A stretch of DNA of 64,000 bases from contig NZ_JAHYXK010000018.1 of NCBI RefSeq assembly GCF_019443125.1, positions 1 through 64,000 of the forward strand. The letters run 5' to 3'. This DNA comes from Pontibacter aydingkolensis. GTDB lineage: Bacteria > Bacteroidota > Bacteroidia > Cytophagales > Hymenobacteraceae. The translations under genes and the position numbers were made by a program. Of this stretch, positions 1 through 64,000 are shown piece after piece; the first letter of the stretch is position 1; each line of letters begins with the position of its first letter. The notes beneath the pieces are model-generated. The model saw nothing but the letters and a program-made list of their open reading frames with translations, was not told the origin of the DNA and searched no databases.

Positions 1-228
1 ACTTTACCCCGTTTTTCACTACTTTCACACTGTGGCAGTAGGGGCAGTTTATCTGGATAGTTATCTCGCACATAACTTCCTGTAAACACCCTTGCTGTCA
101 TACTTATTCCAATATCATACATTATAGACCACAACCAAAAAACAGATACCAGTAAAGTAGGTAAATACCGCTGGATAATAGTAATACTGCTCTTTTTTGC
201 TACTACCATAAACTACCTCGACCGCCAG

Positions 229-1428
229 GTGATCGGTTTATTAAAACCAACCCTAGAGCAAACCTTTAACTGGTCAGAAACTGATTACGGACATATAGTG
301 ATGGCCTTTTCAGCGGCTTATGCCTTAGGCCTACTGCTGTTTGGCAGGTTCATAGATAAGGCAGGCACCAAAATAGGTTATGCCGTTTCAATAGTAGTGT
401 GGAGTGTGGCTGCTATCTTCCACGCAGCTGCAAAGAGTACCATCGGCTTTGGAGTGGCCAGGGCTGCCTTAGGACTTGGGGAAGCCGGTAATTTTCCGGC
501 TGCCATCAAGGCTGTTGCTGAATGGTTCCCGAAGAAAGAAAGAGCGCTGGCAACAGGCATTTTCAATTCCGGGGCTAACATTGGTGCCGTAGTAGCCCCT
601 ATAATGGTGCCTGCGATACTTGCTGCCTACGGCTGGCAGGAAGCCTTTTGGATAACAGGTGCTATCGGATTTATCTGGCTGATTTTCTGGTGGATATTTT
701 ATGAGATACCAAGCCGGCAAAAAAGGGTAACTGCCTATGAACTGGAGTACATACACAGCGACAACGAACCTGTAGTAGCTGATCAGGGAAATAGCGTAAG
801 CTGGGCTAAATTGTTCCGGCTGCGGCAAACGTGGGCTTTTATTATCGGTAAGCTGCTGACAGATCCTGTCTGGTGGTTCTTCCTTTTCTGGCTCCCATCC
901 TATTTTGCCAGCACCTTTGCCATTGATTTAAAGAAGCCGAGCCTGCACCTTGTGATCGTTTACTCAGCAACTACAATTGGCAGCATTGGAGGAGGTTACT
1001 TGTCATCATACTTTATTAAAAGAGGCTGGCCCGTGTTCAAAGCAAGAAAAACAGCTATGTTGATCTTTGCCTTGTGCGTGGTTCCTATCATGGCGGCCAA
1101 GTATGCCACTGATGTTTGGGTAGCGGTAGGCCTGATCAGCCTGGCAGCAGCGGCTCATCAGGCTTGGAGTGCGAACATATTCACAACGGCCTCCGATATG
1201 TTCCCGAAACGTGCAGTAAGTTCTGTGGTGGGTATCGGTGGAATGGCAGGCGCAGTTGGGGGCATTTTGTTCCCGCTGTTGGTTGGATGGATACTGGAAA
1301 CATATAAAAGCAGCGGCAACATAGTAGCTGGCTATAACATAATCTTCATTGTGTGTGGACTTGCCTATGTTGTTGCCTGGGTTTTAATGCACCTGCTGAC
1401 TCCAAAGATGAAAGAGATCAGGTTATAG
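229..1428 (+). CDS. MFS transporter, hexuronate/ACS type, start codon missing
   Basis: Inner-membrane secondary transporter of the major facilitator superfamily, resembling the anion:cation symporter group that includes ExuT and takes up hexuronates or related sugar acids. The protein shows about 11-12 hydrophobic helices, a loop motif GRFIDKAGTKIG after the second helix, and a C-terminal half with GGYLSSYFIKRGW. The GTG at 229 is the first usable start but is almost certainly too late: the same frame is open upstream from base 76 and encodes a conserved first helix ending in NYLDRQ at 205-228. No ATG, GTG or TTG occurs in that upstream part; ATA at 124-126 (followed by D-H-N-Q-K) sits where an ATG would be expected. 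The gene may use a non-standard start, be mutated, or carry a sequencing error. The exact substrate is inferred from general resemblance only. Confidence 0.75.
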   Translation: MIGLLKPTLEQTFNWSETDYGHIVMAFSAAYALGLLLFGRFIDKAGTKIGYAVSIVVWSVAAIFHAAAKSTIGFGVARAALGLGEAGNFPAAIKAVAEWFPKKERALATGIFNSGANIGAVVAPIMVPAILAAYGWQEAFWITGAIGFIWLIFWWIFYEIPSRQKRVTAYELEYIHSDNEPVVADQGNSVSWAKLFRLRQTWAFIIGKLLTDPVWWFFLFWLPSYFASTFAIDLKKPSLHLVIVYSATTIGSIGGGYLSSYFIKRGWPVFKARKTAMLIFALCVVPIMAAKYATDVWVAVGLISLAAAAHQAWSANIFTTASDMFPKRAVSSVVGIGGMAGAVGGILFPLLVGWILETYKSSGNIVAGYNIIFIVCGLAYVVAWVLMHLLTPKMKEIRL

Positions 1429-1611
1429 AATAAGGAGAAACTGCTGATATTTATCAGTCACTTACAGCTTGCTTAAATCAGTTCTGTTACTTTAGTAGCA
1501 AAACTGGATACTTTCCGGGTTTAATAAATTACTCTCATATAGTATTCGACAAAAAACCAGGACTAGCCAAGCTATTTTCAGGCATAGCGACCTACGATTA
1601 ATTGACAAAGT

Positions 1612-1834
1612 ATGCTATCTCGGAAGATCAAAGTAACAGCAGCTATGTTTTGGAGCTTTTAAGCAAAACCCTAAGCGCAGGATTGTAAAAGTTGGGCAGA
1701 AAGCTCTTTTGCCTGTTATTGATGAATTTGATTTAATAAAAGTTGGTACAAATAATTTATATAAACTATATCCTACTGATCAGAAGTATATAGTTGAAGT
1801 TGCTATAGATTTCATTGAGAGAGTGATTAAATGA
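1612..1834 (+). pseudogene. possible small gene remnant with frameshift
   Basis: An ATG at 1612 opens MLSRKIKVTAAMFWSF and then stops. A different frame continues without a break to the TGA at 1832, encoding a plausible peptide containing KRRIVKVGQKALLPVIDEF and ending FIERVIK. A one-base change in the TTTT run near 1657 would join the two into about 74 residues. I do not recognise the family. It could be a decayed gene or chance coding potential in AT-rich DNA. The rest of 1429-2373 shows no convincing gene; a 119-residue frame at 1839-2198 has a composition unlike a real protein. Confidence 0.25.
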
Positions 1835-1968
1835 TAAGTTGCTTTTCATTAGCTATAGGGAAGCCAGACCTAATATTAACTTTCCTACTTCTCTCTTAGC
1901 ACTAATATTTCTTCTACAGCAGCAAAATCTCTGTGGAAATGGTTCGATAATTCCATCCTTTGGGCTAC

Positions 1969-2009
1969 AAAAAGGGAAAAGTGATTATTTGGATCGCCTT
2001 TCCCTTTTT
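1969..2009. terminator. terminator-like hairpin
   Basis: Perfect 11-bp arms AAAAAGGGAAA (1969-1979) and TTTCCCTTTTT (1999-2009) surround a 19-base loop, followed by CTTTTCCC. The stem has A- and T-rich ends on both sides, as in a bidirectional rho-independent terminator. It lies between the MFS gene or its remnant neighbour and the EEP gene. Confidence 0.4.
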
Positions 2010-2373
2010 CTTTTCCCTCCAAAAACTGCTCTGTCTCCTTGTAAAGGGCGAAAAGCCGTTTACCCTTGTGGTTCGATAACCCTCTATTACACGGTCATAA
2101 TACACCCCGTCCAGGAAACATCATCGCCTGCAGCTGCTTTCTGCCCTGTATCTGTTTTTTACTTTAGGAAAGTATATTATCCAAACAAGTTAAGGTGACA
2201 GCATAGTCCTGGTAACATTAGACTTAACTTCTTTTGTACTTCTAATAGTAGCAGTTGAGCTGTTAGATACATATACATCGACATTATAGATTTATGTAAA
2301 AGGAGGCTTATCAGATAGATTTGATCCAGAAGTTACAACTAAATACTTCCTCATAAACGTATGAAAGCATACT

Positions 2374-3375
2374 ATGAAGGTCGCACAAAAAATAAGCTTT
2401 TACTTTTCGTTAGTAGCAGGTACACTATTGATTATGGTCACCCTGCTATCACTGATCTATGATGTCCGGTTCTGGTATCTTAAAGCGCTGGATTTCCCCA
2501 GAGTGCAAGTGCTTATTGGCCTTTTCTTATCTCTCATTCTGTTTATCGCAATGAACAATCGGTGGAAGATTCCGGCATATTTGTTCATAACTGGTTTACT
2601 TATCAGTATCGCCCTGCAAGCGCGTTTTGTGTTTCCTTATACTAAATTTGCAGGTAAAGTAGTAGAAACCTTGCCTCCTGCTTCAACAAAAAGCAACCAA
2701 ACTTTCAGCCTGCTGGTTGCCAATGTCTGGATAGAAAATGATCAGATAGATGATTTCCTAAGAATGGTGTATAGTGCAGACCCAGACATTGTGCTGGCTA
2801 TGGAGACAAACAGGTGGTGGATTGAAAACCTTTCACCTCTTGAAAAAATTTATCCGCACAAGGTAGTATACCCGCTCGATAACACCTACGGTATGGCGCT
2901 ATACTCCAAGATGCCATTGCTAAATCCGCAGGTAAAATTCTTAAGCCACGAGAATGTTCCTTCTATACACACAGAGGTAAGTATATATGGCAACGCTACC
3001 TTTATTTTACATGCAGTGCACCCCGTACCACCAAAGCCTAGCAAGCACCCGGATAATGTAGGAAAAGAAGAAGTTGAACTCCTCAAAGTAGGCAAAATGG
3101 TGCAGCAAAGTCAATTACCTACCGTTGTGGCTGGTGACTTTAATGATGTGGCCTGGTCTAACACGTCCCGGTTGTTTGGCACTAATAGTAAGCTTGGAGA
3201 CATACGCATCGGGCGTGGGCTATACAATTCATTCGATGCCACTTCTTATATCATGAGGTGGCCACTTGATCACATCTATGTGTCCGGGGAGTTTAAGGTA
3301 GTAACCCTGCAAAAGTTACCAAAATTTGGGTCAGATCACTTCCCGATTTATGTTGAACTGGCGCTCACAAAATAG
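2374..3375 (+). CDS. membrane-anchored endonuclease/exonuclease/phosphatase family protein
   Basis: Three hydrophobic segments in the first 95 residues (around 8-28, 45-60 and 68-85) anchor an extracytoplasmic EEP (DNase I-like) domain from about residue 110 to the end. The expected metal-phosphoesterase motifs are visible in order: an Asn in VANVW, a Glu in LAMETN, a His in LHAVHP, GDFND, and the terminal GSDHFP. EEP proteins with N-terminal membrane helices are common in Bacteroidota and are predicted phosphodiesterases or nucleases; the substrate cannot be told from sequence. Start ATG at 2374 leads straight into the first helix. It stands alone, with 945 bp upstream and no partner downstream. 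No AAGTATA heptamer was seen in this or the preceding gene, unlike the rest of the window. Confidence 0.85.
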   Translation: MKVAQKISFYFSLVAGTLLIMVTLLSLIYDVRFWYLKALDFPRVQVLIGLFLSLILFIAMNNRWKIPAYLFITGLLISIALQARFVFPYTKFAGKVVETLPPASTKSNQTFSLLVANVWIENDQIDDFLRMVYSADPDIVLAMETNRWWIENLSPLEKIYPHKVVYPLDNTYGMALYSKMPLLNPQVKFLSHENVPSIHTEVSIYGNATFILHAVHPVPPKPSKHPDNVGKEEVELLKVGKMVQQSQLPTVVAGDFNDVAWSNTSRLFGTNSKLGDIRIGRGLYNSFDATSYIMRWPLDHIYVSGEFKVVTLQKLPKFGSDHFPIYVELALTK

Positions 3376-3634
3376 CGTGGTAGCTGACAAAGTAACTAGC
3401 TTATTATTTAGTAGCATATATCTCAGCTGTAACTGCTGCCTAACTTTCGTTTTAGCAAGCACGAAGTAGAGTGCTATCTTTGTTAATGTATCAGCTGCAC
3501 CCAATAAACCAGTAAGGCTGGCTAATGCTCACCCGAGAAAGCTCTGCTGAATCAATTTGTAGATAACATCAGGGTTTTATTTATACTTTGAGCCTCTGGC
3601 ATCCCAAATTTAGAAGCGGTAAAGATAAGCCAAC

Positions 3635-3919
3635 CTAATACTCACTCCTTCTTTTTGCCCGTTCCTGTAAGGCTTTAAGCTCATGCTCGGCTGCCTTGAG
3701 CCTGTTTTTTGCAGCTTTTTCGCGTTGCAGTGCTTCTTCCGATAACCGCTTCGCCTCTTTTACTTCCCGTTCCAGTTGTTCTACTTCCCGTTGCTGCGCT
3801 GCCACTGCCGGGTCATCAGACACTCTGCCGTTTCCGGAAAATGTAGAACAACTTACGAGTAACGTGAAAAGTAGCATAGCACAAAAGTGCAAAATTGATT
3901 TATATGTAAATGTTTTCAT
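3635..3919 (-). CDS. small coiled-coil lipoprotein
   Basis: 94 residues. A basic N-terminus and hydrophobic stretch end in the lipobox LLVSC, so Cys24 should be lipidated and the protein anchored to a membrane facing the periplasm. From about residue 40 on it is one long charged heptad-like helix (QREVEQLEREVKEAKRLSEE and on to residue 90), similar in layout to small Lpp-like or DUF-type lipoproteins, but I recognise no named family. It is monocistronic: the neighbours lie 176 bp upstream and 260 bp away, and nothing else is visible in those spacers. Its opposite strand is also open but has the composition of a shadow frame. Confidence 0.75.
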   Translation of the reverse strand: MKTFTYKSILHFCAMLLFTLLVSCSTFSGNGRVSDDPAVAAQQREVEQLEREVKEAKRLSEEALQREKAAKNRLKAAEHELKALQERAKRRSEY

Positions 3920-4094
3920 TGTATCATCTTTTGTTACACTAGTTATCTACGGGTATAGCAACCTATATGGTTCAAATTAACCCCGTTACAAATTTCATCT
4001 AATTAGAAGATCTCTTATTATCCGGGAAAATCAGTTCAAAAAATGATAGCTAAAAGCTAGCCGCTTTATAAGCAGGAAATCCAAAATTTATAAT

Positions 4095-4979
4095 TTATAC
4101 TTTAGCGCTATCTGCCAGCTGCACCACCAACTGAGCGATCTCCTTAGGTTTTTCTTCCTGCAGGAAATGTTTGGAGTCTAACTTATGTACTGTGCTCAGA
4201 TTTGCCACCCGCTTTATCTCATTGCCATAGTGCTCATAATCCAGTGCAGGGTCGTCGGCTCCCCAAATAGCCTGTACCGGATAGTTCACATGCTGCACAG
4301 CCTGATAACACAACTGCTTAAACTCCTCCGACTTCTGGAAATTCCGCATGATCTTCAGAAAAGCTTTGCCACCATCGTCGCGCTTAAGCAGATCAACATA
4401 AGCATACACTTCCTCTTTGGGCAAATCATCGGCATGGTTTACTCCCAGCTGTGAGAAAAGCAGGTACCAGGTAGGGTGCTGAACAGTCATTAGTTCCGCC
4501 TCCCCCAACAGCGGCTTTTCAAATGGTCGCATCGGAAGCGGCTTTTGAAACTTGTCCACCTCTATCCAGGTGTTCAGGATGGTGAGTGAGAGCACCTTCT
4601 CTTTGTTCTCGGCTGCCATGGCAAAACCGATCGGGCCTCCGATGTCATGTATAAGCAAGTGGTACTTTTCGATGCCCATCACTTCGGCCGCACGGGCACA
4701 AAAGTGTGCAAAGTTGTGGAAGGTGTATTCAAAATTTTCTGGTCTGTCTGATAAACCAAGGCCGGGAAGATCAATGGAAACACCGCGCATGCCTTTAGCC
4801 GCCAGTGCATGTATCACCTTGCGGTACAGGTAAGATGAGGTAGGAACCCCGTGGATACAGAACACCACCTCTCCTTCGCCTTCGTCCAGCACAAAGGTCC
4901 TGAGACCGTCTACCTGTATAAATTTCCCGGCAGCTTTGTGCTGCTCTATTACCTGCTCAACTGTTCTTTTATTACTCAT
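4095..4979 (-). CDS. alpha/beta hydrolase, haloalkane dehalogenase-like
   Basis: 294 residues, a full-length alpha/beta hydrolase fold enzyme. The oxyanion region HGVPTSS lies at 43-49, the nucleophile elbow HDIGG at 111-115 gives Asp112 as nucleophile, an acidic residue lies in WGADDPALD near 239-247, and the base is His271 in SKHFLQEEKP. An Asp nucleophile preceded by His is the pattern of haloalkane dehalogenases and epoxide hydrolases, not of ester hydrolases that use Ser. The usual Trp after the nucleophile (HDWGG) is Ile here, which may matter because that Trp contributes to the halide site in dehalogenases. No signal peptide, so cytoplasmic. The gene is single, and its upstream spacer holds a copy of a dispersed repeat (5034-5098). 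Substrate unknown. Confidence 0.85.
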   Translation of the reverse strand: MSNKRTVEQVIEQHKAAGKFIQVDGLRTFVLDEGEGEVVFCIHGVPTSSYLYRKVIHALAAKGMRGVSIDLPGLGLSDRPENFEYTFHNFAHFCARAAEVMGIEKYHLLIHDIGGPIGFAMAAENKEKVLSLTILNTWIEVDKFQKPLPMRPFEKPLLGEAELMTVQHPTWYLLFSQLGVNHADDLPKEEVYAYVDLLKRDDGGKAFLKIMRNFQKSEEFKQLCYQAVQHVNYPVQAIWGADDPALDYEHYGNEIKRVANLSTVHKLDSKHFLQEEKPKEIAQLVVQLADSAKV

Positions 4980-5033
4980 AGCTTCTGATTGTATTTATAG
5001 GGTAAGTGGTCTATGGTGTTTATTTAGTGGTTA

Positions 5034-5098
5034 GCCTGGCGCAAGCGTCCTCGTCCCGAAGCAAGTCCGGGATCTGCGACTCGTGACCGGCTATAGTT
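5034..5098 (-). repeat. dispersed REP-like repeat, family A, copy 1
   Basis: About 64 bp, nearly identical to copies at 9259-9322 and 14821-14883 on the other strand. Conserved core read in the plus orientation of the other copies: CTATAGCCGG, then GTCACGAGTCGCAGATC, a hairpin with arms TCCCG and CGGGA, then CGAGGACGCTCGCGCCAGC. It occupies the spacer between the hydrolase and the GH15 gene. No ORF. The layout resembles REP sequences moved by RAYT transposases, but no RAYT gene is in the window. Confidence 0.75.
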
Positions 5099-5219
5099 AG
5101 AATGTAGTGACCCAACCTCTTTAAAAGTCAAGAATTCGCTTTAATTAAACAGCCCATATAGCTCTAACACATAAACAGCTATAGGGTATGTTGGTGTACG
5201 GCATACTAAAACCAAAGTG

Positions 5220-6932
5220 TCAAGCAAAAGCCTCTTTGTAATCGATCACGGCGCCAATCAGGGAGGCGTGAACAAAAGCCTGTGGCACATTTCCCAGCCA
5301 CTCCCCTGTCTCAGGATCTCCTTCTTCCGGCATAGTACCTGCATCGTTCATAAACTGCAGGGCTGCATCCAGGGTTTGTTCCACTTTCTCACGGTTCTTC
5401 CGCATTACCCAATACTGGGCTACCCAGAACGTGCCCGCCAGAAAAGCCCCCTCCTGCTGCGAGTCATATTCTACCAGGTGGCGGCGGTACAGGTTATGCT
5501 GGCAATAGCCCTGCTCCAGCCTTTCAATAGTCCTTAGCATATGTGGAGTATCTGCTTCGGTATAGCCCCAAATCGGAAACAGCGCCGCACTCACGTCCAC
5601 CGCATTACTTCCGGCATAAACGGCATAGGCGCCATCCGAAGTATAACAGTTCTCCTCCACATACTGCCGTATCTGCTCAGATGCTTTTAGCCACCGCTGC
5701 TTCTGTTTCTTGTCTTGTGAGTGCTCAGCGATATACTTCAGGCTGATAGAGGCTATTACTTTGCTGGAAGTATAGTGGTGGATTTCTGTTTCTTCCCAGA
5801 TACCATGATCCCGCTCGTCCCAATGCGCTACCAGAAAGTCAGCCATTTGCTCCACGGTTTCCCAGTGCTCCCTGGTGTTGTAGCGGTTATAGATTACCTT
5901 TGCGGCGATGATCACATTGCTGTTGGCATCGAGTTGCAGCTGATTGTTGGCGCCGTTACCGTAGCGTACTGGTTTGCTCCCTCTGTATCCAGCAAAATCA
6001 AGCTCCTGTTCTGTACCGGCGGGCTGCTCATCCAGCGTTAGCATGGGCACTACAGGCTTTCGAATCCGGTGCATGGCCGAGCACATAAAGCTGAGAAACA
6101 TCCGCTCCTCTTCTCCGTCGCTACCAGCTCTGGCCAGGGCACTTACAATCATAGCCGCATCCCGCAGCCATACATACCGGTAGTCATAGTTTCTGGGGCC
6201 GCCTAAAACCTCCGGAAGTGAAGTGGTGGCAGCAGCAATGATACCTCCATTCTGAGCATAGGTAAGCAGGCGAAGCAGGCGTAGCGACTTGCGAACTTCC
6301 TCCTGATAAGGACCTTTGTAAGTGATGTGGTCTGCAATCTCTTTCCAGTTCTTAAGTGTTAAAACCCTTGACTCCTCTATGTCCTTTTCCGGCTTGTCAA
6401 GCGTTTTCTCCGCCAGCACGAACCAGGCCTCTTCACCAGCGGGCACGTGGCAAAAGATTGTGTCCTGCCGTACCCTCATCGGATGAGAGGCATAGATGTG
6501 GAAATCATATTCAAGGATAACGTGCTTCTCCCCGCTCTGCTCCAGTACCGGTGCCTGCCGTGCATAGTTCGGACGATAAGCCAAATGCATTGTATAGTCC
6601 AGCGGTGCAGCAGAGAGTTTTCGGCAAATACCGTAGAAGCTGTTGTCCAACGGCATCCAGTCTTCGAGCACCAGCTTGCCGCCACCGCCAACAAAGTGGG
6701 TTTGCAACAGGGCACTGTCTTCCAGGTATTTTCGCTTTTCGAACTCCATCCCCTCCAGCTCCATTCGCCACATACCGCCCTTTTCAGTATCCAGCAGGCA
6801 GGCAAAAAATGAAGGGTTGTCGAAGCGTTTCGGGCAATACCAGACTATACTTCCCTGCCTGTCCAGTAAGGCGCAGGTACGGCGGTCGCCTATCATGGCA
6901 AGGTCCTTTATGTTTATGTCTGTTTTCTCCAT
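5220..6932 (-). CDS. glycoside hydrolase family 15 protein (glucoamylase or trehalase type)
   Basis: 570 residues with the two-part build of bacterial GH15 enzymes: an N-terminal beta-sandwich (about 1-200, beginning KDLAMIGDRRTCALLD) and an alpha/alpha barrel (about 210-565). The barrel opens with the substrate loop GGPRNYDYRYVWLRDA. The two catalytic glutamates are expected in GIWEE near residue 380 and in MPEEGDPETGEWLGNVPQAF near 532-545; both are present. There is no signal peptide, so it acts in the cytoplasm on alpha-glucans or trehalose. Cytoplasmic bacterial GH15 proteins include alpha,alpha-trehalases as well as glucoamylases and sequence alone does not decide. It is transcribed alone; the 705-bp region upstream is filled with repeats. 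Confidence 0.9.
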   Translation of the reverse strand: MEKTDINIKDLAMIGDRRTCALLDRQGSIVWYCPKRFDNPSFFACLLDTEKGGMWRMELEGMEFEKRKYLEDSALLQTHFVGGGGKLVLEDWMPLDNSFYGICRKLSAAPLDYTMHLAYRPNYARQAPVLEQSGEKHVILEYDFHIYASHPMRVRQDTIFCHVPAGEEAWFVLAEKTLDKPEKDIEESRVLTLKNWKEIADHITYKGPYQEEVRKSLRLLRLLTYAQNGGIIAAATTSLPEVLGGPRNYDYRYVWLRDAAMIVSALARAGSDGEEERMFLSFMCSAMHRIRKPVVPMLTLDEQPAGTEQELDFAGYRGSKPVRYGNGANNQLQLDANSNVIIAAKVIYNRYNTREHWETVEQMADFLVAHWDERDHGIWEETEIHHYTSSKVIASISLKYIAEHSQDKKQKQRWLKASEQIRQYVEENCYTSDGAYAVYAGSNAVDVSAALFPIWGYTEADTPHMLRTIERLEQGYCQHNLYRRHLVEYDSQQEGAFLAGTFWVAQYWVMRKNREKVEQTLDAALQFMNDAGTMPEEGDPETGEWLGNVPQAFVHASLIGAVIDYKEAFA

Positions 6933-7095
6933 AGATAATTGGTGCTTTGATAAAACAGGCTATCTAACTGCTTCCTCATTTAAGGTACGATGCTTTTGTA
7001 TTTCCAACTGTTAGTGTGAATCCAACCCTGGCCCCTCCGAGAAGTAAGGCAGTTTTATTTCATTGCCGTTATCTTAAGAAAAATAATAGCGATCC

Positions 7096-7121
7096 TGTCA
7101 TTTCGAACGAGTGAGAAATCT
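7096..7121 (+). repeat. dispersed repeat end, family C
   Basis: TGTCATTTCGAACG followed by AGTGAGAAATCT. The same 26-bp end is present at 9450-9477 in the opposite orientation as one arm of an inverted-repeat element. This sequence type is a common intergenic repeat in Bacteroidota. Here only one arm is evident. Confidence 0.55.
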
Positions 7122-7159
7122 GGAGTATTTCACAGTCCCAGAATATTTCAGATTACTTG

Positions 7160-7365
7160 CTTTTCTGGATTTGCAATCAGGAAGTATAGTATTATCAGGA
7201 TCTGTGATCCGATTTTATACTTTGCCAATTGCTGCACTGCGGCTATACTTTAAAAGCCGGATTACATATCCGCAAAGCAGGTGCTTCTGTTAAAAGCCGG
7301 ATTGCAAAACTTAATAGCAGGTGCTTCGGGATTGCAAATCCCGAAAAGCAAAGTATAGAGATCAT
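7160..7365 (-). repeat. composite palindrome repeat, family B, copy 1
   Basis: About 200 bp made of short palindromes such as CGGGATT-GCA-AATCCCG (around 7327-7343) and CGGATT units, separated by AGCAGGTGCTTC and AAAGTATA words. Its reverse complement aligns with 14650-14800: both run TTTGC, CTTCGGG, AATCCCG, CACCTGCT, AATCCGGCTTT, CAAAGTATA, ATCGGATC, AGATCCTGAT. This copy has one extra internal palindrome unit. It fills the spacer between the GH15 gene and the 174-residue membrane protein; no real gene is present in 6933-7637. Confidence 0.7.
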
Positions 7366-7637
7366 CAGCAGAAAAAAGATTTCGCAACGTAAATCAACCA
7401 GAGTAAAAACATTTAAAACGACATTGGGTTTGTGAGCCAATAAAGTTTACTTATTTAACAGCCTCTTTACGTACTAAGACAGTTGCCCAAATCGAACTTT
7501 AAGCAGAAGGATGCACGTAAACATATTTTAAGCGTATCAGCAACGAAAGTAGTGACAGCTGCCGGTGTTGCTTTTGCCTTAAGAGCATCGCCTAATGGCT
7601 GCTATCAAAAATAAATACGACAAAGAATGATTTTACT

Positions 7638-8162
7638 ATGAAAACCAGGAAGCAACAGACAAACCACCACCAGGATAGCGCAACAACTGATATTGCCCGC
7701 GTGGCAGCAGGTATAGGCATTGGTGTAGTGGCAGGATTGGTGGGTACTGCCGTGATGACGGCAGCCCAGATGATAGAGATGCAATACAGTGGCCGGGAGT
7801 CCAGCGATACGCCTTACAAAGCCGTGAAGAAGACATTTGGCATAGAAGCGCAGTCTGATGAAGACAAGGAACTGATAACAAACGTAAGCCACTTTGGTTA
7901 TGGTACTACATGGGGGATACCACGGGGCATAATGGCCGTTTTAGGAGCTGACGGTGTGACTGGCACAACAGCACATTTCGGAGCTGTTTGGGGCACTGAA
8001 CTGAGCTTGTTGCCAGCCATGGATGTGATGGAGCCTGTGACCACCTGGAAGCCTAAAGCCATTGCTGAGGATGCCATGTTTCATGCTGTATATGCCATTG
8101 CAACGGGTATAACGGCTGACATTTTAGCTAAATGGCTGCGCGGGAAAGACGGTAACAACTGA
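7638..8162 (+). CDS. hypothetical membrane protein with glycine-rich helices
   Basis: 174 residues, family not recognised by name. A polar N-terminus is followed by a strongly hydrophobic, glycine-rich helix (about 22-48, VAAGIGIGVVAGLVGTAVMTAAQMIEMQ) and further amphipathic segments with GYGTTWGIPRGI at about 89-100 and a C-terminal helix near 150-165. The glycine pattern and MTAAQM motif recall small DUF1440-like inner-membrane proteins, which I offer only as a comparison. The next gene starts 36 bp later on the same strand, so the two probably form one transcript. Confidence 0.7.
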   Translation: MKTRKQQTNHHQDSATTDIARVAAGIGIGVVAGLVGTAVMTAAQMIEMQYSGRESSDTPYKAVKKTFGIEAQSDEDKELITNVSHFGYGTTWGIPRGIMAVLGADGVTGTTAHFGAVWGTELSLLPAMDVMEPVTTWKPKAIAEDAMFHAVYAIATGITADILAKWLRGKDGNN

Positions 8163-8197
8163 TAAGTATATTATTGCTGACCAAAATACTTTAAACT

Positions 8198-8950
8198 ATG
8201 AAAAACAGGTTTATACTTTATACGCTGCTATACTTTGCCATTATTCTGCTTCCCCAACAACTGCTGGCGCAGGGGCAGGTAGCCAGCAGACTCATCAGGG
8301 GAGACGATTTTCAGATTGCAGTTGGTTACGATTTCCATCGCGTTGATTTTAAAGACCTGAACCGCTCTATTCGTGCTGCCGGCTTTCCGGAGCTATCAGA
8401 AGACATACACTCGGTAAGCTTTATGGCGCAGAACATTTCGGATAAATGGATGCTGACACTTAAAACGTCTTACGCCTTTAAAAATAAAGCCAGCTTAGCC
8501 AGTAAAGAAATTGACTACAGCAACCAGCAGTTTTCACTGGGCCTTGGTTACAATGTGCTGACCTCTGACAAAGCCCGCTTACTGCCCAGCCTAATGGCTA
8601 CTCTTGGCAGAAACATGTTGCTTATACAGGACAAAACAAGTACACCGGCTAACTTCCAGAGCCTGTTGCAAAACCCGGCGCAGGAGGCAGACCTCCGTAA
8701 TTTCACTTACCTGGCTGATGCGGGCCTGGCTTATCATTATCAGTTTTACAGAAGGGAGCGCGACAGGGAAACCGGCAAAAGATCTACCTGGGTTCCTTTA
8801 ATTATTAAAGCCGGATACAGGTTTCAGCTTGGCGAGAGCGATTTTAAGTTTGACGGGGACAAAGTAGCCGGCGTACCGGATATTTCTATGGAAGGTTTTT
8901 ACGCATCTGTACATATTGGCCTTGGCACTAAACTCCTTCCGGCGAATTAA
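8198..8950 (+). CDS. outer-membrane beta-barrel protein, hypothetical
   Basis: 250 residues. A signal peptide (about 1-24, ending LLAQG) leads into alternating short strands typical of a small outer-membrane barrel: DDFQIAVGYDFHRVDF, SFMAQNISDKWMLTLKTSYAF, QFSLGLGYNVL, FTYLADAGLAYHYQF, WVPLIIKAGYRFQLG and a final YASVHIGLGTKLL. No named family is recognised. It follows the membrane protein gene by 36 bp and is probably cotranscribed with it. The 616-bp downstream spacer contains only repeats. Confidence 0.75.
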   Translation: MKNRFILYTLLYFAIILLPQQLLAQGQVASRLIRGDDFQIAVGYDFHRVDFKDLNRSIRAAGFPELSEDIHSVSFMAQNISDKWMLTLKTSYAFKNKASLASKEIDYSNQQFSLGLGYNVLTSDKARLLPSLMATLGRNMLLIQDKTSTPANFQSLLQNPAQEADLRNFTYLADAGLAYHYQFYRRERDRETGKRSTWVPLIIKAGYRFQLGESDFKFDGDKVAGVPDISMEGFYASVHIGLGTKLLPAN

Positions 8951-9116
8951 AACCAAGTGTGCTGTGCGCAAGGGCAAGTAGCATTACGTTTTGTGGGGCA
9001 GAATGCAGGAGAATATACTTTGATAACTGTTTTGATGAGGGCTTTAGATTAATCCCTTTTAGTTTTTTTTAAAGTATAAACCTGAGATGCGATTAACCTA
9101 ACCCTACCCCTCCCAA

Positions 9117-9151
9117 GAGGGGAATTTTTACTTGTGCATGTAATTCCCCTC
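9117..9151. repeat. intergenic hairpin, family D
   Basis: Perfect 10-bp arms GAGGGGAATT (9117-9126) and AATTCCCCTC (9142-9151) with a 15-base loop, flanked by CCCTACCCCTCCC on the left and CCTCGGAGCAGGG on the right. This is a repeat type widely seen between genes in Bacteroidota. It may double as a transcription stop after the barrel gene. Confidence 0.55.
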
Positions 9152-9196
9152 CTCGGAGCAGGGCCGTTTCATTCTCTCTTTTCCCTTTCGCTGGCG

Positions 9197-9259
9197 CGGG
9201 TTTGCAACCCGTGTCTTATAATGGTGTTGAGTTTGCAACTCAACTGGGCCAGAGGCCCA
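9197..9259 (+). repeat. three consecutive small palindromes
   Basis: Three adjacent perfect palindromes: CGGGTT/AACCCG around TGC (9197-9211), GTTGAGTT/AACTCAAC around TGC (9226-9244), and TGGGCC/GGCCCA around AGA (9245-9259). They abut the family A repeat that begins at 9259. The first two share the loop TGC while the stems differ by paired changes. Confidence 0.7.
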
Positions 9260-9322
9260 ACTATAGCCGGTCACGAGTCGCAGATCCCGGACTAGCTTCG
9301 GGACGAGGACGCTCGCGCCAGC
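9259..9322 (+). repeat. dispersed REP-like repeat, family A, copy 2
   Basis: Near-identical to 5034-5098 (reversed) and 14821-14883. Reads CTATAGCCGG, GTCACGAGTCGCAGATC, the CCCG...CGGG hairpin, and CGAGGACGCTCGCGCCAGC. Similarity with copy 3 continues about 20 bp further (AGCAAAT...ATAGAATGAAA). Confidence 0.75.
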
Positions 9323-9390
9323 AAATTATTAGAATGAAATAACCCTATTCTTGGGAGGATTTAAGCACAATGCCTTCAACTTAAGCTTTT

Positions 9391-9477
9391 CTGTCATCTC
9401 GACGTTAGGAGAGATCTTTACAGAATTCCTTCTGTACTAATTCTAGATAGATTTCTCACTGCGTTCGAAATGACAGC
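9391..9477. repeat. MITE-like inverted repeat element, family C
   Basis: An 87-bp element with imperfect terminal inverted repeats: CTGTCATCTCGACGTTAGG and AGAGATCT on the left, AGATTTCTCACTGCG and TTCGAAATGACAG on the right. The right end matches 7096-7121. There is no ORF. The structure is that of a non-autonomous miniature element or a large hairpin; no transposase is present to confirm it. Confidence 0.55.
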
Positions 9478-9566
9478 TTTTTTCTTACGTTGACGGCACT
9501 GGGATTAGGGATGTGTTTACACCAGCCACAGAATTAATAAATTGCAACCTGGCTTATAAGCTATAC

Positions 9567-10094
9567 TTACAACCTGCCATTTTCACTGGCCTTCTCATAA
9601 TCCGACTTCTCGAAAATCTTAATACCGTTGTAGCCAGGCTGTTTATACTTCATCAAACGGAACACATACTTTGGGTCGGGAAGGTCGGTGTAGTGCTCCA
9701 GGTGCTCTACTCCGTTCAAGGTGCTGCCCTCTGAGACAGGTGACATTTTGCGGCGTCGAAAATTCTTCTGGATCTTCGGGATAGCGTTGCCTACGTAAAC
9801 ATTGTATAAAATGCGCGAAGGGCTGGTATCGTTATAGTATAACACGCACCAGGCGGTGGCTCCCTCTCCTGCCGTGGTCAAATTGTAGGCCCAAACCGCT
9901 TGCCCCATTAACTCGCCGGTTGGCTTGTTGTCTGACACAAATTGCCAGCCTTTGTTGGTTAGCTTCTGGTTTAGTTCAGCTACCTCCATTTCGCGGTACT
10001 TGAGCAGGTGGCGCAGCGATAGGTTCTGGGCCAGTGCCGGAACAGAAAGTATAAATACGATCAGGCAAAGGAGAAGCGGCTTCTTAAGAATCAT
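9567..10094 (-). CDS. hypothetical exported protein
   Basis: 175 residues with a clear signal peptide (about 1-22, ending VPALAQ). The mature part shows a charged start (LKYREMEVAELNQKLTNKGW) followed by mixed strands containing WAYN, AWCVLYYN and RILYNVYVGN. I do not recognise the family; similar short exported proteins of unknown role are common in Cytophagales. It stands alone between two repeat-rich spacers, and points the same way as the restriction-modification gene upstream but is separated from it by 301 bp of hairpins. Confidence 0.65.
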   Translation of the reverse strand: MILKKPLLLCLIVFILSVPALAQNLSLRHLLKYREMEVAELNQKLTNKGWQFVSDNKPTGELMGQAVWAYNLTTAGEGATAWCVLYYNDTSPSRILYNVYVGNAIPKIQKNFRRRKMSPVSEGSTLNGVEHLEHYTDLPDPKYVFRLMKYKQPGYNGIKIFEKSDYEKASENGRL

Positions 10095-10160
10095 GTTTAG
10101 TACTTTCTGTTAGTTGTTGGTAAAGGTCGCGACACAATGCCGTCAATTTAGGAAAATGCT

Positions 10161-10383
10161 CTTCCGGACATCCTTGTCCGGAAGCAGTCTGCCGGGGATT
10201 TCCTAATCCCCGTGTTGCTGAAGAACGCGGACCAGGAAGTCCGCAGCAGACGGGGGCAGGGGCACTTTTAAAAGATTCGAACAAGGATGTCCGAATCAGC
10301 TTTGTACAAGTGTTTGCCTGATTTGCCTGTATCAGAATTGCTTCGTCGTACTGTCTATCGCGCGGACAGGTCGCGACCTGTCC
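10161..10383. repeat. array of five hairpins, most with a TCCT/AGGA loop
   Basis: Five palindromes fill the spacer between the exported protein and the restriction-modification gene. (1) 10161-10184, arms CTTCCGGACA and TGTCCGGAAG, loop TCCT. (2) 10193-10212, arms CGGGGATT and AATCCCCG, loop TCCT. (3) 10227-10244, arms GCGGAC and GTCCGC around CAGGAA. (4) 10274-10297, arms GATTCGAACA and TGTCCGAATC with one mismatch, loop AGGA. (5) 10364-10383, a perfect 20-bp palindrome with arms GGACAGGTCG and CGACCTGTCC. Stems differ but are paired, while the loop is constant in four. Confidence 0.75.
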
Positions 10384-10395
10384 TTACAAAGGGTG

Positions 10396-11304
10396 CTATA
10401 CTTTTGCTGCTTCGTGCATTTCATACTTCTCCCTACTCAACGCAAAGCCCGGCTCTACCAGCAGCACTTCGTCATAAGTCAGGTTGTAGAGGCGGTATAC
10501 TTGCAGGTCTATCTCGGCTTCCAGCGCCGACGTATCCGCAGCGGCATCGGCTTGTTTCAAATAAAGTATATGCTCTACATGTGAAATAATACTTAATCTT
10601 GTCTCTTCATCTCCGCCTATTACAGGAATTTGAAAAGTATAAGGCGTCTGCATAGCCAATGCGCCACCTTGTAGTTTTGATGCAATCTGATTTATGAAGT
10701 ACCAGATAATTTTTGAATTTAGAAGACCTAATAAGTATAAGTTTCCATTAGGAATTATAAAGGTTTTGTTATTCGAATACATCCCTAAATCATCCCAAGT
10801 GAAGGCTTGATAAGTAGCAATTTCTTGAAACAGGATTTTTGGTCTTTCAAATTTTTCGTAGTATGCACAGGCCCTTAATTCCCACCAAAAATTCCCTTTA
10901 TCTGTTCTCTTGATTGCTTTATTTGCATGAGGAGCCAAAAATGCCGCTATGGAAGAATAGTTCTCTTGTAACCACTCCCATTGCTCCTGTACCGAATCTT
11001 GCATTTTTTCATACGTAAAACCAGCAGGAAAAAGTATAAGATACTTATCAGACTTAGGTGGCATATACCGCTTCACATCACGACCAGCTAAAAACGGTTT
11101 AATCACCTCAGCACTTCTTTGGTCTTCAGCGATCAATCTGTCTTTTGTTGCTTCATCAATCACAAAGGCTTCGTTATATCCTGTTTTAATGCCATAGTAG
11201 ATTTTACCCTCCACATACTCACCCAAAGGCATACCTGCGTTCTTCAATTTCTCAAGCAGCTGCTGCGAAGTGCTATCAGATAAATTCCAACCTGAGTCCG
11301 GCAA
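10396..11304 (-). pseudogene. C-terminal fragment of type IIG restriction-modification gene
   Basis: Separated from the main part of the gene by a single in-frame TAA at 11323-11325. The frame continues unbroken on both sides of that stop (V-Q-D-Q-G, stop, T-V-Q-A-N-L, then L/M-P-D-S-G-W). The apparent TTG start at 11304 is just an internal codon. The 302 residues match the target-recognition half of Eco57I/TaqI-like enzymes: GKIYYGIKTGYNEAFVID, IKPFLAGRDVKRY, NFWWELRACAYYEKFERPKI and LYLLGLLNSKIIWYFI. Read through, the whole protein would be about 1,330 residues. Without read-through the methylase half would lack most of its specificity domain, so the system is probably inactive or works only as two associating polypeptides. 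Confidence 0.75.
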
Positions 11305-11322
11305 AAGATTGGCCTGTACAGT

Positions 11323-14300
11323 TTAGCCCTGATCCTGCACATAATGCGTCAGCCCTTGTTCAAAATCCAGCGTATTTATACTTGCAGCTACAAAAGTATA
11401 GCCCTCAGCAGGTACGGCTTTCTTTACCGAAATGATGAGCGGATACGTGGTTGCTTCTTCAAAAACAGGTAAGTCGCCGAAGTCCAGCAGCTGCTCCAAC
11501 GTATAACTTTTAAGCCATGCCCGCAACGATTGACCATACCCGGCACGCATCCATTTGTTTGGTATAATGTAACTGAACTGCCCGCCGTTTTTAAGTAGGT
11601 TTATACCTTGCTCCACAAAGTATACATACAGGTCTGCGGTTCCGGCAAAGGTGGCAAAAGCCTTTTTCAAGTATAACTTAAAGTCTCCGAGTTCTTCCTG
11701 CCGGATATACGGCGGGTTCCCGATCACCACATCAAAGCCGCTATACTTTCCTTCTTCGTCCAGCACTTCCGGGAACTCGAAACGCCACTCAAAAGCGCCT
11801 TCGTATACTTTGTTTGTTTCTATCTGCTCACGTTCTGCTTCCAGTTTCTGCAGCTCCTTTTTCATTTTGGCGAGCTTGGCCTTGTCTACCTTCACGGCTC
11901 CGAAAAGGTCGGGGTCTTGTATGGCGGCAATGGTACCGCGCAGTTTGGCCATGCGCTGGCGCAGCGGGTCGTTGTTGGCCAGCGTAGTCCGGAACCCCTG
12001 CTTTATCTCGTCCAGGAACGCAACCAGCTGTTTTTTGTCGTCTTTGGAGTTGGTGTGTTTATACTTTAGCACTGCCTCGCGGTACGCCTGCAAACTATGG
12101 CCTTTTTTGCCGAAGGCCTCGTGCAGGTCGGCGGTGAGCGGGTAGCGGCTTAGCAGCGAGTTGCCCTGCTTTATGTTAATGTCGATGTTGGGCAGCGTTT
12201 GCAGCTCGGTAAATTTGTCTGAATCAGGATTTACATAATGATGTAAGGATTTTGAGGATTCAATATCAGCATTATTATCACCTGTAGAATTAAAGGAATT
12301 TGGAAAATCGCTCTGCGAAGCAATCCTGTTATTCCTTTTATTATCCTGAAAATCCTGATCCAGATAATACGCATTTTTGAGCAGCTCTATCCAGAGGCGC
12401 AGGCGGCAAATCTTTACCGAGTTCGGGTTAATGTCTACGCCAAACAAACAGTTCTCGATAATGGTCTGCTTTTCGTGGAAGAGCGTTTCCTGCAGCTCCT
12501 GCACCTGCGGGTTTATACTTCGGTGGCCGTCGGGGTGCTCGTGCACAGTATAGCTGAACAGTTCGCCATAAAAGTCCGTCACGATCAGCTCGTCGTTCTG
12601 CACCTCTATATTGCCGTACTGCAGCGGCCTGCCCTGCCGGTTAAGCAACACACGCAGCTCCGCCTTTATCACGATCAGCTCGTTCAGCGCACTTACAAGG
12701 TAGTGTCCCGAGCCCACTGCCGGGTCGCAGATGCGCAGGTTGTTAATGATCTGGTTTGCCTCCACCGCCGACTGCTGCGTAAAATTAGCCATCAGCCGGA
12801 AACGCAGCGCGTCGAAATCAGCCAGCTCCCAGTTATAGAATTCGTTAAAGCGCTGCACCACCGCACGGCGAATTGCTTCGCGGCTCATGTACATGGTAAT
12901 AAAGCCGGGCGTGTAAAAAGAGCCGTCGCGGTAGCCGTTTATTTTCTCGAATATCAGGCCCAGCACCGATGCCGTTATCAGCGTTTTGTTTTCTTCCTGT
13001 ATCGCCTCTTTGCCCTCTGCCCCGAAATCGTAACTGCCTAAAAAGCGCAGCAAATACGCTATCGTGCGCATATCGGCCTGCGACTTGTGCAGCGGCTTTC
13101 CGGCCTCGTCGCGCAGCACCGTTTTAGGGTAAAGCGCCAGGCGGCTGTTGTCTTTCAGGTTAGAGATGCGCAAGGTATGTTTCTCCAGCGCCGTGGTCTC
13201 GAAAAGCGAGGAGTTCAGGTACGGGATATGCCTGAATTTATCCTTCACGTTGGCGCTGCGGTTTTCCGGCCGCTCTGCCAGCACGTCAAAAAAGAGCTCG
13301 TTCAGGTCGTCGAACTCGCGCAGGTGCTCGTGGTTCATAAACACGTAGGCCTTGTCGCCGTGGTGGTAGCTGGCCAGCTGGGCCTCCAGCAGCTTCAGGA
13401 ACAGGATGCGGTTCATCCAGGTAATGCACAGCTCCAGCGCCACGTTAAACAGCTGCTCTTCGCGTGTGTTGCCGTAGCTGTAGGGGTTGTCGAGCCCCGA
13501 GATCAAATCTTCGGATTTCAGTTTCTGGTAAGCCGCCTCCAGCAAAGAGCCGGCATCGGGTTTGGCTTTGCGCCGGATCAGTTTGCGGCCTCCCTCCTTC
13601 ACTTCCTCCAGCCCGATCAGGTGCAGCAGCTCCAGGTAAAAACCGGGGTCAAGGGAGTTGGCATCGTTGGCGAAGGGCTCTTTAAGCAAATGCGCCGGCG
13701 ATAGCAGTTTATACAGTGCCACCAGCTTCACATCGTCTTTCAGGTCTTTGTTCTTCAGCGGCTTTTCGTAGTCCTTCAGGTTAAAGTAAGTATAAGTTAT
13801 ACTTTCGGTTAGCCCCGCGATAAAAGGAGCGGATATCTCTTTGTAGAAAAAGTCGGTGCTGTTGCCGGATTTCTTGCCCAGGCTCCACTCGGTAAAGTCT
13901 TTTTTAAGCTGCCCGTTGCGGTAAAACAACCTGTCAAACTCCAGCGCATCAAACACAAACCACTCGTGCACGTTGGTAATGATCAGCTGCTTCAGGTCGT
14001 TGTTCTTGTGCTCTACCCGTTCGCGCAGGTAATACAGCACCAGCTCGTGCATGGCCTTGTAGTTCAGGTTTTCGCCGGTAGGCATATCGGCTTTGTTCGT
14101 TGGCCGCTTTACCTCCAGCAACACCCCCGCCTGACTTTTGGTATCCGGCCCCACGTGTATCACCAGGTCGGTTTTGCCTTTGGTGTTCACGCCATACTTA
14201 TCATAAAAAGTACACTTCAGGAAATCGCGCAGGTGATTCTTCACATGCTCCTCACTCTCGTTCAGGTTTATACTTTGCAGCAGCGTACGAAGCGCCGCTT

Positions 14301-14388
14301 TAAAGGCCTCCATATCGGAGCGTGATGTTTTTAACCGTAAGTATGCTTTGTTAAGGGCCTGCCTCGGGCGAAGTATGGTGTGCTGCAT
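11323..14388 (-). CDS. type IIG restriction-modification enzyme, nuclease-methylase part (truncated by stop)
   Basis: 1,021 residues of an Eco57I-family bifunctional restriction-modification enzyme. The N-terminal region (about 1-250) carries a PD-(D/E)XK-type nuclease signature: KTDLVIHVG followed by GVLLEVKRP near residues 78-97. The N6-adenine methylase core has motif I DPAVGSGHYLVSALNELI near 555 and motif IV NPPY at 891-894, preceded by a FGVDINPNSVKICRLRLWIELL helix region. The start of the specificity region follows, but translation ends at an in-frame TAA at 11323 in the middle of it; the rest is at 10396-11304. Residues encoded by 12223-12359 are an N/S/D-rich insert from a palindromic element. 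BREX PglX has a related core, but no other BREX gene is present. Flanking spacers are repeat arrays, consistent with an accessory locus. Confidence 0.85.
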   Translation of the reverse strand: MQHTILRPRQALNKAYLRLKTSRSDMEAFKAALRTLLQSINLNESEEHVKNHLRDFLKCTFYDKYGVNTKGKTDLVIHVGPDTKSQAGVLLEVKRPTNKADMPTGENLNYKAMHELVLYYLRERVEHKNNDLKQLIITNVHEWFVFDALEFDRLFYRNGQLKKDFTEWSLGKKSGNSTDFFYKEISAPFIAGLTESITYTYFNLKDYEKPLKNKDLKDDVKLVALYKLLSPAHLLKEPFANDANSLDPGFYLELLHLIGLEEVKEGGRKLIRRKAKPDAGSLLEAAYQKLKSEDLISGLDNPYSYGNTREEQLFNVALELCITWMNRILFLKLLEAQLASYHHGDKAYVFMNHEHLREFDDLNELFFDVLAERPENRSANVKDKFRHIPYLNSSLFETTALEKHTLRISNLKDNSRLALYPKTVLRDEAGKPLHKSQADMRTIAYLLRFLGSYDFGAEGKEAIQEENKTLITASVLGLIFEKINGYRDGSFYTPGFITMYMSREAIRRAVVQRFNEFYNWELADFDALRFRLMANFTQQSAVEANQIINNLRICDPAVGSGHYLVSALNELIVIKAELRVLLNRQGRPLQYGNIEVQNDELIVTDFYGELFSYTVHEHPDGHRSINPQVQELQETLFHEKQTIIENCLFGVDINPNSVKICRLRLWIELLKNAYYLDQDFQDNKRNNRIASQSDFPNSFNSTGDNNADIESSKSLHHYVNPDSDKFTELQTLPNIDINIKQGNSLLSRYPLTADLHEAFGKKGHSLQAYREAVLKYKHTNSKDDKKQLVAFLDEIKQGFRTTLANNDPLRQRMAKLRGTIAAIQDPDLFGAVKVDKAKLAKMKKELQKLEAEREQIETNKVYEGAFEWRFEFPEVLDEEGKYSGFDVVIGNPPYIRQEELGDFKLYLKKAFATFAGTADLYVYFVEQGINLLKNGGQFSYIIPNKWMRAGYGQSLRAWLKSYTLEQLLDFGDLPVFEEATTYPLIISVKKAVPAEGYTFVAASINTLDFEQGLTHYVQDQG
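12223..12359. mobile_element. palindromic insert inside the restriction-modification gene
   Basis: An AT-rich 137-bp block inside a much more GC-rich coding sequence. Its ends are 38-bp imperfect inverted repeats: left 12223-12260 beginning ATCAGGATTTACAT, right 12322-12359 ending CTGAAAATCCTGAT; I match about 28 of 38 positions by eye. It keeps the reading frame and adds about 46 residues rich in Asn, Ser and Asp (for example DNKRNNRIASQSDFPNSFNS) between the methylase helix LLKNAYYLD and the conserved ELQTLPNIDINIKQGNSLL. The arrangement recalls palindromic elements that insert in frame into proteins, such as those of Rickettsia. Confidence 0.6.
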
Positions 14389-14649
14389 GAGTCGTGCTTG
14401 TTTTCTACAGCAAGATACACATCAATTAGGAATTATGTATTAAGAATTATGGATGTTTGGGTATGGCAAGTTTATACTTTGGAAGTGGTGGAGTTCTGGA
14501 GTGATCTGTAAGTATAAGTTGCGGCTTGCCGGTTTGTAGTATGCTGCTCTGAAACAGTGAACTTAGTTACCTGTGAAGTATGCGTATCTGTGCAATTGGT
14601 ACTGATTTTCCGGTGTAAAGATTATGCTTTGAGGGCAGGGTTGTTTCAT
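14389..14649. other. spacer without recognised gene
   Basis: The stretch upstream of the restriction-modification gene start contains AATTATG-type AT repeats (around 14428-14452) and two AAGTATA/TATACTT words (14472 and 14511). No convincing ORF, RNA gene or clear promoter is seen. The family B repeat follows at 14650. Confidence 0.4.
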
Positions 14650-14800
14650 ACTTTGCTCTTCGGGTTTTGTAATCCCGGAGCACCTGCTATGAGGATTTGC
14701 AATCCGGCTTTCAGCTATTAGCCAAAACGCAGCTCCTGGCAAAGTATAGAAATCGGATCTCAGATCCTGATCGTAACATAATCTCGGATTTGCAAATCGA
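14650..14800 (+). repeat. composite palindrome repeat, family B, copy 2
   Basis: Inverted copy of the repeat at 7160-7365. It contains CGGGTTTTGTAATCCCG, CACCTGCTATGAGG, ATTTGCAATCCGGCTTT, CAAAGTATAGAAATCGGATC and AGATCCTGATCG in the same order as the reverse complement of copy 1, with one palindrome unit fewer. Together the copies bracket the region 7.1-14.8 kb. Confidence 0.7.
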
Positions 14801-14820
14801 AAGAACGGTGATAGGCTTAT

Positions 14821-14883
14821 ACTATAACAAGTCACGAGTCGCAGATCCCAGACTTGCTTCGGGACGAGGACGCTCGCGCCAGC
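14821..14883 (+). repeat. dispersed REP-like repeat, family A, copy 3
   Basis: Matches copies at 5034-5098 and 9259-9322, beginning ACTATAACAAGTCACGAG and ending CGCTCGCGCCAGC. Two substitutions relative to copy 2 are in the hairpin (CCCAGACTTGC). It abuts the katG terminator. Confidence 0.75.
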
Positions 14884-14898
14884 AAATGAATAGGATGA

Positions 14899-14932
14899 AA
14901 AAAAGGCCCCTTATACCAGGGGCCTTTTTCAT
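14899..14932 (-). terminator. rho-independent terminator of katG
   Basis: AAAAAGGCCCC and GGGGCCTTTTT form an 11-bp stem with loop TTATACCA, followed on the minus strand by a T run. It lies about 55 bp after the katG stop, on the correct side for a minus-strand transcript. Confidence 0.85.
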
Positions 14933-14982
14933 CTAATTTAACAGCACTTGCCGGGCTTTTAAACCCCGGCCTTAAGCAGCTG

Positions 14983-17328
<2,346 letters not shown>

Positions 17329-17358
17329 CTAATTTTGTCAATTCGAATAATCTATAGG

Positions 17359-17379
17359 ATTATAGTCTATATCTATAAT
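17359..17379 (-). promoter_or_regulatory. OxyR-like palindrome upstream of katG
   Basis: Perfect inverted repeat ATTATAG and CTATAAT separated by seven bases. It contains ATAG-N7-CTAT, the spacing of one OxyR dimer site. It lies 118 bp upstream of the katG start and about 17 bp upstream of a TTGACA on the katG strand (17337-17342). Further ATAG words nearby (17354, 17391) do not keep the seven-base phasing, so a full tetramer site is not evident. The regulator gene is not in the window. Confidence 0.45.
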
Positions 17380-17707
17380 GCTTAATTTTTTATAGATAAT
17401 CAGCGTTTTATAGTAATTATAAAAATCTTACCAAATTATTGCAGATAAGGTTCGGGAATTAAGAAGTTGGCCGGCAAGGCTTCTATATCCACAGCCTCTG
17501 CCCTGCACCTTATACTTTATGCCTGCTCAACCGGATAATTGCCTTTATTTAAAGGTCTAAAGTTTGCTTTATGATAAATGGTACTATAAAATAAATAGTA
17601 AACGGAATTCAGTCTGATAAGAACACACCTGAGAATCTATGGTTTACTTAGATAAAGTAGAATGCATACTAGTATAAGTATGAATTTTGTTAAACCTGGA
17701 GCACACA

Positions 17708-17740
17708 TTGGCAATGTTTTAAATTTAAACGGTAACTTTG
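17708..17740 (+). promoter_or_regulatory. Bacteroidota-type promoter of purL
   Basis: TAACTTTG at 17733-17740 matches the -7 consensus TAnnTTTG of Bacteroidota, with TTG at 17708-17710 twenty-two bases earlier as a -33 element. It ends 22 bp before the purL start. The spacing is at the long end of the usual range. The rest of the 521-bp katG/purL spacer is AT-rich with no gene. Confidence 0.55.
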
Positions 17741-17762
17741 TGGCTTGAAATAAAAAACAAGC

Positions 17763-20700
17763 ATGCTTCACTTCTTTTTTAATCAACCAGATACGGTTTA
17801 CGCCCTGCAAAGCGAGGGAAAACTGACCTCTACCGACATTCAAAAGCTTGAATGGTTATTCGGCAACGCCACTCTAAAACAGGAAACTGCGCTGAGTGGC
17901 TTTTTTGTTGGTCCTCGTGCTGCCATGATCACCCCATGGAGTACCAATGCCGTAGAAATCACCCAGAACATGGGCATTGAAGGGATTATCCGGATAGAAG
18001 AGTTTAAGATAGTAGCAGAAAATTTCACTGACTTTGACCCGATGCTTTCTCAAAAGTATAAGGGCTTGGATCAGGATATTTATGATATCCATATTCAGCC
18101 GGAGCCTGTGCAGCCGGTTACTGATATTGCAGCTTACAACAAACAGGAAGGACTGTCGCTTAGCGAGGAAGAAGTTGAGTACCTGAACCAGCTTTCTGAA
18201 AGAGTAGGCAGGCCGCTGACTGACTCCGAAGTATTCGGGTTTTCGCAGGTGAACTCGGAGCACTGCCGTCATAAAATTTTCAATGGCAAATTTGTGATCG
18301 ATGGTGAGGAGAAACCGGTTTCGCTGTTCAAACTGATTCGCAAAACATCTGAAGCCAATCCGAACGATATTGTTTCGGCTTACAAAGACAACGTTGCCTT
18401 TGTGAAGGGCCCTGTGGTGCAGCAGTTTGCACCAAAACGTGCCGATGTTCCTGACTTTTACCAGGTAAGCGACTTCGAGTCCGTTATTTCCATCAAAGCA
18501 GAGACACACAACTTCCCTACTACAGTAGAGCCATTCAACGGTGCAGCAACCGGCTCTGGTGGTGAGATCAGGGACAGACTGGCTGGTGGACAGGGAGCAC
18601 TTCCGCTTGCCGGAACAGCTGTTTACATGACTGCACTTTCGCGCCTGGAAAAAGACCGCCCTTGGGAAAAGGCTACACAGGAAAGAAACTGGCTGTACCA
18701 AACGCCAATGGATATCCTGATCAAAGCATCGAACGGTGCTACTGATTTCGGTAACAAATTCGGACAGCCTTTGATCACAGGGTCGGTTTTAACGTTCGAG
18801 CACGACGAAAAAGCAGATGCCGTTGAATCTCCAAGAAAACTGGGCTACGATAAGGTAATTATGCTGGCTGGTGGCGTTGGCTACGGCAAAGCAAGCCAGG
18901 CACAGAAACAGCACCCGAAAACAGGTGACAAGATTGTTATACTTGGCGGTGAAAACTACCGCATCGGTATGGGCGGTGCTGCGGTATCATCTGCCGACAC
19001 CGGCGAGCACGGAACTGGTATTGAATTAAATGCCATCCAGCGCTCTAACCCGGAGATGCAGAAACGCGCTGCTAACGCTATCCGTGGCATGGTGGAAAGC
19101 GAGCACAATGCCATTGTTTCGATCCACGACCATGGTGCCGGCGGTCACTTAAACTGCCTTTCGGAGTTAGTAGAAGAAACAGGCGGTAAAATTGACCTGG
19201 ATAAACTCCCTATAGGCGACCCTACCCTATCTGCTAAAGAAATCATCGGCAACGAATCGCAGGAGCGAATGGGCTTAGTGATTGGCGAAGATGATATTGC
19301 TACCCTGCAAAAAATAGCGGACCGCGAACGTGCTCCAATGTATACAGTGGGTGATGTTACCGGAGATCATCGCTTTACTTTTGAGTCAGCTTCAACAGGT
19401 GCAAAGCCAATGGACCTGGAGCTAAGCGACATGTTCGGAAGTTCTCCTAAAGTGGTGATGAACGACAAGTCTGTTGCCAGAAATTACCAGGATGTAACGT
19501 ACGATAAAAACCAGCTTCATACTTACCTGGAGCAGCTGTTGCAATTAGAAGCCGTAGCCTGTAAAGACTGGCTGACAAATAAAGTGGACCGTTGCGTGGG
19601 TGGCCGTGTGGCGAAACAGCAGTGTGCTGGTCCCCTGCAATTGCCTTTAAACAACTGCGGTGTAATGGCGCTCGACTTCCAGGGCAAAGAGGGTGTTGCT
19701 ACTTCTATTGGTCATGCACCTATCTCGGCTCTAATTGATCCGGCAGCCGGTAGCCGCAATGCCATTGGCGAGTCTTTGTCGAACATTGTCTGGGCTCCTA
19801 TGAAAGATGGCTTGAAGAGCGTTTCGCTTTCTGCCAACTGGATGTGGGCTTCCAAGAACGAAGGGGAAGACGCACGTTTATACAAAGCAGTGGAAGCCTG
19901 CTCGGAGTTTGCTATTGCCCTGGGCATCAACATCCCGACTGGTAAAGACTCGCTTTCGATGAAGCAGAAGTATAAAGACGAGGACGTTATAGCACCTGGA
20001 ACGGTTATCATTTCAGCAGCAGGAAATTGCAGCAATGTGCGCCAGGTAGTAGAGCCAGTATTACAGCGCGATGGTGGAAATATCTATTACATCAACCTGT
20101 CGAATGATACTTACAAATTAGGCGGTTCGTCTTTTGCGCAGATCATCAATAAAATCGGAAATGAAACTCCTGACATTACCGATGCTGCGCTGTTCAAGAC
20201 TACCTTCAACACGCTGCAAGACTTAATTAAAGAAGGTAAGATAGAAGCAGGCCATGATATTGGCAGTGGCGGTTTGATTACGACCCTCCTGGAGATGTGC
20301 TTTGCCGATAACAACCTGGGAGCTAACATTGACCTAACATCTCTGGGCGAAGCGGATAGTATAAAAGTTCTGTTTGCTGAAAACATAGGCGTTGTATTCC
20401 AGGCGTCAGCAGATGTTGAAGAAACCCTGACGGCTAACAATGTTCCTTTTCATAAAATAGGCAACAGCACCTCTTCTGCAACATTAGAACTGAAAAACGG
20501 TAAAGACGCATACAGCTTCGATGTTGCGCAGCTACGCGATACCTGGTTTAAAACTTCGTACCTGCTGGACATCAAGCAAAGCGGACCGGTTAGTGCAAAA
20601 GAGCGTTTCGACAACTACAAAAAGCAGGAACTGAAGTATAAGTTTCCGGAAGGATTTAACGGAAAAAAGCCAGTTATAGACAACTCGAGGCCACGAATAA

Positions 20701-21446
20701 AGGCAGCTATTATCCGTGAGAAAGGTAGTAACTCTGAGCGTGAGATGGCGAATGCTATGTACCTGGCAGGCTTTGATGTGAAGGACGTGCACATGACGGA
20801 CCTGATCTCCGGAAGAGAGACGCTGGAAGATATCCGCTTTATTGGTGCTGTGGGTGGTTTCTCTAACTCAGATGTTCTTGGCTCTGCTAAAGGTTGGGCG
20901 GGTGCCTTTATGTATAACGAGAAAGCTAAAACAGCCCTCGAGAACTTCTTTAACCGCGAAGACACTTTATCGGTAGGTATCTGTAACGGTTGTCAGCTGT
21001 TTGTGGAGTTAGGCCTCATCACAAAGGGGCATGAACAGCAGGCGAAAATGCTGCACAACGTTAGCCAGAAGCACGAAAGTATCTTTACCTCCTTGATTAT
21101 ACGGGAAAACAAGTCAGTAATGCTTTCCAGCCTGGCCGGCAGTACGTTGGGTGTGTGGGTATCGCACGGAGAAGGTCGTTTCTGCCTGCCACACTTAGAA
21201 GATAAGTACCAGATTGTTGGCAAGTATGGCTACGAAGACTACCCTGCATGCCCGAATGGTTCTGACTATAACACCGCTATGATCTGCGACGAAACAGGCC
21301 GCCATTTAGTAATGATGCCGCACATTGAGCGTTCACTCCTGCAGTGGCAATGGGCGCACTATCCGAAAGGCAGACACGATGAAGTATCGCCATGGATGGA
21401 AGCTTTCGTGAATGCCGGAAACTGGTTGGAGGCTAACGAAAAGTAG
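17763..21446 (+). CDS. purL: phosphoribosylformylglycinamidine synthase PurL (large type)
   Basis: 1,227 residues, the single-chain form of FGAM synthase. It converts FGAR, glutamine and ATP into FGAM in step four of purine synthesis in the cytoplasm. Domains in order: an N-terminal PurS-like region and linker (about 1-170, with SEHCRHKIFNG), two AIRS-type synthetase halves (about 180-930, with the ATP-binding stretch ETHNFPTTVEPFNGAATGSGG and the GKDSLSMKQKY motif), and a C-terminal glutamine amidotransferase (about 960-1,227) with nucleophile Cys in GICNGCQLFVEL and a HIERSLLQWQW end. The start gives MLHFFFNQPDTVYALQ, the usual N-terminus in Bacteroidota. It is monocistronic, with a consensus promoter in front and a terminator 47 bp behind. 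Confidence 0.98.
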   Translation: MLHFFFNQPDTVYALQSEGKLTSTDIQKLEWLFGNATLKQETALSGFFVGPRAAMITPWSTNAVEITQNMGIEGIIRIEEFKIVAENFTDFDPMLSQKYKGLDQDIYDIHIQPEPVQPVTDIAAYNKQEGLSLSEEEVEYLNQLSERVGRPLTDSEVFGFSQVNSEHCRHKIFNGKFVIDGEEKPVSLFKLIRKTSEANPNDIVSAYKDNVAFVKGPVVQQFAPKRADVPDFYQVSDFESVISIKAETHNFPTTVEPFNGAATGSGGEIRDRLAGGQGALPLAGTAVYMTALSRLEKDRPWEKATQERNWLYQTPMDILIKASNGATDFGNKFGQPLITGSVLTFEHDEKADAVESPRKLGYDKVIMLAGGVGYGKASQAQKQHPKTGDKIVILGGENYRIGMGGAAVSSADTGEHGTGIELNAIQRSNPEMQKRAANAIRGMVESEHNAIVSIHDHGAGGHLNCLSELVEETGGKIDLDKLPIGDPTLSAKEIIGNESQERMGLVIGEDDIATLQKIADRERAPMYTVGDVTGDHRFTFESASTGAKPMDLELSDMFGSSPKVVMNDKSVARNYQDVTYDKNQLHTYLEQLLQLEAVACKDWLTNKVDRCVGGRVAKQQCAGPLQLPLNNCGVMALDFQGKEGVATSIGHAPISALIDPAAGSRNAIGESLSNIVWAPMKDGLKSVSLSANWMWASKNEGEDARLYKAVEACSEFAIALGINIPTGKDSLSMKQKYKDEDVIAPGTVIISAAGNCSNVRQVVEPVLQRDGGNIYYINLSNDTYKLGGSSFAQIINKIGNETPDITDAALFKTTFNTLQDLIKEGKIEAGHDIGSGGLITTLLEMCFADNNLGANIDLTSLGEADSIKVLFAENIGVVFQASADVEETLTANNVPFHKIGNSTSSATLELKNGKDAYSFDVAQLRDTWFKTSYLLDIKQSGPVSAKERFDNYKKQELKYKFPEGFNGKKPVIDNSRPRIKAAIIREKGSNSEREMANAMYLAGFDVKDVHMTDLISGRETLEDIRFIGAVGGFSNSDVLGSAKGWAGAFMYNEKAKTALENFFNREDTLSVGICNGCQLFVELGLITKGHEQQAKMLHNVSQKHESIFTSLIIRENKSVMLSSLAGSTLGVWVSHGEGRFCLPHLEDKYQIVGKYGYEDYPACPNGSDYNTAMICDETGRHLVMMPHIERSLLQWQWAHYPKGRHDEVSPWMEAFVNAGNWLEANEK

Positions 21447-21493
21447 CAAGTGTAAACTGCTCCATCCCAGCATTTTGGGAAGATGTATAAAAT

Positions 21494-21528
21494 AAAAAGC
21501 CCTTTTGTTTTAAACAGAAGGGCTTTTT
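21494..21528 (+). terminator. rho-independent terminator of purL
   Basis: AAAAAGCCCTT and AAGGGCTTTTT form the base of a hairpin whose inner part pairs further around TTTTAAA, ending in a T run. It begins 47 bp after the purL stop. The remainder of 21447-21777 has no gene. Confidence 0.85.
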
Positions 21529-21777
21529 CTATACCGATACTGTAATTTTTACGCAGGGCATAAACGCTCTACAGCAAACAACCGTTACAATTAACTAATC
21601 AATTCCTGAGAGTAGAGCGGTCTGCTGGGGCGCTCTTTTCTAAATGTTAAAAGGCCAAACGAATAAATTCAAAACAGCCTCTAAAAGAATAATAGTAAAT
21701 TTTAATCCGCTATAGAGCCGATAAGTAAGATCAGCAGGAGTTAATTTTAAAGTATAAAATCTAGTTCAGGGCTCAAG

Positions 21778-23058
21778 CTAGATTTTAATTTTACGTTGTG
21801 CCAGCTTAAACGCTCCTAACAGCAACATACCGATAGCCATTGTTATAAACACATCCAAAAGTTCTGTTGACCTGGAACTAGAAAGTAACCAGACAGAAGC
21901 AAGAATACCCGCTATTGCAAAAAAGTATCCATATGGAAGCTTAAAATAGGCGACTTTGGCTGTGTCCTTTTTCCTTAGTCTGATCATGGCCATACATACC
22001 ACCATAAAGATCAATATTTTGCTAATAACACTGATAGAAACAGCATAAATAAACGATCCGCTTATTGACGCAAAAAGTGAAATGGCCGCAAAAATAAGCA
22101 GGGAATAAACAGGAGTAGAATAGCAGTTGTGCAGTTTTGATAGAAACCGGGGCAACTGATTTTCCTCGCTTAAAGCAAAAGGTACCCTGGAGCCTATCAA
22201 CATAACCGCATTTAAGGTGCCACTTATCGATACTATCGCACCAAATGTTATTAAGGTAGCACCAACCGGACCCATAAATAACCGGGCTGCATCTGTGATG
22301 GGTTTATCTGAGGAAGCAAGCCCCGGGAGCGTACCTATACTTACAAACTGAATGAGGGTATAAAAAACCGCCACGAAGAAAATGGATGAGATCAGGGCAA
22401 ATGGAATATTCTTGCCAGGCTGCTGTACCTCACCGGTATTTACAAGTACTGCCTCAAAACCGGTAAAAGCAAAGATCAAAACCAATACAGATGATGAAAA
22501 ATCGGAAAGAGCGGGAGGTGGCTGCTGTAGGTCAATCAGATCAAAGTTTATAAAAAAAACACCAGCTATAACAAAGATTAGCAGCGGTACTATCTTAGCT
22601 ATGGCCAGTGTGTTATTCAGGATAGTAGAGTTACGCACACCCAGGTAATTTACCCATGTTAAAACCAGGGTGATACCTATCATCATACCAATCCTTTTAT
22701 ACTCCTCCTGCAGGTCCGGACTAAAAAAACTAAGGTAAGTAACAAGTAAATTAATTAAGGCTGCATAAGTTGATACTCTTGTGATAAGGATCAGCCACCC
22801 GATAATAAATGCCGGCACTTTTCCGAAAGCTGCTAAAGTATAAAGGTAAGGCCCTCCAGTTTTGGAAAACCTGCTGGCTACCTCTGCAAAGTTAAGCACC
22901 AGCACAAAAACGATAATGGCACATATAAACAGCGCAGGCAAACTGTACACGCCAGATAAAGTATAAATTTTAGAAGGCAATCCGAATATACCGGCACCAA
23001 TGGTACTGTTGATCAGCAACAGGACAAGGTCCCATCTTGTGATTTCTCGTTTAAGCAT
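21778..23058 (-). CDS. APC family amino-acid permease
   Basis: 426 residues and about 12 hydrophobic helices of the amino acid-polyamine-organocation superfamily. The first helix carries the family substrate-site motif STIGAGIFGLP (residues 18-28); helix 2-3 has NFAEVASRF and GGPYLYTLAAFG, and helix 6 has FAFTGFEAVLVNTGE, where the main-chain break usually lies. It imports or exchanges amino acids across the inner membrane; the specific substrate cannot be read. The gene is single and the 507-bp spacer upstream separates it from the divergent CNNM gene. Confidence 0.9.
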   Translation of the reverse strand: MLKREITRWDLVLLLINSTIGAGIFGLPSKIYTLSGVYSLPALFICAIIVFVLVLNFAEVASRFSKTGGPYLYTLAAFGKVPAFIIGWLILITRVSTYAALINLLVTYLSFFSPDLQEEYKRIGMMIGITLVLTWVNYLGVRNSTILNNTLAIAKIVPLLIFVIAGVFFINFDLIDLQQPPPALSDFSSSVLVLIFAFTGFEAVLVNTGEVQQPGKNIPFALISSIFFVAVFYTLIQFVSIGTLPGLASSDKPITDAARLFMGPVGATLITFGAIVSISGTLNAVMLIGSRVPFALSEENQLPRFLSKLHNCYSTPVYSLLIFAAISLFASISGSFIYAVSISVISKILIFMVVCMAMIRLRKKDTAKVAYFKLPYGYFFAIAGILASVWLLSSSRSTELLDVFITMAIGMLLLGAFKLAQRKIKI

Positions 23059-23320
23059 CTGCTACCAAATTGGATTTGATTTATACTTCTGGTTTGATAG
23101 AATTAGGAAAGTATGACAAGTCTATTACTAAAAACGTATAAAACTTAACCTATTAGCAAGACAGCCACTTTCCAATATACTCTTTTAAAAAGTAAAATCC
23201 TCTTATAGGTAATAGCGCACCCGCCCCGGTATATGAAACATGTTACCTTAAATAAAGGTACTGTTGTTAATAGATGCTTTTCCCGATGGAAGCATCAAAC
23301 TATAATGTTAACATAAAACT

Positions 23321-23464
23321 ATGAAAGATATATATCCCGGGAGGCTTTACCGTTTCCTTCCCATAATTGACCATTTTACCCTAAAGATTCACGCCTCATC
23401 AGGAGATATTTCTGATCCGGCTTGTATGCAGCCATTAGCATCATCTGTGGTATTGCACTTATAA
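23321..23464 (+). CDS. possible small ORF, 47 residues
   Basis: An ATG at 23321 opens a short frame beginning MKDIYPGRLYRFLPIIDHFT and ending SSVVLHL. Amino-acid composition is protein-like and it lies in an otherwise empty 507-bp spacer, but no family is recognised and there is no other support. It could be a small unannotated gene, a remnant, or chance. The remainder of 23059-23565 shows no clear feature. Confidence 0.2.
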   Translation: MKDIYPGRLYRFLPIIDHFTLKIHASSGDISDPACMQPLASSVVLHL

Positions 23465-23565
23465 TCCACTATGTTTCCAGGCTGCTCAGTAGTAGATGAA
23501 GCAGTTTATGATTTCAATTATACTTTCATTTCAGGGCAAACTTTCTCCATAACAAATAGCATCAC

Positions 23566-24636
23566 ATGGGCTTACTTATACTTTACCTTGCAATTGCTTT
23601 AATTTTTTCTTTTCTGTGTTCCTTGCTCGAGGCATCACTTTTAAGTATTACTCCCTCGCACGCAAACATCATCAGCAAAGAGAGTCCGTCACTAGGCAAA
23701 GACCTGCAAAATTTTAAAGACAACATCGACAGGCCCCTGGCGGCTATACTTACCCTCAATACATTTGCCCACACAATAGGTGCAGCTGGTGTGGGTGCGC
23801 AGGCCCAGATTTTATGGGGAGATGACGCGCTGACAATTGTGTCTGTAGTCCTTACTATTGTGATCCTGATCTTCACGGAGATCATACCTAAAACACTTGG
23901 GGCAAACTACTGGAAAGCGCTTACGCCGTTTACAGTTCGCACACTCAAAATTCTTATCTACTCTCCTCTTTACCCCATTATACTTTTCTCACAGTTCATT
24001 ACAAAGCGTTTAAAGCAGGACAAGAACAAAAGTGTGCTTAGCCGTGCCGATTTTACTGCCATGGCAGAGATCGGAACCAAAGAAGGTGTACTGCACAAAG
24101 ACGAGTCGCGGGTGATAAACAACGTACTGCGCTTTAATGCCATCCTGACAAGCCATATCATGACACCACGCACTGTGATTAAGGCGGCACCTGAGAAGCA
24201 GTATATACGGGAGTTTTACGACAACTCAACCAATATGCGCTTCTCCAGGATTCCCGTGTTTGATGACTCTATAGACCATATCACCGGCTATGTGCTAAAG
24301 GATGAAATACTGCACCGCATCATTGAAGAACAGGGCGGTCTATCATTAGCCGAGATCAAACGACCTATACAGGTAGTGCACATGGGAACTCCGGTGCCAA
24401 AACTGTTTACTCGCCTTATGGACACGAAAGAACACATCGCACTGGTGGTAGACGAGTATGGCGGAACGGCTGGCCTAGTGACCATGGAAGACATTATTGA
24501 AACGTTGCTGGGGCTGGAAATCACGGACGAGTTTGACGCTGTGGAGGACCTGCAGAAATGGGCCCGTGAACGATGGGAAAAGCGCGCAGAACGGTTGGGT
24601 TTCCAGGGCAGAGATGATGCTCCACCAAAAGTATAA
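23566..24636 (+). CDS. CNNM/hemolysin family protein with DUF21 and CBS pair
   Basis: 356 residues. The N-terminal half (about 1-150) is a DUF21/CNNM transmembrane domain with the conserved SFLCSLLEASLLSI first helix, LNTFAHTIGAAGVG and FTEIIPKTLG. Residues 175-200 form the acidic helix GTKEGVLHKDESRVINNVLRF, followed by two CBS domains (about 200-320) starting HIMTPRTVI and ending EYGGTAGLVTMEDIIETLLG. These proteins bind nucleotides through the CBS pair and are linked to magnesium or sodium transport. The C-terminal CorC_HlyC domain found in longer members (about 430 residues) is absent; the protein ends soon after the second CBS domain. It is convergent with the MDR gene. A TATACTT-AAGTATA pair lies in the gap (24670-24686). 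Confidence 0.9.
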   Translation: MGLLILYLAIALIFSFLCSLLEASLLSITPSHANIISKESPSLGKDLQNFKDNIDRPLAAILTLNTFAHTIGAAGVGAQAQILWGDDALTIVSVVLTIVILIFTEIIPKTLGANYWKALTPFTVRTLKILIYSPLYPIILFSQFITKRLKQDKNKSVLSRADFTAMAEIGTKEGVLHKDESRVINNVLRFNAILTSHIMTPRTVIKAAPEKQYIREFYDNSTNMRFSRIPVFDDSIDHITGYVLKDEILHRIIEEQGGLSLAEIKRPIQVVHMGTPVPKLFTRLMDTKEHIALVVDEYGGTAGLVTMEDIIETLLGLEITDEFDAVEDLQKWARERWEKRAERLGFQGRDDAPPKV

Positions 24637-24703
24637 CCGGAAGTATTAACATTATGCAACATACGGCCATACTTAACAAGTATAGTTTGGAGTAAGCCTA
24701 ATA

Positions 24704-25732
24704 TTATACGTTAAGCTTTACCACCACTTTGCCTACTGTTTTACCCTGCTGGAACTGGCGTATCGCTTCATGCATTTCTTTAAAATTATATACATGACCT
24801 ATATGCTGTGGCTTTAATTGCAGTGCCAGCAGTTCACCGAGCAGCTGGTGCATCATATCCGTCTGCCCGTAAAGGTGTATCAGGTTAAAACCCATGAGAG
24901 ACTTGTTTTCGGTGGGCAGGCGAAGAGGATCTATTTTGGGCCGCCGAAGAAACTTCCAGATAAGGCGAGGGTAATTAGGCCTGGCACCGTGACTCGTAAA
25001 ACTGGCGTTGCCATACACCACCATCCGCCCCATAGGGGCCATTGTTTTCCAGCCCTGCTCGAGTATCTTACCGCCAATACACTCCATGATCAGGTTTAGC
25101 GGGCGGTTTGCCAGCGCATGCTCCAATTTTGCACTAAAGTCTTTTCCCCGCAGTATTACATTGTCATATAACTCTTCATTACGCAGGAAATCCACTTTAC
25201 CAGCCTGCCCCACGGTACCTATAGTATAGGCGTCATACTTTTTGCAGATACGGTTGGCCAGAATGCCTACTCCTCCTGCCGCGCTATGGATGAGCACCGT
25301 CATACCGCGTTGCAGGTTACCCAACTCTACAAGCGCATAATAGGCTGTAAGGCCCTGCACCAGAAAACCGGCCCCTTCTTCGTAGGTCCACTTTTGAGGT
25401 AAAGGTATTACATAGCGGTGATGGATATTGATATGAGAAGCGTAACCGCCAAACTTTGTAACTCCCATTACCTTATCGCCGGCTTTCCACTCTGTTACAT
25501 TACTGCCAACTGCTATAATCTCGCCGGAGAACTCCAACCCGGGAATAAACGAACCTTCCGGAGTGGCACTGTAGAGGCCCTGCATGGCAAAAATATCTGC
25601 AAAGTTCAGGCCTATAGCTACTACTTTAACGCATACTTCATCGGGCTCAGGTGAGTCTAATGTTTCTGTCTGAAGTATAAGATTGTTGATAGAGCCAGCC
25701 TTTGGCATCCGGTAAACCTGGCGTTCGAGCAT
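24704..25732 (-). CDS. zinc-free MDR oxidoreductase, quinone reductase/VAT-1 type
   Basis: 342 residues of the medium-chain dehydrogenase/reductase superfamily. The GroES-like catalytic domain (about 1-125) has GLNFADIFAMQGLYSATPEGSFIPGLEFSGEI in outline, and the Rossmann domain carries the NADPH-binding stretch HSAAGGVGILANRICK (about 148-163). Zinc-ligand residues of alcohol dehydrogenases are not seen, as expected for NADPH:quinone oxidoreductases and the VAT-1 branch. It is cytoplasmic and predicted to reduce quinones or enones with NADPH. The 86-residue gene lies 15 bp upstream on the same strand, so the two are probably cotranscribed. Confidence 0.85.
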   Translation of the reverse strand: MLERQVYRMPKAGSINNLILQTETLDSPEPDEVCVKVVAIGLNFADIFAMQGLYSATPEGSFIPGLEFSGEIIAVGSNVTEWKAGDKVMGVTKFGGYASHINIHHRYVIPLPQKWTYEEGAGFLVQGLTAYYALVELGNLQRGMTVLIHSAAGGVGILANRICKKYDAYTIGTVGQAGKVDFLRNEELYDNVILRGKDFSAKLEHALANRPLNLIMECIGGKILEQGWKTMAPMGRMVVYGNASFTSHGARPNYPRLIWKFLRRPKIDPLRLPTENKSLMGFNLIHLYGQTDMMHQLLGELLALQLKPQHIGHVYNFKEMHEAIRQFQQGKTVGKVVVKLNV

Positions 25733-25747
25733 CTCGATTTTTATACT

Positions 25748-26008
25748 TTATCCCCTTGACACTTTCCCTTTCAGGTCCCAGTGGCTTTTTAAAATTTCAT
25801 CGCTGCCAGGGTTCCGGACAATTTTACGCACATAGCGCTCACCAGCAATGTTACCATCCTCACGGCGCTTACCTATAAAAAGCGTTACAGGCTCTCCTAA
25901 TTCATTTGTAACATAGCTGATATCATAACCCATAAATTTGGAATCATATCTTTCCTGCGGAGCGAATGTTTTGCTTAGCAGTTTCTCAAGTTTAGGACCA
26001 ATAGACAT
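25748..26008 (-). CDS. small conserved hypothetical protein
   Basis: 86 residues, soluble, basic and rich in strands: YDSKFMGYDISYVTNELGEPVTLFIGKRREDG, then GERYVRKIVRNPGSDEILKSHWDLKGKVSRG. No signal or membrane segment and no recognised family. It starts 88 bp after the lytic transglycosylase and ends 15 bp before the MDR gene, so it is likely the first gene of a two-gene transcript with it. The close spacing and good codon structure support a real gene. Confidence 0.7.
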   Translation of the reverse strand: MSIGPKLEKLLSKTFAPQERYDSKFMGYDISYVTNELGEPVTLFIGKRREDGNIAGERYVRKIVRNPGSDEILKSHWDLKGKVSRG

Positions 26009-26096
26009 GTGCGGGTTGGTTGTTGGTTTTTAGTTATTAGTAGTTAGCCCGATAATACCTGTACTTCAGAATTTCATACCCGGATAAACGGGTTGG

Positions 26097-27014
26097 TTAG
26101 TTTGGTAGTTCAAGTACAAACTCTTTTCCCTGAGACACTGTCAGTTTATAGCTTTTGATCCAGGGGTTGTATAAGCGTAAAGTTTTATAGGTGGTGCCCT
26201 GCTCTAAAGCATAGGCCGGCAAATCAGGTATAGAGGCAGTTACCTTAACAGGGCGTGTGGTTAAAGGTTGGTACCCCTGCTCCTTTGCTAACTCAAAACC
26301 ATACTTTTTGGGGTTGCCAAGCACTTCCTTAAGGGCCAGTATCCTGAAAATGTAACGTGAAGTTTCATCGTTCAAATAAAGGTCGTAGAAAGAATCTACC
26401 TTCTGCTGCTCCAGGGCACGATCCAGGCCGCCCATGCCACGGTTATAAGAGGCGGCTGCATTGGTCCAGGTGCCAAATTTTTTCTTTGCGGTTTTCAGAT
26501 AACGGGTAGCTGCAATCGTGGACTTCTGTACATGAAAGCGTTCGTCAACTTCCCCGTTCACAAGCAAGCCATAGCCTCGGGCAGTATCCGGCATCAGTTG
26601 CCAAAAACCGGCTGCCCCAGCCGGTGAAGTTACATGCCCGAACAAACTTTCGGCTAAGGCCAGGTATACAAAGTCTTCAGGAATATCATTTTGGATCAGC
26701 ATTGCCCTGATCTCGGGCACATACCGTTGCATTCGTTTAAGGCCAAGTAAAGTAGTGGCATGTAAATAAGAGTTGACAAGCAATTCACGGTCAAGGCGCT
26801 CGGCTACATCGGGAACCTCCAGTGGCACTGCTTCACCGGCAAAGGTCATCGTTGCCGGCAACGATGGTGGGCTAAACACTTTCCTGGCTGTATTACTTTC
26901 ATTGGCAGCATCCAGCTTAATTGTTTCAAGTTGCGCCTGTTGCTGACTGCAAAGCTGCAAAGCGATTACTATAATTAAAGTTACCCAAACGTACTTCCAG
27001 ATCTGCTGTGCCAT
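26097..27014 (-). CDS. lytic murein transglycosylase, SLT/MltD-like
   Basis: 305 residues. A hydrophobic N-terminal segment (about 8-22) exports or anchors the protein to the periplasm. The SLT domain (about 100-235) shows the catalytic Glu122 in YLALAESLFGH, the GAAGFWQLMPDTARGYGL motif, and the NAAASYNRGMGGLDRAL motif, all diagnostic of family 1 transglycosylases that cleave peptidoglycan glycan strands. The C-terminal part (about 250-305) resembles a LysM-like tail (TYKTLRLYNPWI) without being a clear LysM repeat. Its length is shorter than MltD with several LysM copies. It is followed on the same strand by the 86-residue gene. Confidence 0.9.
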   Translation of the reverse strand: MAQQIWKYVWVTLIIVIALQLCSQQQAQLETIKLDAANESNTARKVFSPPSLPATMTFAGEAVPLEVPDVAERLDRELLVNSYLHATTLLGLKRMQRYVPEIRAMLIQNDIPEDFVYLALAESLFGHVTSPAGAAGFWQLMPDTARGYGLLVNGEVDERFHVQKSTIAATRYLKTAKKKFGTWTNAAASYNRGMGGLDRALEQQKVDSFYDLYLNDETSRYIFRILALKEVLGNPKKYGFELAKEQGYQPLTTRPVKVTASIPDLPAYALEQGTTYKTLRLYNPWIKSYKLTVSQGKEFVLELPN

Positions 27015-27233
27015 TCTATACTCCTTTCTTATTTGTTGCTCTCTACTAGCATAACATACTTTAAACGAACTTATTCTTTAAGTTAAGCAAATAATTGAGA
27101 AAACGCGGCAGGCAAATGTTAATTATAGTACATGTATCACACAGTTTCCTCTCTTTTTATGTACTAATTACTTTTTACGCAGGTTAACTGTCAGCAGCGT
27201 GAGAATATCAGTTCAGGTACAGCCTAAAAGGTG

Positions 27234-28259
27234 TTACCAGAAGTCTGAGGGGCTGAAAATCTTGCCACGGTTACTTACAAGTATACCAAGTACTACTTCA
27301 TGGGCTCCGCCTCCCATTCTTCCTATACCTGAGGTTGCCACATCGTAAGCATAACCTACCTGCAGCAAATTGTTTACATTAAGTCCGCCAAGTATAACAT
27401 AAGCATTGTTTTGCCTGTAAGAACCACCAACCCAAACCTTTTCATTATAAAGTAGCTTCAGGTTAGCATCTATAGACGTTGGAGAAGGACTGGCATACTT
27501 TAAGAGCACTGAGGGGAGTACCGAGAACCTCGGAGCTAATTTTACCTTATAGCCGCCCATTAAGTAATGATGCACCCGTGTGCTCGCATCGTTGCTTTCT
27601 TCCTCGCTGAACCGGGTAGTTAATTCGTCCTGTAAAATCTGAGTACTTGATGTGCCTACAAAGAAACGACGGGAATACAACTGCACACCTGCCGTAATAT
27701 TAGGTTTAATGCGGTTATAGTTGCCCCCTATAAAGGTAGGGTCATTCGGATCAGTAAGACGCAGGCCACCCTCATTAACTCTATAAACTGATATGCCACC
27801 AGATACCCCGGCAGACATTCTCAGTTCTTTGTTAAGCGGCAAATGATACGCATAGGTAAAACCAAAGTCAGTGCGTTTTAAAGCTCCAGCCTTATCCGTT
27901 ATGGCAGTAATTCCTGCTCCATGGTGAGGCTTTGCCTGAACCGTTTCCTTTTTAGCTGAATTAGATAAAAGAGCTCTGTTACCAAAACGCCCCCTGCCCG
28001 GAATCGATGTAGCCGTAGTGCTGAGGTTCTTCTTGCCCAACGGAAGATGAGCAGTCAGGTAATATGATTCAGGCGCCCCTTCAATTCCGGCCCATTGGTT
28101 GCGATACCCAGACTTAATTTCACCATAATTTTCGGAGCCAGCCAGTGCAGGATTCATCAAAAATCCATTGAGCATGTACTGGCTGAAATGTGGAACCTGC
28201 TGCGGTAGAGCGGTCAGACTCAGAAGCAGCAGCAGCGAAAGTAGAGTTAACTTTATCAT
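27234..28259 (-). CDS. PorP/SprF family type IX secretion membrane protein
   Basis: 341 residues. A signal peptide (about 1-20) is followed by the family opening PHFSQYMLNGFLMNPALAGSENYGEIKSGYRNQW in outline, and then beta strands of an outer-membrane barrel ending in VVLGILVSNRG. PorP/SprF proteins accompany type IX secretion cargo with type B C-terminal domains, and help deliver or hold the adhesin at the cell surface. The gene overlaps the stop of the upstream PKD adhesin by four bases (ATGA), so translation is coupled and the pair is surely one unit. An internal stretch at about 85-125 (SIPGRGRFGNRALLSNSAKK) is longer than usual. Confidence 0.93.
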   Translation of the reverse strand: MIKLTLLSLLLLLSLTALPQQVPHFSQYMLNGFLMNPALAGSENYGEIKSGYRNQWAGIEGAPESYYLTAHLPLGKKNLSTTATSIPGRGRFGNRALLSNSAKKETVQAKPHHGAGITAITDKAGALKRTDFGFTYAYHLPLNKELRMSAGVSGGISVYRVNEGGLRLTDPNDPTFIGGNYNRIKPNITAGVQLYSRRFFVGTSSTQILQDELTTRFSEEESNDASTRVHHYLMGGYKVKLAPRFSVLPSVLLKYASPSPTSIDANLKLLYNEKVWVGGSYRQNNAYVILGGLNVNNLLQVGYAYDVATSGIGRMGGGAHEVVLGILVSNRGKIFSPSDFW

Positions 28260-31200
28260 TTCCGTAATACCGTTATAGAGCCAGTAAATGGTTTTCTGCC
28301 TTTGTTCGTGTCAATCACATAATAGTAGGCCCCATCCGGAAGTGGAGCACCGTTTCTGGTGCCATCCCAAGGGTTGCCGTACCCCCTGCTGTTGTATACT
28401 TTATCTCCCCATCGGTTATAAATGTCGATGGTAATATCGGGGTAATCCTCTACACCTTTAATAAGCCATACATCATTGATATTATCACCGTTAGGAGAAA
28501 TGCCATTGGGTATTTGCAACCGCTGCAGCACACGAACAGTCATCTCGTCTGTACGAACACAACCGTCAGCTGAGGTAGCTTTTAAAATATAAACAGTATT
28601 TTTTTCAGGAGATGCAGTTGGGCGGGCTATACTTGCATTGTCCAGACTAACGGCCGGCGACCACTCAAGTGTTCCTGTTCCATTCCCCTTTAGCGTTATA
28701 CTTTCTCCCTCAATGATCTCCAAGTCCTGTCCTGCGTTTACCTCCGGATAAGCGCTGAATTTAATCTCCACATCATCTGATACTGCTACGCAAGGGCTAT
28801 TACTTACTGTCCAGCGAAGTTTGTAAGTCTCTTCCATTTTACCTGCAAAGGCAGATTTCGGATTATTAGGATCTGAGAACTGTGCGCCTGTTCCGCTTAT
28901 TATTGTCCAGAGTCCGCTACCATTAACCGGAACATTTGCCTGCAGTCCTGTGCTGGTAGTACCGCACACAGGTTTCTGGTCAGGGCCTGCATTGGCCACA
29001 GGAAGAGCTTTAATGGTCAGGGTCTTCTCAACTTCAGACTTACAACCATCCGCAGTGGTAACCTGCAGTTTTACAAGGTAATTTCCTACCATCGCAAACA
29101 TATGTGAAGGATGCTGCAAGTCAGATGTAGTCCCATTTCCAAAACTCCACGACCAGGCAATAATGCTTCCGTTTACTATTGTACTCTCATCACGAAAAAC
29201 TACGGCATCAGAAATACAACCTACGATGGGGGAAAATGCCGCCTGAGGTTTGGCGTATACTTTTATCTGCTTTTTGTAACTATGCTCACAGCCTTTATCT
29301 GTTGTAACTGTAAGTATAACATCATAAGTGCCGGCAGCAGCATAAGTATGGGTAGGATTTACAATTGATGCGGAATTTCCATCACCGAAATCCCATTTAT
29401 GCGACACGATACTACCTGTTTTTACTGAGGAAGTGCTCATGAAGCTGGCTTTCTCTCCAAAGCAGACATTATCTGTTTCGAAGCTTGCTGTGGGGCTTAC
29501 AAGAATAGTAACCGTCTTACTAAATGAACCATGGCAAATAATGCCAGAATAGGCTTTCAAGCTTACCTGGTAGGTTCCTGGTTCCTTGTAAATATGCAGA
29601 GGGTGCTGCTCATCAGAGGTTGTGCCATCGCCAAAATTCCACTCCCATTTAATGATCTTCCCAAACGCAATAGAAGACTCGTCCTTAAACTGAACACCAT
29701 CCCGCTGACAAGAACCAGACGTGGAAAATTTAGCCTGTGGGTTAGCGCCACTTACCAGGTAATCCATCTCCACTGTATCAGTACAACCCTTATCAGAAGT
29801 GGCAATAAGCTTTACTTTGTAAATACCCTCGGCTTTGTACTTGTGTTTAGGATGCTCTAACGTAGAAGTGAAGCCGTCTCCGAAATCCCATAAATAACTT
29901 AATGTTCCGGATGTGATGGTTGTCTTGTTAACAAACTGTGCTTCGTCGCTTATGCAAACACCCGGCAACTCCATACTTATCCGGGGCTTTGGGTAAACAA
30001 CGACAGCCTGAGTAACGGAGCTCTGGCAACCTTCTTCGAAAGTAAGTGTGAGCGTAACATTGTAAGTACCAGCATCAGCATAGGTGTACTGCGTATTTCC
30101 AGAACCTTTCATGATCGTACCGTCGCCAAAATTCCACTCCCATTCCGTAATTGGAACCACAGAAGTAGATTTGTCTGTAAATCTGCTTGTAAAGGTGTTG
30201 CAAACGGCCGCTGCCTCAAAGGATAAAACCGGTTTCGGTAACATCTCTGCCTTTTTCGTTACTTGGTTGGTACAGCCGGCGCTGGTTTTTATGATGATCT
30301 TTACATCATAAGTTCCCGGGTTGGCGTAAACGTGTCTCGGATTTTGCTCCGCAGATGTACTACCATCGCCAAACTCCCAAAACCACTCTGTTATCTTGCT
30401 ATTGTTTCCTGCTACTGCAGACGCATCTTTAAACAGGACAGCTCCATTAAGGCACTCCGATACAAAGGTAAAATCTGCTGCAGGATTAGGGTATACAATA
30501 AGCTCAGCGGTTGTTTCGTCCTTTGAATCGCAATCGTTTCCGTTATTTTTGATGGTGGTTAGCTTTACAGTATAAGTGCCAGGTGCCGCATAGCTATACT
30601 TTGGATTTTGCTCCGCAGATGTACTTCCGTCCCCGAACTCCCATAGCCAGCTTTGAGGTTCATAAGACGCAAAACCGGTAAAAGAGACTGTTGCTCCGTC
30701 ACAGTAAGTCTGCGCATCAAAGGTTATATTCTGATTCAGGTTTTTAATGTTAGCCCCTGCTGAGTAACCATACGACTCTACATTACCAAAGCCATAGGCC
30801 ATGGCGTTAAAGCCGCTTTTGGCAGTAAGGCGATGGTTACCGGCACCTACTGTAACCTGCGCATAAGAGTATTCCGGATTTGACGCTACCGGGACGAAAG
30901 TAACAGCAGCACCATCCAGACGGAAGGTAGAGATAAACTCAGTTTTCATCACCACGTTTATGTAGTGGCCTGTTATCTGGTAATACGGTGAAGAGTAAAG
31001 TGTAATATCTTCCAGGGTTTGCTCCACTGGGTTTAAGATGATCATTTCGGGATCTCCAGTTATATTATCGCAGTTTTGTGTGCGGGCGTACTGCAGAACA
31101 GTTACAGGCTTATCTGATGTAATGTAGTTTGCAGTGGCACTGGTAAACTCCAGGAAATCACCTGTATTCAGTCCCTGACTCACACCGTTTATGCTAACGG

Positions 31201-32038
31201 TGGTATTTGGGAAGCCTCCTAAAACGCGAAAAACGTCGCCTCCTAGTCTTGTCTTAAATGGAGCTGTTACAAAGTTGGTACCCCATGTACTAAGTGGGTA
31301 AAGCTGCTGGTAAAGATTGTCACGGCTTCCTGCATTACTACATCCAATGCCCACAAATGTATTGCCCGAGAAAACAGCGATCTTTTTACAGGACTGGCCC
31401 CCATTGCTCACAGATACTATTTTACTGCCGGTAAGGTCTGAAGATGATTGTACCTGGTACACCTGTCCTTTGTTAAGGCTTACCTGAAAGGGTACAAATG
31501 CGGCTTTGCCGGAACGGGTTGCCGCGCGGGGCGTGATCTCCACCAGTGTATTGTCTTCGGTGGCAACCACCATGAACTCGGCATACTGGTTATTCGCATC
31601 TGGTGTATACGATGTTGCAAAGTACTCCCGCCCCAGTGTATTTGTAGGTAGAACCAGCGTGGCGGCGGAACGGTTCTGAGAATAGATATGAGAGTATACC
31701 ACAACAGGATGCTCCGAAACAACCTGAATACCTTTATCTTCGATAACTTCGGAAGAGCCTACATAAGCCAATGAGCTAATGGGTGCAACGGTAACATTGT
31801 TAGCCGTTATAGTATAGGTAGTGGATATACCAAGCTGTGGTATTGACACAGTAGCAGTAGTGTTTACACTTGATGTTAAGTATAAACTCATCTGTGATTT
31901 AGTACCGTCTATATGGCCTGTATAGCCCACCCAGAAATTGGTGCCACTGTTAGAGGTATTCTGCGCTGAAACCTGTAAACAAATAAAGTTGAGAAGTATA
32001 AGTATACCTAAAAGGCAAAGGGTAAAAAGTCTCTTCAA
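28256..32038 (-). CDS. PKD-repeat adhesin with gliding-motility (type IX, type B) C-terminus
   Basis: Very large surface protein, 1,260 residues from the TTG at 32038. That start is chosen because it opens a clean signal peptide (M-K-R-L-F-T-L-C-L-L-G, ending QVSAQ). The frame extends a further 82 codons to 32284, but that part does not look like an export signal start. After the signal comes an IgGFc-binding-like region (NFWVGYTGHIDG, about 25-440), then about seven PKD domains (roughly 460-1,010) marked by WEFGDGSTSAEQNP or close variants, a non-PKD linker, and the CHU_C/gliding-motility terminal domain starting IPNGISPNGDNINDVW and ending PFTGSITVLRK. That tail directs export through the type IX system. 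It is coupled to the PorP/SprF gene. Likely role: adhesion or gliding. Confidence 0.92.
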   Translation of the reverse strand: MKRLFTLCLLGILILLNFICLQVSAQNTSNSGTNFWVGYTGHIDGTKSQMSLYLTSSVNTTATVSIPQLGISTTYTITANNVTVAPISSLAYVGSSEVIEDKGIQVVSEHPVVVYSHIYSQNRSAATLVLPTNTLGREYFATSYTPDANNQYAEFMVVATEDNTLVEITPRAATRSGKAAFVPFQVSLNKGQVYQVQSSSDLTGSKIVSVSNGGQSCKKIAVFSGNTFVGIGCSNAGSRDNLYQQLYPLSTWGTNFVTAPFKTRLGGDVFRVLGGFPNTTVSINGVSQGLNTGDFLEFTSATANYITSDKPVTVLQYARTQNCDNITGDPEMIILNPVEQTLEDITLYSSPYYQITGHYINVVMKTEFISTFRLDGAAVTFVPVASNPEYSYAQVTVGAGNHRLTAKSGFNAMAYGFGNVESYGYSAGANIKNLNQNITFDAQTYCDGATVSFTGFASYEPQSWLWEFGDGSTSAEQNPKYSYAAPGTYTVKLTTIKNNGNDCDSKDETTAELIVYPNPAADFTFVSECLNGAVLFKDASAVAGNNSKITEWFWEFGDGSTSAEQNPRHVYANPGTYDVKIIIKTSAGCTNQVTKKAEMLPKPVLSFEAAAVCNTFTSRFTDKSTSVVPITEWEWNFGDGTIMKGSGNTQYTYADAGTYNVTLTLTFEEGCQSSVTQAVVVYPKPRISMELPGVCISDEAQFVNKTTITSGTLSYLWDFGDGFTSTLEHPKHKYKAEGIYKVKLIATSDKGCTDTVEMDYLVSGANPQAKFSTSGSCQRDGVQFKDESSIAFGKIIKWEWNFGDGTTSDEQHPLHIYKEPGTYQVSLKAYSGIICHGSFSKTVTILVSPTASFETDNVCFGEKASFMSTSSVKTGSIVSHKWDFGDGNSASIVNPTHTYAAAGTYDVILTVTTDKGCEHSYKKQIKVYAKPQAAFSPIVGCISDAVVFRDESTIVNGSIIAWSWSFGNGTTSDLQHPSHMFAMVGNYLVKLQVTTADGCKSEVEKTLTIKALPVANAGPDQKPVCGTTSTGLQANVPVNGSGLWTIISGTGAQFSDPNNPKSAFAGKMEETYKLRWTVSNSPCVAVSDDVEIKFSAYPEVNAGQDLEIIEGESITLKGNGTGTLEWSPAVSLDNASIARPTASPEKNTVYILKATSADGCVRTDEMTVRVLQRLQIPNGISPNGDNINDVWLIKGVEDYPDITIDIYNRWGDKVYNSRGYGNPWDGTRNGAPLPDGAYYYVIDTNKGRKPFTGSITVLRK

Positions 32039-32478
32039 ATTAGTATAGATTTTAAACTGTTCTCCCCTTAGAGCTACATATATAGCATAAGTTAAAAGGG
32101 GTAATAAAAAAAAGTATAAAAATGAAAAGTGCCTGAGGAGAATATGAGCAGGCAGCTTTTTTGCTGTTGTAAGTTTGTATGAGCAAAAGTAGCGGCAACT
32201 GATAAAGCAGGTGCTAAAGATATGTAAATCAACCAGTAAGTTGTAATATTTGAGCCATTGATTTTCAGTCGTCATAAATAACACGTCCTATGTTACAACA
32301 ACATTATTTTGCACTCCGATTTTAAGTTACGACAAGAAAGGACTGAAACTTTATTAACTGATAAAATATAAACTAAACTGCCATAAGCTAAGGCCAGAGA
32401 AGAAATTCATTTTAGAACTACCAGCACGCAAAACAGGCAACACTACTATACTTTTCTTAATAAGGGTCGGTTAAAACA

Positions 32479-32510
32479 AAAGGTGCTTAAACTCACGTCT
32501 AAGCACCTTT
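32479..32510 (-). terminator. terminator of the acylase gene
   Basis: Perfect 11-bp arms AAAGGTGCTTA and TAAGCACCTTT with a ten-base loop; on the minus strand it is followed by TGTTTTAACC. It lies about 105 bp past the acylase stop and before the adhesin promoter region. Apart from this hairpin, 32039-32616 contains no gene. Confidence 0.75.
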
Positions 32511-32616
32511 AATTAGCTCCGGAACATTTTTGTTCAGTCCCTCACCATTTATTTACTGATCCGGCTAATAGCTTTCTCAGTTTTGATTCTGAAAGCTCTG
32601 TTATACTTTTAAATGC

Positions 32617-34827
32617 CTACTTCTTTACCCTCTCACCCGGGTGATAAGTGGATTTTGCACGCTTCTCTACATCTTCGCGGTAGTAGGCTACATCTTTAAA
32701 TTTTACATCAGCATAACGCTGCGCCTGGTCATCGAAATGAGGAGAGTCTGGATCTCCGCTCTGGCCACCGGCGAGCATACTTTTAGCTTTTACTTTATCA
32801 CCAAATTCCACTACGGCTACAAAGCTGTTGCCTGAGGTACCGTAAAGTCGCTTTGTATTGTAGGTATTTGCACCGTAAGATGCCAGTGCACCCCAGTTAC
32901 CCGACGCCATGCCAATCGGTATACTTGGCTTCGCATCGTTAAATGGCTGTTTAATGTCTCCCGTTAAACGCTGAAACCTGTTGATTTCCCCCCAGGGCGT
33001 ATTCCATTTTCCGAAGTCTGCTTCTACCTGGGCAATAGTCTGGCTGAAAATATCCAACCGCTCTTTCTCTGGAGATTTGTCAGCATAATACTCAAACCGT
33101 TCCATCAGGTTAAGGCCTTTGGGAGCGCTGCCGTTTTTAAGCAGGTTGGTAGCGTAAAAATGAGCCAGCGACATAGCCACAGATTCTGTAGATACAGCAT
33201 AGTTCCAGTTACGCATTACATCAATGGCTGCTTTCAGTTTCGGGTCATTTGGCTTGTGCTTATCGTAAGCCTTCACCAGTCCCGGAATTAATACCTCAAA
33301 ACCCGGAAGGTACGGATCATAGGCCAGGTCAATCAGTTTATCCAAGGTCAGGTTATCCACTTTTTCTAGCAAGCGGATGGCATGAACACCTCTGTAATTC
33401 TCCGGCGACGGTGCCATGTATACCGGGTAGTTCTCTTTTTTCGGGCTGTACTCGGCAGCAGCTGTAAAAGGCGTAGAGTTACAGTTCTGTATCCATCCAT
33501 TCTGTGGGTTTAAAAGTGTTATAGTTTCTTCCAGCGGGTGCAGGCCCTGCCAGTCAGTTTTAGGATTGCTGCCGTCAACTGGTTTTGTATAGTCGAAAGC
33601 AGTATCGCGTTTAGGGAAGAAGTTACCATGGTAGTAGGCGATATTACCGTCTGCATCGGCGTAAACGGTAGCGTTGGAAGAGTTGGTTCGCATCTGCATC
33701 ATCTGATGAAACTCTTTCAGGTTGTCTTTCTTGGTGCGGGTATACGACTGGATCAACGCATCCACAGGTTTCCACATCAAATTAGTAGCCACCCATTTAT
33801 CGCCGTTCTTGTGCGTGATAGGCCCGTGGTGCGTACGGTAAGTGGTAAAGGTCTTCTGCTTTAAGTTTTCGCCGTCTTTGTATGATAAAGTTACCTCTGA
33901 TGTCTCGACAGGGCGCAACTCTTCGCCATACTTGTAAAATAACTTGTCGTCTTTTTTAACGATCGTTTCTTCAAACTCATCAATAACGTCGGCATAAGCA
34001 GAGGTATGCATCCAACCCATTTTATCGTTGAAGCCCTGGTAAATAAAAAATTGCCCCCAGGTTACCGCACCATAGGCATTCAGCCCCTGCTCACTAACTG
34101 CATGTACTTCGCCTCTGAAAAAGAAAGAAGTATGCGGGTTGATCAGAAGCATGGCGTTACCAGACTCGGTAAGTTTACCGGAGATGGCAAAGCCGTTGGA
34201 GCCTTTTGGTTCATCAAGTATAGCCGGCTGCACCAGACCACTACCATGGCTATTCAGGCCAAGCGATTTGTCGCTTTCGTAAAACGCCTTGATTCTGTTG
34301 GTAGACACGCTTTCAATATCACCGCCAATAGAACCCTCGCTGAAATACATGGGCATCCAGGGTTCAAAGCGCGTCAGCAATTTAGGCTTTACTTCCGGAT
34401 GCGTGTGCAGGTAATAGTTGATACCATCAGCAAATGCCTGGCAAAGCTCCTTCAGCCACGCCGGGCTGCTCTCATATTGTTGTATGGCTTCTTCTTTGCT
34501 CATGTACAACCTTGCCCGAAGGTCACTGTAAAGCATCTCCTCTCCTTCTGCTTCGGCAAGGCGACCTATGGCCCACATGTAGTTGCGCTCCACCCTGTTA
34601 AAGTCGTCCTCGCACTGTGCATATAACAATCCGAAAACAGCATCGGCATCTGTTTTACCGTACACATGGGGCACGCCAAAATCATCACGTATGATGGTTA
34701 CACGCGCTGCCTGCTCCTGCCATTTTTCAACTTCAGTAGATGACGTAACCTGGTTGTTTACTGAGCAGGAGAAGGAAACCGCAATAAAGAGGAGTACCGG
34801 TAAAGTACGTTTAAGTATGTATTGCAT
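32617..34827 (-). CDS. penicillin acylase family (N-terminal nucleophile) lipoprotein
   Basis: 736 residues. The N-terminus ends in a lipobox with Cys21 (AVSFSC), so the protein is probably a lipoprotein of the periplasm or cell surface. The alpha-chain segment includes VTIIRDDFGVPHVYGKTDADAVFGLLYAQ. Ser210 in PKGSNGFAISG is the expected autoproteolytic nucleophile that would become the first residue of the beta chain. The beta part contains the conserved Asn in NPHTSFF and QGFNDKMGWMHTS. Members hydrolyse amide bonds in penicillins, acyl-homoserine lactones or acylated amino acids; the natural substrate is unknown. Its neighbours are two M20 peptidases and a gamma-glutamyltransferase, which suggests scavenging of amides and peptides. 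Confidence 0.9.
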   Translation of the reverse strand: MQYILKRTLPVLLFIAVSFSCSVNNQVTSSTEVEKWQEQAARVTIIRDDFGVPHVYGKTDADAVFGLLYAQCEDDFNRVERNYMWAIGRLAEAEGEEMLYSDLRARLYMSKEEAIQQYESSPAWLKELCQAFADGINYYLHTHPEVKPKLLTRFEPWMPMYFSEGSIGGDIESVSTNRIKAFYESDKSLGLNSHGSGLVQPAILDEPKGSNGFAISGKLTESGNAMLLINPHTSFFFRGEVHAVSEQGLNAYGAVTWGQFFIYQGFNDKMGWMHTSAYADVIDEFEETIVKKDDKLFYKYGEELRPVETSEVTLSYKDGENLKQKTFTTYRTHHGPITHKNGDKWVATNLMWKPVDALIQSYTRTKKDNLKEFHQMMQMRTNSSNATVYADADGNIAYYHGNFFPKRDTAFDYTKPVDGSNPKTDWQGLHPLEETITLLNPQNGWIQNCNSTPFTAAAEYSPKKENYPVYMAPSPENYRGVHAIRLLEKVDNLTLDKLIDLAYDPYLPGFEVLIPGLVKAYDKHKPNDPKLKAAIDVMRNWNYAVSTESVAMSLAHFYATNLLKNGSAPKGLNLMERFEYYADKSPEKERLDIFSQTIAQVEADFGKWNTPWGEINRFQRLTGDIKQPFNDAKPSIPIGMASGNWGALASYGANTYNTKRLYGTSGNSFVAVVEFGDKVKAKSMLAGGQSGDPDSPHFDDQAQRYADVKFKDVAYYREDVEKRAKSTYHPGERVKK

Positions 34828-34887
34828 AAGTTTTTAAGTATGACCTAAAGATTGACCAATTTAAGGATATTTGTCTGATAAGTAAGG

Positions 34888-36234
34888 CTACCTGGCTATA
34901 TCTGCCTCCGATAACAAGAGCAGTAAAGTACGCTGAATAGATAGATGGCCCTTGTCATTGATCCACCACTCATCCAGCGAGTGCGCGCCGCCGCCAACAC
35001 CACCTACACCCACTGTAACAGCCGGAACTCCCTTAGAGATAGGTATATTAGAGTTCGTAGAACCGGTAATTAGACTTGGCTTCACATTAAAATAGCTGGT
35101 TGCCGCCAGCGATCGTTGCACCAGAGGGGAAGTAGGGTCTGTTGCTCCTGATGGGCGTTCACCAATTAAATCTACTGCTACATCCAGTGACGGGCCGCGG
35201 CGCTTTAACTGGTTTTCTTCCTGAAGTGCTTTCTGAACTGAAGCTTTTAATATCTGGGCAATACCTTCCAGCCTATTCGGACTTTCTGATCGCATGTCTA
35301 CCTCCATCCACGACTCGAATGGGATAGAGTTTACAGAGGTACCTCCTCCCACTATGCCAACATTATAGCTGGTGCGGATTCCTTCTTTTGTAAACGCATC
35401 GGCCTCCGTATTGAAATAATGTATGGCCCTGCCTAAAGCATGATGCGGGTTAGCTGTACCAAAAGCACCCCAAGAGTGCCCTCCGGGACCTTTAAATGTT
35501 ACCCTGTATCGTAGTGAACCCAAGCCTATGTATGTTATACGCTCTAAACCTCCGCCATCAACCGCTATGTAAGAATCAATCTTTGGCCCGTTCTCACGGA
35601 ACAGGTACTTCACGCCTCGCAGGTCACCTAAGCCTTCCTCTCCTACTGTACCGATAAAAAGCACGTCTGATTCGGTTTCGATATTATTCTTCTCCAGGGC
35701 ACGAAGTATGGTCAGAACCACGGCCAGCCCACGCGTGTCATCCATAATACCTGGGGCAAACAACGTATCGCCGCGTTGCTTTACAGTTACAACGGTGCCT
35801 TCCGGAAACACAGTGTCCAGGTGGGCATCCAGCACAACAGTTTTTGCACCGGTGCGGCCTCTGCGCTTGGCAATCACATTACCCACTTCATCTGTCCAAA
35901 CAGAATCGGCACCGGCAGCCTTTAACATAGCGGCATATTGCTTCCCTCTTGCCTGCTCTTTAAAAGGTGGAGCTGGAATTTCGGTTAATAGCACATGGTC
36001 CTTTATAGTTTGAGGCTCCAGCTCTTCTACCGTTTTAAGGGCTTTTTTAACAGCTGACTTCTTGGCAATGGCCTGCAGCTCTTTTTCAAATCGCTTATCT
36101 ACAGATATACTTTGAGTAGAAGCTTTCTTTTCGGCTGTTTGGGCTAATAAAGTATGGGAACTCTGCATGAAAAAAGAGAATGGCAGCAGTCCCATAAGCA
36201 TCAGCTTTGATGCACGGGTGATTGGCGAACTCAT
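34888..36234 (-). CDS. exported M20 family metallopeptidase
   Basis: 448 residues from ATG 36234, chosen because it opens a signal peptide ending TLLAQ; the frame reaches 36264 but that start adds ten non-signal residues. The M20 zinc motifs are complete: LDAHLDTVFP (His and catalytic Asp), GIMDDTRG (bridging Asp), GTVGEEGLGDLRG (catalytic Glu and ligand), and a terminal GGAHSLDEWW (His ligand). The dimerisation domain lies around 240-350. The family includes tripeptide aminopeptidases and carboxypeptidases. It is divergent from a second M20 gene, and follows the acylase on the same strand 60 bp upstream of it, so it may be the first gene of a shared transcript with the acylase. Confidence 0.9.
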   Translation of the reverse strand: MSSPITRASKLMLMGLLPFSFFMQSSHTLLAQTAEKKASTQSISVDKRFEKELQAIAKKSAVKKALKTVEELEPQTIKDHVLLTEIPAPPFKEQARGKQYAAMLKAAGADSVWTDEVGNVIAKRRGRTGAKTVVLDAHLDTVFPEGTVVTVKQRGDTLFAPGIMDDTRGLAVVLTILRALEKNNIETESDVLFIGTVGEEGLGDLRGVKYLFRENGPKIDSYIAVDGGGLERITYIGLGSLRYRVTFKGPGGHSWGAFGTANPHHALGRAIHYFNTEADAFTKEGIRTSYNVGIVGGGTSVNSIPFESWMEVDMRSESPNRLEGIAQILKASVQKALQEENQLKRRGPSLDVAVDLIGERPSGATDPTSPLVQRSLAATSYFNVKPSLITGSTNSNIPISKGVPAVTVGVGGVGGGAHSLDEWWINDKGHLSIQRTLLLLLSEADIAR

Positions 36235-36561
36235 ATATGGTTTAGTTAGGATGATATAAATCATCAGCAGCTTCTTGAAAAGCTACTGCAGTTGTAACAA
36301 GTCCAAAAGGTGGCAATAATTTTATACTTGTACAAATATACCTTATCCGATGAACCAATATTGCCTGGAGCTTACAAATAATCCCTGAACAAATATTGTT
36401 TTCCAAATATCATATAAGCCTTAACTCTTTCTGTTTTGGTAGTTACCTGAGCATGTTTTAAATTAACAAAGCAATATGCACTGCTGAGCAGAAAACCCGA
36501 AGTAAGGCAGTTCCTGTTTTAGACATCATGAAACATATACTTACTGGTAATTATACTACAT
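36235..36561. other. divergent promoter spacer between two M20 peptidase genes
   Basis: A 327-bp AT-rich spacer that must hold promoters for both peptidase genes. I see two AAGTATA/TATACTT-type words but no clear TAnnTTTG with a matching TTG, no hairpin and no gene. Confidence 0.4.
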
Positions 36562-37863
36562 ATGCACATAAACACTCTCTATAAGCACCTGCTGTTATGC
36601 CTTTGCTTTACAAGCTATTCTGTCTATGGTCAGAAACTAACAAAAACAGAGTGGCAGATCCTGCAGCATGTTGAAGAAAACCATCCGGCTTCTATCCGCT
36701 TTCTGGAGCAAACAGTAAACATTAACAGCGGCACCTTTAATCCTGCTGGCGTGCGGGAAGCTGGCATACCCTACAAAAAGATGCTCGACGAAATGGGCTT
36801 CACGACTACCTGGGTAGATATGCCGGAAAGTATGAACCGCGGCGGGCACCTGATCGGCGAAATAAAAGGGAAAAAGGGTAAGAAGCTTTTGCTGATCGGG
36901 CACATAGACACAGTATTTGAGCCTGATAGTCCGTTCCAAACCTGGCAGCAAAAAGATAGTGTAGCCTATGGCCCGGGGGCAAACGATATGAAGGGCGGAA
37001 ACATGGTGATGCTTTATGCTCTGAAGGCACTACAAGAAGCCGGGCAACTAAAAGACAGGCAGATAATCGTTATACTTCACGGGGATGAAGAGAACCCCGG
37101 GGCACCGCTGGAAATTAGCCGTAAGCATATTGTGGAAGCAGCAAAACGAAGTGATATTGCACTTGGGTTTGAAACAGGCACCGGATTTAACTATGCTACC
37201 GTTGCCCGCAGAGGCAGCAGCAGCTGGACACTAACCGTAAAGGGCAGACAAGCACACTCATCAGGCATATTCTCTGAAAGAACAGGCGCAGGCGCCATTT
37301 ATGAAGCATCACGCGTATTAAACAGATTTTATGATGAGCTACAAGAAGAATACCTGACCTTTAACCCCGGATTGATAGTTGGCGGCACCGAGGTAAAATT
37401 AGACGAGTCGGGTACTCAGGCCAGTGTTACAGGTAAAACCAACCTGGTGGCCAACACAGCAATTGTAAAAGGCGACCTGCGCTTCCTGACGGAGGAGCAG
37501 AAACTTAAAGCCCGTGAAAAGATGAAAGCTATTGTTGCAGAGAGCCTGCCTCAGACCAGTGCTGAAATTACATTTAAAGACGGTTATCCTGCCATGCCCC
37601 CAACAGAAGGAAACATAGCGCTGCTCCAAAAACTTAACGAAGTAAGTATAAGCCTTGGCCAGGGAGAAGTAAATCCCTACGACCCGGGCAGGCGCGGCGC
37701 AGGTGATATATCATTTGTTGCCCAGTATGTAGATGGCCTGGATGGCCTGGGAGTACAGGGCGGGAATGCCCATAACCTGGAAGAGTACGTACACCTGAAC
37801 TCAATAAAGGACATTGTAAAACGCACTGCCCTGTTCATAAACCGCCTGACCAACAAGAAATAA
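36562..37863 (+). CDS. exported M20 family peptidase, glutamate carboxypeptidase type
   Basis: 433 residues with a signal peptide (about 1-23, ending SVYGQ). Zinc-site motifs in order: LLIGHIDTVFEP, GANDMKGGN, ILHGDEENPGAPLE and, near the end, GGNAHNLEEYV. The domain order and the RRGAGDISFVAQYVDGLDG region match M20 carboxypeptidases of the G2 (glutamate carboxypeptidase) type, which remove C-terminal glutamate or related residues. It acts in the periplasm. The gamma-glutamyltransferase gene follows on the same strand after 108 bp, and the two activities could act in series on gamma-glutamyl or glutamate-ended peptides. The sister M20 gene next door is divergent and clearly distinct in sequence. 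Confidence 0.9.
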   Translation: MHINTLYKHLLLCLCFTSYSVYGQKLTKTEWQILQHVEENHPASIRFLEQTVNINSGTFNPAGVREAGIPYKKMLDEMGFTTTWVDMPESMNRGGHLIGEIKGKKGKKLLLIGHIDTVFEPDSPFQTWQQKDSVAYGPGANDMKGGNMVMLYALKALQEAGQLKDRQIIVILHGDEENPGAPLEISRKHIVEAAKRSDIALGFETGTGFNYATVARRGSSSWTLTVKGRQAHSSGIFSERTGAGAIYEASRVLNRFYDELQEEYLTFNPGLIVGGTEVKLDESGTQASVTGKTNLVANTAIVKGDLRFLTEEQKLKAREKMKAIVAESLPQTSAEITFKDGYPAMPPTEGNIALLQKLNEVSISLGQGEVNPYDPGRRGAGDISFVAQYVDGLDGLGVQGGNAHNLEEYVHLNSIKDIVKRTALFINRLTNKK

Positions 37864-37971
37864 ACAAAAACAGCACTTAGATGCTACAGCATTTTAATTA
37901 GTCTTTCGTAAGAAGTATCTCTTTGAATTACTTATTGATTCTATAATTATCCTTGTATAAACCCTGTTAAT

Positions 37972-39852
37972 ATGAAGCACATCCTAACACTAGTTATACT
38001 TTTAACCACTACAGTTTCAGCCTGGGCCCAGCAGACACAAAAGCCGGTAATCCATGGCAAGAATTGGGTGGCCATTACCGGTAAGCCGTTGGCAGCCACA
38101 GCCGGTGCCATGACCTTTCAGAAAGGTGGTAATGCTGTTGATGCAGCCTGTACCATGCTGGCTGCTACCTGTACTATGTGGGACGTTCTAAGCTGGGGAG
38201 GTGAAACTCAGGCATTAATCTACAATCCTAAAACCAAGAAAGTAATTGCTATCAACGGAATGGGTGTAGCACCAACTGGTGCAACGGCTAAGTTCTTTAA
38301 AAGCCAGGGCTACAACTTCCCGCCACAGTATGGTCCATTGGCGGCTACCACTCCCGGTACACCTGGCGCACTTATGCATATGCTGGCAAACTATGGCACA
38401 CTCAGCCTGGAGCAGGTACTGGCACCGGCCATGGAAATGGCAGCCGGCTATCCCATGGAAGCTCAAACAGCCAACAGCATCGAAAAGAATAAGGACCTTA
38501 TAAAGCAATGGCCTTACAGCAAAAAAGTGTTTCTCACACACCCCGGAGAAGAAAGAGAAGCACCAGAGGCAGGTGAAATTTTTGTACAGAAAGACCTGCT
38601 ACAGACGCTTACCAAACTGGTGGAAGCTGAAAGAGAAGCCCTCAAAAAAGGTAAAAGCCGGAAAGATGCCATTATGGCGGCTTACGATCGTTTTTACAAG
38701 GGTGATATAGCAGAAGAGTTTGTTAGAGGCTCCAAAGAGCAGGGCGGCCTGATAACGATGCAGGACCTGGCCAACTGGAAGCCACTTGAAGAAGAACCTT
38801 TGATGGTAAACTACAAGGGTGTTGATGTTTACAAGTTGCAGCAATGGACGCAAGGCCCTGTTATGCTGCAGACGCTTAATATCCTGGAAAACTTCGACCT
38901 GAAAAGTATGGGCTACAACAGCTCAAAGTATATTCATACCCTATACCAGGCCATGAACCTCTCATTCGCTGACCGCGACTTTTACTATGGCGATTCATAC
39001 TTTGCGCCGCAGGAGCCTATGAAAGGGTTACTAAGTAAAGCATATGCCAAGCAACGTGCAGGCCTTATCAGCTTTGATAAAAATAACCCCGCTATTGGTC
39101 CCGGCGATCCTTATCCGTTTGAAGGTAAAAAGAACCCTTACCTGAAACTTCTTAAAAAACGGGGGTTTGAGATGGATACCACCAGGCGCAACTTTGCCCC
39201 TACCCACGACATCCGCAATGGCTCCTCTTTAAATGAGTACCAGGAAAACCTGTTGCTGGGAACCACCACCATGGAAGCTGCGGATAAAGAAGGCTGGGTA
39301 GTATCTATTACGCCAAGTGGTGGTTGGATACCTGCCACTATAGCCGGAAATACAGGCATAGGCATGAGCCAGCGCATGCAAAGCTTTGTGCTTGATGAAA
39401 GTATAAATCCGTTTAATGTAGTGGAGCCTGGTAAAAGACCAAGGGTAACTTTAACACCTTCTATGGCTTTAAAAGATGGTAAACCGTTCTTATCGTTTGC
39501 AGTGCAGGGCGGCGATACACAGGATCAGAACCTGCTGCAGTTCTTTTTGAACGTGGTAGAGTTTAACATGAACGTACAGCAGGCAGCAGAAGCGGCTAAC
39601 TTTAATACAAACCAGCTCTGGCTTTCACTCGGCGGAACGAAAACAGATGACCGCAAACCTAAACCGGGACAAATTTTATTGAACGACAGTACACCGGAAA
39701 ATGTACGAAACGAGTTGAAGAAAATGGGTTATATCCTGAGTTTTGATGACCGAACCAGCGGCCCTATCAATGCCATCTTTTTTGACTGGAAGCATGGCAG
39801 TTTATGGGGTGGCTCTAGTAACCACGGCGAGGATTATGGCATAGGGTGGTAA
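37972..39852 (+). CDS. gamma-glutamyltransferase family protein
   Basis: 626 residues with a signal peptide (about 1-19, ending SAWAQ). It belongs to the N-terminal nucleophile GGT family, which processes itself at a Thr and then hydrolyses or transfers gamma-glutamyl groups, for example from glutathione. The large-chain opening MTFQKGGNAVDAACTMLAATC is present, and the cleavage region GTTTMEAADKEGWVVSITPSG lies near residue 430, so the nucleophile Thr is kept, although the usual TTH is TTM. Downstream are RPRVTLTPSMALKDGKP and GGDTQDQNLLQFFLN. The divergent motif means the substrate may not be glutathione. It follows the M20 carboxypeptidase gene and ends in a shared convergent terminator. 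Confidence 0.88.
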   Translation: MKHILTLVILLTTTVSAWAQQTQKPVIHGKNWVAITGKPLAATAGAMTFQKGGNAVDAACTMLAATCTMWDVLSWGGETQALIYNPKTKKVIAINGMGVAPTGATAKFFKSQGYNFPPQYGPLAATTPGTPGALMHMLANYGTLSLEQVLAPAMEMAAGYPMEAQTANSIEKNKDLIKQWPYSKKVFLTHPGEEREAPEAGEIFVQKDLLQTLTKLVEAEREALKKGKSRKDAIMAAYDRFYKGDIAEEFVRGSKEQGGLITMQDLANWKPLEEEPLMVNYKGVDVYKLQQWTQGPVMLQTLNILENFDLKSMGYNSSKYIHTLYQAMNLSFADRDFYYGDSYFAPQEPMKGLLSKAYAKQRAGLISFDKNNPAIGPGDPYPFEGKKNPYLKLLKKRGFEMDTTRRNFAPTHDIRNGSSLNEYQENLLLGTTTMEAADKEGWVVSITPSGGWIPATIAGNTGIGMSQRMQSFVLDESINPFNVVEPGKRPRVTLTPSMALKDGKPFLSFAVQGGDTQDQNLLQFFLNVVEFNMNVQQAAEAANFNTNQLWLSLGGTKTDDRKPKPGQILLNDSTPENVRNELKKMGYILSFDDRTSGPINAIFFDWKHGSLWGGSSNHGEDYGIGW

Positions 39853-39953
39853 TGTCATACTTCCACACCTGCAGCATTATGACTTTTTAGCAACCGAACA
39901 AAAGAATTTTTGACGAAAGACAAAAGACTTTTAAAGTATACATTTAAGATAAT

Positions 39954-39991
39954 AAAGGCCCTGTTTTTGAAAGAACCGAAAACAGGGCTTT
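39954..39991. terminator. bidirectional terminator between GGT and P-type ATPase genes
   Basis: Arms AAAGGCCCTGTTTT and AAAACAGGGCTTT pair with one bulged G around a loop of about 11 bases. A- and T-rich ends on both sides suit the two convergent genes it separates. Confidence 0.75.
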
Positions 39992-40050
39992 AAAATTTTA
40001 TACTTTCAAAAACTGGTGTTAACCGCTTAAAATCAGGCTTCACCCAAACA

Positions 40051-42759
40051 CTACTTTTTAGTATACTTAAACCGTATTGCCTTCTCAACAGAAACAATTG
40101 CAAACAGGATGGCGCCTGCTCCTAGTATTCTTACCCACGAGTTCAGCCCAATCGGACTGGAATGAAACAGCAAATTCATGAATGGAACGTAGATAAACAC
40201 TGCCTGAAAGAAAAGCATGGCAGCTATCCCAAAGTATATCCATTTGTTAGAGAAATAGCCGATGTCTTGCATAGGCCTTACTAAAGACCTGCAGTTTAAC
40301 AGGTAAACAGCTTCAAGCAATACGAATACGGTTGTTGCAACTGTTTGCGCTTCTGATACACTTGCTCCCAATACCCTGCGCTCGTAGATGTACAACCCAA
40401 AGGCTGCTAAAAGAAGCAATGTGCCAACCAACAGTGTGCGCATAACAAGCGGATACGTTAAGATAGGCTCCTCTGCCGGACGTGGAGGCCTGTCCATAAT
40501 GCCCGGTTCTTTTGGCTCGAAGGCCAGCATGAGACCGAGCAAAACAGCTGTAGTCATGTTGATCCAAAGAATTTGAACGGGCTGCACTGGTAGTTGCGTT
40601 CCAAGGGCAACTGCAGCTAAAATAACCAGCCCCTCTCCCAAGTTGGTTGGCAGCGTCCAGACAATGAATTTTGTCAGGTTATCGAACACACCCCTGCCCT
40701 CTTCCACAGCTCCCTCAATGGATGAAAAGTTATCGTCTGTAAGCACCATATCTGCCGCATCCTTGGCTACATCGGTACCCGTTATTCCCATGGCAATTCC
40801 GATGTTCGCCTGCTTTAGTGCAGGACCATCATTCACACCGTCGCCGGTCATGGCTACGATCCGGCTCCTGGCCTGCAACGATTTTACCAGTCGCAGTTTC
40901 TGATCCGGAGACACCCTGGCAAACACCGCCATTGACTCAGCGATCTCTTCCAGCTCCTTATCGTCATAAGACTGGAGTTCACGCCCTGTAATAGCTACCA
41001 GTTTGCCATTTTCGGTTTTGCCTTTGAGGCCAATCTGCCCGGCAATGGTAGATGCCGTAACGGCATGGTCGCCGGTAATCATTTTTACATCAATACCGGC
41101 CTGCTGGCAAAGCTTAACTGCTTTAATGGCTTCCTCACGTGGCGGATCGATCATACCCTGTAGCCCTAAGAAAGAAAGCCCCGACCTCACACTTTCATGT
41201 TCGATCACGTTCTGGTCTTCCGGGGCATCAGTCATGGCAAAGGCCAGCACCCGCAGCCCTTTTCCCCCCATTTGGTTTACCTGATCAGATATTCTCTCCT
41301 TATCAATCGGCTCTTGTTCACCGTCAGCATTTAGCATGTGGGTACAGCGTTCCAGGACAGCCTCCACAGATCCTTTCATGAAAATAACAGGTTGACGAGG
41401 AGTATTATGAAGTGTAGCCATGTACTGAAACTCGGATTCAAAAGGTATGCTGTCCAGGCGGGGGTATTCCTGCTCGAGGGCTTCCTCTGTAAAACCTGCT
41501 TTGCGTGTCGCAACCACTAAAGCTCCTTCAGTAGGATCGCCCTCAATCTCCCAACGCTCTTCATGCTGCTTCAGGGTACTGTCGTTACAGAGCAGACCGG
41601 CTTTCAGACAAAGATCCAGTGCTTTGTTTTTAGCAGGATTATCGCTGCCTTCATTTGCTGTAACCTCTCCTTCGGGGCGGTAACCCAAACCTGATACACC
41701 ATACGTATTAAGGCCGGCGTATACTTCCTGCACTGTCATCTGATTTTCGGTGAGCGTACCAGTTTTATCAGAGCAAATCACATTCGTGCTGCCCAGCGTT
41801 TCGACAGCTACAAGTTTCCTGATTATAGCACGCCTCTTTGCCATTTTAGACACCCCAATGGCGAGCATAATGGTAACAGCAACAGGTAATCCCTCTGGTA
41901 TTGTACCTACTGCCAGGGCAACGGCAACCATAAACATTTCTGCAGCACTTTCTCCGCGCATTATGCCAACTCCAAATACAACAGCTGCTAATACCAGAAT
42001 CACCCAAAGAAGTAAATGGCTAAACTTTTTGATCTTTTTAGTAAGGGGAGTTTGCAGCTCTTCGGCCCCAGCTATGGACTTCTGTATTTTACCGACTTCA
42101 GTATTATCGCCGGTTCCTACTACAATTCCTCTGCCTTGCCCATACGTTACCAGTGTGGAACTAAACCCGAGACAAAAACGGTCGCCAATTACCACATCTT
42201 CAGGTACGGGTTTTGCATCCTTCTCCACTGCTACAGATTCTCCTGTAAGTGCCGATTCGTCTACTTTCAGGTCTCTAAGCTGTACCAGGCGCAGGTCAGC
42301 CGGAAACTTATCCCCCGATTGCACCAATACAATATCACCGGGTACCAACTCTCTGGCATCAATGTTCGCCTTTTTACCATCCCTTACAACCTGCGCGCGC
42401 AAGGCCATACTTTTAGACAGGGCATCAATGGCTTTTAGTGCTTTAGATTCCTGAATGAAACCGATAACAGCATTAATAAAGACAACGGCAAATATGACCA
42501 CGGCATCGAGATACTCCCCTAAAAATATAGTAATCACTGTTGCGGCTAACAGAATATAAATAAGGGGCTGATGAAACTGCAGCAGAAAGCGGATAAAGGC
42601 GTTTTGTTGTTGCCTGGGAGTTAACTCATTACGTCCATACTTTTCAAGTCTTGCTGCAGCTTCAGCACTACTAAGGCCCTTTTCTGCAGGTACATCCAAA
42701 GCTTCCTTTACTTTATCAGTGCTCAGGCTATGCCAGCTCTTATCCTTTATTGTTTGCAT
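40051..42759 (-). CDS. P-type cation-transporting ATPase (P2, calcium/monovalent type)
   Basis: 902 residues, full length. The N-terminal cation-ATPase region opens SWHSLSTDKVKEALDVP. The actuator motif LTGESVAVEKDA, the phosphorylation site CSDKTGTLTENQ with Asp near residue 331, the nucleotide-binding region with KGSVEAVLERC, and the hinge MTGDGVNDGPALKQA are all present. About ten membrane helices are seen, including PEGLPVAVTIMLAIGVSKMAKR in helix 4, where the PEGLP motif is typical of P2A/P2B calcium pumps and related Na/K transporters. It exports cations from the cytoplasm with ATP; Ca2+ is the most likely substrate, but sequence alone is not decisive. The gene is monocistronic. Confidence 0.93.
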   Translation of the reverse strand: MQTIKDKSWHSLSTDKVKEALDVPAEKGLSSAEAAARLEKYGRNELTPRQQQNAFIRFLLQFHQPLIYILLAATVITIFLGEYLDAVVIFAVVFINAVIGFIQESKALKAIDALSKSMALRAQVVRDGKKANIDARELVPGDIVLVQSGDKFPADLRLVQLRDLKVDESALTGESVAVEKDAKPVPEDVVIGDRFCLGFSSTLVTYGQGRGIVVGTGDNTEVGKIQKSIAGAEELQTPLTKKIKKFSHLLLWVILVLAAVVFGVGIMRGESAAEMFMVAVALAVGTIPEGLPVAVTIMLAIGVSKMAKRRAIIRKLVAVETLGSTNVICSDKTGTLTENQMTVQEVYAGLNTYGVSGLGYRPEGEVTANEGSDNPAKNKALDLCLKAGLLCNDSTLKQHEERWEIEGDPTEGALVVATRKAGFTEEALEQEYPRLDSIPFESEFQYMATLHNTPRQPVIFMKGSVEAVLERCTHMLNADGEQEPIDKERISDQVNQMGGKGLRVLAFAMTDAPEDQNVIEHESVRSGLSFLGLQGMIDPPREEAIKAVKLCQQAGIDVKMITGDHAVTASTIAGQIGLKGKTENGKLVAITGRELQSYDDKELEEIAESMAVFARVSPDQKLRLVKSLQARSRIVAMTGDGVNDGPALKQANIGIAMGITGTDVAKDAADMVLTDDNFSSIEGAVEEGRGVFDNLTKFIVWTLPTNLGEGLVILAAVALGTQLPVQPVQILWINMTTAVLLGLMLAFEPKEPGIMDRPPRPAEEPILTYPLVMRTLLVGTLLLLAAFGLYIYERRVLGASVSEAQTVATTVFVLLEAVYLLNCRSLVRPMQDIGYFSNKWIYFGIAAMLFFQAVFIYVPFMNLLFHSSPIGLNSWVRILGAGAILFAIVSVEKAIRFKYTKK

Positions 42760-43457
42760 GAGTTCAATGTTAGTAGTTTAACTGCCTTAACCGGTAACAG
42801 TTATAGATTCGCCGCCCTTAAAACTAGTACGAAGTATAGTCTAAAAGATTTTATAAATAATGCCTTCAATGTAACATGCCGATGATCAAGAAAACATGAT
42901 ATAGGTCAGTTAATCAACCTGTATAAAGAAACCGAAGCTGAGCAAGGCTATACTATAAGAGAGCCTCTGTACTCATGCGGGTATACCTAAAATTTAATGA
43001 CAGGACTGCAGGAAACATTTAAATTTATGGTAGCGCATTCCTGATTAAGGGCTACATTTTACATCTGCATATATAGTATAAGGAGGTTAAAAATCTTTTA
43101 CACCACAGAATTGTCATGCAATTCTTAAAACACATGAACTCAATTACTTAAACAAGCGTTGAGAGCAAATAATATCAGGTAAATCATCCAGATATAAAAT
43201 ACTATTCACAAATTATTATATTTTCACATAAGGTTCCGGGCTTTTGTCAATCAACTTATTTGAATAGAATGCGAGTTACAAATAGAGCAAAACTGAGGAC
43301 TGTACGACAAACCATCTTTATGTTATTATCCCAATTTAGGCAGTACTTTATTCAACTTTATTTTTAAAGTTATTGATCCTAAAAGCCAAAAGTGCATAGC
43401 AGGAAATCGCAGACTAAAACTCGCAGTATATTCAAAATAATAGAGTTTAAATATTAT
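42760..43457. other. long AT-rich spacer
   Basis: About 700 bp between the divergent ATPase and tandem-domain genes. No ORF of protein-like composition, no hairpin and no repeat copy was recognised. It must hold promoters for both genes, but no clear TAnnTTTG/TTG pair stands out. Confidence 0.4.
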
Positions 43458-44420
43458 ATGAGCAAAAGCTTTTTAAGCCTTAGTTATAGCCCAGCAAAGA
43501 AATACTTACATACCAGTTGGCTTCGACCTGTAAATAGCCAGGAATATCGGCATGGTATCCGTGTTCTCGGATTATGCATCAGTACGCTGCGTATAAAATA
43601 TGCCCTTACTGATTTTTCGAAAATAGGTACCCCACCCTTAGAAGACCAGGTATGTACAGCTAACTTTTTAAAGCAGGCCCTGCAAAACACATCTATGGAG
43701 CGGTGTGCCAGAATACTTTCTTCTAATAGTTCACAATGGCAGGCATATGAACGGATAATGTCGGAAGCTAAGGAATTGCCGTACGAGACTTGTGGATTCA
43801 AAACCATGCAAGCGGCACAATCCTGGTTGTTCAGTGGTGCAGAAAAAGATGAAGTTGCAACAGAGCATCTTTTATTTGTTACCCAGGAAAGCAATGCGAA
43901 TACGTTAATAAAACAGTTGCAAAAAGGGCCAGCTAGTGTAGTTCCTACAGAAATGAAAGTAGGTAACTTAGCTTCAGCTAAAACAAATGAGATCACAACT
44001 ATTTCATTCTCAGATTTTCTAAATCTGAATATCGATACTTGTAACAGCGTGCTGACTGTGCGGTGGTTAAGGCCGGTACAAAGCTCGGAATATAGAAACG
44101 GGATTCAGAAGGTAGGACATACGCTCATAAACCAAAAGCTGGAAAGGATTCTGATCAATAATCAGCGGTTGGGAGTGCCTCCTTTAGATGACCAAAACTG
44201 GCTGACAAAAACCTTAACAGATATTGTATCCGCAAGCCATCTTAAACGGATTGCCATTGTTACATCTAACGACACATTTCAGCAGCTAGCCAATGAATCT
44301 GTAGACTGTAAAATAAAAAGCCTGGGTGCATTGTATAAGCCTTATTACTTTTTTTCAGAAGAGGAGGCTTTTGAGTGGCTCACACTGAAAGACGATGCAT
44401 TTGAACTACAGTCTAAGTAA
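43458..44420 (+). CDS. tandem-duplicated SpoIIAA/STAS-like hypothetical protein
   Basis: 320 residues from ATG 43458; the frame also reaches an upstream ATG at 43392, but MSKSFLSLSYSPAKKYL is the better start. The protein consists of two similar halves of about 130-140 residues. Half one has WLRPVNSQEYRHGIRVLG then GTPPLEDQVCTANFLKQAL; half two has WLRPVQSSEYRNGIQKVG then GVPPLDDQNWLTKTLTDI. Each half continues with a Rossmann-like or STAS-like stretch and a terminal A-W-L or F-E-W-L motif. This resembles small STAS/SEC14-like proteins common in Hymenobacteraceae, thought to take part in regulation, but the match is from memory of the pattern only. No signal peptide. It converges on the lactate permease gene with 15 bp between stops. 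Confidence 0.7.
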   Translation: MSKSFLSLSYSPAKKYLHTSWLRPVNSQEYRHGIRVLGLCISTLRIKYALTDFSKIGTPPLEDQVCTANFLKQALQNTSMERCARILSSNSSQWQAYERIMSEAKELPYETCGFKTMQAAQSWLFSGAEKDEVATEHLLFVTQESNANTLIKQLQKGPASVVPTEMKVGNLASAKTNEITTISFSDFLNLNIDTCNSVLTVRWLRPVQSSEYRNGIQKVGHTLINQKLERILINNQRLGVPPLDDQNWLTKTLTDIVSASHLKRIAIVTSNDTFQQLANESVDCKIKSLGALYKPYYFFSEEEAFEWLTLKDDAFELQSK

Positions 44421-44435
44421 AAATATAACAGAGCA

Positions 44436-45893
44436 TTATTTACTGGCCAGCAGCAGTAACGTGCCTGCAATACCAATTATTAAAGCAGCTGCCAGTGTAG
44501 GTAGCAGGTTGTTTGAAAGTATAGCTTTATAGTTTTTAACGTTGGCTACTGAGCCAGCTGCTATGATGTTAAACAGGCAAACAGCATTGCCAAGCGAAGC
44601 TCCTGCAAGCTGAAGTGCCAAAATAGTATTTGAGTTCAAGTTGAGGGAAAGAGCAGCCTCCTGCTGCGTTGCGCCGAATACAAGGTTTGATATAGTGGTG
44701 CTACCTGTAATAAATGTGCCTGTGACACCTATAAAAGGGGCAAACAAAGGATAAGCTTGCCCCAGCGAACCAAGCATCTCCGCTATATAGCGTACCATAG
44801 ACGGTTGCTCTACACCAGAGAAAATCATTAGCTGCGCAATGACTACGGAAGGGAAAAGCACAATAAATACATTTACCATTTTACTAAGCGGCTCACTCAG
44901 GTACAATGATCCTGCTTTTTTAAAGTAGGCAACTCCAACCCCCACCACAACAAAAGGTATGAACGGAGATTGCAAGGGCTTAATACCACCCCCTATTCCA
45001 GAATCAAACATGTTTTCGAATCTTAATTCCCAGGCAATCCATTGTTTTAGCGGCCAGAACAGTTTAGGCAAGAGGAGTAATAGGGCCAGTACCGCATAAG
45101 GCAGCCATGGCCATAGGTTTATAGCAGCACTACCCTTTTGCCGCAAGTATAAAACAGAAAGCCCCAGCATGGCCAGCGCAGAAAAAACAGTGGCAAGCTC
45201 AGGGGCAAACCAGGCCATGGCACAAAACGGAAGGATGATAAATGTATAAAGTACTGCAACCTGTCTTTTGTATACCATTGGCGCATGCTGCCTGTTTACC
45301 ATCCTAAATACAAGCCATAATACCAGCAACCCGGTTATACTTATCATTAAAGCAGCTATGATTCCAATAGCCTGTACCTCTGCAGCCGAAAGGTTAAGGG
45401 GCAATTGCAGGCCAATAAGTATGGGAGTGCCCACCGCACCAAACAAAGCAAACAAGCCATCAAAAAGCAGCACCACTGATACCGATAAAACTGCATCGAA
45501 ACCAAGCGCAATAAGTAGGAGCGGCACTATGGCCCCAGGCGTTCCAAAACCAGCCACACCCTCGAAAAAAGCAGTCAGGCCCAGGGCCAGCACAAAAAAA
45601 CGAATTTCTTTGGAAGGGTGAAGTTTATTAAGTGAGTCGGTTATTTGCTCCACCATGCCCATATGCGACATAATGCTGTAAAGGAAAACAGCTCCGAGCA
45701 CGATCAGCAGAATATTGACGGTAGTTAATAGCGCCACCCCCATTGCTCCCAGGTAATGTCCTATATCTGCTCCCCAGAAAAAAAACAGAACAGATGTTAC
45801 TGCCCAACTTACCATCACGGCAGGCTTTACTCCCTTTGTTAAAGAAACTACTACGAGTAAAATTATAGGCAGCAGCGAGAGCAGGTAAATCAT
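44436..45893 (-). CDS. L-lactate permease family transporter (LctP)
   Basis: 485 residues with about 12-14 hydrophobic helices. The family signature FFEGVAGFGTPGAIVPLLL is at about 110-128, and FITGSTTISNLVFG and LAGASLGNAVCLFNIIAAGSVANV near the C-terminus match the conserved permease motifs. It moves lactate (possibly glycolate) across the inner membrane with protons. It lies 47 bp downstream of a D-lactate dehydrogenase gene on the same strand, so one transcript probably couples lactate transport with oxidation or formation. Confidence 0.92.
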   Translation of the reverse strand: MIYLLSLLPIILLVVVSLTKGVKPAVMVSWAVTSVLFFFWGADIGHYLGAMGVALLTTVNILLIVLGAVFLYSIMSHMGMVEQITDSLNKLHPSKEIRFFVLALGLTAFFEGVAGFGTPGAIVPLLLIALGFDAVLSVSVVLLFDGLFALFGAVGTPILIGLQLPLNLSAAEVQAIGIIAALMISITGLLVLWLVFRMVNRQHAPMVYKRQVAVLYTFIILPFCAMAWFAPELATVFSALAMLGLSVLYLRQKGSAAINLWPWLPYAVLALLLLLPKLFWPLKQWIAWELRFENMFDSGIGGGIKPLQSPFIPFVVVGVGVAYFKKAGSLYLSEPLSKMVNVFIVLFPSVVIAQLMIFSGVEQPSMVRYIAEMLGSLGQAYPLFAPFIGVTGTFITGSTTISNLVFGATQQEAALSLNLNSNTILALQLAGASLGNAVCLFNIIAAGSVANVKNYKAILSNNLLPTLAAALIIGIAGTLLLLASK

Positions 45894-45940
45894 AAGGCCA
45901 GATTAACGGATTTAATAACTATACTTAGCTGTTAAATACC

Positions 45941-46933
45941 CTATGGCAGCACCTCATTTACAAGCACTTTCCCTTGTTCTAAGTCAGTTATGTTTTGTAG
46001 GGATATCTGGGCTATACTTTGCAAGGCATTGGTAGTAAAAAAAGCCTGATGGCCTGTTATCAGCACATTATTGAAGGACAGCAAACGCATGAATACGTCA
46101 TCCTGAATCACCTTATTGGACAAGTCCTCGAAAAACAGGTCTCCTTCTTCTTCGTACACGTCAAGCCCCAGGTAACTTATCTTTTCGGTTTTAAGCCCTT
46201 TAATTACAGCCTTGGTATCGATAATGGCGCCCCGGCTGGTATTGATCAGCATTACTCCATCCTTCATTTTAGCAATGGATTCATCATTGATCAGGTGGTA
46301 GGTTTGCGGTGTAAGCGGGCAATGCAGTGATATGATATCAGCTTGACGGTAGAGGCTATCCAGGTCAATCAACACCACGCCGATCTGCTCTGCTTCCTCA
46401 ATTTCAGTGATATCGTAGCCAAGCACTTTGCAACCGAAGCCTTTCAGAATGCGTGCTGTTACCAGGCCTATCTTACCTAACCCTATCAAACCAACTGTTC
46501 TGCCATGCAGGTCAAAACCCATAAGGCCGCTGAGTGCAAAATTACCTTCCCTGACGCGGTTATAAGCCCGATGGGTTTTACGGTTTAAGGTAAGTATAAG
46601 TGCCAAGGTGTGCTCAGCCACAGCATAAGGAGAATAAGCTGGCACACGCGCTACTTTAATCCCCTTTTCTTGGGCGGCAGTAAGATCTACGTTGTTGTAG
46701 CCGGCGCACCGTAAGGCTACAATTTTCACACCTGCATCAGTTAAAATCTGCAATACCTTTGCATTAACCGTATCGTTTACGAAAACGCATACGGCATCCT
46801 GCTCTTTTGCCAGCACAGCGGTGCTCTCGTTTAGCGGCACTTCCAAAAACTTGAGGTGATGCCTATGCTGCTTATTGGCATCCTTAAAGAAATGAATATC
46901 GTATGGTTTGGCGCTGAAGAATATAACATTCAT
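45941..46933 (-). CDS. D-2-hydroxyacid dehydrogenase, fermentative D-lactate dehydrogenase type
   Basis: 330 residues from ATG 46933 (MNVIFFSAKPYD); the frame extends 13 codons further to 46972 but the internal start fits the family. The NAD-binding domain has GLIGLGKIGLVTARIL; the active-site Arg lies in INTSRGAIIDT, the Glu in LDVYEEEGDLFFED and the His in ITGHQAFFTTNAL. The YEEE and FFED stretch is characteristic of LdhA-type D-lactate dehydrogenases that interconvert pyruvate and D-lactate with NADH. The following gene is a lactate permease. Because the permease family is named for L-lactate but can carry both isomers, the pairing is consistent. Confidence 0.9.
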   Translation of the reverse strand: MNVIFFSAKPYDIHFFKDANKQHRHHLKFLEVPLNESTAVLAKEQDAVCVFVNDTVNAKVLQILTDAGVKIVALRCAGYNNVDLTAAQEKGIKVARVPAYSPYAVAEHTLALILTLNRKTHRAYNRVREGNFALSGLMGFDLHGRTVGLIGLGKIGLVTARILKGFGCKVLGYDITEIEEAEQIGVVLIDLDSLYRQADIISLHCPLTPQTYHLINDESIAKMKDGVMLINTSRGAIIDTKAVIKGLKTEKISYLGLDVYEEEGDLFFEDLSNKVIQDDVFMRLLSFNNVLITGHQAFFTTNALQSIAQISLQNITDLEQGKVLVNEVLP

Positions 46934-47283
46934 ACTTCCGGGTTTTAAAGCTGGCAAGTGCCTGCAGTACAAAATATATCACATGGCAATACAGGCTTTA
47001 TCTCTCCTTATCCCACCATATCATGCTATACTTTACCCTACATAAGTTAATAGGTTACAATTACCTTTTCACTTGTCTATAGTATAACTACAGGTTGTTT
47101 ATTCTAATTATAAATCAATAATATTATCAAGCCAACACGTAGTATGATTTGGTAATTTTGGGAAACGGTAAGCTTGTAAGATGTGAAAAATCTAAAATTA
47201 AAGCTGCTGATGCTTAATTGTGTTGAAAGCAAAACCATTCAATCAATACACCGGCTTAAACTCCAGCAATGTAACCTAAAGCA
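46934..47283. other. spacer upstream of D-lactate dehydrogenase
   Basis: About 350 bp between the CapA gene end and the D-LDH start. It is AT-rich, with no gene-like frame. AAGTATA-type words occur near 47031 and 47083. No clear terminator or promoter motif is seen. Confidence 0.35.
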
Positions 47284-48513
47284 TTACCAGCTAAGAAAGA
47301 ATGAACCGTCCTGATTCAGTTTTACACTTGTACCAAGTTTATTGCATTCTCTGTTTAAGGTGCCCTGCAGCCACTTTGTATCTGAAGTTGAGGCATAGTT
47401 TAGTTTAAATTTCCGCACCTGCATCGGCACCATCTTAAGAGACTTCAGTTGCCCGGTAACAGGATCAATATTGGGGAAATACATTAGTGTCAGATCACCC
47501 CTGTACATCTCATGCCCACCAATCCCTTCATAGTCGTTAATAAAATCACCGGCACCGTACATGATCAGTTTCCCTTTGTATACTTCCATCCCCATCGGAT
47601 GGTGCGACGAATGCCCATGCACCAAGTCTACGCCTGCTTTATCTATTAACTGGCAGGCAAAGTACTGGTGGCTGGGCGGCACATCATAGCCCCAATTACT
47701 TCCCCAATGCACCGTGAACACCACAACATCGCCTTGCTGCTTTATTTCCTTTACCTGCTGCTGCACCATTTTAACAGTTGACTCACCCATGTCTGGCAAA
47801 AGGTTTATACCCGGTAAATCGCGTGCTGCAGCCCAGTCAGGAGAAATTCCGCTGTTTTGGGAGCCATAGGCCAGTACAATGATCCTGCCCTGCCTTTTCT
47901 TAAAAATAGCAGGCTTTCTGGCTTCGTTTAGATTCAAGCCTGCGCCGGCAAAAGGCACCCCTGCTTCTGATAAGGTCTTTATAGTCTCTGCAAGTCCGGG
48001 CCTTCCCCAGTCCAAAGTATGGTTGTTTGCCAGCGAGCAGAAGTCTACGCCGGCAGCAGTTAACACAGGTACATTGGCAGGGTGCATCCTGTATTGCACT
48101 ACTTTACCGGGCCATGGCGTATTATGGTTAGTTATACTTGTTTCAAGGTTTATGATCTTAAGGCCAGGAGACTCTCTACGCCATACTTCCAGGGCATCTC
48201 CCCAGATGTAGTCATAGGAAACCTGTTTTGGAATAGTCCCGTTTTTACGTTCTGCCAGCCTAACATAATCCCGCGCATCCTTTACATACGACTCATGGAT
48301 TTCAGGATCAACAGAATGCTGCAGCACCTGGTCAATGCCTCTGCCCGTCATCACATCGCCGCACAGAAACAGGGTAAGAGCAGCTGCAGTGTCTTGCGGT
48401 ACGAAATCATGCGCATTATTTCTCATGGCTTTGATATCAGCTTGTTGGTCAACAGCCAACAAGGCAAAGGTTAAGCTTAGTATGGCAATTTTACTTATCA
48501 TTTGGCTCTTCAA
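47284..48513 (-). CDS. CapA family (poly-gamma-glutamate synthesis type) protein
   Basis: 409 residues with a hydrophobic N-terminus (about 8-22) that could export it. The metallophosphatase-like CapA fold shows LFLCGDVMTGRGIDQVLQ, IINLETSITNH, CSLANNHTLDWG, FTVHWGSNWGYD and VHGHSSHHPMGMEVYKGKLIMYGAGDF, all conserved in the family. CapA proteins take part in poly-gamma-glutamate capsule attachment in Bacillus, but stand-alone members in Bacteroidota have unknown roles; no capB, capC or capD genes lie nearby. The HtrA protease gene is 83 bp upstream on the same strand. The nearby gamma-glutamyltransferase at 38-40 kb is a different operon. Confidence 0.87.
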   Translation of the reverse strand: MKSQMISKIAILSLTFALLAVDQQADIKAMRNNAHDFVPQDTAAALTLFLCGDVMTGRGIDQVLQHSVDPEIHESYVKDARDYVRLAERKNGTIPKQVSYDYIWGDALEVWRRESPGLKIINLETSITNHNTPWPGKVVQYRMHPANVPVLTAAGVDFCSLANNHTLDWGRPGLAETIKTLSEAGVPFAGAGLNLNEARKPAIFKKRQGRIIVLAYGSQNSGISPDWAAARDLPGINLLPDMGESTVKMVQQQVKEIKQQGDVVVFTVHWGSNWGYDVPPSHQYFACQLIDKAGVDLVHGHSSHHPMGMEVYKGKLIMYGAGDFINDYEGIGGHEMYRGDLTLMYFPNIDPVTGQLKSLKMVPMQVRKFKLNYASTSDTKWLQGTLNRECNKLGTSVKLNQDGSFFLSW

Positions 48514-48596
48514 GAATAAAGTATGCTATACGCCTCATCTCCAGTTAAACTGCTATGCTCAATCTGCCTCTGCCACAACTTTTGTATGCACCTAGC

Positions 48597-50120
48597 CTAG
48601 GCACCCAGCGGAATACTAAACACGAAGCCCGCTCCATCGGGTGTTATGCCTACAATCCGGACCATGTTGTTACGTGTGGCGGCAATGGCTTTTTCCATGT
48701 CTGATGTATTGTTTACAGGTATACCATTTATACTTGTAATGATGGTTCCCTCGGGTATCCCTGCCTTAAAGAAGAATCCGTTTCGCTGCACAGCTGTAAC
48801 ATAAACCCCCGACCTGAGGCGGTACTGTTGCTTCATGCGATCTGGTACAGGAGCAAAAGTTGCGCCGAGCCTGGCCTGAAAGCTGTCTTCAGAACGTTCG
48901 GCACCAGAAGCTCGCCTAGCTTCTTCTTCCCCTTTTAGCACCACATTTGCACTGCGGGTGCGGCCATCGCGCAGGAAAGTAAGCTGAACCTTATCGCCGG
49001 GGTTATACCTGGCAATGCGTTCCGAAAGCTCTGACGAGGAAGTGACGCTAACGCCATCTATCTTTTGTATGATGTCCCCTTCTTTCAGTCCGGCTGCTGC
49101 GGCTCCGCTGCCTGACTGTATGCCCGTAACATATACACCCTTCACTGAGGCAGGGTCTACACCAAGTTGCCTGAGCAAATCATCTTCAGCGGCAGGTGCA
49201 GGAAAACTTACTCCCAGGTAGCCACGCCTTACTTCGCCATACTTCCTGAAGTCGTTGACTATTTTGCGCATCAGATTTACAGGTATTGCAAATCCATAAC
49301 CTGCGTAGCTACCTGTTTGTGAAGCAATCGCCGCGTTTATGCCAATAAGCTTTCCATCTGTGTTTACCAGGGCACCACCACTGTTACCACGGTTTATAGC
49401 TGCATCCGTTTGAATAAAAGATTCTATTGCAGTATTAAAACCAGGCTGAGACGGGTCGGCGTAATAGTCCTGGCTTTGCCGGTTAAGTATACCTATACTT
49501 CTGCCTTTGGCACTGATTATACCCGCCGTTACAGTAGAATTCAGCGAGAAAGGATACCCTACTGCCAATACCCACTCTCCTACCTGCACGCTATCTGAGT
49601 TACCCAGCGGCACTACCGGCAAGTCACTTCCTTTTACCTTTACCAGGGCAAGGTCTGTGTCAGGATCTCGTCCTATCAACTTTGCACTGAAGGTTCTCTT
49701 ATCAGGTAAAACAACTTCAATGGCAGAAGCATTTTCTATGACATGGTTATTTGTGACTACATACCCATCAGGAGAGATAAGTACGCCTGAGCCTGAACCG
49801 TGTGCCGGAACAGCCTGGTTGCCATAAAACGGATTGCCTGAAACCACCGCTCGGTCGTACTGGGTATTAATGTGTACTACAGCAGGCGTTACCATGGCAG
49901 CTGCTCTAACAAAATCAGGGTTGCCGGCAGAGGAAACAGAGGCTGATGGATTTATATCTGAAAGAAGCGCACGGTTTTCCTCACCGAATAAACTTATACT
50001 TTCCCTGTTATCGAAATATCTGTATCCTGCTATCGCCAAAGCAGCCGAAAGCAAAGCGATCAAAATTACCAATCCTGCACTTTTCATGCGTCTGTCTATA
50101 GTTAAAGTATTACTTTCCAT
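48597..50120 (-). CDS. HtrA/Deg family periplasmic serine protease
   Basis: 507 residues from ATG 50120 (M-E-S-N-T-L-T-I-D-R-R); the open frame reaches 50168. A membrane segment (about 14-32) anchors or exports it. The trypsin-like domain has the full catalytic triad: His in VVTNNHVIENA, Asp in DPDTDLALVKV and Ser in INRGNSGGALVN (residues 126, 156 and 247 from this start). Two PDZ domains follow (about 280-385 with RGYLGVSFPAP, and 420-507 with LRSGVYVTAVQRNGFFFKAGI). It degrades or refolds damaged envelope proteins. It is divergent from the SDR gene and upstream of CapA on the same strand. Confidence 0.93.
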   Translation of the reverse strand: MESNTLTIDRRMKSAGLVILIALLSAALAIAGYRYFDNRESISLFGEENRALLSDINPSASVSSAGNPDFVRAAAMVTPAVVHINTQYDRAVVSGNPFYGNQAVPAHGSGSGVLISPDGYVVTNNHVIENASAIEVVLPDKRTFSAKLIGRDPDTDLALVKVKGSDLPVVPLGNSDSVQVGEWVLAVGYPFSLNSTVTAGIISAKGRSIGILNRQSQDYYADPSQPGFNTAIESFIQTDAAINRGNSGGALVNTDGKLIGINAAIASQTGSYAGYGFAIPVNLMRKIVNDFRKYGEVRRGYLGVSFPAPAAEDDLLRQLGVDPASVKGVYVTGIQSGSGAAAAGLKEGDIIQKIDGVSVTSSSELSERIARYNPGDKVQLTFLRDGRTRSANVVLKGEEEARRASGAERSEDSFQARLGATFAPVPDRMKQQYRLRSGVYVTAVQRNGFFFKAGIPEGTIITSINGIPVNNTSDMEKAIAATRNNMVRIVGITPDGAGFVFSIPLGA

Positions 50121-50524
50121 ACCTTTTGCCGTTACATTACTCCCGATGCTCTCCAAAACCAGCATCAACTAAAAGTATGCAACTACTAAAGATGCTGTTC
50201 ATCAGCTAATTCCTATTAAAGTTTAGTGCTTCTTGGTAAAGAAGGTTACGGAATTTTAATAAGCTATCCATGCCCTGTACTACGCATAAGTCATACTTCA
50301 AAAATAAAGTATCAGTTATAACAAATTAATCCTGACTGTTTTACAGCCGGATTGAGAAATACGACGTATTCTTAAACATATAATAATTAGAACTAATCCA
50401 ATTCACACCCCATTGCTCAACAGCAAAGTATAGCCAATTCCTCACCCTGTCTATTCATAGGCGATCCAAATGCTGTTTTACTCAGATAAATCAGTGAAGG
50501 AGGTAACAATCTAAATTTTAAACT
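50121..50524. other. divergent promoter spacer, HtrA/SDR
   Basis: About 400 bp, AT-rich. An AAGGAGG sequence lies at 50497-50503, 22 bases before the SDR start, too far for a normal ribosome binding site. No hairpin, repeat copy or gene is recognised. Confidence 0.35.
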
Positions 50525-51280
50525 ATGGAAAAGCAGTTTCAGGGTAAAGTAGCCATTGTAACCGGTGCAAGCTTTGGTATAGGCAGGTCAACAGCGATCC
50601 TGTTTGCGGAGCACGGTGCCAAAGTTGCCGTAGTAGACTGGAAAGAAGACGATAAAACTGTAAACAGTATAAAGTCTGCAGGCGGAGAGGCCATTTTCAT
50701 AAAGTGCGATGTATCAAAAGACAGCGATGTGAAGGCCATGGTAGAGCAAACCATTAAAACCTTTGGCAGACTGGACTATGCCTTCAATAATGCAGGCATT
50801 GAGGGAGAATCGGCCCCTACGCATGAGGTTACTGAGGAGAACTTCGACAGGGTAATAGGCATAAATTTGAAAGGCGTATGGCAGTGTATGAAGCACCAGA
50901 TCCCGCATATGCTCCAACAGGGCAAAGGCGCCATCGTTAACTGCTCTTCCATTGCAGGCGTTATCGGGTTTCCGGGTATACCTATCTATACAGCTTCGAA
51001 ACATGCTGTAATCGGTATTACAAAAGCTGCGGCCCTGGAGTATGCGCAGCAAGGGATACGGGTGAATGCTGTTTGCCCGGGAGCAATTCAAACAGCCATG
51101 ATCGACAGGTTTATAGAGAAAAACAAACTCACAAAAGACGCTATGGTTAGTGGAGAGCCTATTGGCAGGTTTGGGGAGCCGGAAGAAATTGCCGAGGCTG
51201 CCATCTGGCTCTGTTCAGACGCATCCTCGTTTACTACTGGCCATGCCCTGGTAGTAGATGGCGGCTGGGTAGCGAGGTAA
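50525..51280 (+). CDS. short-chain dehydrogenase/reductase (glucose 1-dehydrogenase-like)
   Basis: 251 residues, classical SDR. Cofactor motif TGASFGIG at 13-20, NNAG at 88-91, catalytic Ser142, Tyr155 and Lys159 (GIPIYTASKHAV), and a typical C-terminus GHALVVDGGWVAR. Asp38 at the end of the second strand (VVDWK) suggests preference for NAD(H) over NADP(H). It oxidises or reduces an alcohol or ketone; many near relatives are annotated as glucose 1-dehydrogenases but the substrate is not fixed by sequence. It stands alone downstream of a 400-bp divergent spacer shared with HtrA. Confidence 0.9.
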   Translation: MEKQFQGKVAIVTGASFGIGRSTAILFAEHGAKVAVVDWKEDDKTVNSIKSAGGEAIFIKCDVSKDSDVKAMVEQTIKTFGRLDYAFNNAGIEGESAPTHEVTEENFDRVIGINLKGVWQCMKHQIPHMLQQGKGAIVNCSSIAGVIGFPGIPIYTASKHAVIGITKAAALEYAQQGIRVNAVCPGAIQTAMIDRFIEKNKLTKDAMVSGEPIGRFGEPEEIAEAAIWLCSDASSFTTGHALVVDGGWVAR

Positions 51281-51357
51281 TCCTATTTAAATTGGTTAAG
51301 AATGAGATTAAACTTTATACGTATGCCATAATTTAACCAACACCACACTTCCATATA

Positions 51358-52175
51358 ATGAAATTCTTAACACAGCTACTAACCCATTATGCCTCATTGC
51401 TCCTGCTTATGCTATGTATAGCTTGCAAGGCTCCACCAATTGTACAACAAGTGCCACCACATTTACAAACCACTCCCTCTGAGCATGTTATCAGTCAGGC
51501 GGCAAGTATGGAGGGCGCGTGGCGTTTGCTTGCAGCAGATGGAAGTATATAGATGTTTCGGCAGTTAAGATAATCCAGGACGGATACTTTACAGTGGCAG
51601 TTTATAACCAGCAAGACAAGAAATTTGTGGGAACTTACGGCGGCACTTTTTCCAGCACCAATGGCCGGCACTTTGCAACGTATGAATTCAATAACTTCGA
51701 CTCTACTCTGGTAGGTAAATCGGTATCGGGCACGTCTACCATGCAAAATGGTAAATGGCAGACTACCGGCCTTGGCAAAAACGGCACTGCTACTGAAACC
51801 TTGGAGAAGATAAACGAGCAAGCTACAGACTCTCCCCTTGCCGGAACCTGGCGCATAACCAGCCGTGAGCGCGACGGGCAGATGAGCACCATGCAGCCCA
51901 GCCCGCGCAAAACACTGAAGGTACTTTCTGACACACGTTTTCAATGGATCGCCTTTAACTCCGAGACGGGAGAGTTTTCAGGCACAGGCGGCGGCACGTA
52001 TACAGCAGATAACGGAAAGTATATAGAGCATATCGAGCTCTTTTCACGTGATGCCAGCAGAGTAGGTATGCAGCTAACATTTAATTATGAAGTAAAGGAT
52101 GGCAAGTGGCACCACACCGGCCAGAGCAGCACGGGCAATAAAGTTAACGAGGTTTGGGAGCGCATTTCTAAATAA
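51358..52175 (+). pseudogene. frameshifted two-repeat lipocalin-like lipoprotein
   Basis: The first frame (51358-51552) gives a signal peptide with a lipobox (LLMLCIACKAP, Cys near 23) and ends just after MEGAWRLLAADG. A second frame (in phase from about 51516 to 52175) continues with KYIDVSAVKIIQDGYFTVAVYNQ and runs to WERISK. Restoring one base after 51542, where a Gly codon GGN is short by one base, joins them into about 272 residues. The mature protein has two similar domains: GAWRLL...GTYGGTFSSTNGRHFATYEF, and GTWRITS...GTGGGTYTADNGKYIEHIEL. This is a DUF4488 or lipocalin-like arrangement seen in Bacteroidota. It could be a true frameshift or a one-base assembly error. Confidence 0.75.
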
Positions 52176-52300
52176 CAAAACCTTCTAATTTATAGCGGAT
52201 TTTTGTTGTAATGCTGCCTGCTAATGCTGAACTTGAGTGAGCAGCATAAACAGGTTTATACTGTTACACCCAAACCCAATCTACCATTATAGCTGAAACT

Positions 52301-53137
52301 ATGGAACAGCTGGTTATAACCAAAGCCTCTGGCGAGCATGTACTTTTCTCGGTTGGCAAACTCAAATTGTCTCTCCGTAAGTCCGGAGCCAGCGATGAGG
52401 TGATACAGGAAGTTCTCCGCTTACTGGAGCCTAAACTGTACGAAGGTATCCCCACAAAAAAAATATACAAACATGCATTCGCTATACTTAAAAAACTATC
52501 TAAAAGCACTGCTGCCAGGTATAGCTTAAAGCAAGGAGTTATGCAGTTGGGGCCATCCGGTTTCCCTTTCGAGAAATTTGTGGCGGAGCTACTCAATGTA
52601 CAGGGCTATACTACGGAGATCGGTGTTTTTATAGATGGCCAATGTGTGCGGCACGAAATTGACGTTGTTGCCTCTAAAGACGGAAAGCGCTACATGATTG
52701 AATGCAAGTACCATAACCTGCACCACAATAAATCGGATGTAAAGATCCCGATGTACATCCAGTCCAGGTTTAAGGACGTGGAGAAAGTATGGCCTTCTGA
52801 ACACGAGTTTGAGATACGTTTTCACCAGGGTTGGGTAGTAACCAATACACGTTTTACTGAAGATGCCATACGTTATGCCAGCTGCGCAAACCTGCACCTG
52901 GTTGGCTGGGACTTCCCGCATAAAGGCGGTATAAAAGATATGGTGGATTCTTTTGCGCTTTATCCCCTCACCTGCCTTACAACACTCTCCCATACCGAAA
53001 AACAGCACCTGCTCGACATGAGGGTGGTACTGTGCAAAGAGCTGCTCCACAACGAAGCACTGCTGCATAAAGCCGGTGTTCGGGATAAGCGGATCCATAG
53101 TGTGCTAGACGAAGTTGAGAATCTATGCGGCAGTTGA
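52301..53137 (+). CDS. ATP-cone and PD-(D/E)XK restriction-endonuclease-like protein
   Basis: 278 residues. The first 80 residues form an ATP-cone domain (LVITKASGEHVLFSVGKLKLSLRKSGAS, then TKKIYKHAFAILKK), the nucleotide-sensing module that controls ribonucleotide reductases and NrdR. Residues 85-225 form an Mrr-like restriction endonuclease fold with Asp121 and Glu134-Cys-Lys136 (HEIDVVASKDGKRYMIECKYHN), preceded by a helix with FEKFVAELLNVQGY. The catalytic Asp and ExK residues are intact. The C-terminal 50 residues are helical. It ends one base before the next start, so it leads a three-gene operon with an AMP-phosphorylase-type enzyme and PRPP synthase. A DNA or RNA nuclease under nucleotide control is an inference. 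Confidence 0.85.
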   Translation: MEQLVITKASGEHVLFSVGKLKLSLRKSGASDEVIQEVLRLLEPKLYEGIPTKKIYKHAFAILKKLSKSTAARYSLKQGVMQLGPSGFPFEKFVAELLNVQGYTTEIGVFIDGQCVRHEIDVVASKDGKRYMIECKYHNLHHNKSDVKIPMYIQSRFKDVEKVWPSEHEFEIRFHQGWVVTNTRFTEDAIRYASCANLHLVGWDFPHKGGIKDMVDSFALYPLTCLTTLSHTEKQHLLDMRVVLCKELLHNEALLHKAGVRDKRIHSVLDEVENLCGS

Positions 53138-53138
53138 T

Positions 53139-54650
53139 ATGGAGGAAAACAACAGTAACATCATGCGGCTCCGCAGACTGGGAATTGAAACACATACCGA
53201 AAAGATCATCTTTATGCGGGCCGACTCCCCGGTTTGCCGCTCAGAGGGTTTTACTGCCAACACACGGGTTTCGGTTAACTATGGCTCGCAAAGTATAATC
53301 GCCACGCTAAACGTGATCACATCCGAACTGATCGAGCATGGGGAGGCAGTTTTATCAGAAGAAGCATTTAATAAGCTCGGAGCAACAGAAGGCGATCTGA
53401 TCACAGTGACGCATATACAGCCTATACTTTCGTTTAGTGAAGTACGGGCAAAAATGTTTGGCAAAAAATTTAACGAGTCTGCCATTCAGCGGATTATTTC
53501 GGATGTAACAAAGGGCTTATACTCTAAAATTGAAATAGCCGCCTTTGTAACCGTTTGCTCCGGTGATAACCTGGCGCTTGATGAAGTTATCTATCTTACC
53601 AAAGCCATGATAAACTCTGGCTCTACCTTAGAATGGGACGAGCCTATGATTATAGATAAGCACTGCGTGGGAGGTTTGCCGGGAAACAGAACAACGCCCA
53701 TTATTGTACCCATTATTGCAGCAGCCGGCCTCATTATTCCAAAAACATCATCCAGGGCAATTACTTCTCCTGCCGGTACTGCCGATGCCATCGAAACCAT
53801 GACACCCGTAAACCTGTCGCTGGAACAGATAAAGGATGTGGTGCGGCAGGAAGGCGGTTGCATGACATGGGGCGGGGCTGTTAAGCTGAGCCCTGTAGAC
53901 GATGTGATCATTTCGGTAGAGAAAGCGCTTGACGTAGACAGTGCCGGCCAGATGATCGCTTCTGTACTGTCTAAAAAAGCAGCTGCCGGATCAACACATG
54001 TGGTGATCGACATTCCCGTTGGTGAAACAGCCAAAGTAAGGTCCAAAGAAGAGGCTTTTTTGCTGGAGTATTATTTAAGGGCTGTGGGGCTATCCATTGG
54101 GGTGGGAGTTGAAGTGATGATAACAGATGGTACGCAGCCGGTAGGGCGCGGCATTGGTCCTGCACTGGAGGCGATGGATGTTCTGTCAGTACTGCGCAAC
54201 GAACCCGATGCCCCCACCGACCTGAAAGACAGGGCTGTGCAGCTTGCCGGCCTTATGCTGGAGGTTGCAGGTGCTGCACCAAAAGGCAGAGGAACTGACC
54301 GTGCACTCGGCATATTGGAAAGCGGCCAGGCACTTGACAAATTCTACCGGATATGCGAGGCCCAGGGCGGGTTTAGGGAACCGGTGCCTGCAGCTATACA
54401 ACACGATGTGCTGGCCATGACCAGTGGTGTGGTACAAGCTATCGATAATCGCAAATTAGCCAAAGTAGGAAAGCTGGCGGGTGCACCAAAATCCGCGGGT
54501 GCAGGTATCCATTTCAAGGCCCCAATTGGGAAATATGTTAAGCAAGGAGAACCACTCTTCACGATCTATGCAGCTTCTCAGGGTGAGCTAAGCTATGCCC
54601 TCAACTTTTTGCACAGCTCTACTCAAATTGTTCAACTGGCAGCATTATGA
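53139..54650 (+). CDS. thymidine/AMP phosphorylase family enzyme (NMP phosphorylase type)
   Basis: 503 residues from ATG 53139, one base after the previous stop; an earlier in-frame ATG at 53115 overlaps the previous gene. The length and the N-terminal domain of about 85 residues ahead of the phosphorylase core match archaeal AMP phosphorylases and their bacterial relatives, not ordinary thymidine phosphorylases (about 430-440). Core motifs: IIDKHCVGGLPGNRTTPIIVPIIAAAGL, KTSSRAITSPAGTADAIE and GGCMTWGGAVKLSPVDD. The C-terminal domain has AGAGIHFKAPIGKYVKQGEPLFTIYA. In archaea this enzyme converts AMP and phosphate into adenine and ribose 1,5-bisphosphate. It overlaps the PRPP synthase start by four bases. 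Confidence 0.87.
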   Translation: MEENNSNIMRLRRLGIETHTEKIIFMRADSPVCRSEGFTANTRVSVNYGSQSIIATLNVITSELIEHGEAVLSEEAFNKLGATEGDLITVTHIQPILSFSEVRAKMFGKKFNESAIQRIISDVTKGLYSKIEIAAFVTVCSGDNLALDEVIYLTKAMINSGSTLEWDEPMIIDKHCVGGLPGNRTTPIIVPIIAAAGLIIPKTSSRAITSPAGTADAIETMTPVNLSLEQIKDVVRQEGGCMTWGGAVKLSPVDDVIISVEKALDVDSAGQMIASVLSKKAAAGSTHVVIDIPVGETAKVRSKEEAFLLEYYLRAVGLSIGVGVEVMITDGTQPVGRGIGPALEAMDVLSVLRNEPDAPTDLKDRAVQLAGLMLEVAGAAPKGRGTDRALGILESGQALDKFYRICEAQGGFREPVPAAIQHDVLAMTSGVVQAIDNRKLAKVGKLAGAPKSAGAGIHFKAPIGKYVKQGEPLFTIYAASQGELSYALNFLHSSTQIVQLAAL

Positions 54651-55546
54651 GCAGGATACTATTTGCCTTACCCGGAAACGAAGTGCTCACAGCGTCACTT
54701 GCAACTATACTTCAGGCCCAAGTTGGAGAGACAGCTATAAGACGATTCCCGGATGGGGAAAGCTATGTACGCATACTTTCGGACGTACACCAGAAACAGG
54801 TTATACTTGTCTGCACCCTTCACCAGCCTGATGCCAAGCTACTGCCTTTATACTTTCTTGCCAGAACGGCCCGTGAGCTGGGCGCTGCCAGTGTTTGCCT
54901 TGTTGCCCCATACCTTGCTTACATGCGCCAGGATATACAGTTCAATCCGGGAGAGGCGGTTACTTCCAGGTATTTTGCAGACCTCATTTCCGGCACAGCA
55001 AATAGTCTGATAACGATAGACCCGCACCTGCACCGCTTCCACCACATGGAGGAACTTTATACTATACCGGCCATGGCGCTGCATGTCGCTCCACCGCTGG
55101 CCAACTGGGTTAAAAGTAATATAGAGAAACCTTTGCTCATAGGTCCCGATGAAGAAAGTATGCAATGGGTGAAAGAGGTCGCCACCCTGGCCAATGCGTC
55201 GTACTTAATACTTAACAAAACAAGGCAGGGCGACAGAGAAGTACAGGTAACGCAGCCAGAAATGGCGGGATACCCGGATTATACCCCTGTACTTGTAGAT
55301 GATATTATATCCACGGCACGAACCATGATAGAAACGATACAGCAGTTAAAAAGGCTTAGCTCTATACCGCCTGTGTGCATAGGTGTACACGCTGTTTTCG
55401 CGGAAGGAGCCTACGAAGCCCTGCTACAGGCCGGAGCAGCGCAGGTAGTTACCTGCAATACCATTCCACATGTGTCAAACGGGATTAAAGTTGATGAATT
55501 GTTGGCTGAGGCGATACAAGCAACCGTTTCGCAACGAAAAGTATAA
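54647..55546 (+). CDS. ribose-phosphate pyrophosphokinase (PRPP synthase), archaeal-like short form
   Basis: 299 residues, shorter than the about 310-320 of the main bacterial enzyme. It should transfer pyrophosphate from ATP to ribose 5-phosphate, giving PRPP and AMP. The conserved regions are recognisable: FPDGESYVRI, QDIQFNPGEAVTSRYFADLI, DPHLHR, the flexible-loop-like LNKTRQGDREVQV and the PRPP loop VDDIISTARTM at 217-227. The sequence resembles archaeal-type and proteobacterial paralogues found beside the same phosphorylase. A housekeeping copy probably exists elsewhere in the genome. The ATG overlaps the phosphorylase stop (ATGA at 54647-54650), so the three genes are translated as a unit. 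Confidence 0.85.
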   Translation: MSRILFALPGNEVLTASLATILQAQVGETAIRRFPDGESYVRILSDVHQKQVILVCTLHQPDAKLLPLYFLARTARELGAASVCLVAPYLAYMRQDIQFNPGEAVTSRYFADLISGTANSLITIDPHLHRFHHMEELYTIPAMALHVAPPLANWVKSNIEKPLLIGPDEESMQWVKEVATLANASYLILNKTRQGDREVQVTQPEMAGYPDYTPVLVDDIISTARTMIETIQQLKRLSSIPPVCIGVHAVFAEGAYEALLQAGAAQVVTCNTIPHVSNGIKVDELLAEAIQATVSQRKV

Positions 55547-55585
55547 ATACACCAATTTTAAATCAGCATTGCGTAACTAATCAGT

Positions 55586-55711
55586 GCCCTCGCTCGCCTC
55601 TGGCGAGTGTGAGCTATCCCTAGGCATCTGGCCGCCGATAAATATATTCCTGTAGTACAATGTGGCGTCCCGCCACCTGATACCGCACACTCGCCAGAGG
55701 CGAGCAAGGGC
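55586..55711. repeat. 126-bp inverted repeat element with nested hairpins
   Basis: The 26-bp ends (55586-55611 and 55686-55711) are inverted copies with one mismatch. Each end itself contains a perfect hairpin with arms CTCGCC and GGCGAG around TCT or AGA. Between them lies another perfect hairpin (55662-55676), arms GTGGCG and CGCCAC around TCC. It fills the gap between the convergent PRPP synthase and ppsA genes, and could act as a terminator or be a non-autonomous mobile element. No ORF. Confidence 0.75.
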
Positions 55712-55753
55712 TGTTTTAAAGTAAAGTATAAGTATAGAAATGGCATGTAAACA

Positions 55754-58171
55754 TCAGGAATAGACTGTAACACCTGACGCTTTCTCTGCCTGCAGCATGT
55801 TTTCAAGTCCTTTAAAAAAGGCGTCTGGATTAAAAGAGATGCTGTTGATGCCGTTCTCTACCAGGAAAGACGCATACTTTGGATAGTCGCTGGGAGCCTG
55901 GCCGCAGAGTCCAACTTTAGTGCCGGATTTCTTTGCTTTCTCAAGCGTCATCACGATCAGTTGCTGCACTGCCGGGTCGAATGGCGAAAAGATATCGCTT
56001 AGCAAACCTGAGTCCCGGTCTGCGCCCAGGCTAAGTTGCGTCAGGTCGTTGGAGCCGATCGAGAAACCATCGAATACTTCTGCAAACTCTTCAGCCAGCA
56101 ATGCATTACTTGGTATCTCTACCATTACGTATACTTCCAGTCCGTTATCACCCCGCTTTAAACCATACTCTTCCATTAAACTGATCACTTTTTTACCCTC
56201 GTCTACTGTTCTGCAGAAAGGGATCATCAGCTTTACATTGGTCAGGCCCATTTTTTCACGCACTTTCTTCATAGCGCGGCATTCCAGTTCAAAACCTTCC
56301 TGGTACAATGGATGATAGTAACGGGACGCGCCACGCAATCCGATCATGGGGTTAGATTCCTCCGGTTCAAACTGCCGGCCTCCTATCAGGTTCGCATATT
56401 CATTCGATTTAAAGTCACTCATGCGCACGATCACATCCTTGGGGTAAAATGCAGCTGCGATGATACCAGTTGCCTCTGCCAGCTTATCTACAAAATAGTC
56501 TTCTTTGTTGGAGAAATGATGCGTGAGTTGCTCTATCTTTTCCCTTGCGTCCTTATCCTCTACCTTCTCAAAATGTTTCAGCGCCATGGGGTGTATCTGT
56601 ATCGAGTTATTAATGATAAACTCCATCCGCATCAGCCCCACTCCATCGTTTGGCAGGAAAGAATATTTGAAGGCCTGCTCCGGATCGCCAAGTATAAGCA
56701 TGGCTTTGGTCTGAGGGGTACCCAGTTTGCTCATGTCCGTCTTTTTTTCGTCCCACTCCAATACTCCCTCGTACACATAGCCGGTTTCCCCTCCTGCCGT
56801 TGATACGGTAACCTGGTGCCCGTCCTGTATAGTTTGCGTGGCATTTTCGGTACCAAGTACGGCAACAGCTCCCACTTCGCGGGCTACAATGGCGGCATGG
56901 CTGGTGCGGCCACCCTGTTCTGTGATAATAGCGATAGCTTTTTTCAGGATTGGGTCCCAGTCGGGATCGGTTTTACGGGTAACGAGCACCTCTCCTTCCT
57001 GCAGCTTGTCAATTTCTTTAGGTGAGTTGAGTATGCGGGCCACACCGGTTACAATGCGGTTACTGAGACCTATGCCCGAGCAAAGTACTTTACCTTCTTC
57101 CTGTAAAGTATACTCCGTAAAAAATGCCTGGTCTTTATGTTGGCTTTGCACTGTTTCCGGCCTGGCCTGCACTATAAACAGCTTTCCGGTTATACCATCC
57201 TTTGCCCATTCTACATCCATGGGTTGTTTGTAATGTTCTTCAATCCTTTTGCCCCACTTTGCGAGCTGAATTACTTCGTCATCCTGCAGCACAAACACTT
57301 CCTGCTTATCAGGTTCTGTATCCAGGTTTATGATGGCATCTGTTGGTAATTGCAACTCTCCCTCTTTCTTTTCAGCATATACCATGGTTTTGGCCTTGCT
57401 GCCAAGCTTGCGGGAGATGATGGGCTGCGCTGCTTTATCCAGCATTGGCTTAAAAACCACGAACTCATCGGTATTAACTGAGCCCTGTACAATGTTCTCA
57501 CCTAGCCCCCAGGAGCCTGAGATTACGACCACATTTTCGAAACCGGTATCCGGGTCCAGGGTAAACATCACCCCTGAGCAGGCCCTATCAGACCTTACCA
57601 TCGTTTGCACTCCTACAGATAAAGCCACCTGCATGTGCTCAAATCCATTGTCTACTCTATACTTGATGGCTCTGTTCGTGAAAAGTGATGCGTAGCTGTG
57701 GTGGCAGGCTTTGTAAAGGTTATTCAGGCCGCTTACGTTCAGGTAAGTTTCCAGCTGACCTGCAAAACTGGCGGTGGGCAGGTCTTCGGCAGTGGCGCTG
57801 CTTCGTACGGCCAGTGATACCTCATCGCCATATTCCTTTTTAAGGTAATTGTATCCGGTTTCGATTTCCTTTCTTATCTCCTCCGGAAATCTGGCAGAAA
57901 GTATAATATCCCTTGCCTTCTCACCTACTTCGTTTAGATTATTAAATTGTTTTGTATCGAGGCTGTCAAGTATAGATGTCAGCTGCTCCTTCAGGTTGTT
58001 CTGCTCCAGGAAGTACCAGTAGGCTTCCGAGGTAGTCGCATAACCATCCGGCACCTGTATGCCTTCCGGGTTAAGCTGGTTATACATTTCGCCCAGCGAT
58101 GCATTCTTTCCGCCCACTTTGCTCAGGTCGTTGTAACTAATATCTTTAAACAGCTTAATGTAGTTTGCCAT
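55754..58171 (-). CDS. ppsA: phosphoenolpyruvate synthase PpsA
   Basis: 805 residues, full length. It converts pyruvate and ATP to phosphoenolpyruvate, AMP and phosphate for gluconeogenesis. The ATP-grasp domain (about 1-340) opens with VGGKNASLGEMYNQL and includes SSATAEDLPTASFAGQLETYLNV. The swivelling phosphohistidine domain has His in TEQGGRTSHAAIVAREVGAVAV (about 415-436), and the TIM-barrel PEP-binding domain has GLRGASRYY, FSIGSNDLTQLSLGADRDS and GLCGQAPSDYPKYASFLVENGI. The start ATG 58171 gives MANYIKLFKDISYND, typical of the family. It is convergent with the PRPP synthase operon across the 126-bp inverted repeat. Confidence 0.96.
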   Translation of the reverse strand: MANYIKLFKDISYNDLSKVGGKNASLGEMYNQLNPEGIQVPDGYATTSEAYWYFLEQNNLKEQLTSILDSLDTKQFNNLNEVGEKARDIILSARFPEEIRKEIETGYNYLKKEYGDEVSLAVRSSATAEDLPTASFAGQLETYLNVSGLNNLYKACHHSYASLFTNRAIKYRVDNGFEHMQVALSVGVQTMVRSDRACSGVMFTLDPDTGFENVVVISGSWGLGENIVQGSVNTDEFVVFKPMLDKAAQPIISRKLGSKAKTMVYAEKKEGELQLPTDAIINLDTEPDKQEVFVLQDDEVIQLAKWGKRIEEHYKQPMDVEWAKDGITGKLFIVQARPETVQSQHKDQAFFTEYTLQEEGKVLCSGIGLSNRIVTGVARILNSPKEIDKLQEGEVLVTRKTDPDWDPILKKAIAIITEQGGRTSHAAIVAREVGAVAVLGTENATQTIQDGHQVTVSTAGGETGYVYEGVLEWDEKKTDMSKLGTPQTKAMLILGDPEQAFKYSFLPNDGVGLMRMEFIINNSIQIHPMALKHFEKVEDKDAREKIEQLTHHFSNKEDYFVDKLAEATGIIAAAFYPKDVIVRMSDFKSNEYANLIGGRQFEPEESNPMIGLRGASRYYHPLYQEGFELECRAMKKVREKMGLTNVKLMIPFCRTVDEGKKVISLMEEYGLKRGDNGLEVYVMVEIPSNALLAEEFAEVFDGFSIGSNDLTQLSLGADRDSGLLSDIFSPFDPAVQQLIVMTLEKAKKSGTKVGLCGQAPSDYPKYASFLVENGINSISFNPDAFFKGLENMLQAEKASGVTVYS

Positions 58172-58473
58172 GTGTAAAATCTTAAAAAGGTAGTATGGAC
58201 ATATTTAAAGGAAGGGTGAAAAGAGGAAATACTCAGCACACCTGTAAATAAGCGCAAAGTATGGAGTTGCAGTACATATAGAGCTCAAGTACTACACTTA
58301 GATGTAGCTTTACTTGATTTACATATTTTAATAACGGATATAACCTTAACCAGTTACCAATCTTATCAAGCCAGTTTAACAACAACATCTCCCTAAAGCA
58401 AAGCGGCCACACAGTTTCCTGCATGGCCTCTTGAAGTATAGATGCTTAATCTTAAAGCGATTTATGCCTTTGC

Positions 58474-58495
58474 TGCTCGCTTATTAAAGCGAGCA
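58474..58495 (-). terminator. hairpin directly after the DUF2911 gene
   Basis: Perfect 9-bp arms TGCTCGCTT and AAGCGAGCA around ATTA, immediately beyond the stop codon. It lacks a T run on the minus strand, so termination is uncertain. The rest of 58172-58495 is AT-rich without a gene and serves as the ppsA upstream region. Confidence 0.4.
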
Positions 58496-59125
58496 TTATA
58501 CTGTTACCGGAACAGTTATTTTAAGCTTATCCCAGCTGATAACTATAGCGCCTTCATTGTTGCCTTCAGACACTATCTCGTAACGCAGACGCTCCTGCGG
58601 TTGCGCTACTATTTCTGGCTTTACTGTAATGCGTAGCACATCGTCTTTCTCGGAATAATTATCAGCTAAATGTTGCTCCCAGTTTTTGTTGATGATGATG
58701 GTCCACTCCTGCTCTCCCGGAATCGTGAAAAGGGCATATTTTCCGGCAGGCAAAGGCTTGCCATCAACCATAATATCCTTATCGGTTGTAAAGCTGGTAG
58801 CAGAGTGAGCGCCGGTTACCCAAACCTGGTTATAGGCTACAAGCCCACCCCAGATCATACGTCCGCGCACAGCTGGTGAGTGGTAATTTATCATCAGGTG
58901 CGCATTCCCTATCTGCCCGTGCGCTTCTGCTTTCAGACTGCCTTTCAAGGTATCTGGCTCCGGCTGTGCCCCGATAATGGTGGCACCCTCACTTAGTTCA
59001 GGCGTGTGCGCAGCATGGCTGTTTTCCTCAATAGGAGTTTCCTGCTCCTGGGCCGGCTGGGTGCAACAAGTAAGGGTAGCGCAAAGAATCAGCGCTGACG
59101 CGATATTCGTAAAGGTGGTGTTCAT
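58496..59125 (-). CDS. DUF2911 family lipoprotein
   Basis: 209 residues. The N-terminus ends in a lipobox (CATLTCCTQP, Cys near 20-21), giving a membrane-attached periplasmic or surface protein. The DUF2911 domain (about 65-205) is marked by INYHSPAVRGRMIWGGLVAYNQVWVTGAHSATSFT, the GKPLPAGKYALFTIPGEQEWTIIINKNW stretch and a C-terminal VISWDKLKITVPV strand. The family is widespread in Bacteroidota with no known activity. It is transcribed alone, and a hairpin sits on its stop codon. Confidence 0.88.
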   Translation of the reverse strand: MNTTFTNIASALILCATLTCCTQPAQEQETPIEENSHAAHTPELSEGATIIGAQPEPDTLKGSLKAEAHGQIGNAHLMINYHSPAVRGRMIWGGLVAYNQVWVTGAHSATSFTTDKDIMVDGKPLPAGKYALFTIPGEQEWTIIINKNWEQHLADNYSEKDDVLRITVKPEIVAQPQERLRYEIVSEGNNEGAIVISWDKLKITVPVTV

Positions 59126-59284
59126 GGTGTATAAATGTAGAAATGTTCGACAAACTGTAGTTTATACTTTAGTTTTTGCCAAAGCTACAAAATTATCTCC
59201 TACAAGGTTAAGGTTAGTAAAACTGGAAGGCTTGGTAAAAACCAATTGTTTAGCAGATTCACTTATGACGTGCAAAATATACTT

Positions 59285-60622
59285 TTAGCCTTTGTCCCGC
59301 GCCTCATTTTCCTTCCCCCGCTGCTTGTTGATCATATCCACCACCAGCCCTGACCAGGTAAAGTCTTCTGCCCCGTGGCCTTCGCCGGTAAACGGGTTAT
59401 AGTACTCCCTAAAACCGCTCCTGCTGATGAGTTGCTTTATACTTTGTAACAGGTTGGCGGCTTCTTCTGTGTAATCTTTTTCCAAGAGATGCGCCTGCAT
59501 GAACCAGTTAAAAACCACCCAGGTAGGGCCACGCCAAATATAGATCGATTCATCAGGATTAAAAGCAGGTTCATCTTTGGCAAGCGAGGGAACAGGAAAA
59601 GACACATGAAAGCCGTCCTGATGCAGCAGATGCCGTTCCAGCACCTGTGTGCATACTTCCTTCGGTACACTTTTGAGCACTACCGGAAAAAAGATGGTTC
59701 CTGTACGCACTTTAAGCTTTCTGTAGTGATGGCCATACAGGTCATAGAAGGCTGCATCCTGCTCATCGTACATGTGTTGCATGATGCTCTTTTCAGTTAC
59801 ACTTGCCTGTTTCCTGAAATGGTGCTCCTCCTCATCAACAGCTATACCGCACAGTTCTGCCAGTGCCACCAGGTTTTGCGCGTAAATCGTATTAAACCCT
59901 ACATCCTTTACAATAAACCTGTCGCTTTTATAGATCTCTGGCAGGTTGTAGTTCTTAAAAAAATTGAAAGCATCCACCTGCAGCACCTTCCAGAAAAGTA
60001 GCGGACCGCCTTTTCCTTCATAGCCAAGCACCGGATCGTAGCTGGCTTTCCAGTCCATACCCGACTCGAAGGGTGAGATGATCGAAAGCAGTCCCTCTCC
60101 CTCAAAGTCACGGTTTTGCGACAGCCATTTATAGTACCTCTTTAATTTGGGTAACATCTCCTTTACAAAAGCGATGTCCTTGTCAGCTTTGTAAACACAT
60201 AAAACCGCCTGCGCGGCAAGAGGCGGCTGCACCAGTGCCGACATGTGCGGCTTGTACAGATGCAGAACGTCTACAGGTCTCAATTGAAGCAGGTCGGTTG
60301 ACCGGCCCGGCCAAAGGCGTTTCCAGTAGTGCATGTGCCCTACAAAACCATTGTGGCGCTGCATGGCAAACAAGCTCCGTAGGTGTTTTTTAGCCATGTC
60401 CACTTCACTAAGTGCTACAAGCGTGAACACATGGAAACAGGTATCCCAGAAGTACTGGAAAGGGTACGTTTCCTGAGATGGCTTGGTAAAGTGGTAGTTA
60501 AAGCCTGTGTGCTCACCGCTAATCATGTTGCGGTGCAGCAAATCCCGCACCCGCTTCTTTAGCTCCTCATCAGAAAGCATCCCCTGCTCACGCTGCTCAT
60601 TTAACTCACTTGATGTACTCAT
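59285..60622 (-). CDS. GH63/MGH-like alpha/alpha-barrel glycoside hydrolase
   Basis: 445 residues from ATG 60622 (MSTSSELNEQ); the frame continues upstream into the previous gene. It is an alpha/alpha-barrel hydrolase of the GH63 or mannosylglycerate-hydrolase type. The first catalytic-site motif is FQYFWDTCFHVFTLVALSE (the Asp of WDT is the likely general acid), followed by GHMHYW, ISPFESGMDWKASYDPVLG, and the terminal substrate-site block YIWRGPTWVVFNWFMQ and EYYNPFTGEGHGAEDFTWSGLVVDMI, which holds the second acidic residue. No signal peptide, so cytoplasmic. Substrates of this group include glucosylglycerate, mannosylglycerate and trehalose-like compounds. The start lies 17 bp inside the end of the SPW/VKOR gene, suggesting translational coupling. 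Confidence 0.85.
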   Translation of the reverse strand: MSTSSELNEQREQGMLSDEELKKRVRDLLHRNMISGEHTGFNYHFTKPSQETYPFQYFWDTCFHVFTLVALSEVDMAKKHLRSLFAMQRHNGFVGHMHYWKRLWPGRSTDLLQLRPVDVLHLYKPHMSALVQPPLAAQAVLCVYKADKDIAFVKEMLPKLKRYYKWLSQNRDFEGEGLLSIISPFESGMDWKASYDPVLGYEGKGGPLLFWKVLQVDAFNFFKNYNLPEIYKSDRFIVKDVGFNTIYAQNLVALAELCGIAVDEEEHHFRKQASVTEKSIMQHMYDEQDAAFYDLYGHHYRKLKVRTGTIFFPVVLKSVPKEVCTQVLERHLLHQDGFHVSFPVPSLAKDEPAFNPDESIYIWRGPTWVVFNWFMQAHLLEKDYTEEAANLLQSIKQLISRSGFREYYNPFTGEGHGAEDFTWSGLVVDMINKQRGKENEARDKG

Positions 60623-62177
60623 CCCAGCCTGCGTAATTCTGTGTTTTAGGGCCAAGCGGGAAGGCCAGTGCCGCCACAGCCAGTCCAAGTATAAGAGCCG
60701 TAATGTTCAAGACAGTTGGCCCGTCCAGAAACCATGGAGCCACAACAGCCACTAACCCGAGAAGTATGTTCAGGTAACGACCAATGCGCAACGGCTCCCC
60801 CATACAAATAACCGACACCACCACTACCAGCGAACCAGTAAGGTGCAGCACATCGGCCACTGTATCCTGAATAGGCACACCAAACACACCCGGTGCAAAT
60901 ACCATGGCCACGCCAAGCAGCATTGATACCGTCAGCGTCCACGGGAAACTCATGCCCCAGATAGAAGAGGCGTATACTTTGCCAGGTTCCTGCGGAAACT
61001 TCATCAGTTCCGGTGCATGCTCATCTTTCTCCCCACCTTCTATAGTACCGCCTTTCCAAAACAGCTTCCAGAAGCCTTCGCCCTTCTTCATTTTCTTTTT
61101 AACGAACTGGATCATGGCGATCACCTCGTCCACTTCTAACGGAATCATAGGCAGCATAATGGCTGCGGCTAAAAGACAGAAAGTACACCAGGCGCCTACC
61201 ATTACCGGCTGCGAAATCACCAGGAAGATATGTACCAAACCCAGCGGAATAACAAGTATACCGAATACGGCTACCATCCAAGGCATGGTGCGCCAACGGG
61301 CAGGGCTACCCATCCAACCCATCAGGAACTCAAAGGTATAGGCAATGGCCCCTAAGCCGGCATCAGAAATCGGCAGCGAGTGAGACATATTCGAATTCAG
61401 TACCTGCTGGCTCTGATTTCCAAAAAACGGATCCCACATGGAATCAATATATCCCAACTGAAAGGCGGCCAGGTAACGTGAAACGATCCAGCCCACAAAA
61501 CCAAGCACCATCATGATCCAGCGTTGTGGCCAACTGCTGGGGTTATAGCTCCAGCCCGGGGGCACCTTCGGCCCCATCTTCATGTACATGATCATGTTCG
61601 GCATACCCGGTATAAGTATGGTCAGCGCAATAATCAGGGCACCTAACATCGTGTCATTAAGGTATGCCACGGCAGATGGCGACCAGAAAAGTATAGGTGC
61701 CATGGTGAGCCAGATACCTACAAAGCAGCAGATCCAGAGGCTGACAGGGCGGTTGGGCGTAAGGCCGCGCCATCCGAAAAAGATGAGTAATGCTCCGCTA
61801 ATAATGTCGCTCCACTTCATGAAGGCAATGCGCTGCTCCAGCGATAACCACACCGAACGGCCGCCGGAAGGCTGCACCGTGCCAATGCTATAGTCAAAGG
61901 TAAGCGGTGAGAAAAGTACCCAACACCCAAGTATGATGATCATCCAGTACACCCAGAGTGTTTGCATATGGTGCATGTGCAGCATCTTTTCACGCATCTC
62001 CGGGTCCATTTTCATGTCATGGCCTTCTTCGTCATTATGGTCATCACCATCATGCATTTTTTTGTTGTGGTCGCGCATCTGCTTCTCCGCCATAGGCCGG
62101 GTTACACCACGCATACCCATACCGCCTCCCTGATTATGCTGGTCGCCGGTGCTATGCTCTTGCTGATCTTTTTCCAT
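60606..62177 (-). CDS. His/Met-rich SPW-repeat membrane protein with VKOR-like CxxC
   Basis: 523 residues and about 12 hydrophobic helices. The first 75 residues are soluble and rich in His, Met and acidic residues (HNDEEGHDMKMDPEMREKML), as in copper-binding tails. Two SPW-type repeats follow (GCWVLFSPLTFDYS and FWSPSAVAYLND with MKWSDIISGALLI between them), a central region (about 280-370) has PVMVGAWCTFCLLAAAIMLPMIPLEVDE with a VKOR-like WCxxC, and a last SPW-like pair occupies the C-terminus. VKOR proteins reduce quinone while oxidising thiols; only the CxxC of that family is evident, so redox activity is uncertain. Next to a multicopper oxidase, a role in copper handling is likely. Confidence 0.75.
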   Translation of the reverse strand: MEKDQQEHSTGDQHNQGGGMGMRGVTRPMAEKQMRDHNKKMHDGDDHNDEEGHDMKMDPEMREKMLHMHHMQTLWVYWMIIILGCWVLFSPLTFDYSIGTVQPSGGRSVWLSLEQRIAFMKWSDIISGALLIFFGWRGLTPNRPVSLWICCFVGIWLTMAPILFWSPSAVAYLNDTMLGALIIALTILIPGMPNMIMYMKMGPKVPPGWSYNPSSWPQRWIMMVLGFVGWIVSRYLAAFQLGYIDSMWDPFFGNQSQQVLNSNMSHSLPISDAGLGAIAYTFEFLMGWMGSPARWRTMPWMVAVFGILVIPLGLVHIFLVISQPVMVGAWCTFCLLAAAIMLPMIPLEVDEVIAMIQFVKKKMKKGEGFWKLFWKGGTIEGGEKDEHAPELMKFPQEPGKVYASSIWGMSFPWTLTVSMLLGVAMVFAPGVFGVPIQDTVADVLHLTGSLVVVVSVICMGEPLRIGRYLNILLGLVAVVAPWFLDGPTVLNITALILGLAVAALAFPLGPKTQNYAGWDEYIK

Positions 62178-62567
62178 AGTTATAAGTAGGTTTATACAGC
62201 AAATTGTAATCTAAAAGTGAGGGAGAGTTTCTGGGAGTTTAAAATCATACAGGACTTCCCTATAATTGTAGGTTTACCATCAACCAGCAGTATTAGTTTT
62301 ATAAAATTACTGCAATTGATATTCCTTGAATACATATTTAGACACAGATTACACACTAATAGTCAATCAGTTACAACACTTGCCACTTGTGAAAATAAGC
62401 TAAGGATGTTCTTACAGTAAGGCCTTACCAGTTAAAAAACTAAAACAGCAGATTTCACCCTACTTTCCTTTTTCCATTTTACTGATTTTATAATTCCAAA
62501 TTCGAAGCTGACAATTACTGTTCGCTCCACTTTAATAAATATAAGTTTAATTATGAGCTAACACATT
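62178..62567. other. spacer between multicopper oxidase and SPW/VKOR genes
   Basis: About 390 bp, AT-rich, with both flanking genes on the minus strand. It should hold the promoter of the SPW/VKOR gene and the end of the oxidase transcript. I see no clear hairpin, palindrome for a metal regulator, or gene. Confidence 0.35.
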
Positions 62568-64000
62568 TTAATAAACAAACGTTAGGCCGGCGCCATACTT
62601 CATATCGCTGTCATAGTGCGTGGATACCGAGACATACTTGGTTACTAAGTATTGCAGGCCGGCCATGTATTCTTTATCTGTATTGCCCATCAGGTTGAGG
62701 CGCAAGCGGTTGGTAAGTGGTACATCTTCGCGCCGCAATTGGAAACGTAATTTCCCCTTGCTGTCTACCCTCATTTCCGACACGATCAGCATAGGCAACG
62801 TGTATTGCACACCGGCTACTGCCACTTTACGGTTGTCTTGGTTGCTTAATTGCCCGAACATGTTTTTCTCCGGCTCATTTACGATACTATTGTAATGATA
62901 ATCAAATCCGATGAAAGGAAAGAGCCACTGCATTTTGCCAAAGTAACGGCCAAAGTATGTTTCGCTTTCTATGCCGTACTCTTTCTTAAAGCCAATACGC
63001 CACTCGGTGGAGATCTGGTAACGAGAGCTGCCCAGTATAAACTCTCCATCGCTACCATTGCTTTCCAGCCCTATCTGCGCAGACGGCAGGAAAACTTTGT
63101 CTTCGCGGTTGAACATTTTACGAGCCTTTTCAGGATCTGGGAGTTCCGGGTTTGGAGGTGAGTTCTGATAGGTGAATACGCGACCCATACCAGCCATCAT
63201 GTGGTAAAGAATATGGCAATGAAAAAACCAGTCGCCACTCTCCGAGGCTGCAAACTCAATGGTGTCCGTCTCCATCGGCAGTATGTCCAGCACATTTTTC
63301 ATCGGCGCGTACTCACCATGCTTGTTCAACACCCGGAAGTCGTGCCCATGCAGGTGCATGGGGTGGCGCATCATGGAGTTGTTGAACATGATGATCTTCA
63401 CGTTCTCTCCTTTTTTGATCAGGATCCTGTCAGACTCTGAAACTGTCTTATTGTCCATGGTCCACACGTAGCGGTTCATGTTGCCGGTAAGCTCAAAACG
63501 CAATACTTTCAAGGGACCGGGCCTGAGGGTTGTTTTTTTAGGAGCACGCAGCATGCCATAGTTCAGGGTTACCATCTCGCCACCGCTGCCGCTCATGTTC
63601 TGCATATCGTGCCCTTTCATGTCATGGCCTCGGTGTGAGGTGGTGTCTGCTTGCTGCTTTATCTCATCACCTCCATGCATGCTGTGGTCCTGCCCTGAAA
63701 TTTCTGGGTACATCACGCTGTTCATGTCCATCTGCTGGTTGCTCATTTCCATGCCCATCGGCTCCATGTCCCCGCTCATTTTCATCATGTCGTTCATCAT
63801 CTTCATACCCTCAAAGTAGTTCAGCTTGCCTAAACGCTGTGCCTTCATTTTCATGCCTCTGCCCAGCCACAGCGAAGTGGTATTGGAACGGTCTTCGGCA
63901 GTAGCCAGGAATTCGTACTGCATGTTTTCAGGTATGGTGACCAGCAAATCGTAGGTTTCGGCAGGCGCAATGATCAGGCGATCCACCTCCACAGGCTCCA
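62568..64000 (-). CDS. multicopper oxidase (CopA type) fused to CopB-like barrel domain, partial
   Basis: The gene enters from beyond the window end; 477 codons are visible and the N-terminal cupredoxin domains are missing. The visible part begins in cupredoxin domain two, passes through a Met/His-rich loop (MNDMMKMSGDMEPMGMEMSN, and HSMHGG, HDMKGHDMQN), then domain three with the copper ligands HPMHLHGHDF and GDWFFHCHILYHMMAGMG, i.e. the His-Cys-His and Met of the type 1 and trinuclear sites. After residue 285 or so (FNREDKVFLPSAQ) the protein continues with about 185 residues of beta strands ending YLVTKYVSVSTHYDSDMKYGAGLTFVY, resembling the CopB copper-resistance outer-membrane barrel. It probably oxidises Cu(I) in the periplasm; the fusion would join it to the outer membrane. 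Confidence 0.87.
   Translation of the reverse strand, partial: EPVEVDRLIIAPAETYDLLVTIPENMQYEFLATAEDRSNTTSLWLGRGMKMKAQRLGKLNYFEGMKMMNDMMKMSGDMEPMGMEMSNQQMDMNSVMYPEISGQDHSMHGGDEIKQQADTTSHRGHDMKGHDMQNMSGSGGEMVTLNYGMLRAPKKTTLRPGPLKVLRFELTGNMNRYVWTMDNKTVSESDRILIKKGENVKIIMFNNSMMRHPMHLHGHDFRVLNKHGEYAPMKNVLDILPMETDTIEFAASESGDWFFHCHILYHMMAGMGRVFTYQNSPPNPELPDPEKARKMFNREDKVFLPSAQIGLESNGSDGEFILGSSRYQISTEWRIGFKKEYGIESETYFGRYFGKMQWLFPFIGFDYHYNSIVNEPEKNMFGQLSNQDNRKVAVAGVQYTLPMLIVSEMRVDSKGKLRFQLRREDVPLTNRLRLNLMGNTDKEYMAGLQYLVTKYVSVSTHYDSDMKYGAGLTFVY

Follow-up and report, generated by a model that had tools for sequence, protein, structure and literature searches.

The three adjacent genes at positions 52301 to 55546 of the window (the whole 64,000-nucleotide stretch of Pontibacter aydingkolensis DNA analysed here) represent a compact form of a module that is widespread in bacteria. 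Its tight core is a pair of genes for an AMP-phosphorylase-like enzyme (AMPP) and a dedicated PRPP synthase homologue (PRS), usually accompanied by a beta-CASP RNase gene, and the nuclease-like protein encoded first in the operon (NUC) is an optional member. We propose, with a probability of roughly one half, that under shortage of oxygen or energy the module salvages nucleoside monophosphates (NMPs), most likely RNA-derived ones. The features discussed are as follows.

52301..53137, plus strand: NUC, a 278-aa protein with an ATP-cone, a PD-(D/E)XK (Mrr-like) nuclease domain and an AF1548-like C-terminal domain; optional module member
52304..52531, plus strand: ATP-cone domain of NUC, residues 2-77, from structure superposition and profile matches of homologues
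52550..52909, plus strand: nuclease domain of NUC, about residues 84-203, from profile, alignment and structure
52661-52663, 52700-52702 and 52706-52708, plus strand: codons of D121, E134 and K136 in the NUC nuclease domain
53139..54650, plus strand: AMPP, AMP-phosphorylase-like nucleoside-monophosphate phosphorylase, from profiles and structure
54647..55546, plus strand: PRS, a second, class III-like ribose-phosphate diphosphokinase (PRK07199), from its profile and a match to 1u9y
55754..58171, minus strand: ppsA, pyruvate, water dikinase; convergent neighbour, judged to lie outside the module
50525..51280, plus strand: SDR dehydrogenase, 43% identical to an SDR of the flavobacterial island, which is weak evidence in a very large superfamily; context
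45941..46972, minus strand: 2-hydroxyacid (lactate-type) dehydrogenase, 54% identical to its flavobacterial-island counterpart; context

The operon and its predicted products

The first-pass annotation had described three genes joined by a 1-bp gap and a 4-bp overlap, and the open reading frames, all on the plus strand, agree with this. The AMPP frame (53115-54650) opens with TTG and has an in-frame ATG at 53139, which leaves a 1-bp gap after NUC, and AMPP and PRS overlap by 4 bp in the sequence ATGA.

AMPP exceeds the cut-offs of the broader profiles PRK04350 (659 bits) and TIGR02645 (595 bits) but, at 490 bits, falls short of the cut-off of 535 for the AMP_phos equivalog TIGR03327, and is therefore named AMP-phosphorylase-like. 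Its model superposes on 4ga5 with TM scores of 0.91/0.93 over 500 columns at 38% identity. The aligned region spans residues 7-501 (Z 42.6), whereas the TP/PyNP rows begin at residue 94-97, so that both the phosphorylase core and the AMPP-specific N-terminal domain are present. At the position where human thymidine phosphorylase has 'aaRd', AMPP has 'svek' and lacks the arginine, although a gap lies near this alignment site, and 4ga5 likewise has no arginine there. We take the aligned residue to be the base-binding Arg202 of the human enzyme. With the N-terminal domain present and this arginine missing, thymidine phosphorylase was rejected as the likeliest function of AMPP. Elsewhere the family is annotated as 'thymidine phosphorylase family'. 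The annotation of the second gene as an AMP phosphorylase is thus upheld at the level of the broader family and of the whole-length structural match, but not by the equivalog profile. Among the closest described systems is the archaeal AMP phosphorylase TK0352 and the NMP shunt (pentose bisphosphate pathway), whose solved enzyme matches AMPP over its whole length; the Pontibacter protein differs in scoring below the equivalog cut-off and in being paired with a PRPP synthase, often also with a beta-CASP RNase and a nuclease. The AMPpase of T. kodakarensis is reported to be active on all natural NMPs (PMC8376864).

PRS scores 400 bits against PRK07199 (cut-off 322) and matches 1u9y at E 8.8e-45. 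Residues F34/D36/E38, R94-Q95-D96, D125/H127, K191/R193 and D218/D219/T226 are invariant in 16 of 16 rows; these are presumably the substrate and catalytic motifs of class III PRPP synthases, all of which PRS carries. The profile score and the intact motifs bear out the earlier prediction of a PRPP synthase, an enzyme that converts R5P and ATP to PRPP and AMP. The host genome also encodes a canonical-type PRS.

NUC matches Mrr_cat (7.9e-9) and AF1548-like_C (1.6e-5) over their cut-offs and 1y88 (AF1548) at E 1.5e-35, and its predicted model has a pLDDT of 93. Its putative PD-(D/E)XK site, which the first-pass annotation had called intact, is confirmed as such: D121, E134 and K136 form a D...ExK triad in a nuclease fold, and none of them varies in the alignment of 128 rows (105 distinct sequences) or in a set of 67 family members. 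The ATP-cone stands on the fold and on homologues rather than on the window protein's own profile score, which is weak (E 0.0034; 18.3 bits, below the PF03477 gathering score of 25.8). At E<=0.001 this profile recognises 62 of 67 homologues, and the N-terminal residues 2-77 of the model superpose on the ATP-cones of RNR, NrdR and NrdB of Leeuwenhoekiella (Z about 9-10.6, rmsd 1.7-2.2 over 70-77 residues). The putative ATP-cone residues K8 and K20 occur in all 128 rows, and T52 and Y56 in 126. NUC is unlike the known ATP-cone proteins in that the cone is fused to a PD-(D/E)XK nuclease, and the nuclease is probably gated by the ATP level through the cone. AF1548, a protein of unknown function, shares the nuclease and C-terminal domains (Z 23.5, 182 residues); its solved chain aligns only within residues 84-278, and the ATP-cone falls outside this alignment. 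Judged by titles and abstract openings in open-licence PMC, no relevant paper on AF1548 was found. The nuclease domain also resembles the repair endonuclease 2vld (Z 11.0) and Card1/Can2/Cdn1 (Z 9.7-10.5). A glucoamylase-type enzyme of a relative also bears a cone-like domain, which hints at a sensor of energy status in the mobilisation of reserves.

Recurrence of the module

The NUC loci surveyed were the best 80 of 161 by similarity, and close relatives are therefore over-represented among them. Downstream of NUC, AMPP was found in 54 and a beta-CASP RNase in 62 of these 80 loci, and NUC, beta-CASP, AMPP and PRS occurred together in 45; one locus (L018) remained unresolved. AMPP and PRS lie on the same strand in 53 of the 54 AMPP loci, and in 50 of those 53 the gap does not exceed 20 bp. 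PRS is missing from its expected slot in two of the 54, being in two pieces in L024 and 342 bp further on in L078. Moreover, PRK07199-type PRS is over its cut-off in exactly those three of 49 NUC-bearing Bacteroidota genomes that have an over-cut-off AMPP. The gene order recurs in many genomes, which argues that the trio did not arise by chance. The first-pass annotation had proposed a neighbourhood survey of the NUC-type protein; the genes do recur together, but the conserved core is AMPP-PRS, usually with beta-CASP, and NUC is separable from it. The P. aydingkolensis operon itself has no beta-CASP RNase gene, and one lies on contig C41 of the same genome.

The module is also carried on plasmids. 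On a Criblamydia plasmid, NUC, beta-CASP, AMPP and PRS follow each other with overlapping gene ends and are adjoined by genes for phosphoketolase, glycogen phosphorylase and acetate kinase, and a Pontibacter plasmid has the same order of the four genes. Among ten plasmid regions, all with AMPP, PRS was found in eight, a beta-CASP relative in eight (in L163 a C-terminal piece only) and NUC in two. Two regions (L161 and L166) have neither PRS nor beta-CASP near AMPP, the matches on the L166 plasmid lying about 18 kb (PRS) and 13 kb (beta-CASP) away. Among 60 listed of 115 plasmid records with AMPP, PRS lies within 7 kb in at least 38, beta-CASP in at least 35 and both in at least 31. Flavobacterial islands with the module additionally hold genes for PFK, class I aldolase, type II GAPDH, a lactate-type dehydrogenase and a universal stress protein; the homologue of the 2-hydroxyacid dehydrogenase in locus L021 is a 2-Hacid_dh protein.

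Competing readings and the fate of ribose 1,5-bisphosphate

It could be argued that NUC is an independent nuclease merely neighbouring AMPP-PRS, so that the trio would have no common function, which we regard as unlikely. In the phylum sample, 46 of 49 NUC-bearing Bacteroidota genomes have no over-cut-off AMPP. In 41 further NUC loci (41 of 58 places listed, chosen apart from AMPP-linked copies and many from one genus), beta-CASP is next to NUC in 24, and AMPP lies within five genes in none. NUC and AMPP are on separate contigs in one genome (G022), and another (G006) has AMPP without NUC. The closest measurable pairs give a dN/dS of about 0.05-0.13 whether or not AMPP is adjacent (rough values, several pairs being saturated), and by this sequence measure NUC is under strong constraint also where AMPP-PRS is missing. 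AMPP presence changes 11 times on a 32-row NUC tree and five times, with several weak forks, among its 14 Pontibacter rows; only 14 were used because L093 and L095, labelled AMPP-negative, are short loci of AMPP-carrying genomes. The lack of AMPP at L004 is a local one, since the coordinates of this locus match G022, where AMPP is on another contig. Against independence, NUC precedes AMPP in the 54 loci noted above, several with coupled ends. Across Pontibacter, eight genomes have both genes, five NUC only, one AMPP only, and 11 lack both (Fisher p 0.011, with no correction for relatedness). In a set of 296 genomes, NUC is present in each of the three whose AMPP passes its cut-off, the window's own among them (p 0.004). 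Quite unlikely, in our view, is the reading that the operon balances adenylates, AMPP consuming the AMP released by PRS and ppsA and NUC serving as the effector arm. The ATP-cone fold of NUC and the known production of AMP by PRPP synthases fit it, as does the presence of ppsA, which its profile score identifies as pyruvate, water dikinase, beside the trio in six of seven Pontibacter AMPP loci and, in four of the 41 other loci, no more than five genes from a NUC that has no AMPP nearby. However, ppsA lies on the opposite strand, and is kept where AMPP-PRS is missing (L009-L011), and no copy turned up close to AMPP in the remaining 47 AMPP loci (best 80 of 161) or the ten plasmid regions; the recurrent neighbours are instead RNase and fermentation genes. 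Since ppsA is near only six of 54 AMPP loci, all in Pontibacter, and persists without the pair, the argument that it supplies AMP and phosphate to the module is weak. Of the two roles first suggested for the operon, adenylate balance or nucleotide salvage, salvage is the likelier.

A highly improbable reading is that of an anti-phage or abortive system combining a nucleotide-gated nuclease with nucleotide depletion. The nuclease domain does resemble the Card1/Can2/Cdn1 effectors and gives weak hits to PADLOC models, among them ZorD (8.5e-7, 25 bits), but AMPP and PRS have no PADLOC match at E<=0.01, which makes a defence role weak. In addition, the sensor is an ATP-cone and not CARF, the neighbours named here are mainly metabolic or transport genes, many Pontibacter loci share their flanking gene order, and toxin-antitoxin-type genes were seen only several genes off the module on the Criblamydia plasmid. 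A different question is where the ribose 1,5-bisphosphate (R15P) expected from AMPP would go. The first-pass annotation had noted the absence of R15P isomerase and RuBisCO genes, and this extends to the whole assembly, which has no match to PF01008 or PF00016 at E<=0.001; the complete archaeal AMP pathway was accordingly rejected for the host. So were a phosphoketolase route, no XFP match being present in the genome, and PhnN-dependent conversion of R15P to PRPP, the sole match (40.7 bits against a cut-off of 156) probably being a related kinase such as guanylate kinase. These results leave the host genome without a recognised downstream route for R15P. On a Pacificitalea plasmid, a protein annotated as PhnN includes a portion of a phosphorylase domain, so the PhnN route may operate elsewhere. 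In principle PRS itself could close the gap, either by R15P + AMP = R5P + ADP, the reaction of a PRPP synthase using ADP instead of ATP, or by PRPP + AMP -> R5P + ATP, in which case the operon would conserve the energy of NMP glycosidic bonds. In Bacteroidota, this PRS subfamily and AMPP hardly ever occur apart, PRS keeps its catalytic residues, a canonical-type PRS exists besides, known R15P consumers were not found, and phosphoketolase and acetate kinase genes adjoin the Criblamydia module. Nevertheless, its active-site motifs are those of ordinary class III PRPP synthases, and we know of no precedent; we hold this reading to be improbable. Equally improbable is its extension, in which the AMPP-PRS pair would be an energy-conserving step of RNA fermentation, AMPP producing R15P from RNA-derived NMPs by phosphorolysis, PRS moving the anomeric phosphate of R15P to AMP and the ATP-cone nuclease gating RNA cutting. 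If true, it would provide ADP or ATP and pentose phosphate from the cell's own RNA in anoxia to bacteria lacking a recognisable R15P isomerase, RuBisCO or PhnN.

Nucleotide salvage and the low-oxygen link

The salvage reading draws on relatives. In published work, bll3117-bll3116-bll3115 of Bradyrhizobium diazoefficiens, annotated as thymidine phosphorylase family, ribose-phosphate pyrophosphokinase and MBL fold hydrolase, form a predicted operon raised in microoxia. Without FixK2, bll3117 is down 6.6-fold and bll3115 30.6-fold, and phosphoketolase and acetate kinase appear in the same table. The 2019 table places all three in its expanded list (log2 change >=1), outside the 62 statistically selected proteins, gives no value for them in soybean bacteroids and does not label them FixK2 targets. 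The three annotated products correspond to AMPP, PRS and an MBL-fold protein, and we infer from names and gene order that bll3117 belongs to the AMPP family. The predicted Bradyrhizobium operon has no ATP-cone nuclease, whereas that of Pontibacter has no RNase and no detectable FNR-like box: six matches in the window, none near the operon, are no more than expected by chance. No Bacteroidetes-type promoter pattern matched near the operon, and no conserved upstream motif was seen by eye in 13 Pontibacter sequences; low-oxygen control of the Pontibacter operon therefore rests on relatives. The low-oxygen-activated locus lxa of Burkholderia cenocepacia is likened by description only: its paper lists a metallo-beta-lactamase superfamily protein (M0300) and a phosphofructokinase (M0311), and the main text does not contain the terms thymidine phosphorylase, phosphoribosyl or pyrophosphokinase (PMC6127331). 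The first-pass annotation had known of no description of such a system; a similarly annotated microoxic, FixK2-dependent operon is in print, but in the open-licence PMC text available (including PMC6515984, PMC9104804, PMC9700705, PMC6127331, PMC8376864 and PMC4390871) no function was found assigned to a bacterial AMPP-PRS-MBL operon.

In the proposed salvage pathway, RNases (the beta-CASP enzyme from contig C41 and possibly NUC) would yield NMPs from RNA, and AMPP is predicted to convert NMP and phosphate to base and R15P. The dedicated PRS would connect the ribose phosphate pool with PRPP and adenylates, so that bases could be salvaged again or ribose could be passed on to R5P and central metabolism, and the ATP-cone would gate NUC by the ATP level. 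Many bacteria retain an archaeal-type NMP phosphorylase next to an RNase and a dedicated PRPP synthase, and in P. aydingkolensis the enzymes that follow it in archaea were not found. NUC is a candidate ATP-gated nuclease, and the three genes make the bacterial fate of R15P, and the possible consumption by bacteria of their own RNA once respiration fails, directly testable.

Gene identities in the window

The ORFs confirmed the earlier description of three genes on the forward strand joined by a 1-bp gap and a 4-bp overlap. The window lies on contig C10 of the 4.72-Mb, Pontibacter-like host genome (G000), and the closest named loci are from Pontibacter.

52301-53137, + strand: ATP-cone and PD-(D/E)XK nuclease protein (NUC)
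53139-54650, + strand: AMP-phosphorylase-like protein (AMPP), 1 bp after NUC
54647-55546, + strand: second, class III-like PRPP synthase (PRS), overlapping AMPP by 4 bp
55754-58171, convergent to the trio: ppsA, pyruvate, water dikinase gene

In the domain search, NUC matched the Mrr_cat and AF1548 C-terminal families over cut-off but the ATP-cone only weakly; the cone was matched by 62 of 67 NUC homologues. NUC also aligned with AF1548 (PDB 1y88) at an E-value of 1.5e-35. In its AlphaFold model (pLDDT 93), residues 2-77 superpose on the cones of RNR and NrdR (Z about 9-10.6) and residues 84-278 on AF1548 (Z 23.5), the nuclease part also superposing on repair and CRISPR-ancillary nucleases. 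D121, E134 and K136 are invariant in all 128 aligned rows (105 distinct sequences).

AMPP is a member of the PRK04350/TIGR02645 group, below the stricter AMP_phos cut-off. AMP phosphorylase 4ga5 aligns with the AMPP model (pLDDT 83) along its full length (TM 0.91/0.93), whereas alignments with thymidine and pyrimidine phosphorylases begin near residue 95. By profile match, PRS belongs to the PRK07199 type; its motifs are intact, and its closest PDB entry is 1u9y, an M. jannaschii PRPP synthase. Another PRPP synthase, of the ordinary type, is encoded on contig C22 of the same genome.

Distribution of NUC, AMPP-PRS and the beta-CASP RNase

Among the best 80 of 161 NUC-started loci, confirmed in named genomes, a beta-CASP (MBL-fold) RNase gene lies within three genes downstream of NUC in 62 and AMPP lies downstream in 54. 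The RNase, AMPP and PRS all follow NUC in 45 loci, and in two more the RNase and AMPP occur with PRS displaced or broken; AMPP-PRS without the RNase occurs in seven, every one from Pontibacter. The remaining loci comprise 15 with the RNase only, 10 with none and one unresolved. AMPP and PRS share a strand in 53 of the 54 AMPP loci and are at most 20 bp apart in 50 of these 53. The RNase matches the Beta-Casp and RMMBL families, with archaeal aCPSF1 below cut-off.

Across 296 evenly drawn Bacteroidota genomes, the window's own among them, NUC was found in 49 and over-cut-off AMPP in three, plus one truncated copy. Among the 49 NUC genomes, which were the ones searched for it, PRK07199 was over cut-off in exactly these three AMPP genomes. 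The truncated AMPP (G040, L180:7097-7966) is shortened to 289 aa, in a genome without an over-cut-off PRK07199 PRS. At 41 NUC loci, taken from 58 listed places of this sample and chosen apart from AMPP-linked copies, the RNase gene directly follows NUC in 24. Of 25 same-genus genomes, eight carry NUC and AMPP, five carry NUC alone (interrupted by an in-frame stop in one), one AMPP only and 11 neither; NUC and AMPP-PRS lie on separate contigs in G022, and G006 carries AMPP-PRS but no NUC. In Pontibacter indicus (L012/L091, G009), NUC contains a single in-frame TAG, and AMPP was not found in that genome. Based on these locus and genome distributions, the primary partner of NUC is the RNase, and that of AMPP is PRS. 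In the window, NUC is united with AMPP-PRS, and the host's RNase gene sits elsewhere, on contig C41.

A LOG/SLOG-type gene adjoins or lies near NUC in three of the 41 loci (L181:6578-7330, L190:9496-10260 and L197:5016-5780), and PF03641 was found in both of those checked (L181, L190). Known relatives cleave nucleoside monophosphates (NMPs).

NUC was found in just two of 72,556 plasmid records. The Criblamydia plasmid carries, in a row, phosphoketolase, glycogen phosphorylase, NUC, the RNase, AMPP, PRS and acetate kinase; the Pontibacter actiniarum plasmid has the order dehydrogenase-NUC-RNase-AMPP-PRS. The former (L157, C. sequanensis, a chlamydia relative) has a site-specific integrase gene two genes past acetate kinase. 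None of eight further plasmid AMPP regions examined has NUC. Six have PRS, together with a full-length RNase relative in five (one on the opposite strand) and a fragment in one; the other two have neither. On a Pacificitalea plasmid, a PhnN-annotated protein (L161:7215-9341) adjoining nadC also has a partial AMPP/TrpD-like phosphorylase domain, possibly a one-protein route from NMP to PRPP.

In Flavobacteriaceae, the cluster lies inside an island with phosphofructokinase, class I aldolase, type II GAPDH, a 2-hydroxyacid dehydrogenase, an SDR, universal stress proteins and a P-type ATPase. The window also holds a relative of this dehydrogenase (54%) and an SDR (43%). Adjoining the former, 44436-45893 resembles L-lactate permease by eye, and a lactate permease lies near AMPP on a Croceicoccus plasmid.

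Low-oxygen regulation in Bradyrhizobium

By annotated names and gene order, the set resembles B. diazoefficiens bll3117 (thymidine phosphorylase family), bll3116 (ribose-phosphate pyrophosphokinase) and bll3115 (MBL). For bll3115, bll3116 and bll3117 at 0.5% oxygen, Table 2 of PMC6515984 gives log2 changes (2.9, 4.4, 2.1) alongside fold changes (15.4, 7.7, 5.1), taken here as the protein and transcript columns, respectively. These entries belong to its expanded list (rise at both levels), outside the statistically selected core, and appear there without a bacteroid value or a FixK2-target mark. In Table 2 of PMC9104804 the three genes form a predicted operon, bll3117-bll3116-bll3115, for which a putative FixK2 box is placed at -74. 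The changes given there without fixK2 are -6.6 for bll3117, -30.6 for bll3115 and about -10 for phosphoketolase-acetate kinase (bll2518-bll2517). An FNR-like box was looked for near the Pontibacter operon and none was found.

A probable salvage module and the fate of ribose 1,5-bisphosphate

Gene identities, predicted folds, motifs and gene order were established here, and we infer the remaining mechanism. NMPs released by the RNase would be phosphorolysed by AMPP to bases and ribose 1,5-bisphosphate (R15P), and PRS would connect PRPP with the ribose phosphates. For the characterised T. kodakarensis enzyme, phosphorolysis of all natural NMPs is reported (PMC8376864). The scheme has a gap at R15P: R15P isomerase, RuBisCO and phosphoketolase gave zero matches in the host genome and PhnN gave none over cut-off. 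Either R15P is consumed by some unrecognised enzyme, or part of the AMPP reaction runs backwards, or R15P is itself acted on by the PRS paralogue; the last would be the novel case, and the ordinary active site of PRS speaks against it.

The first-pass annotation had proposed an adenylate-balance or nucleotide-salvage module with a nucleotide-gated nuclease arm for the trio, with ppsA as a neighbour releasing AMP and phosphate. That reading is borne out in part: nucleotide salvage is likely, but the core is AMPP-PRS. NUC, although joined to it in the window, is an optional member that occurs without AMPP in many genomes, and ppsA, a convergent gene, is placed outside. Our searches of open-licence PMC articles turned up no published role for the bacterial AMPP-PRS-MBL set. 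The set is likely a salvage module, and counts as a variant of the archaeal NMP shunt, not as a system new in kind.
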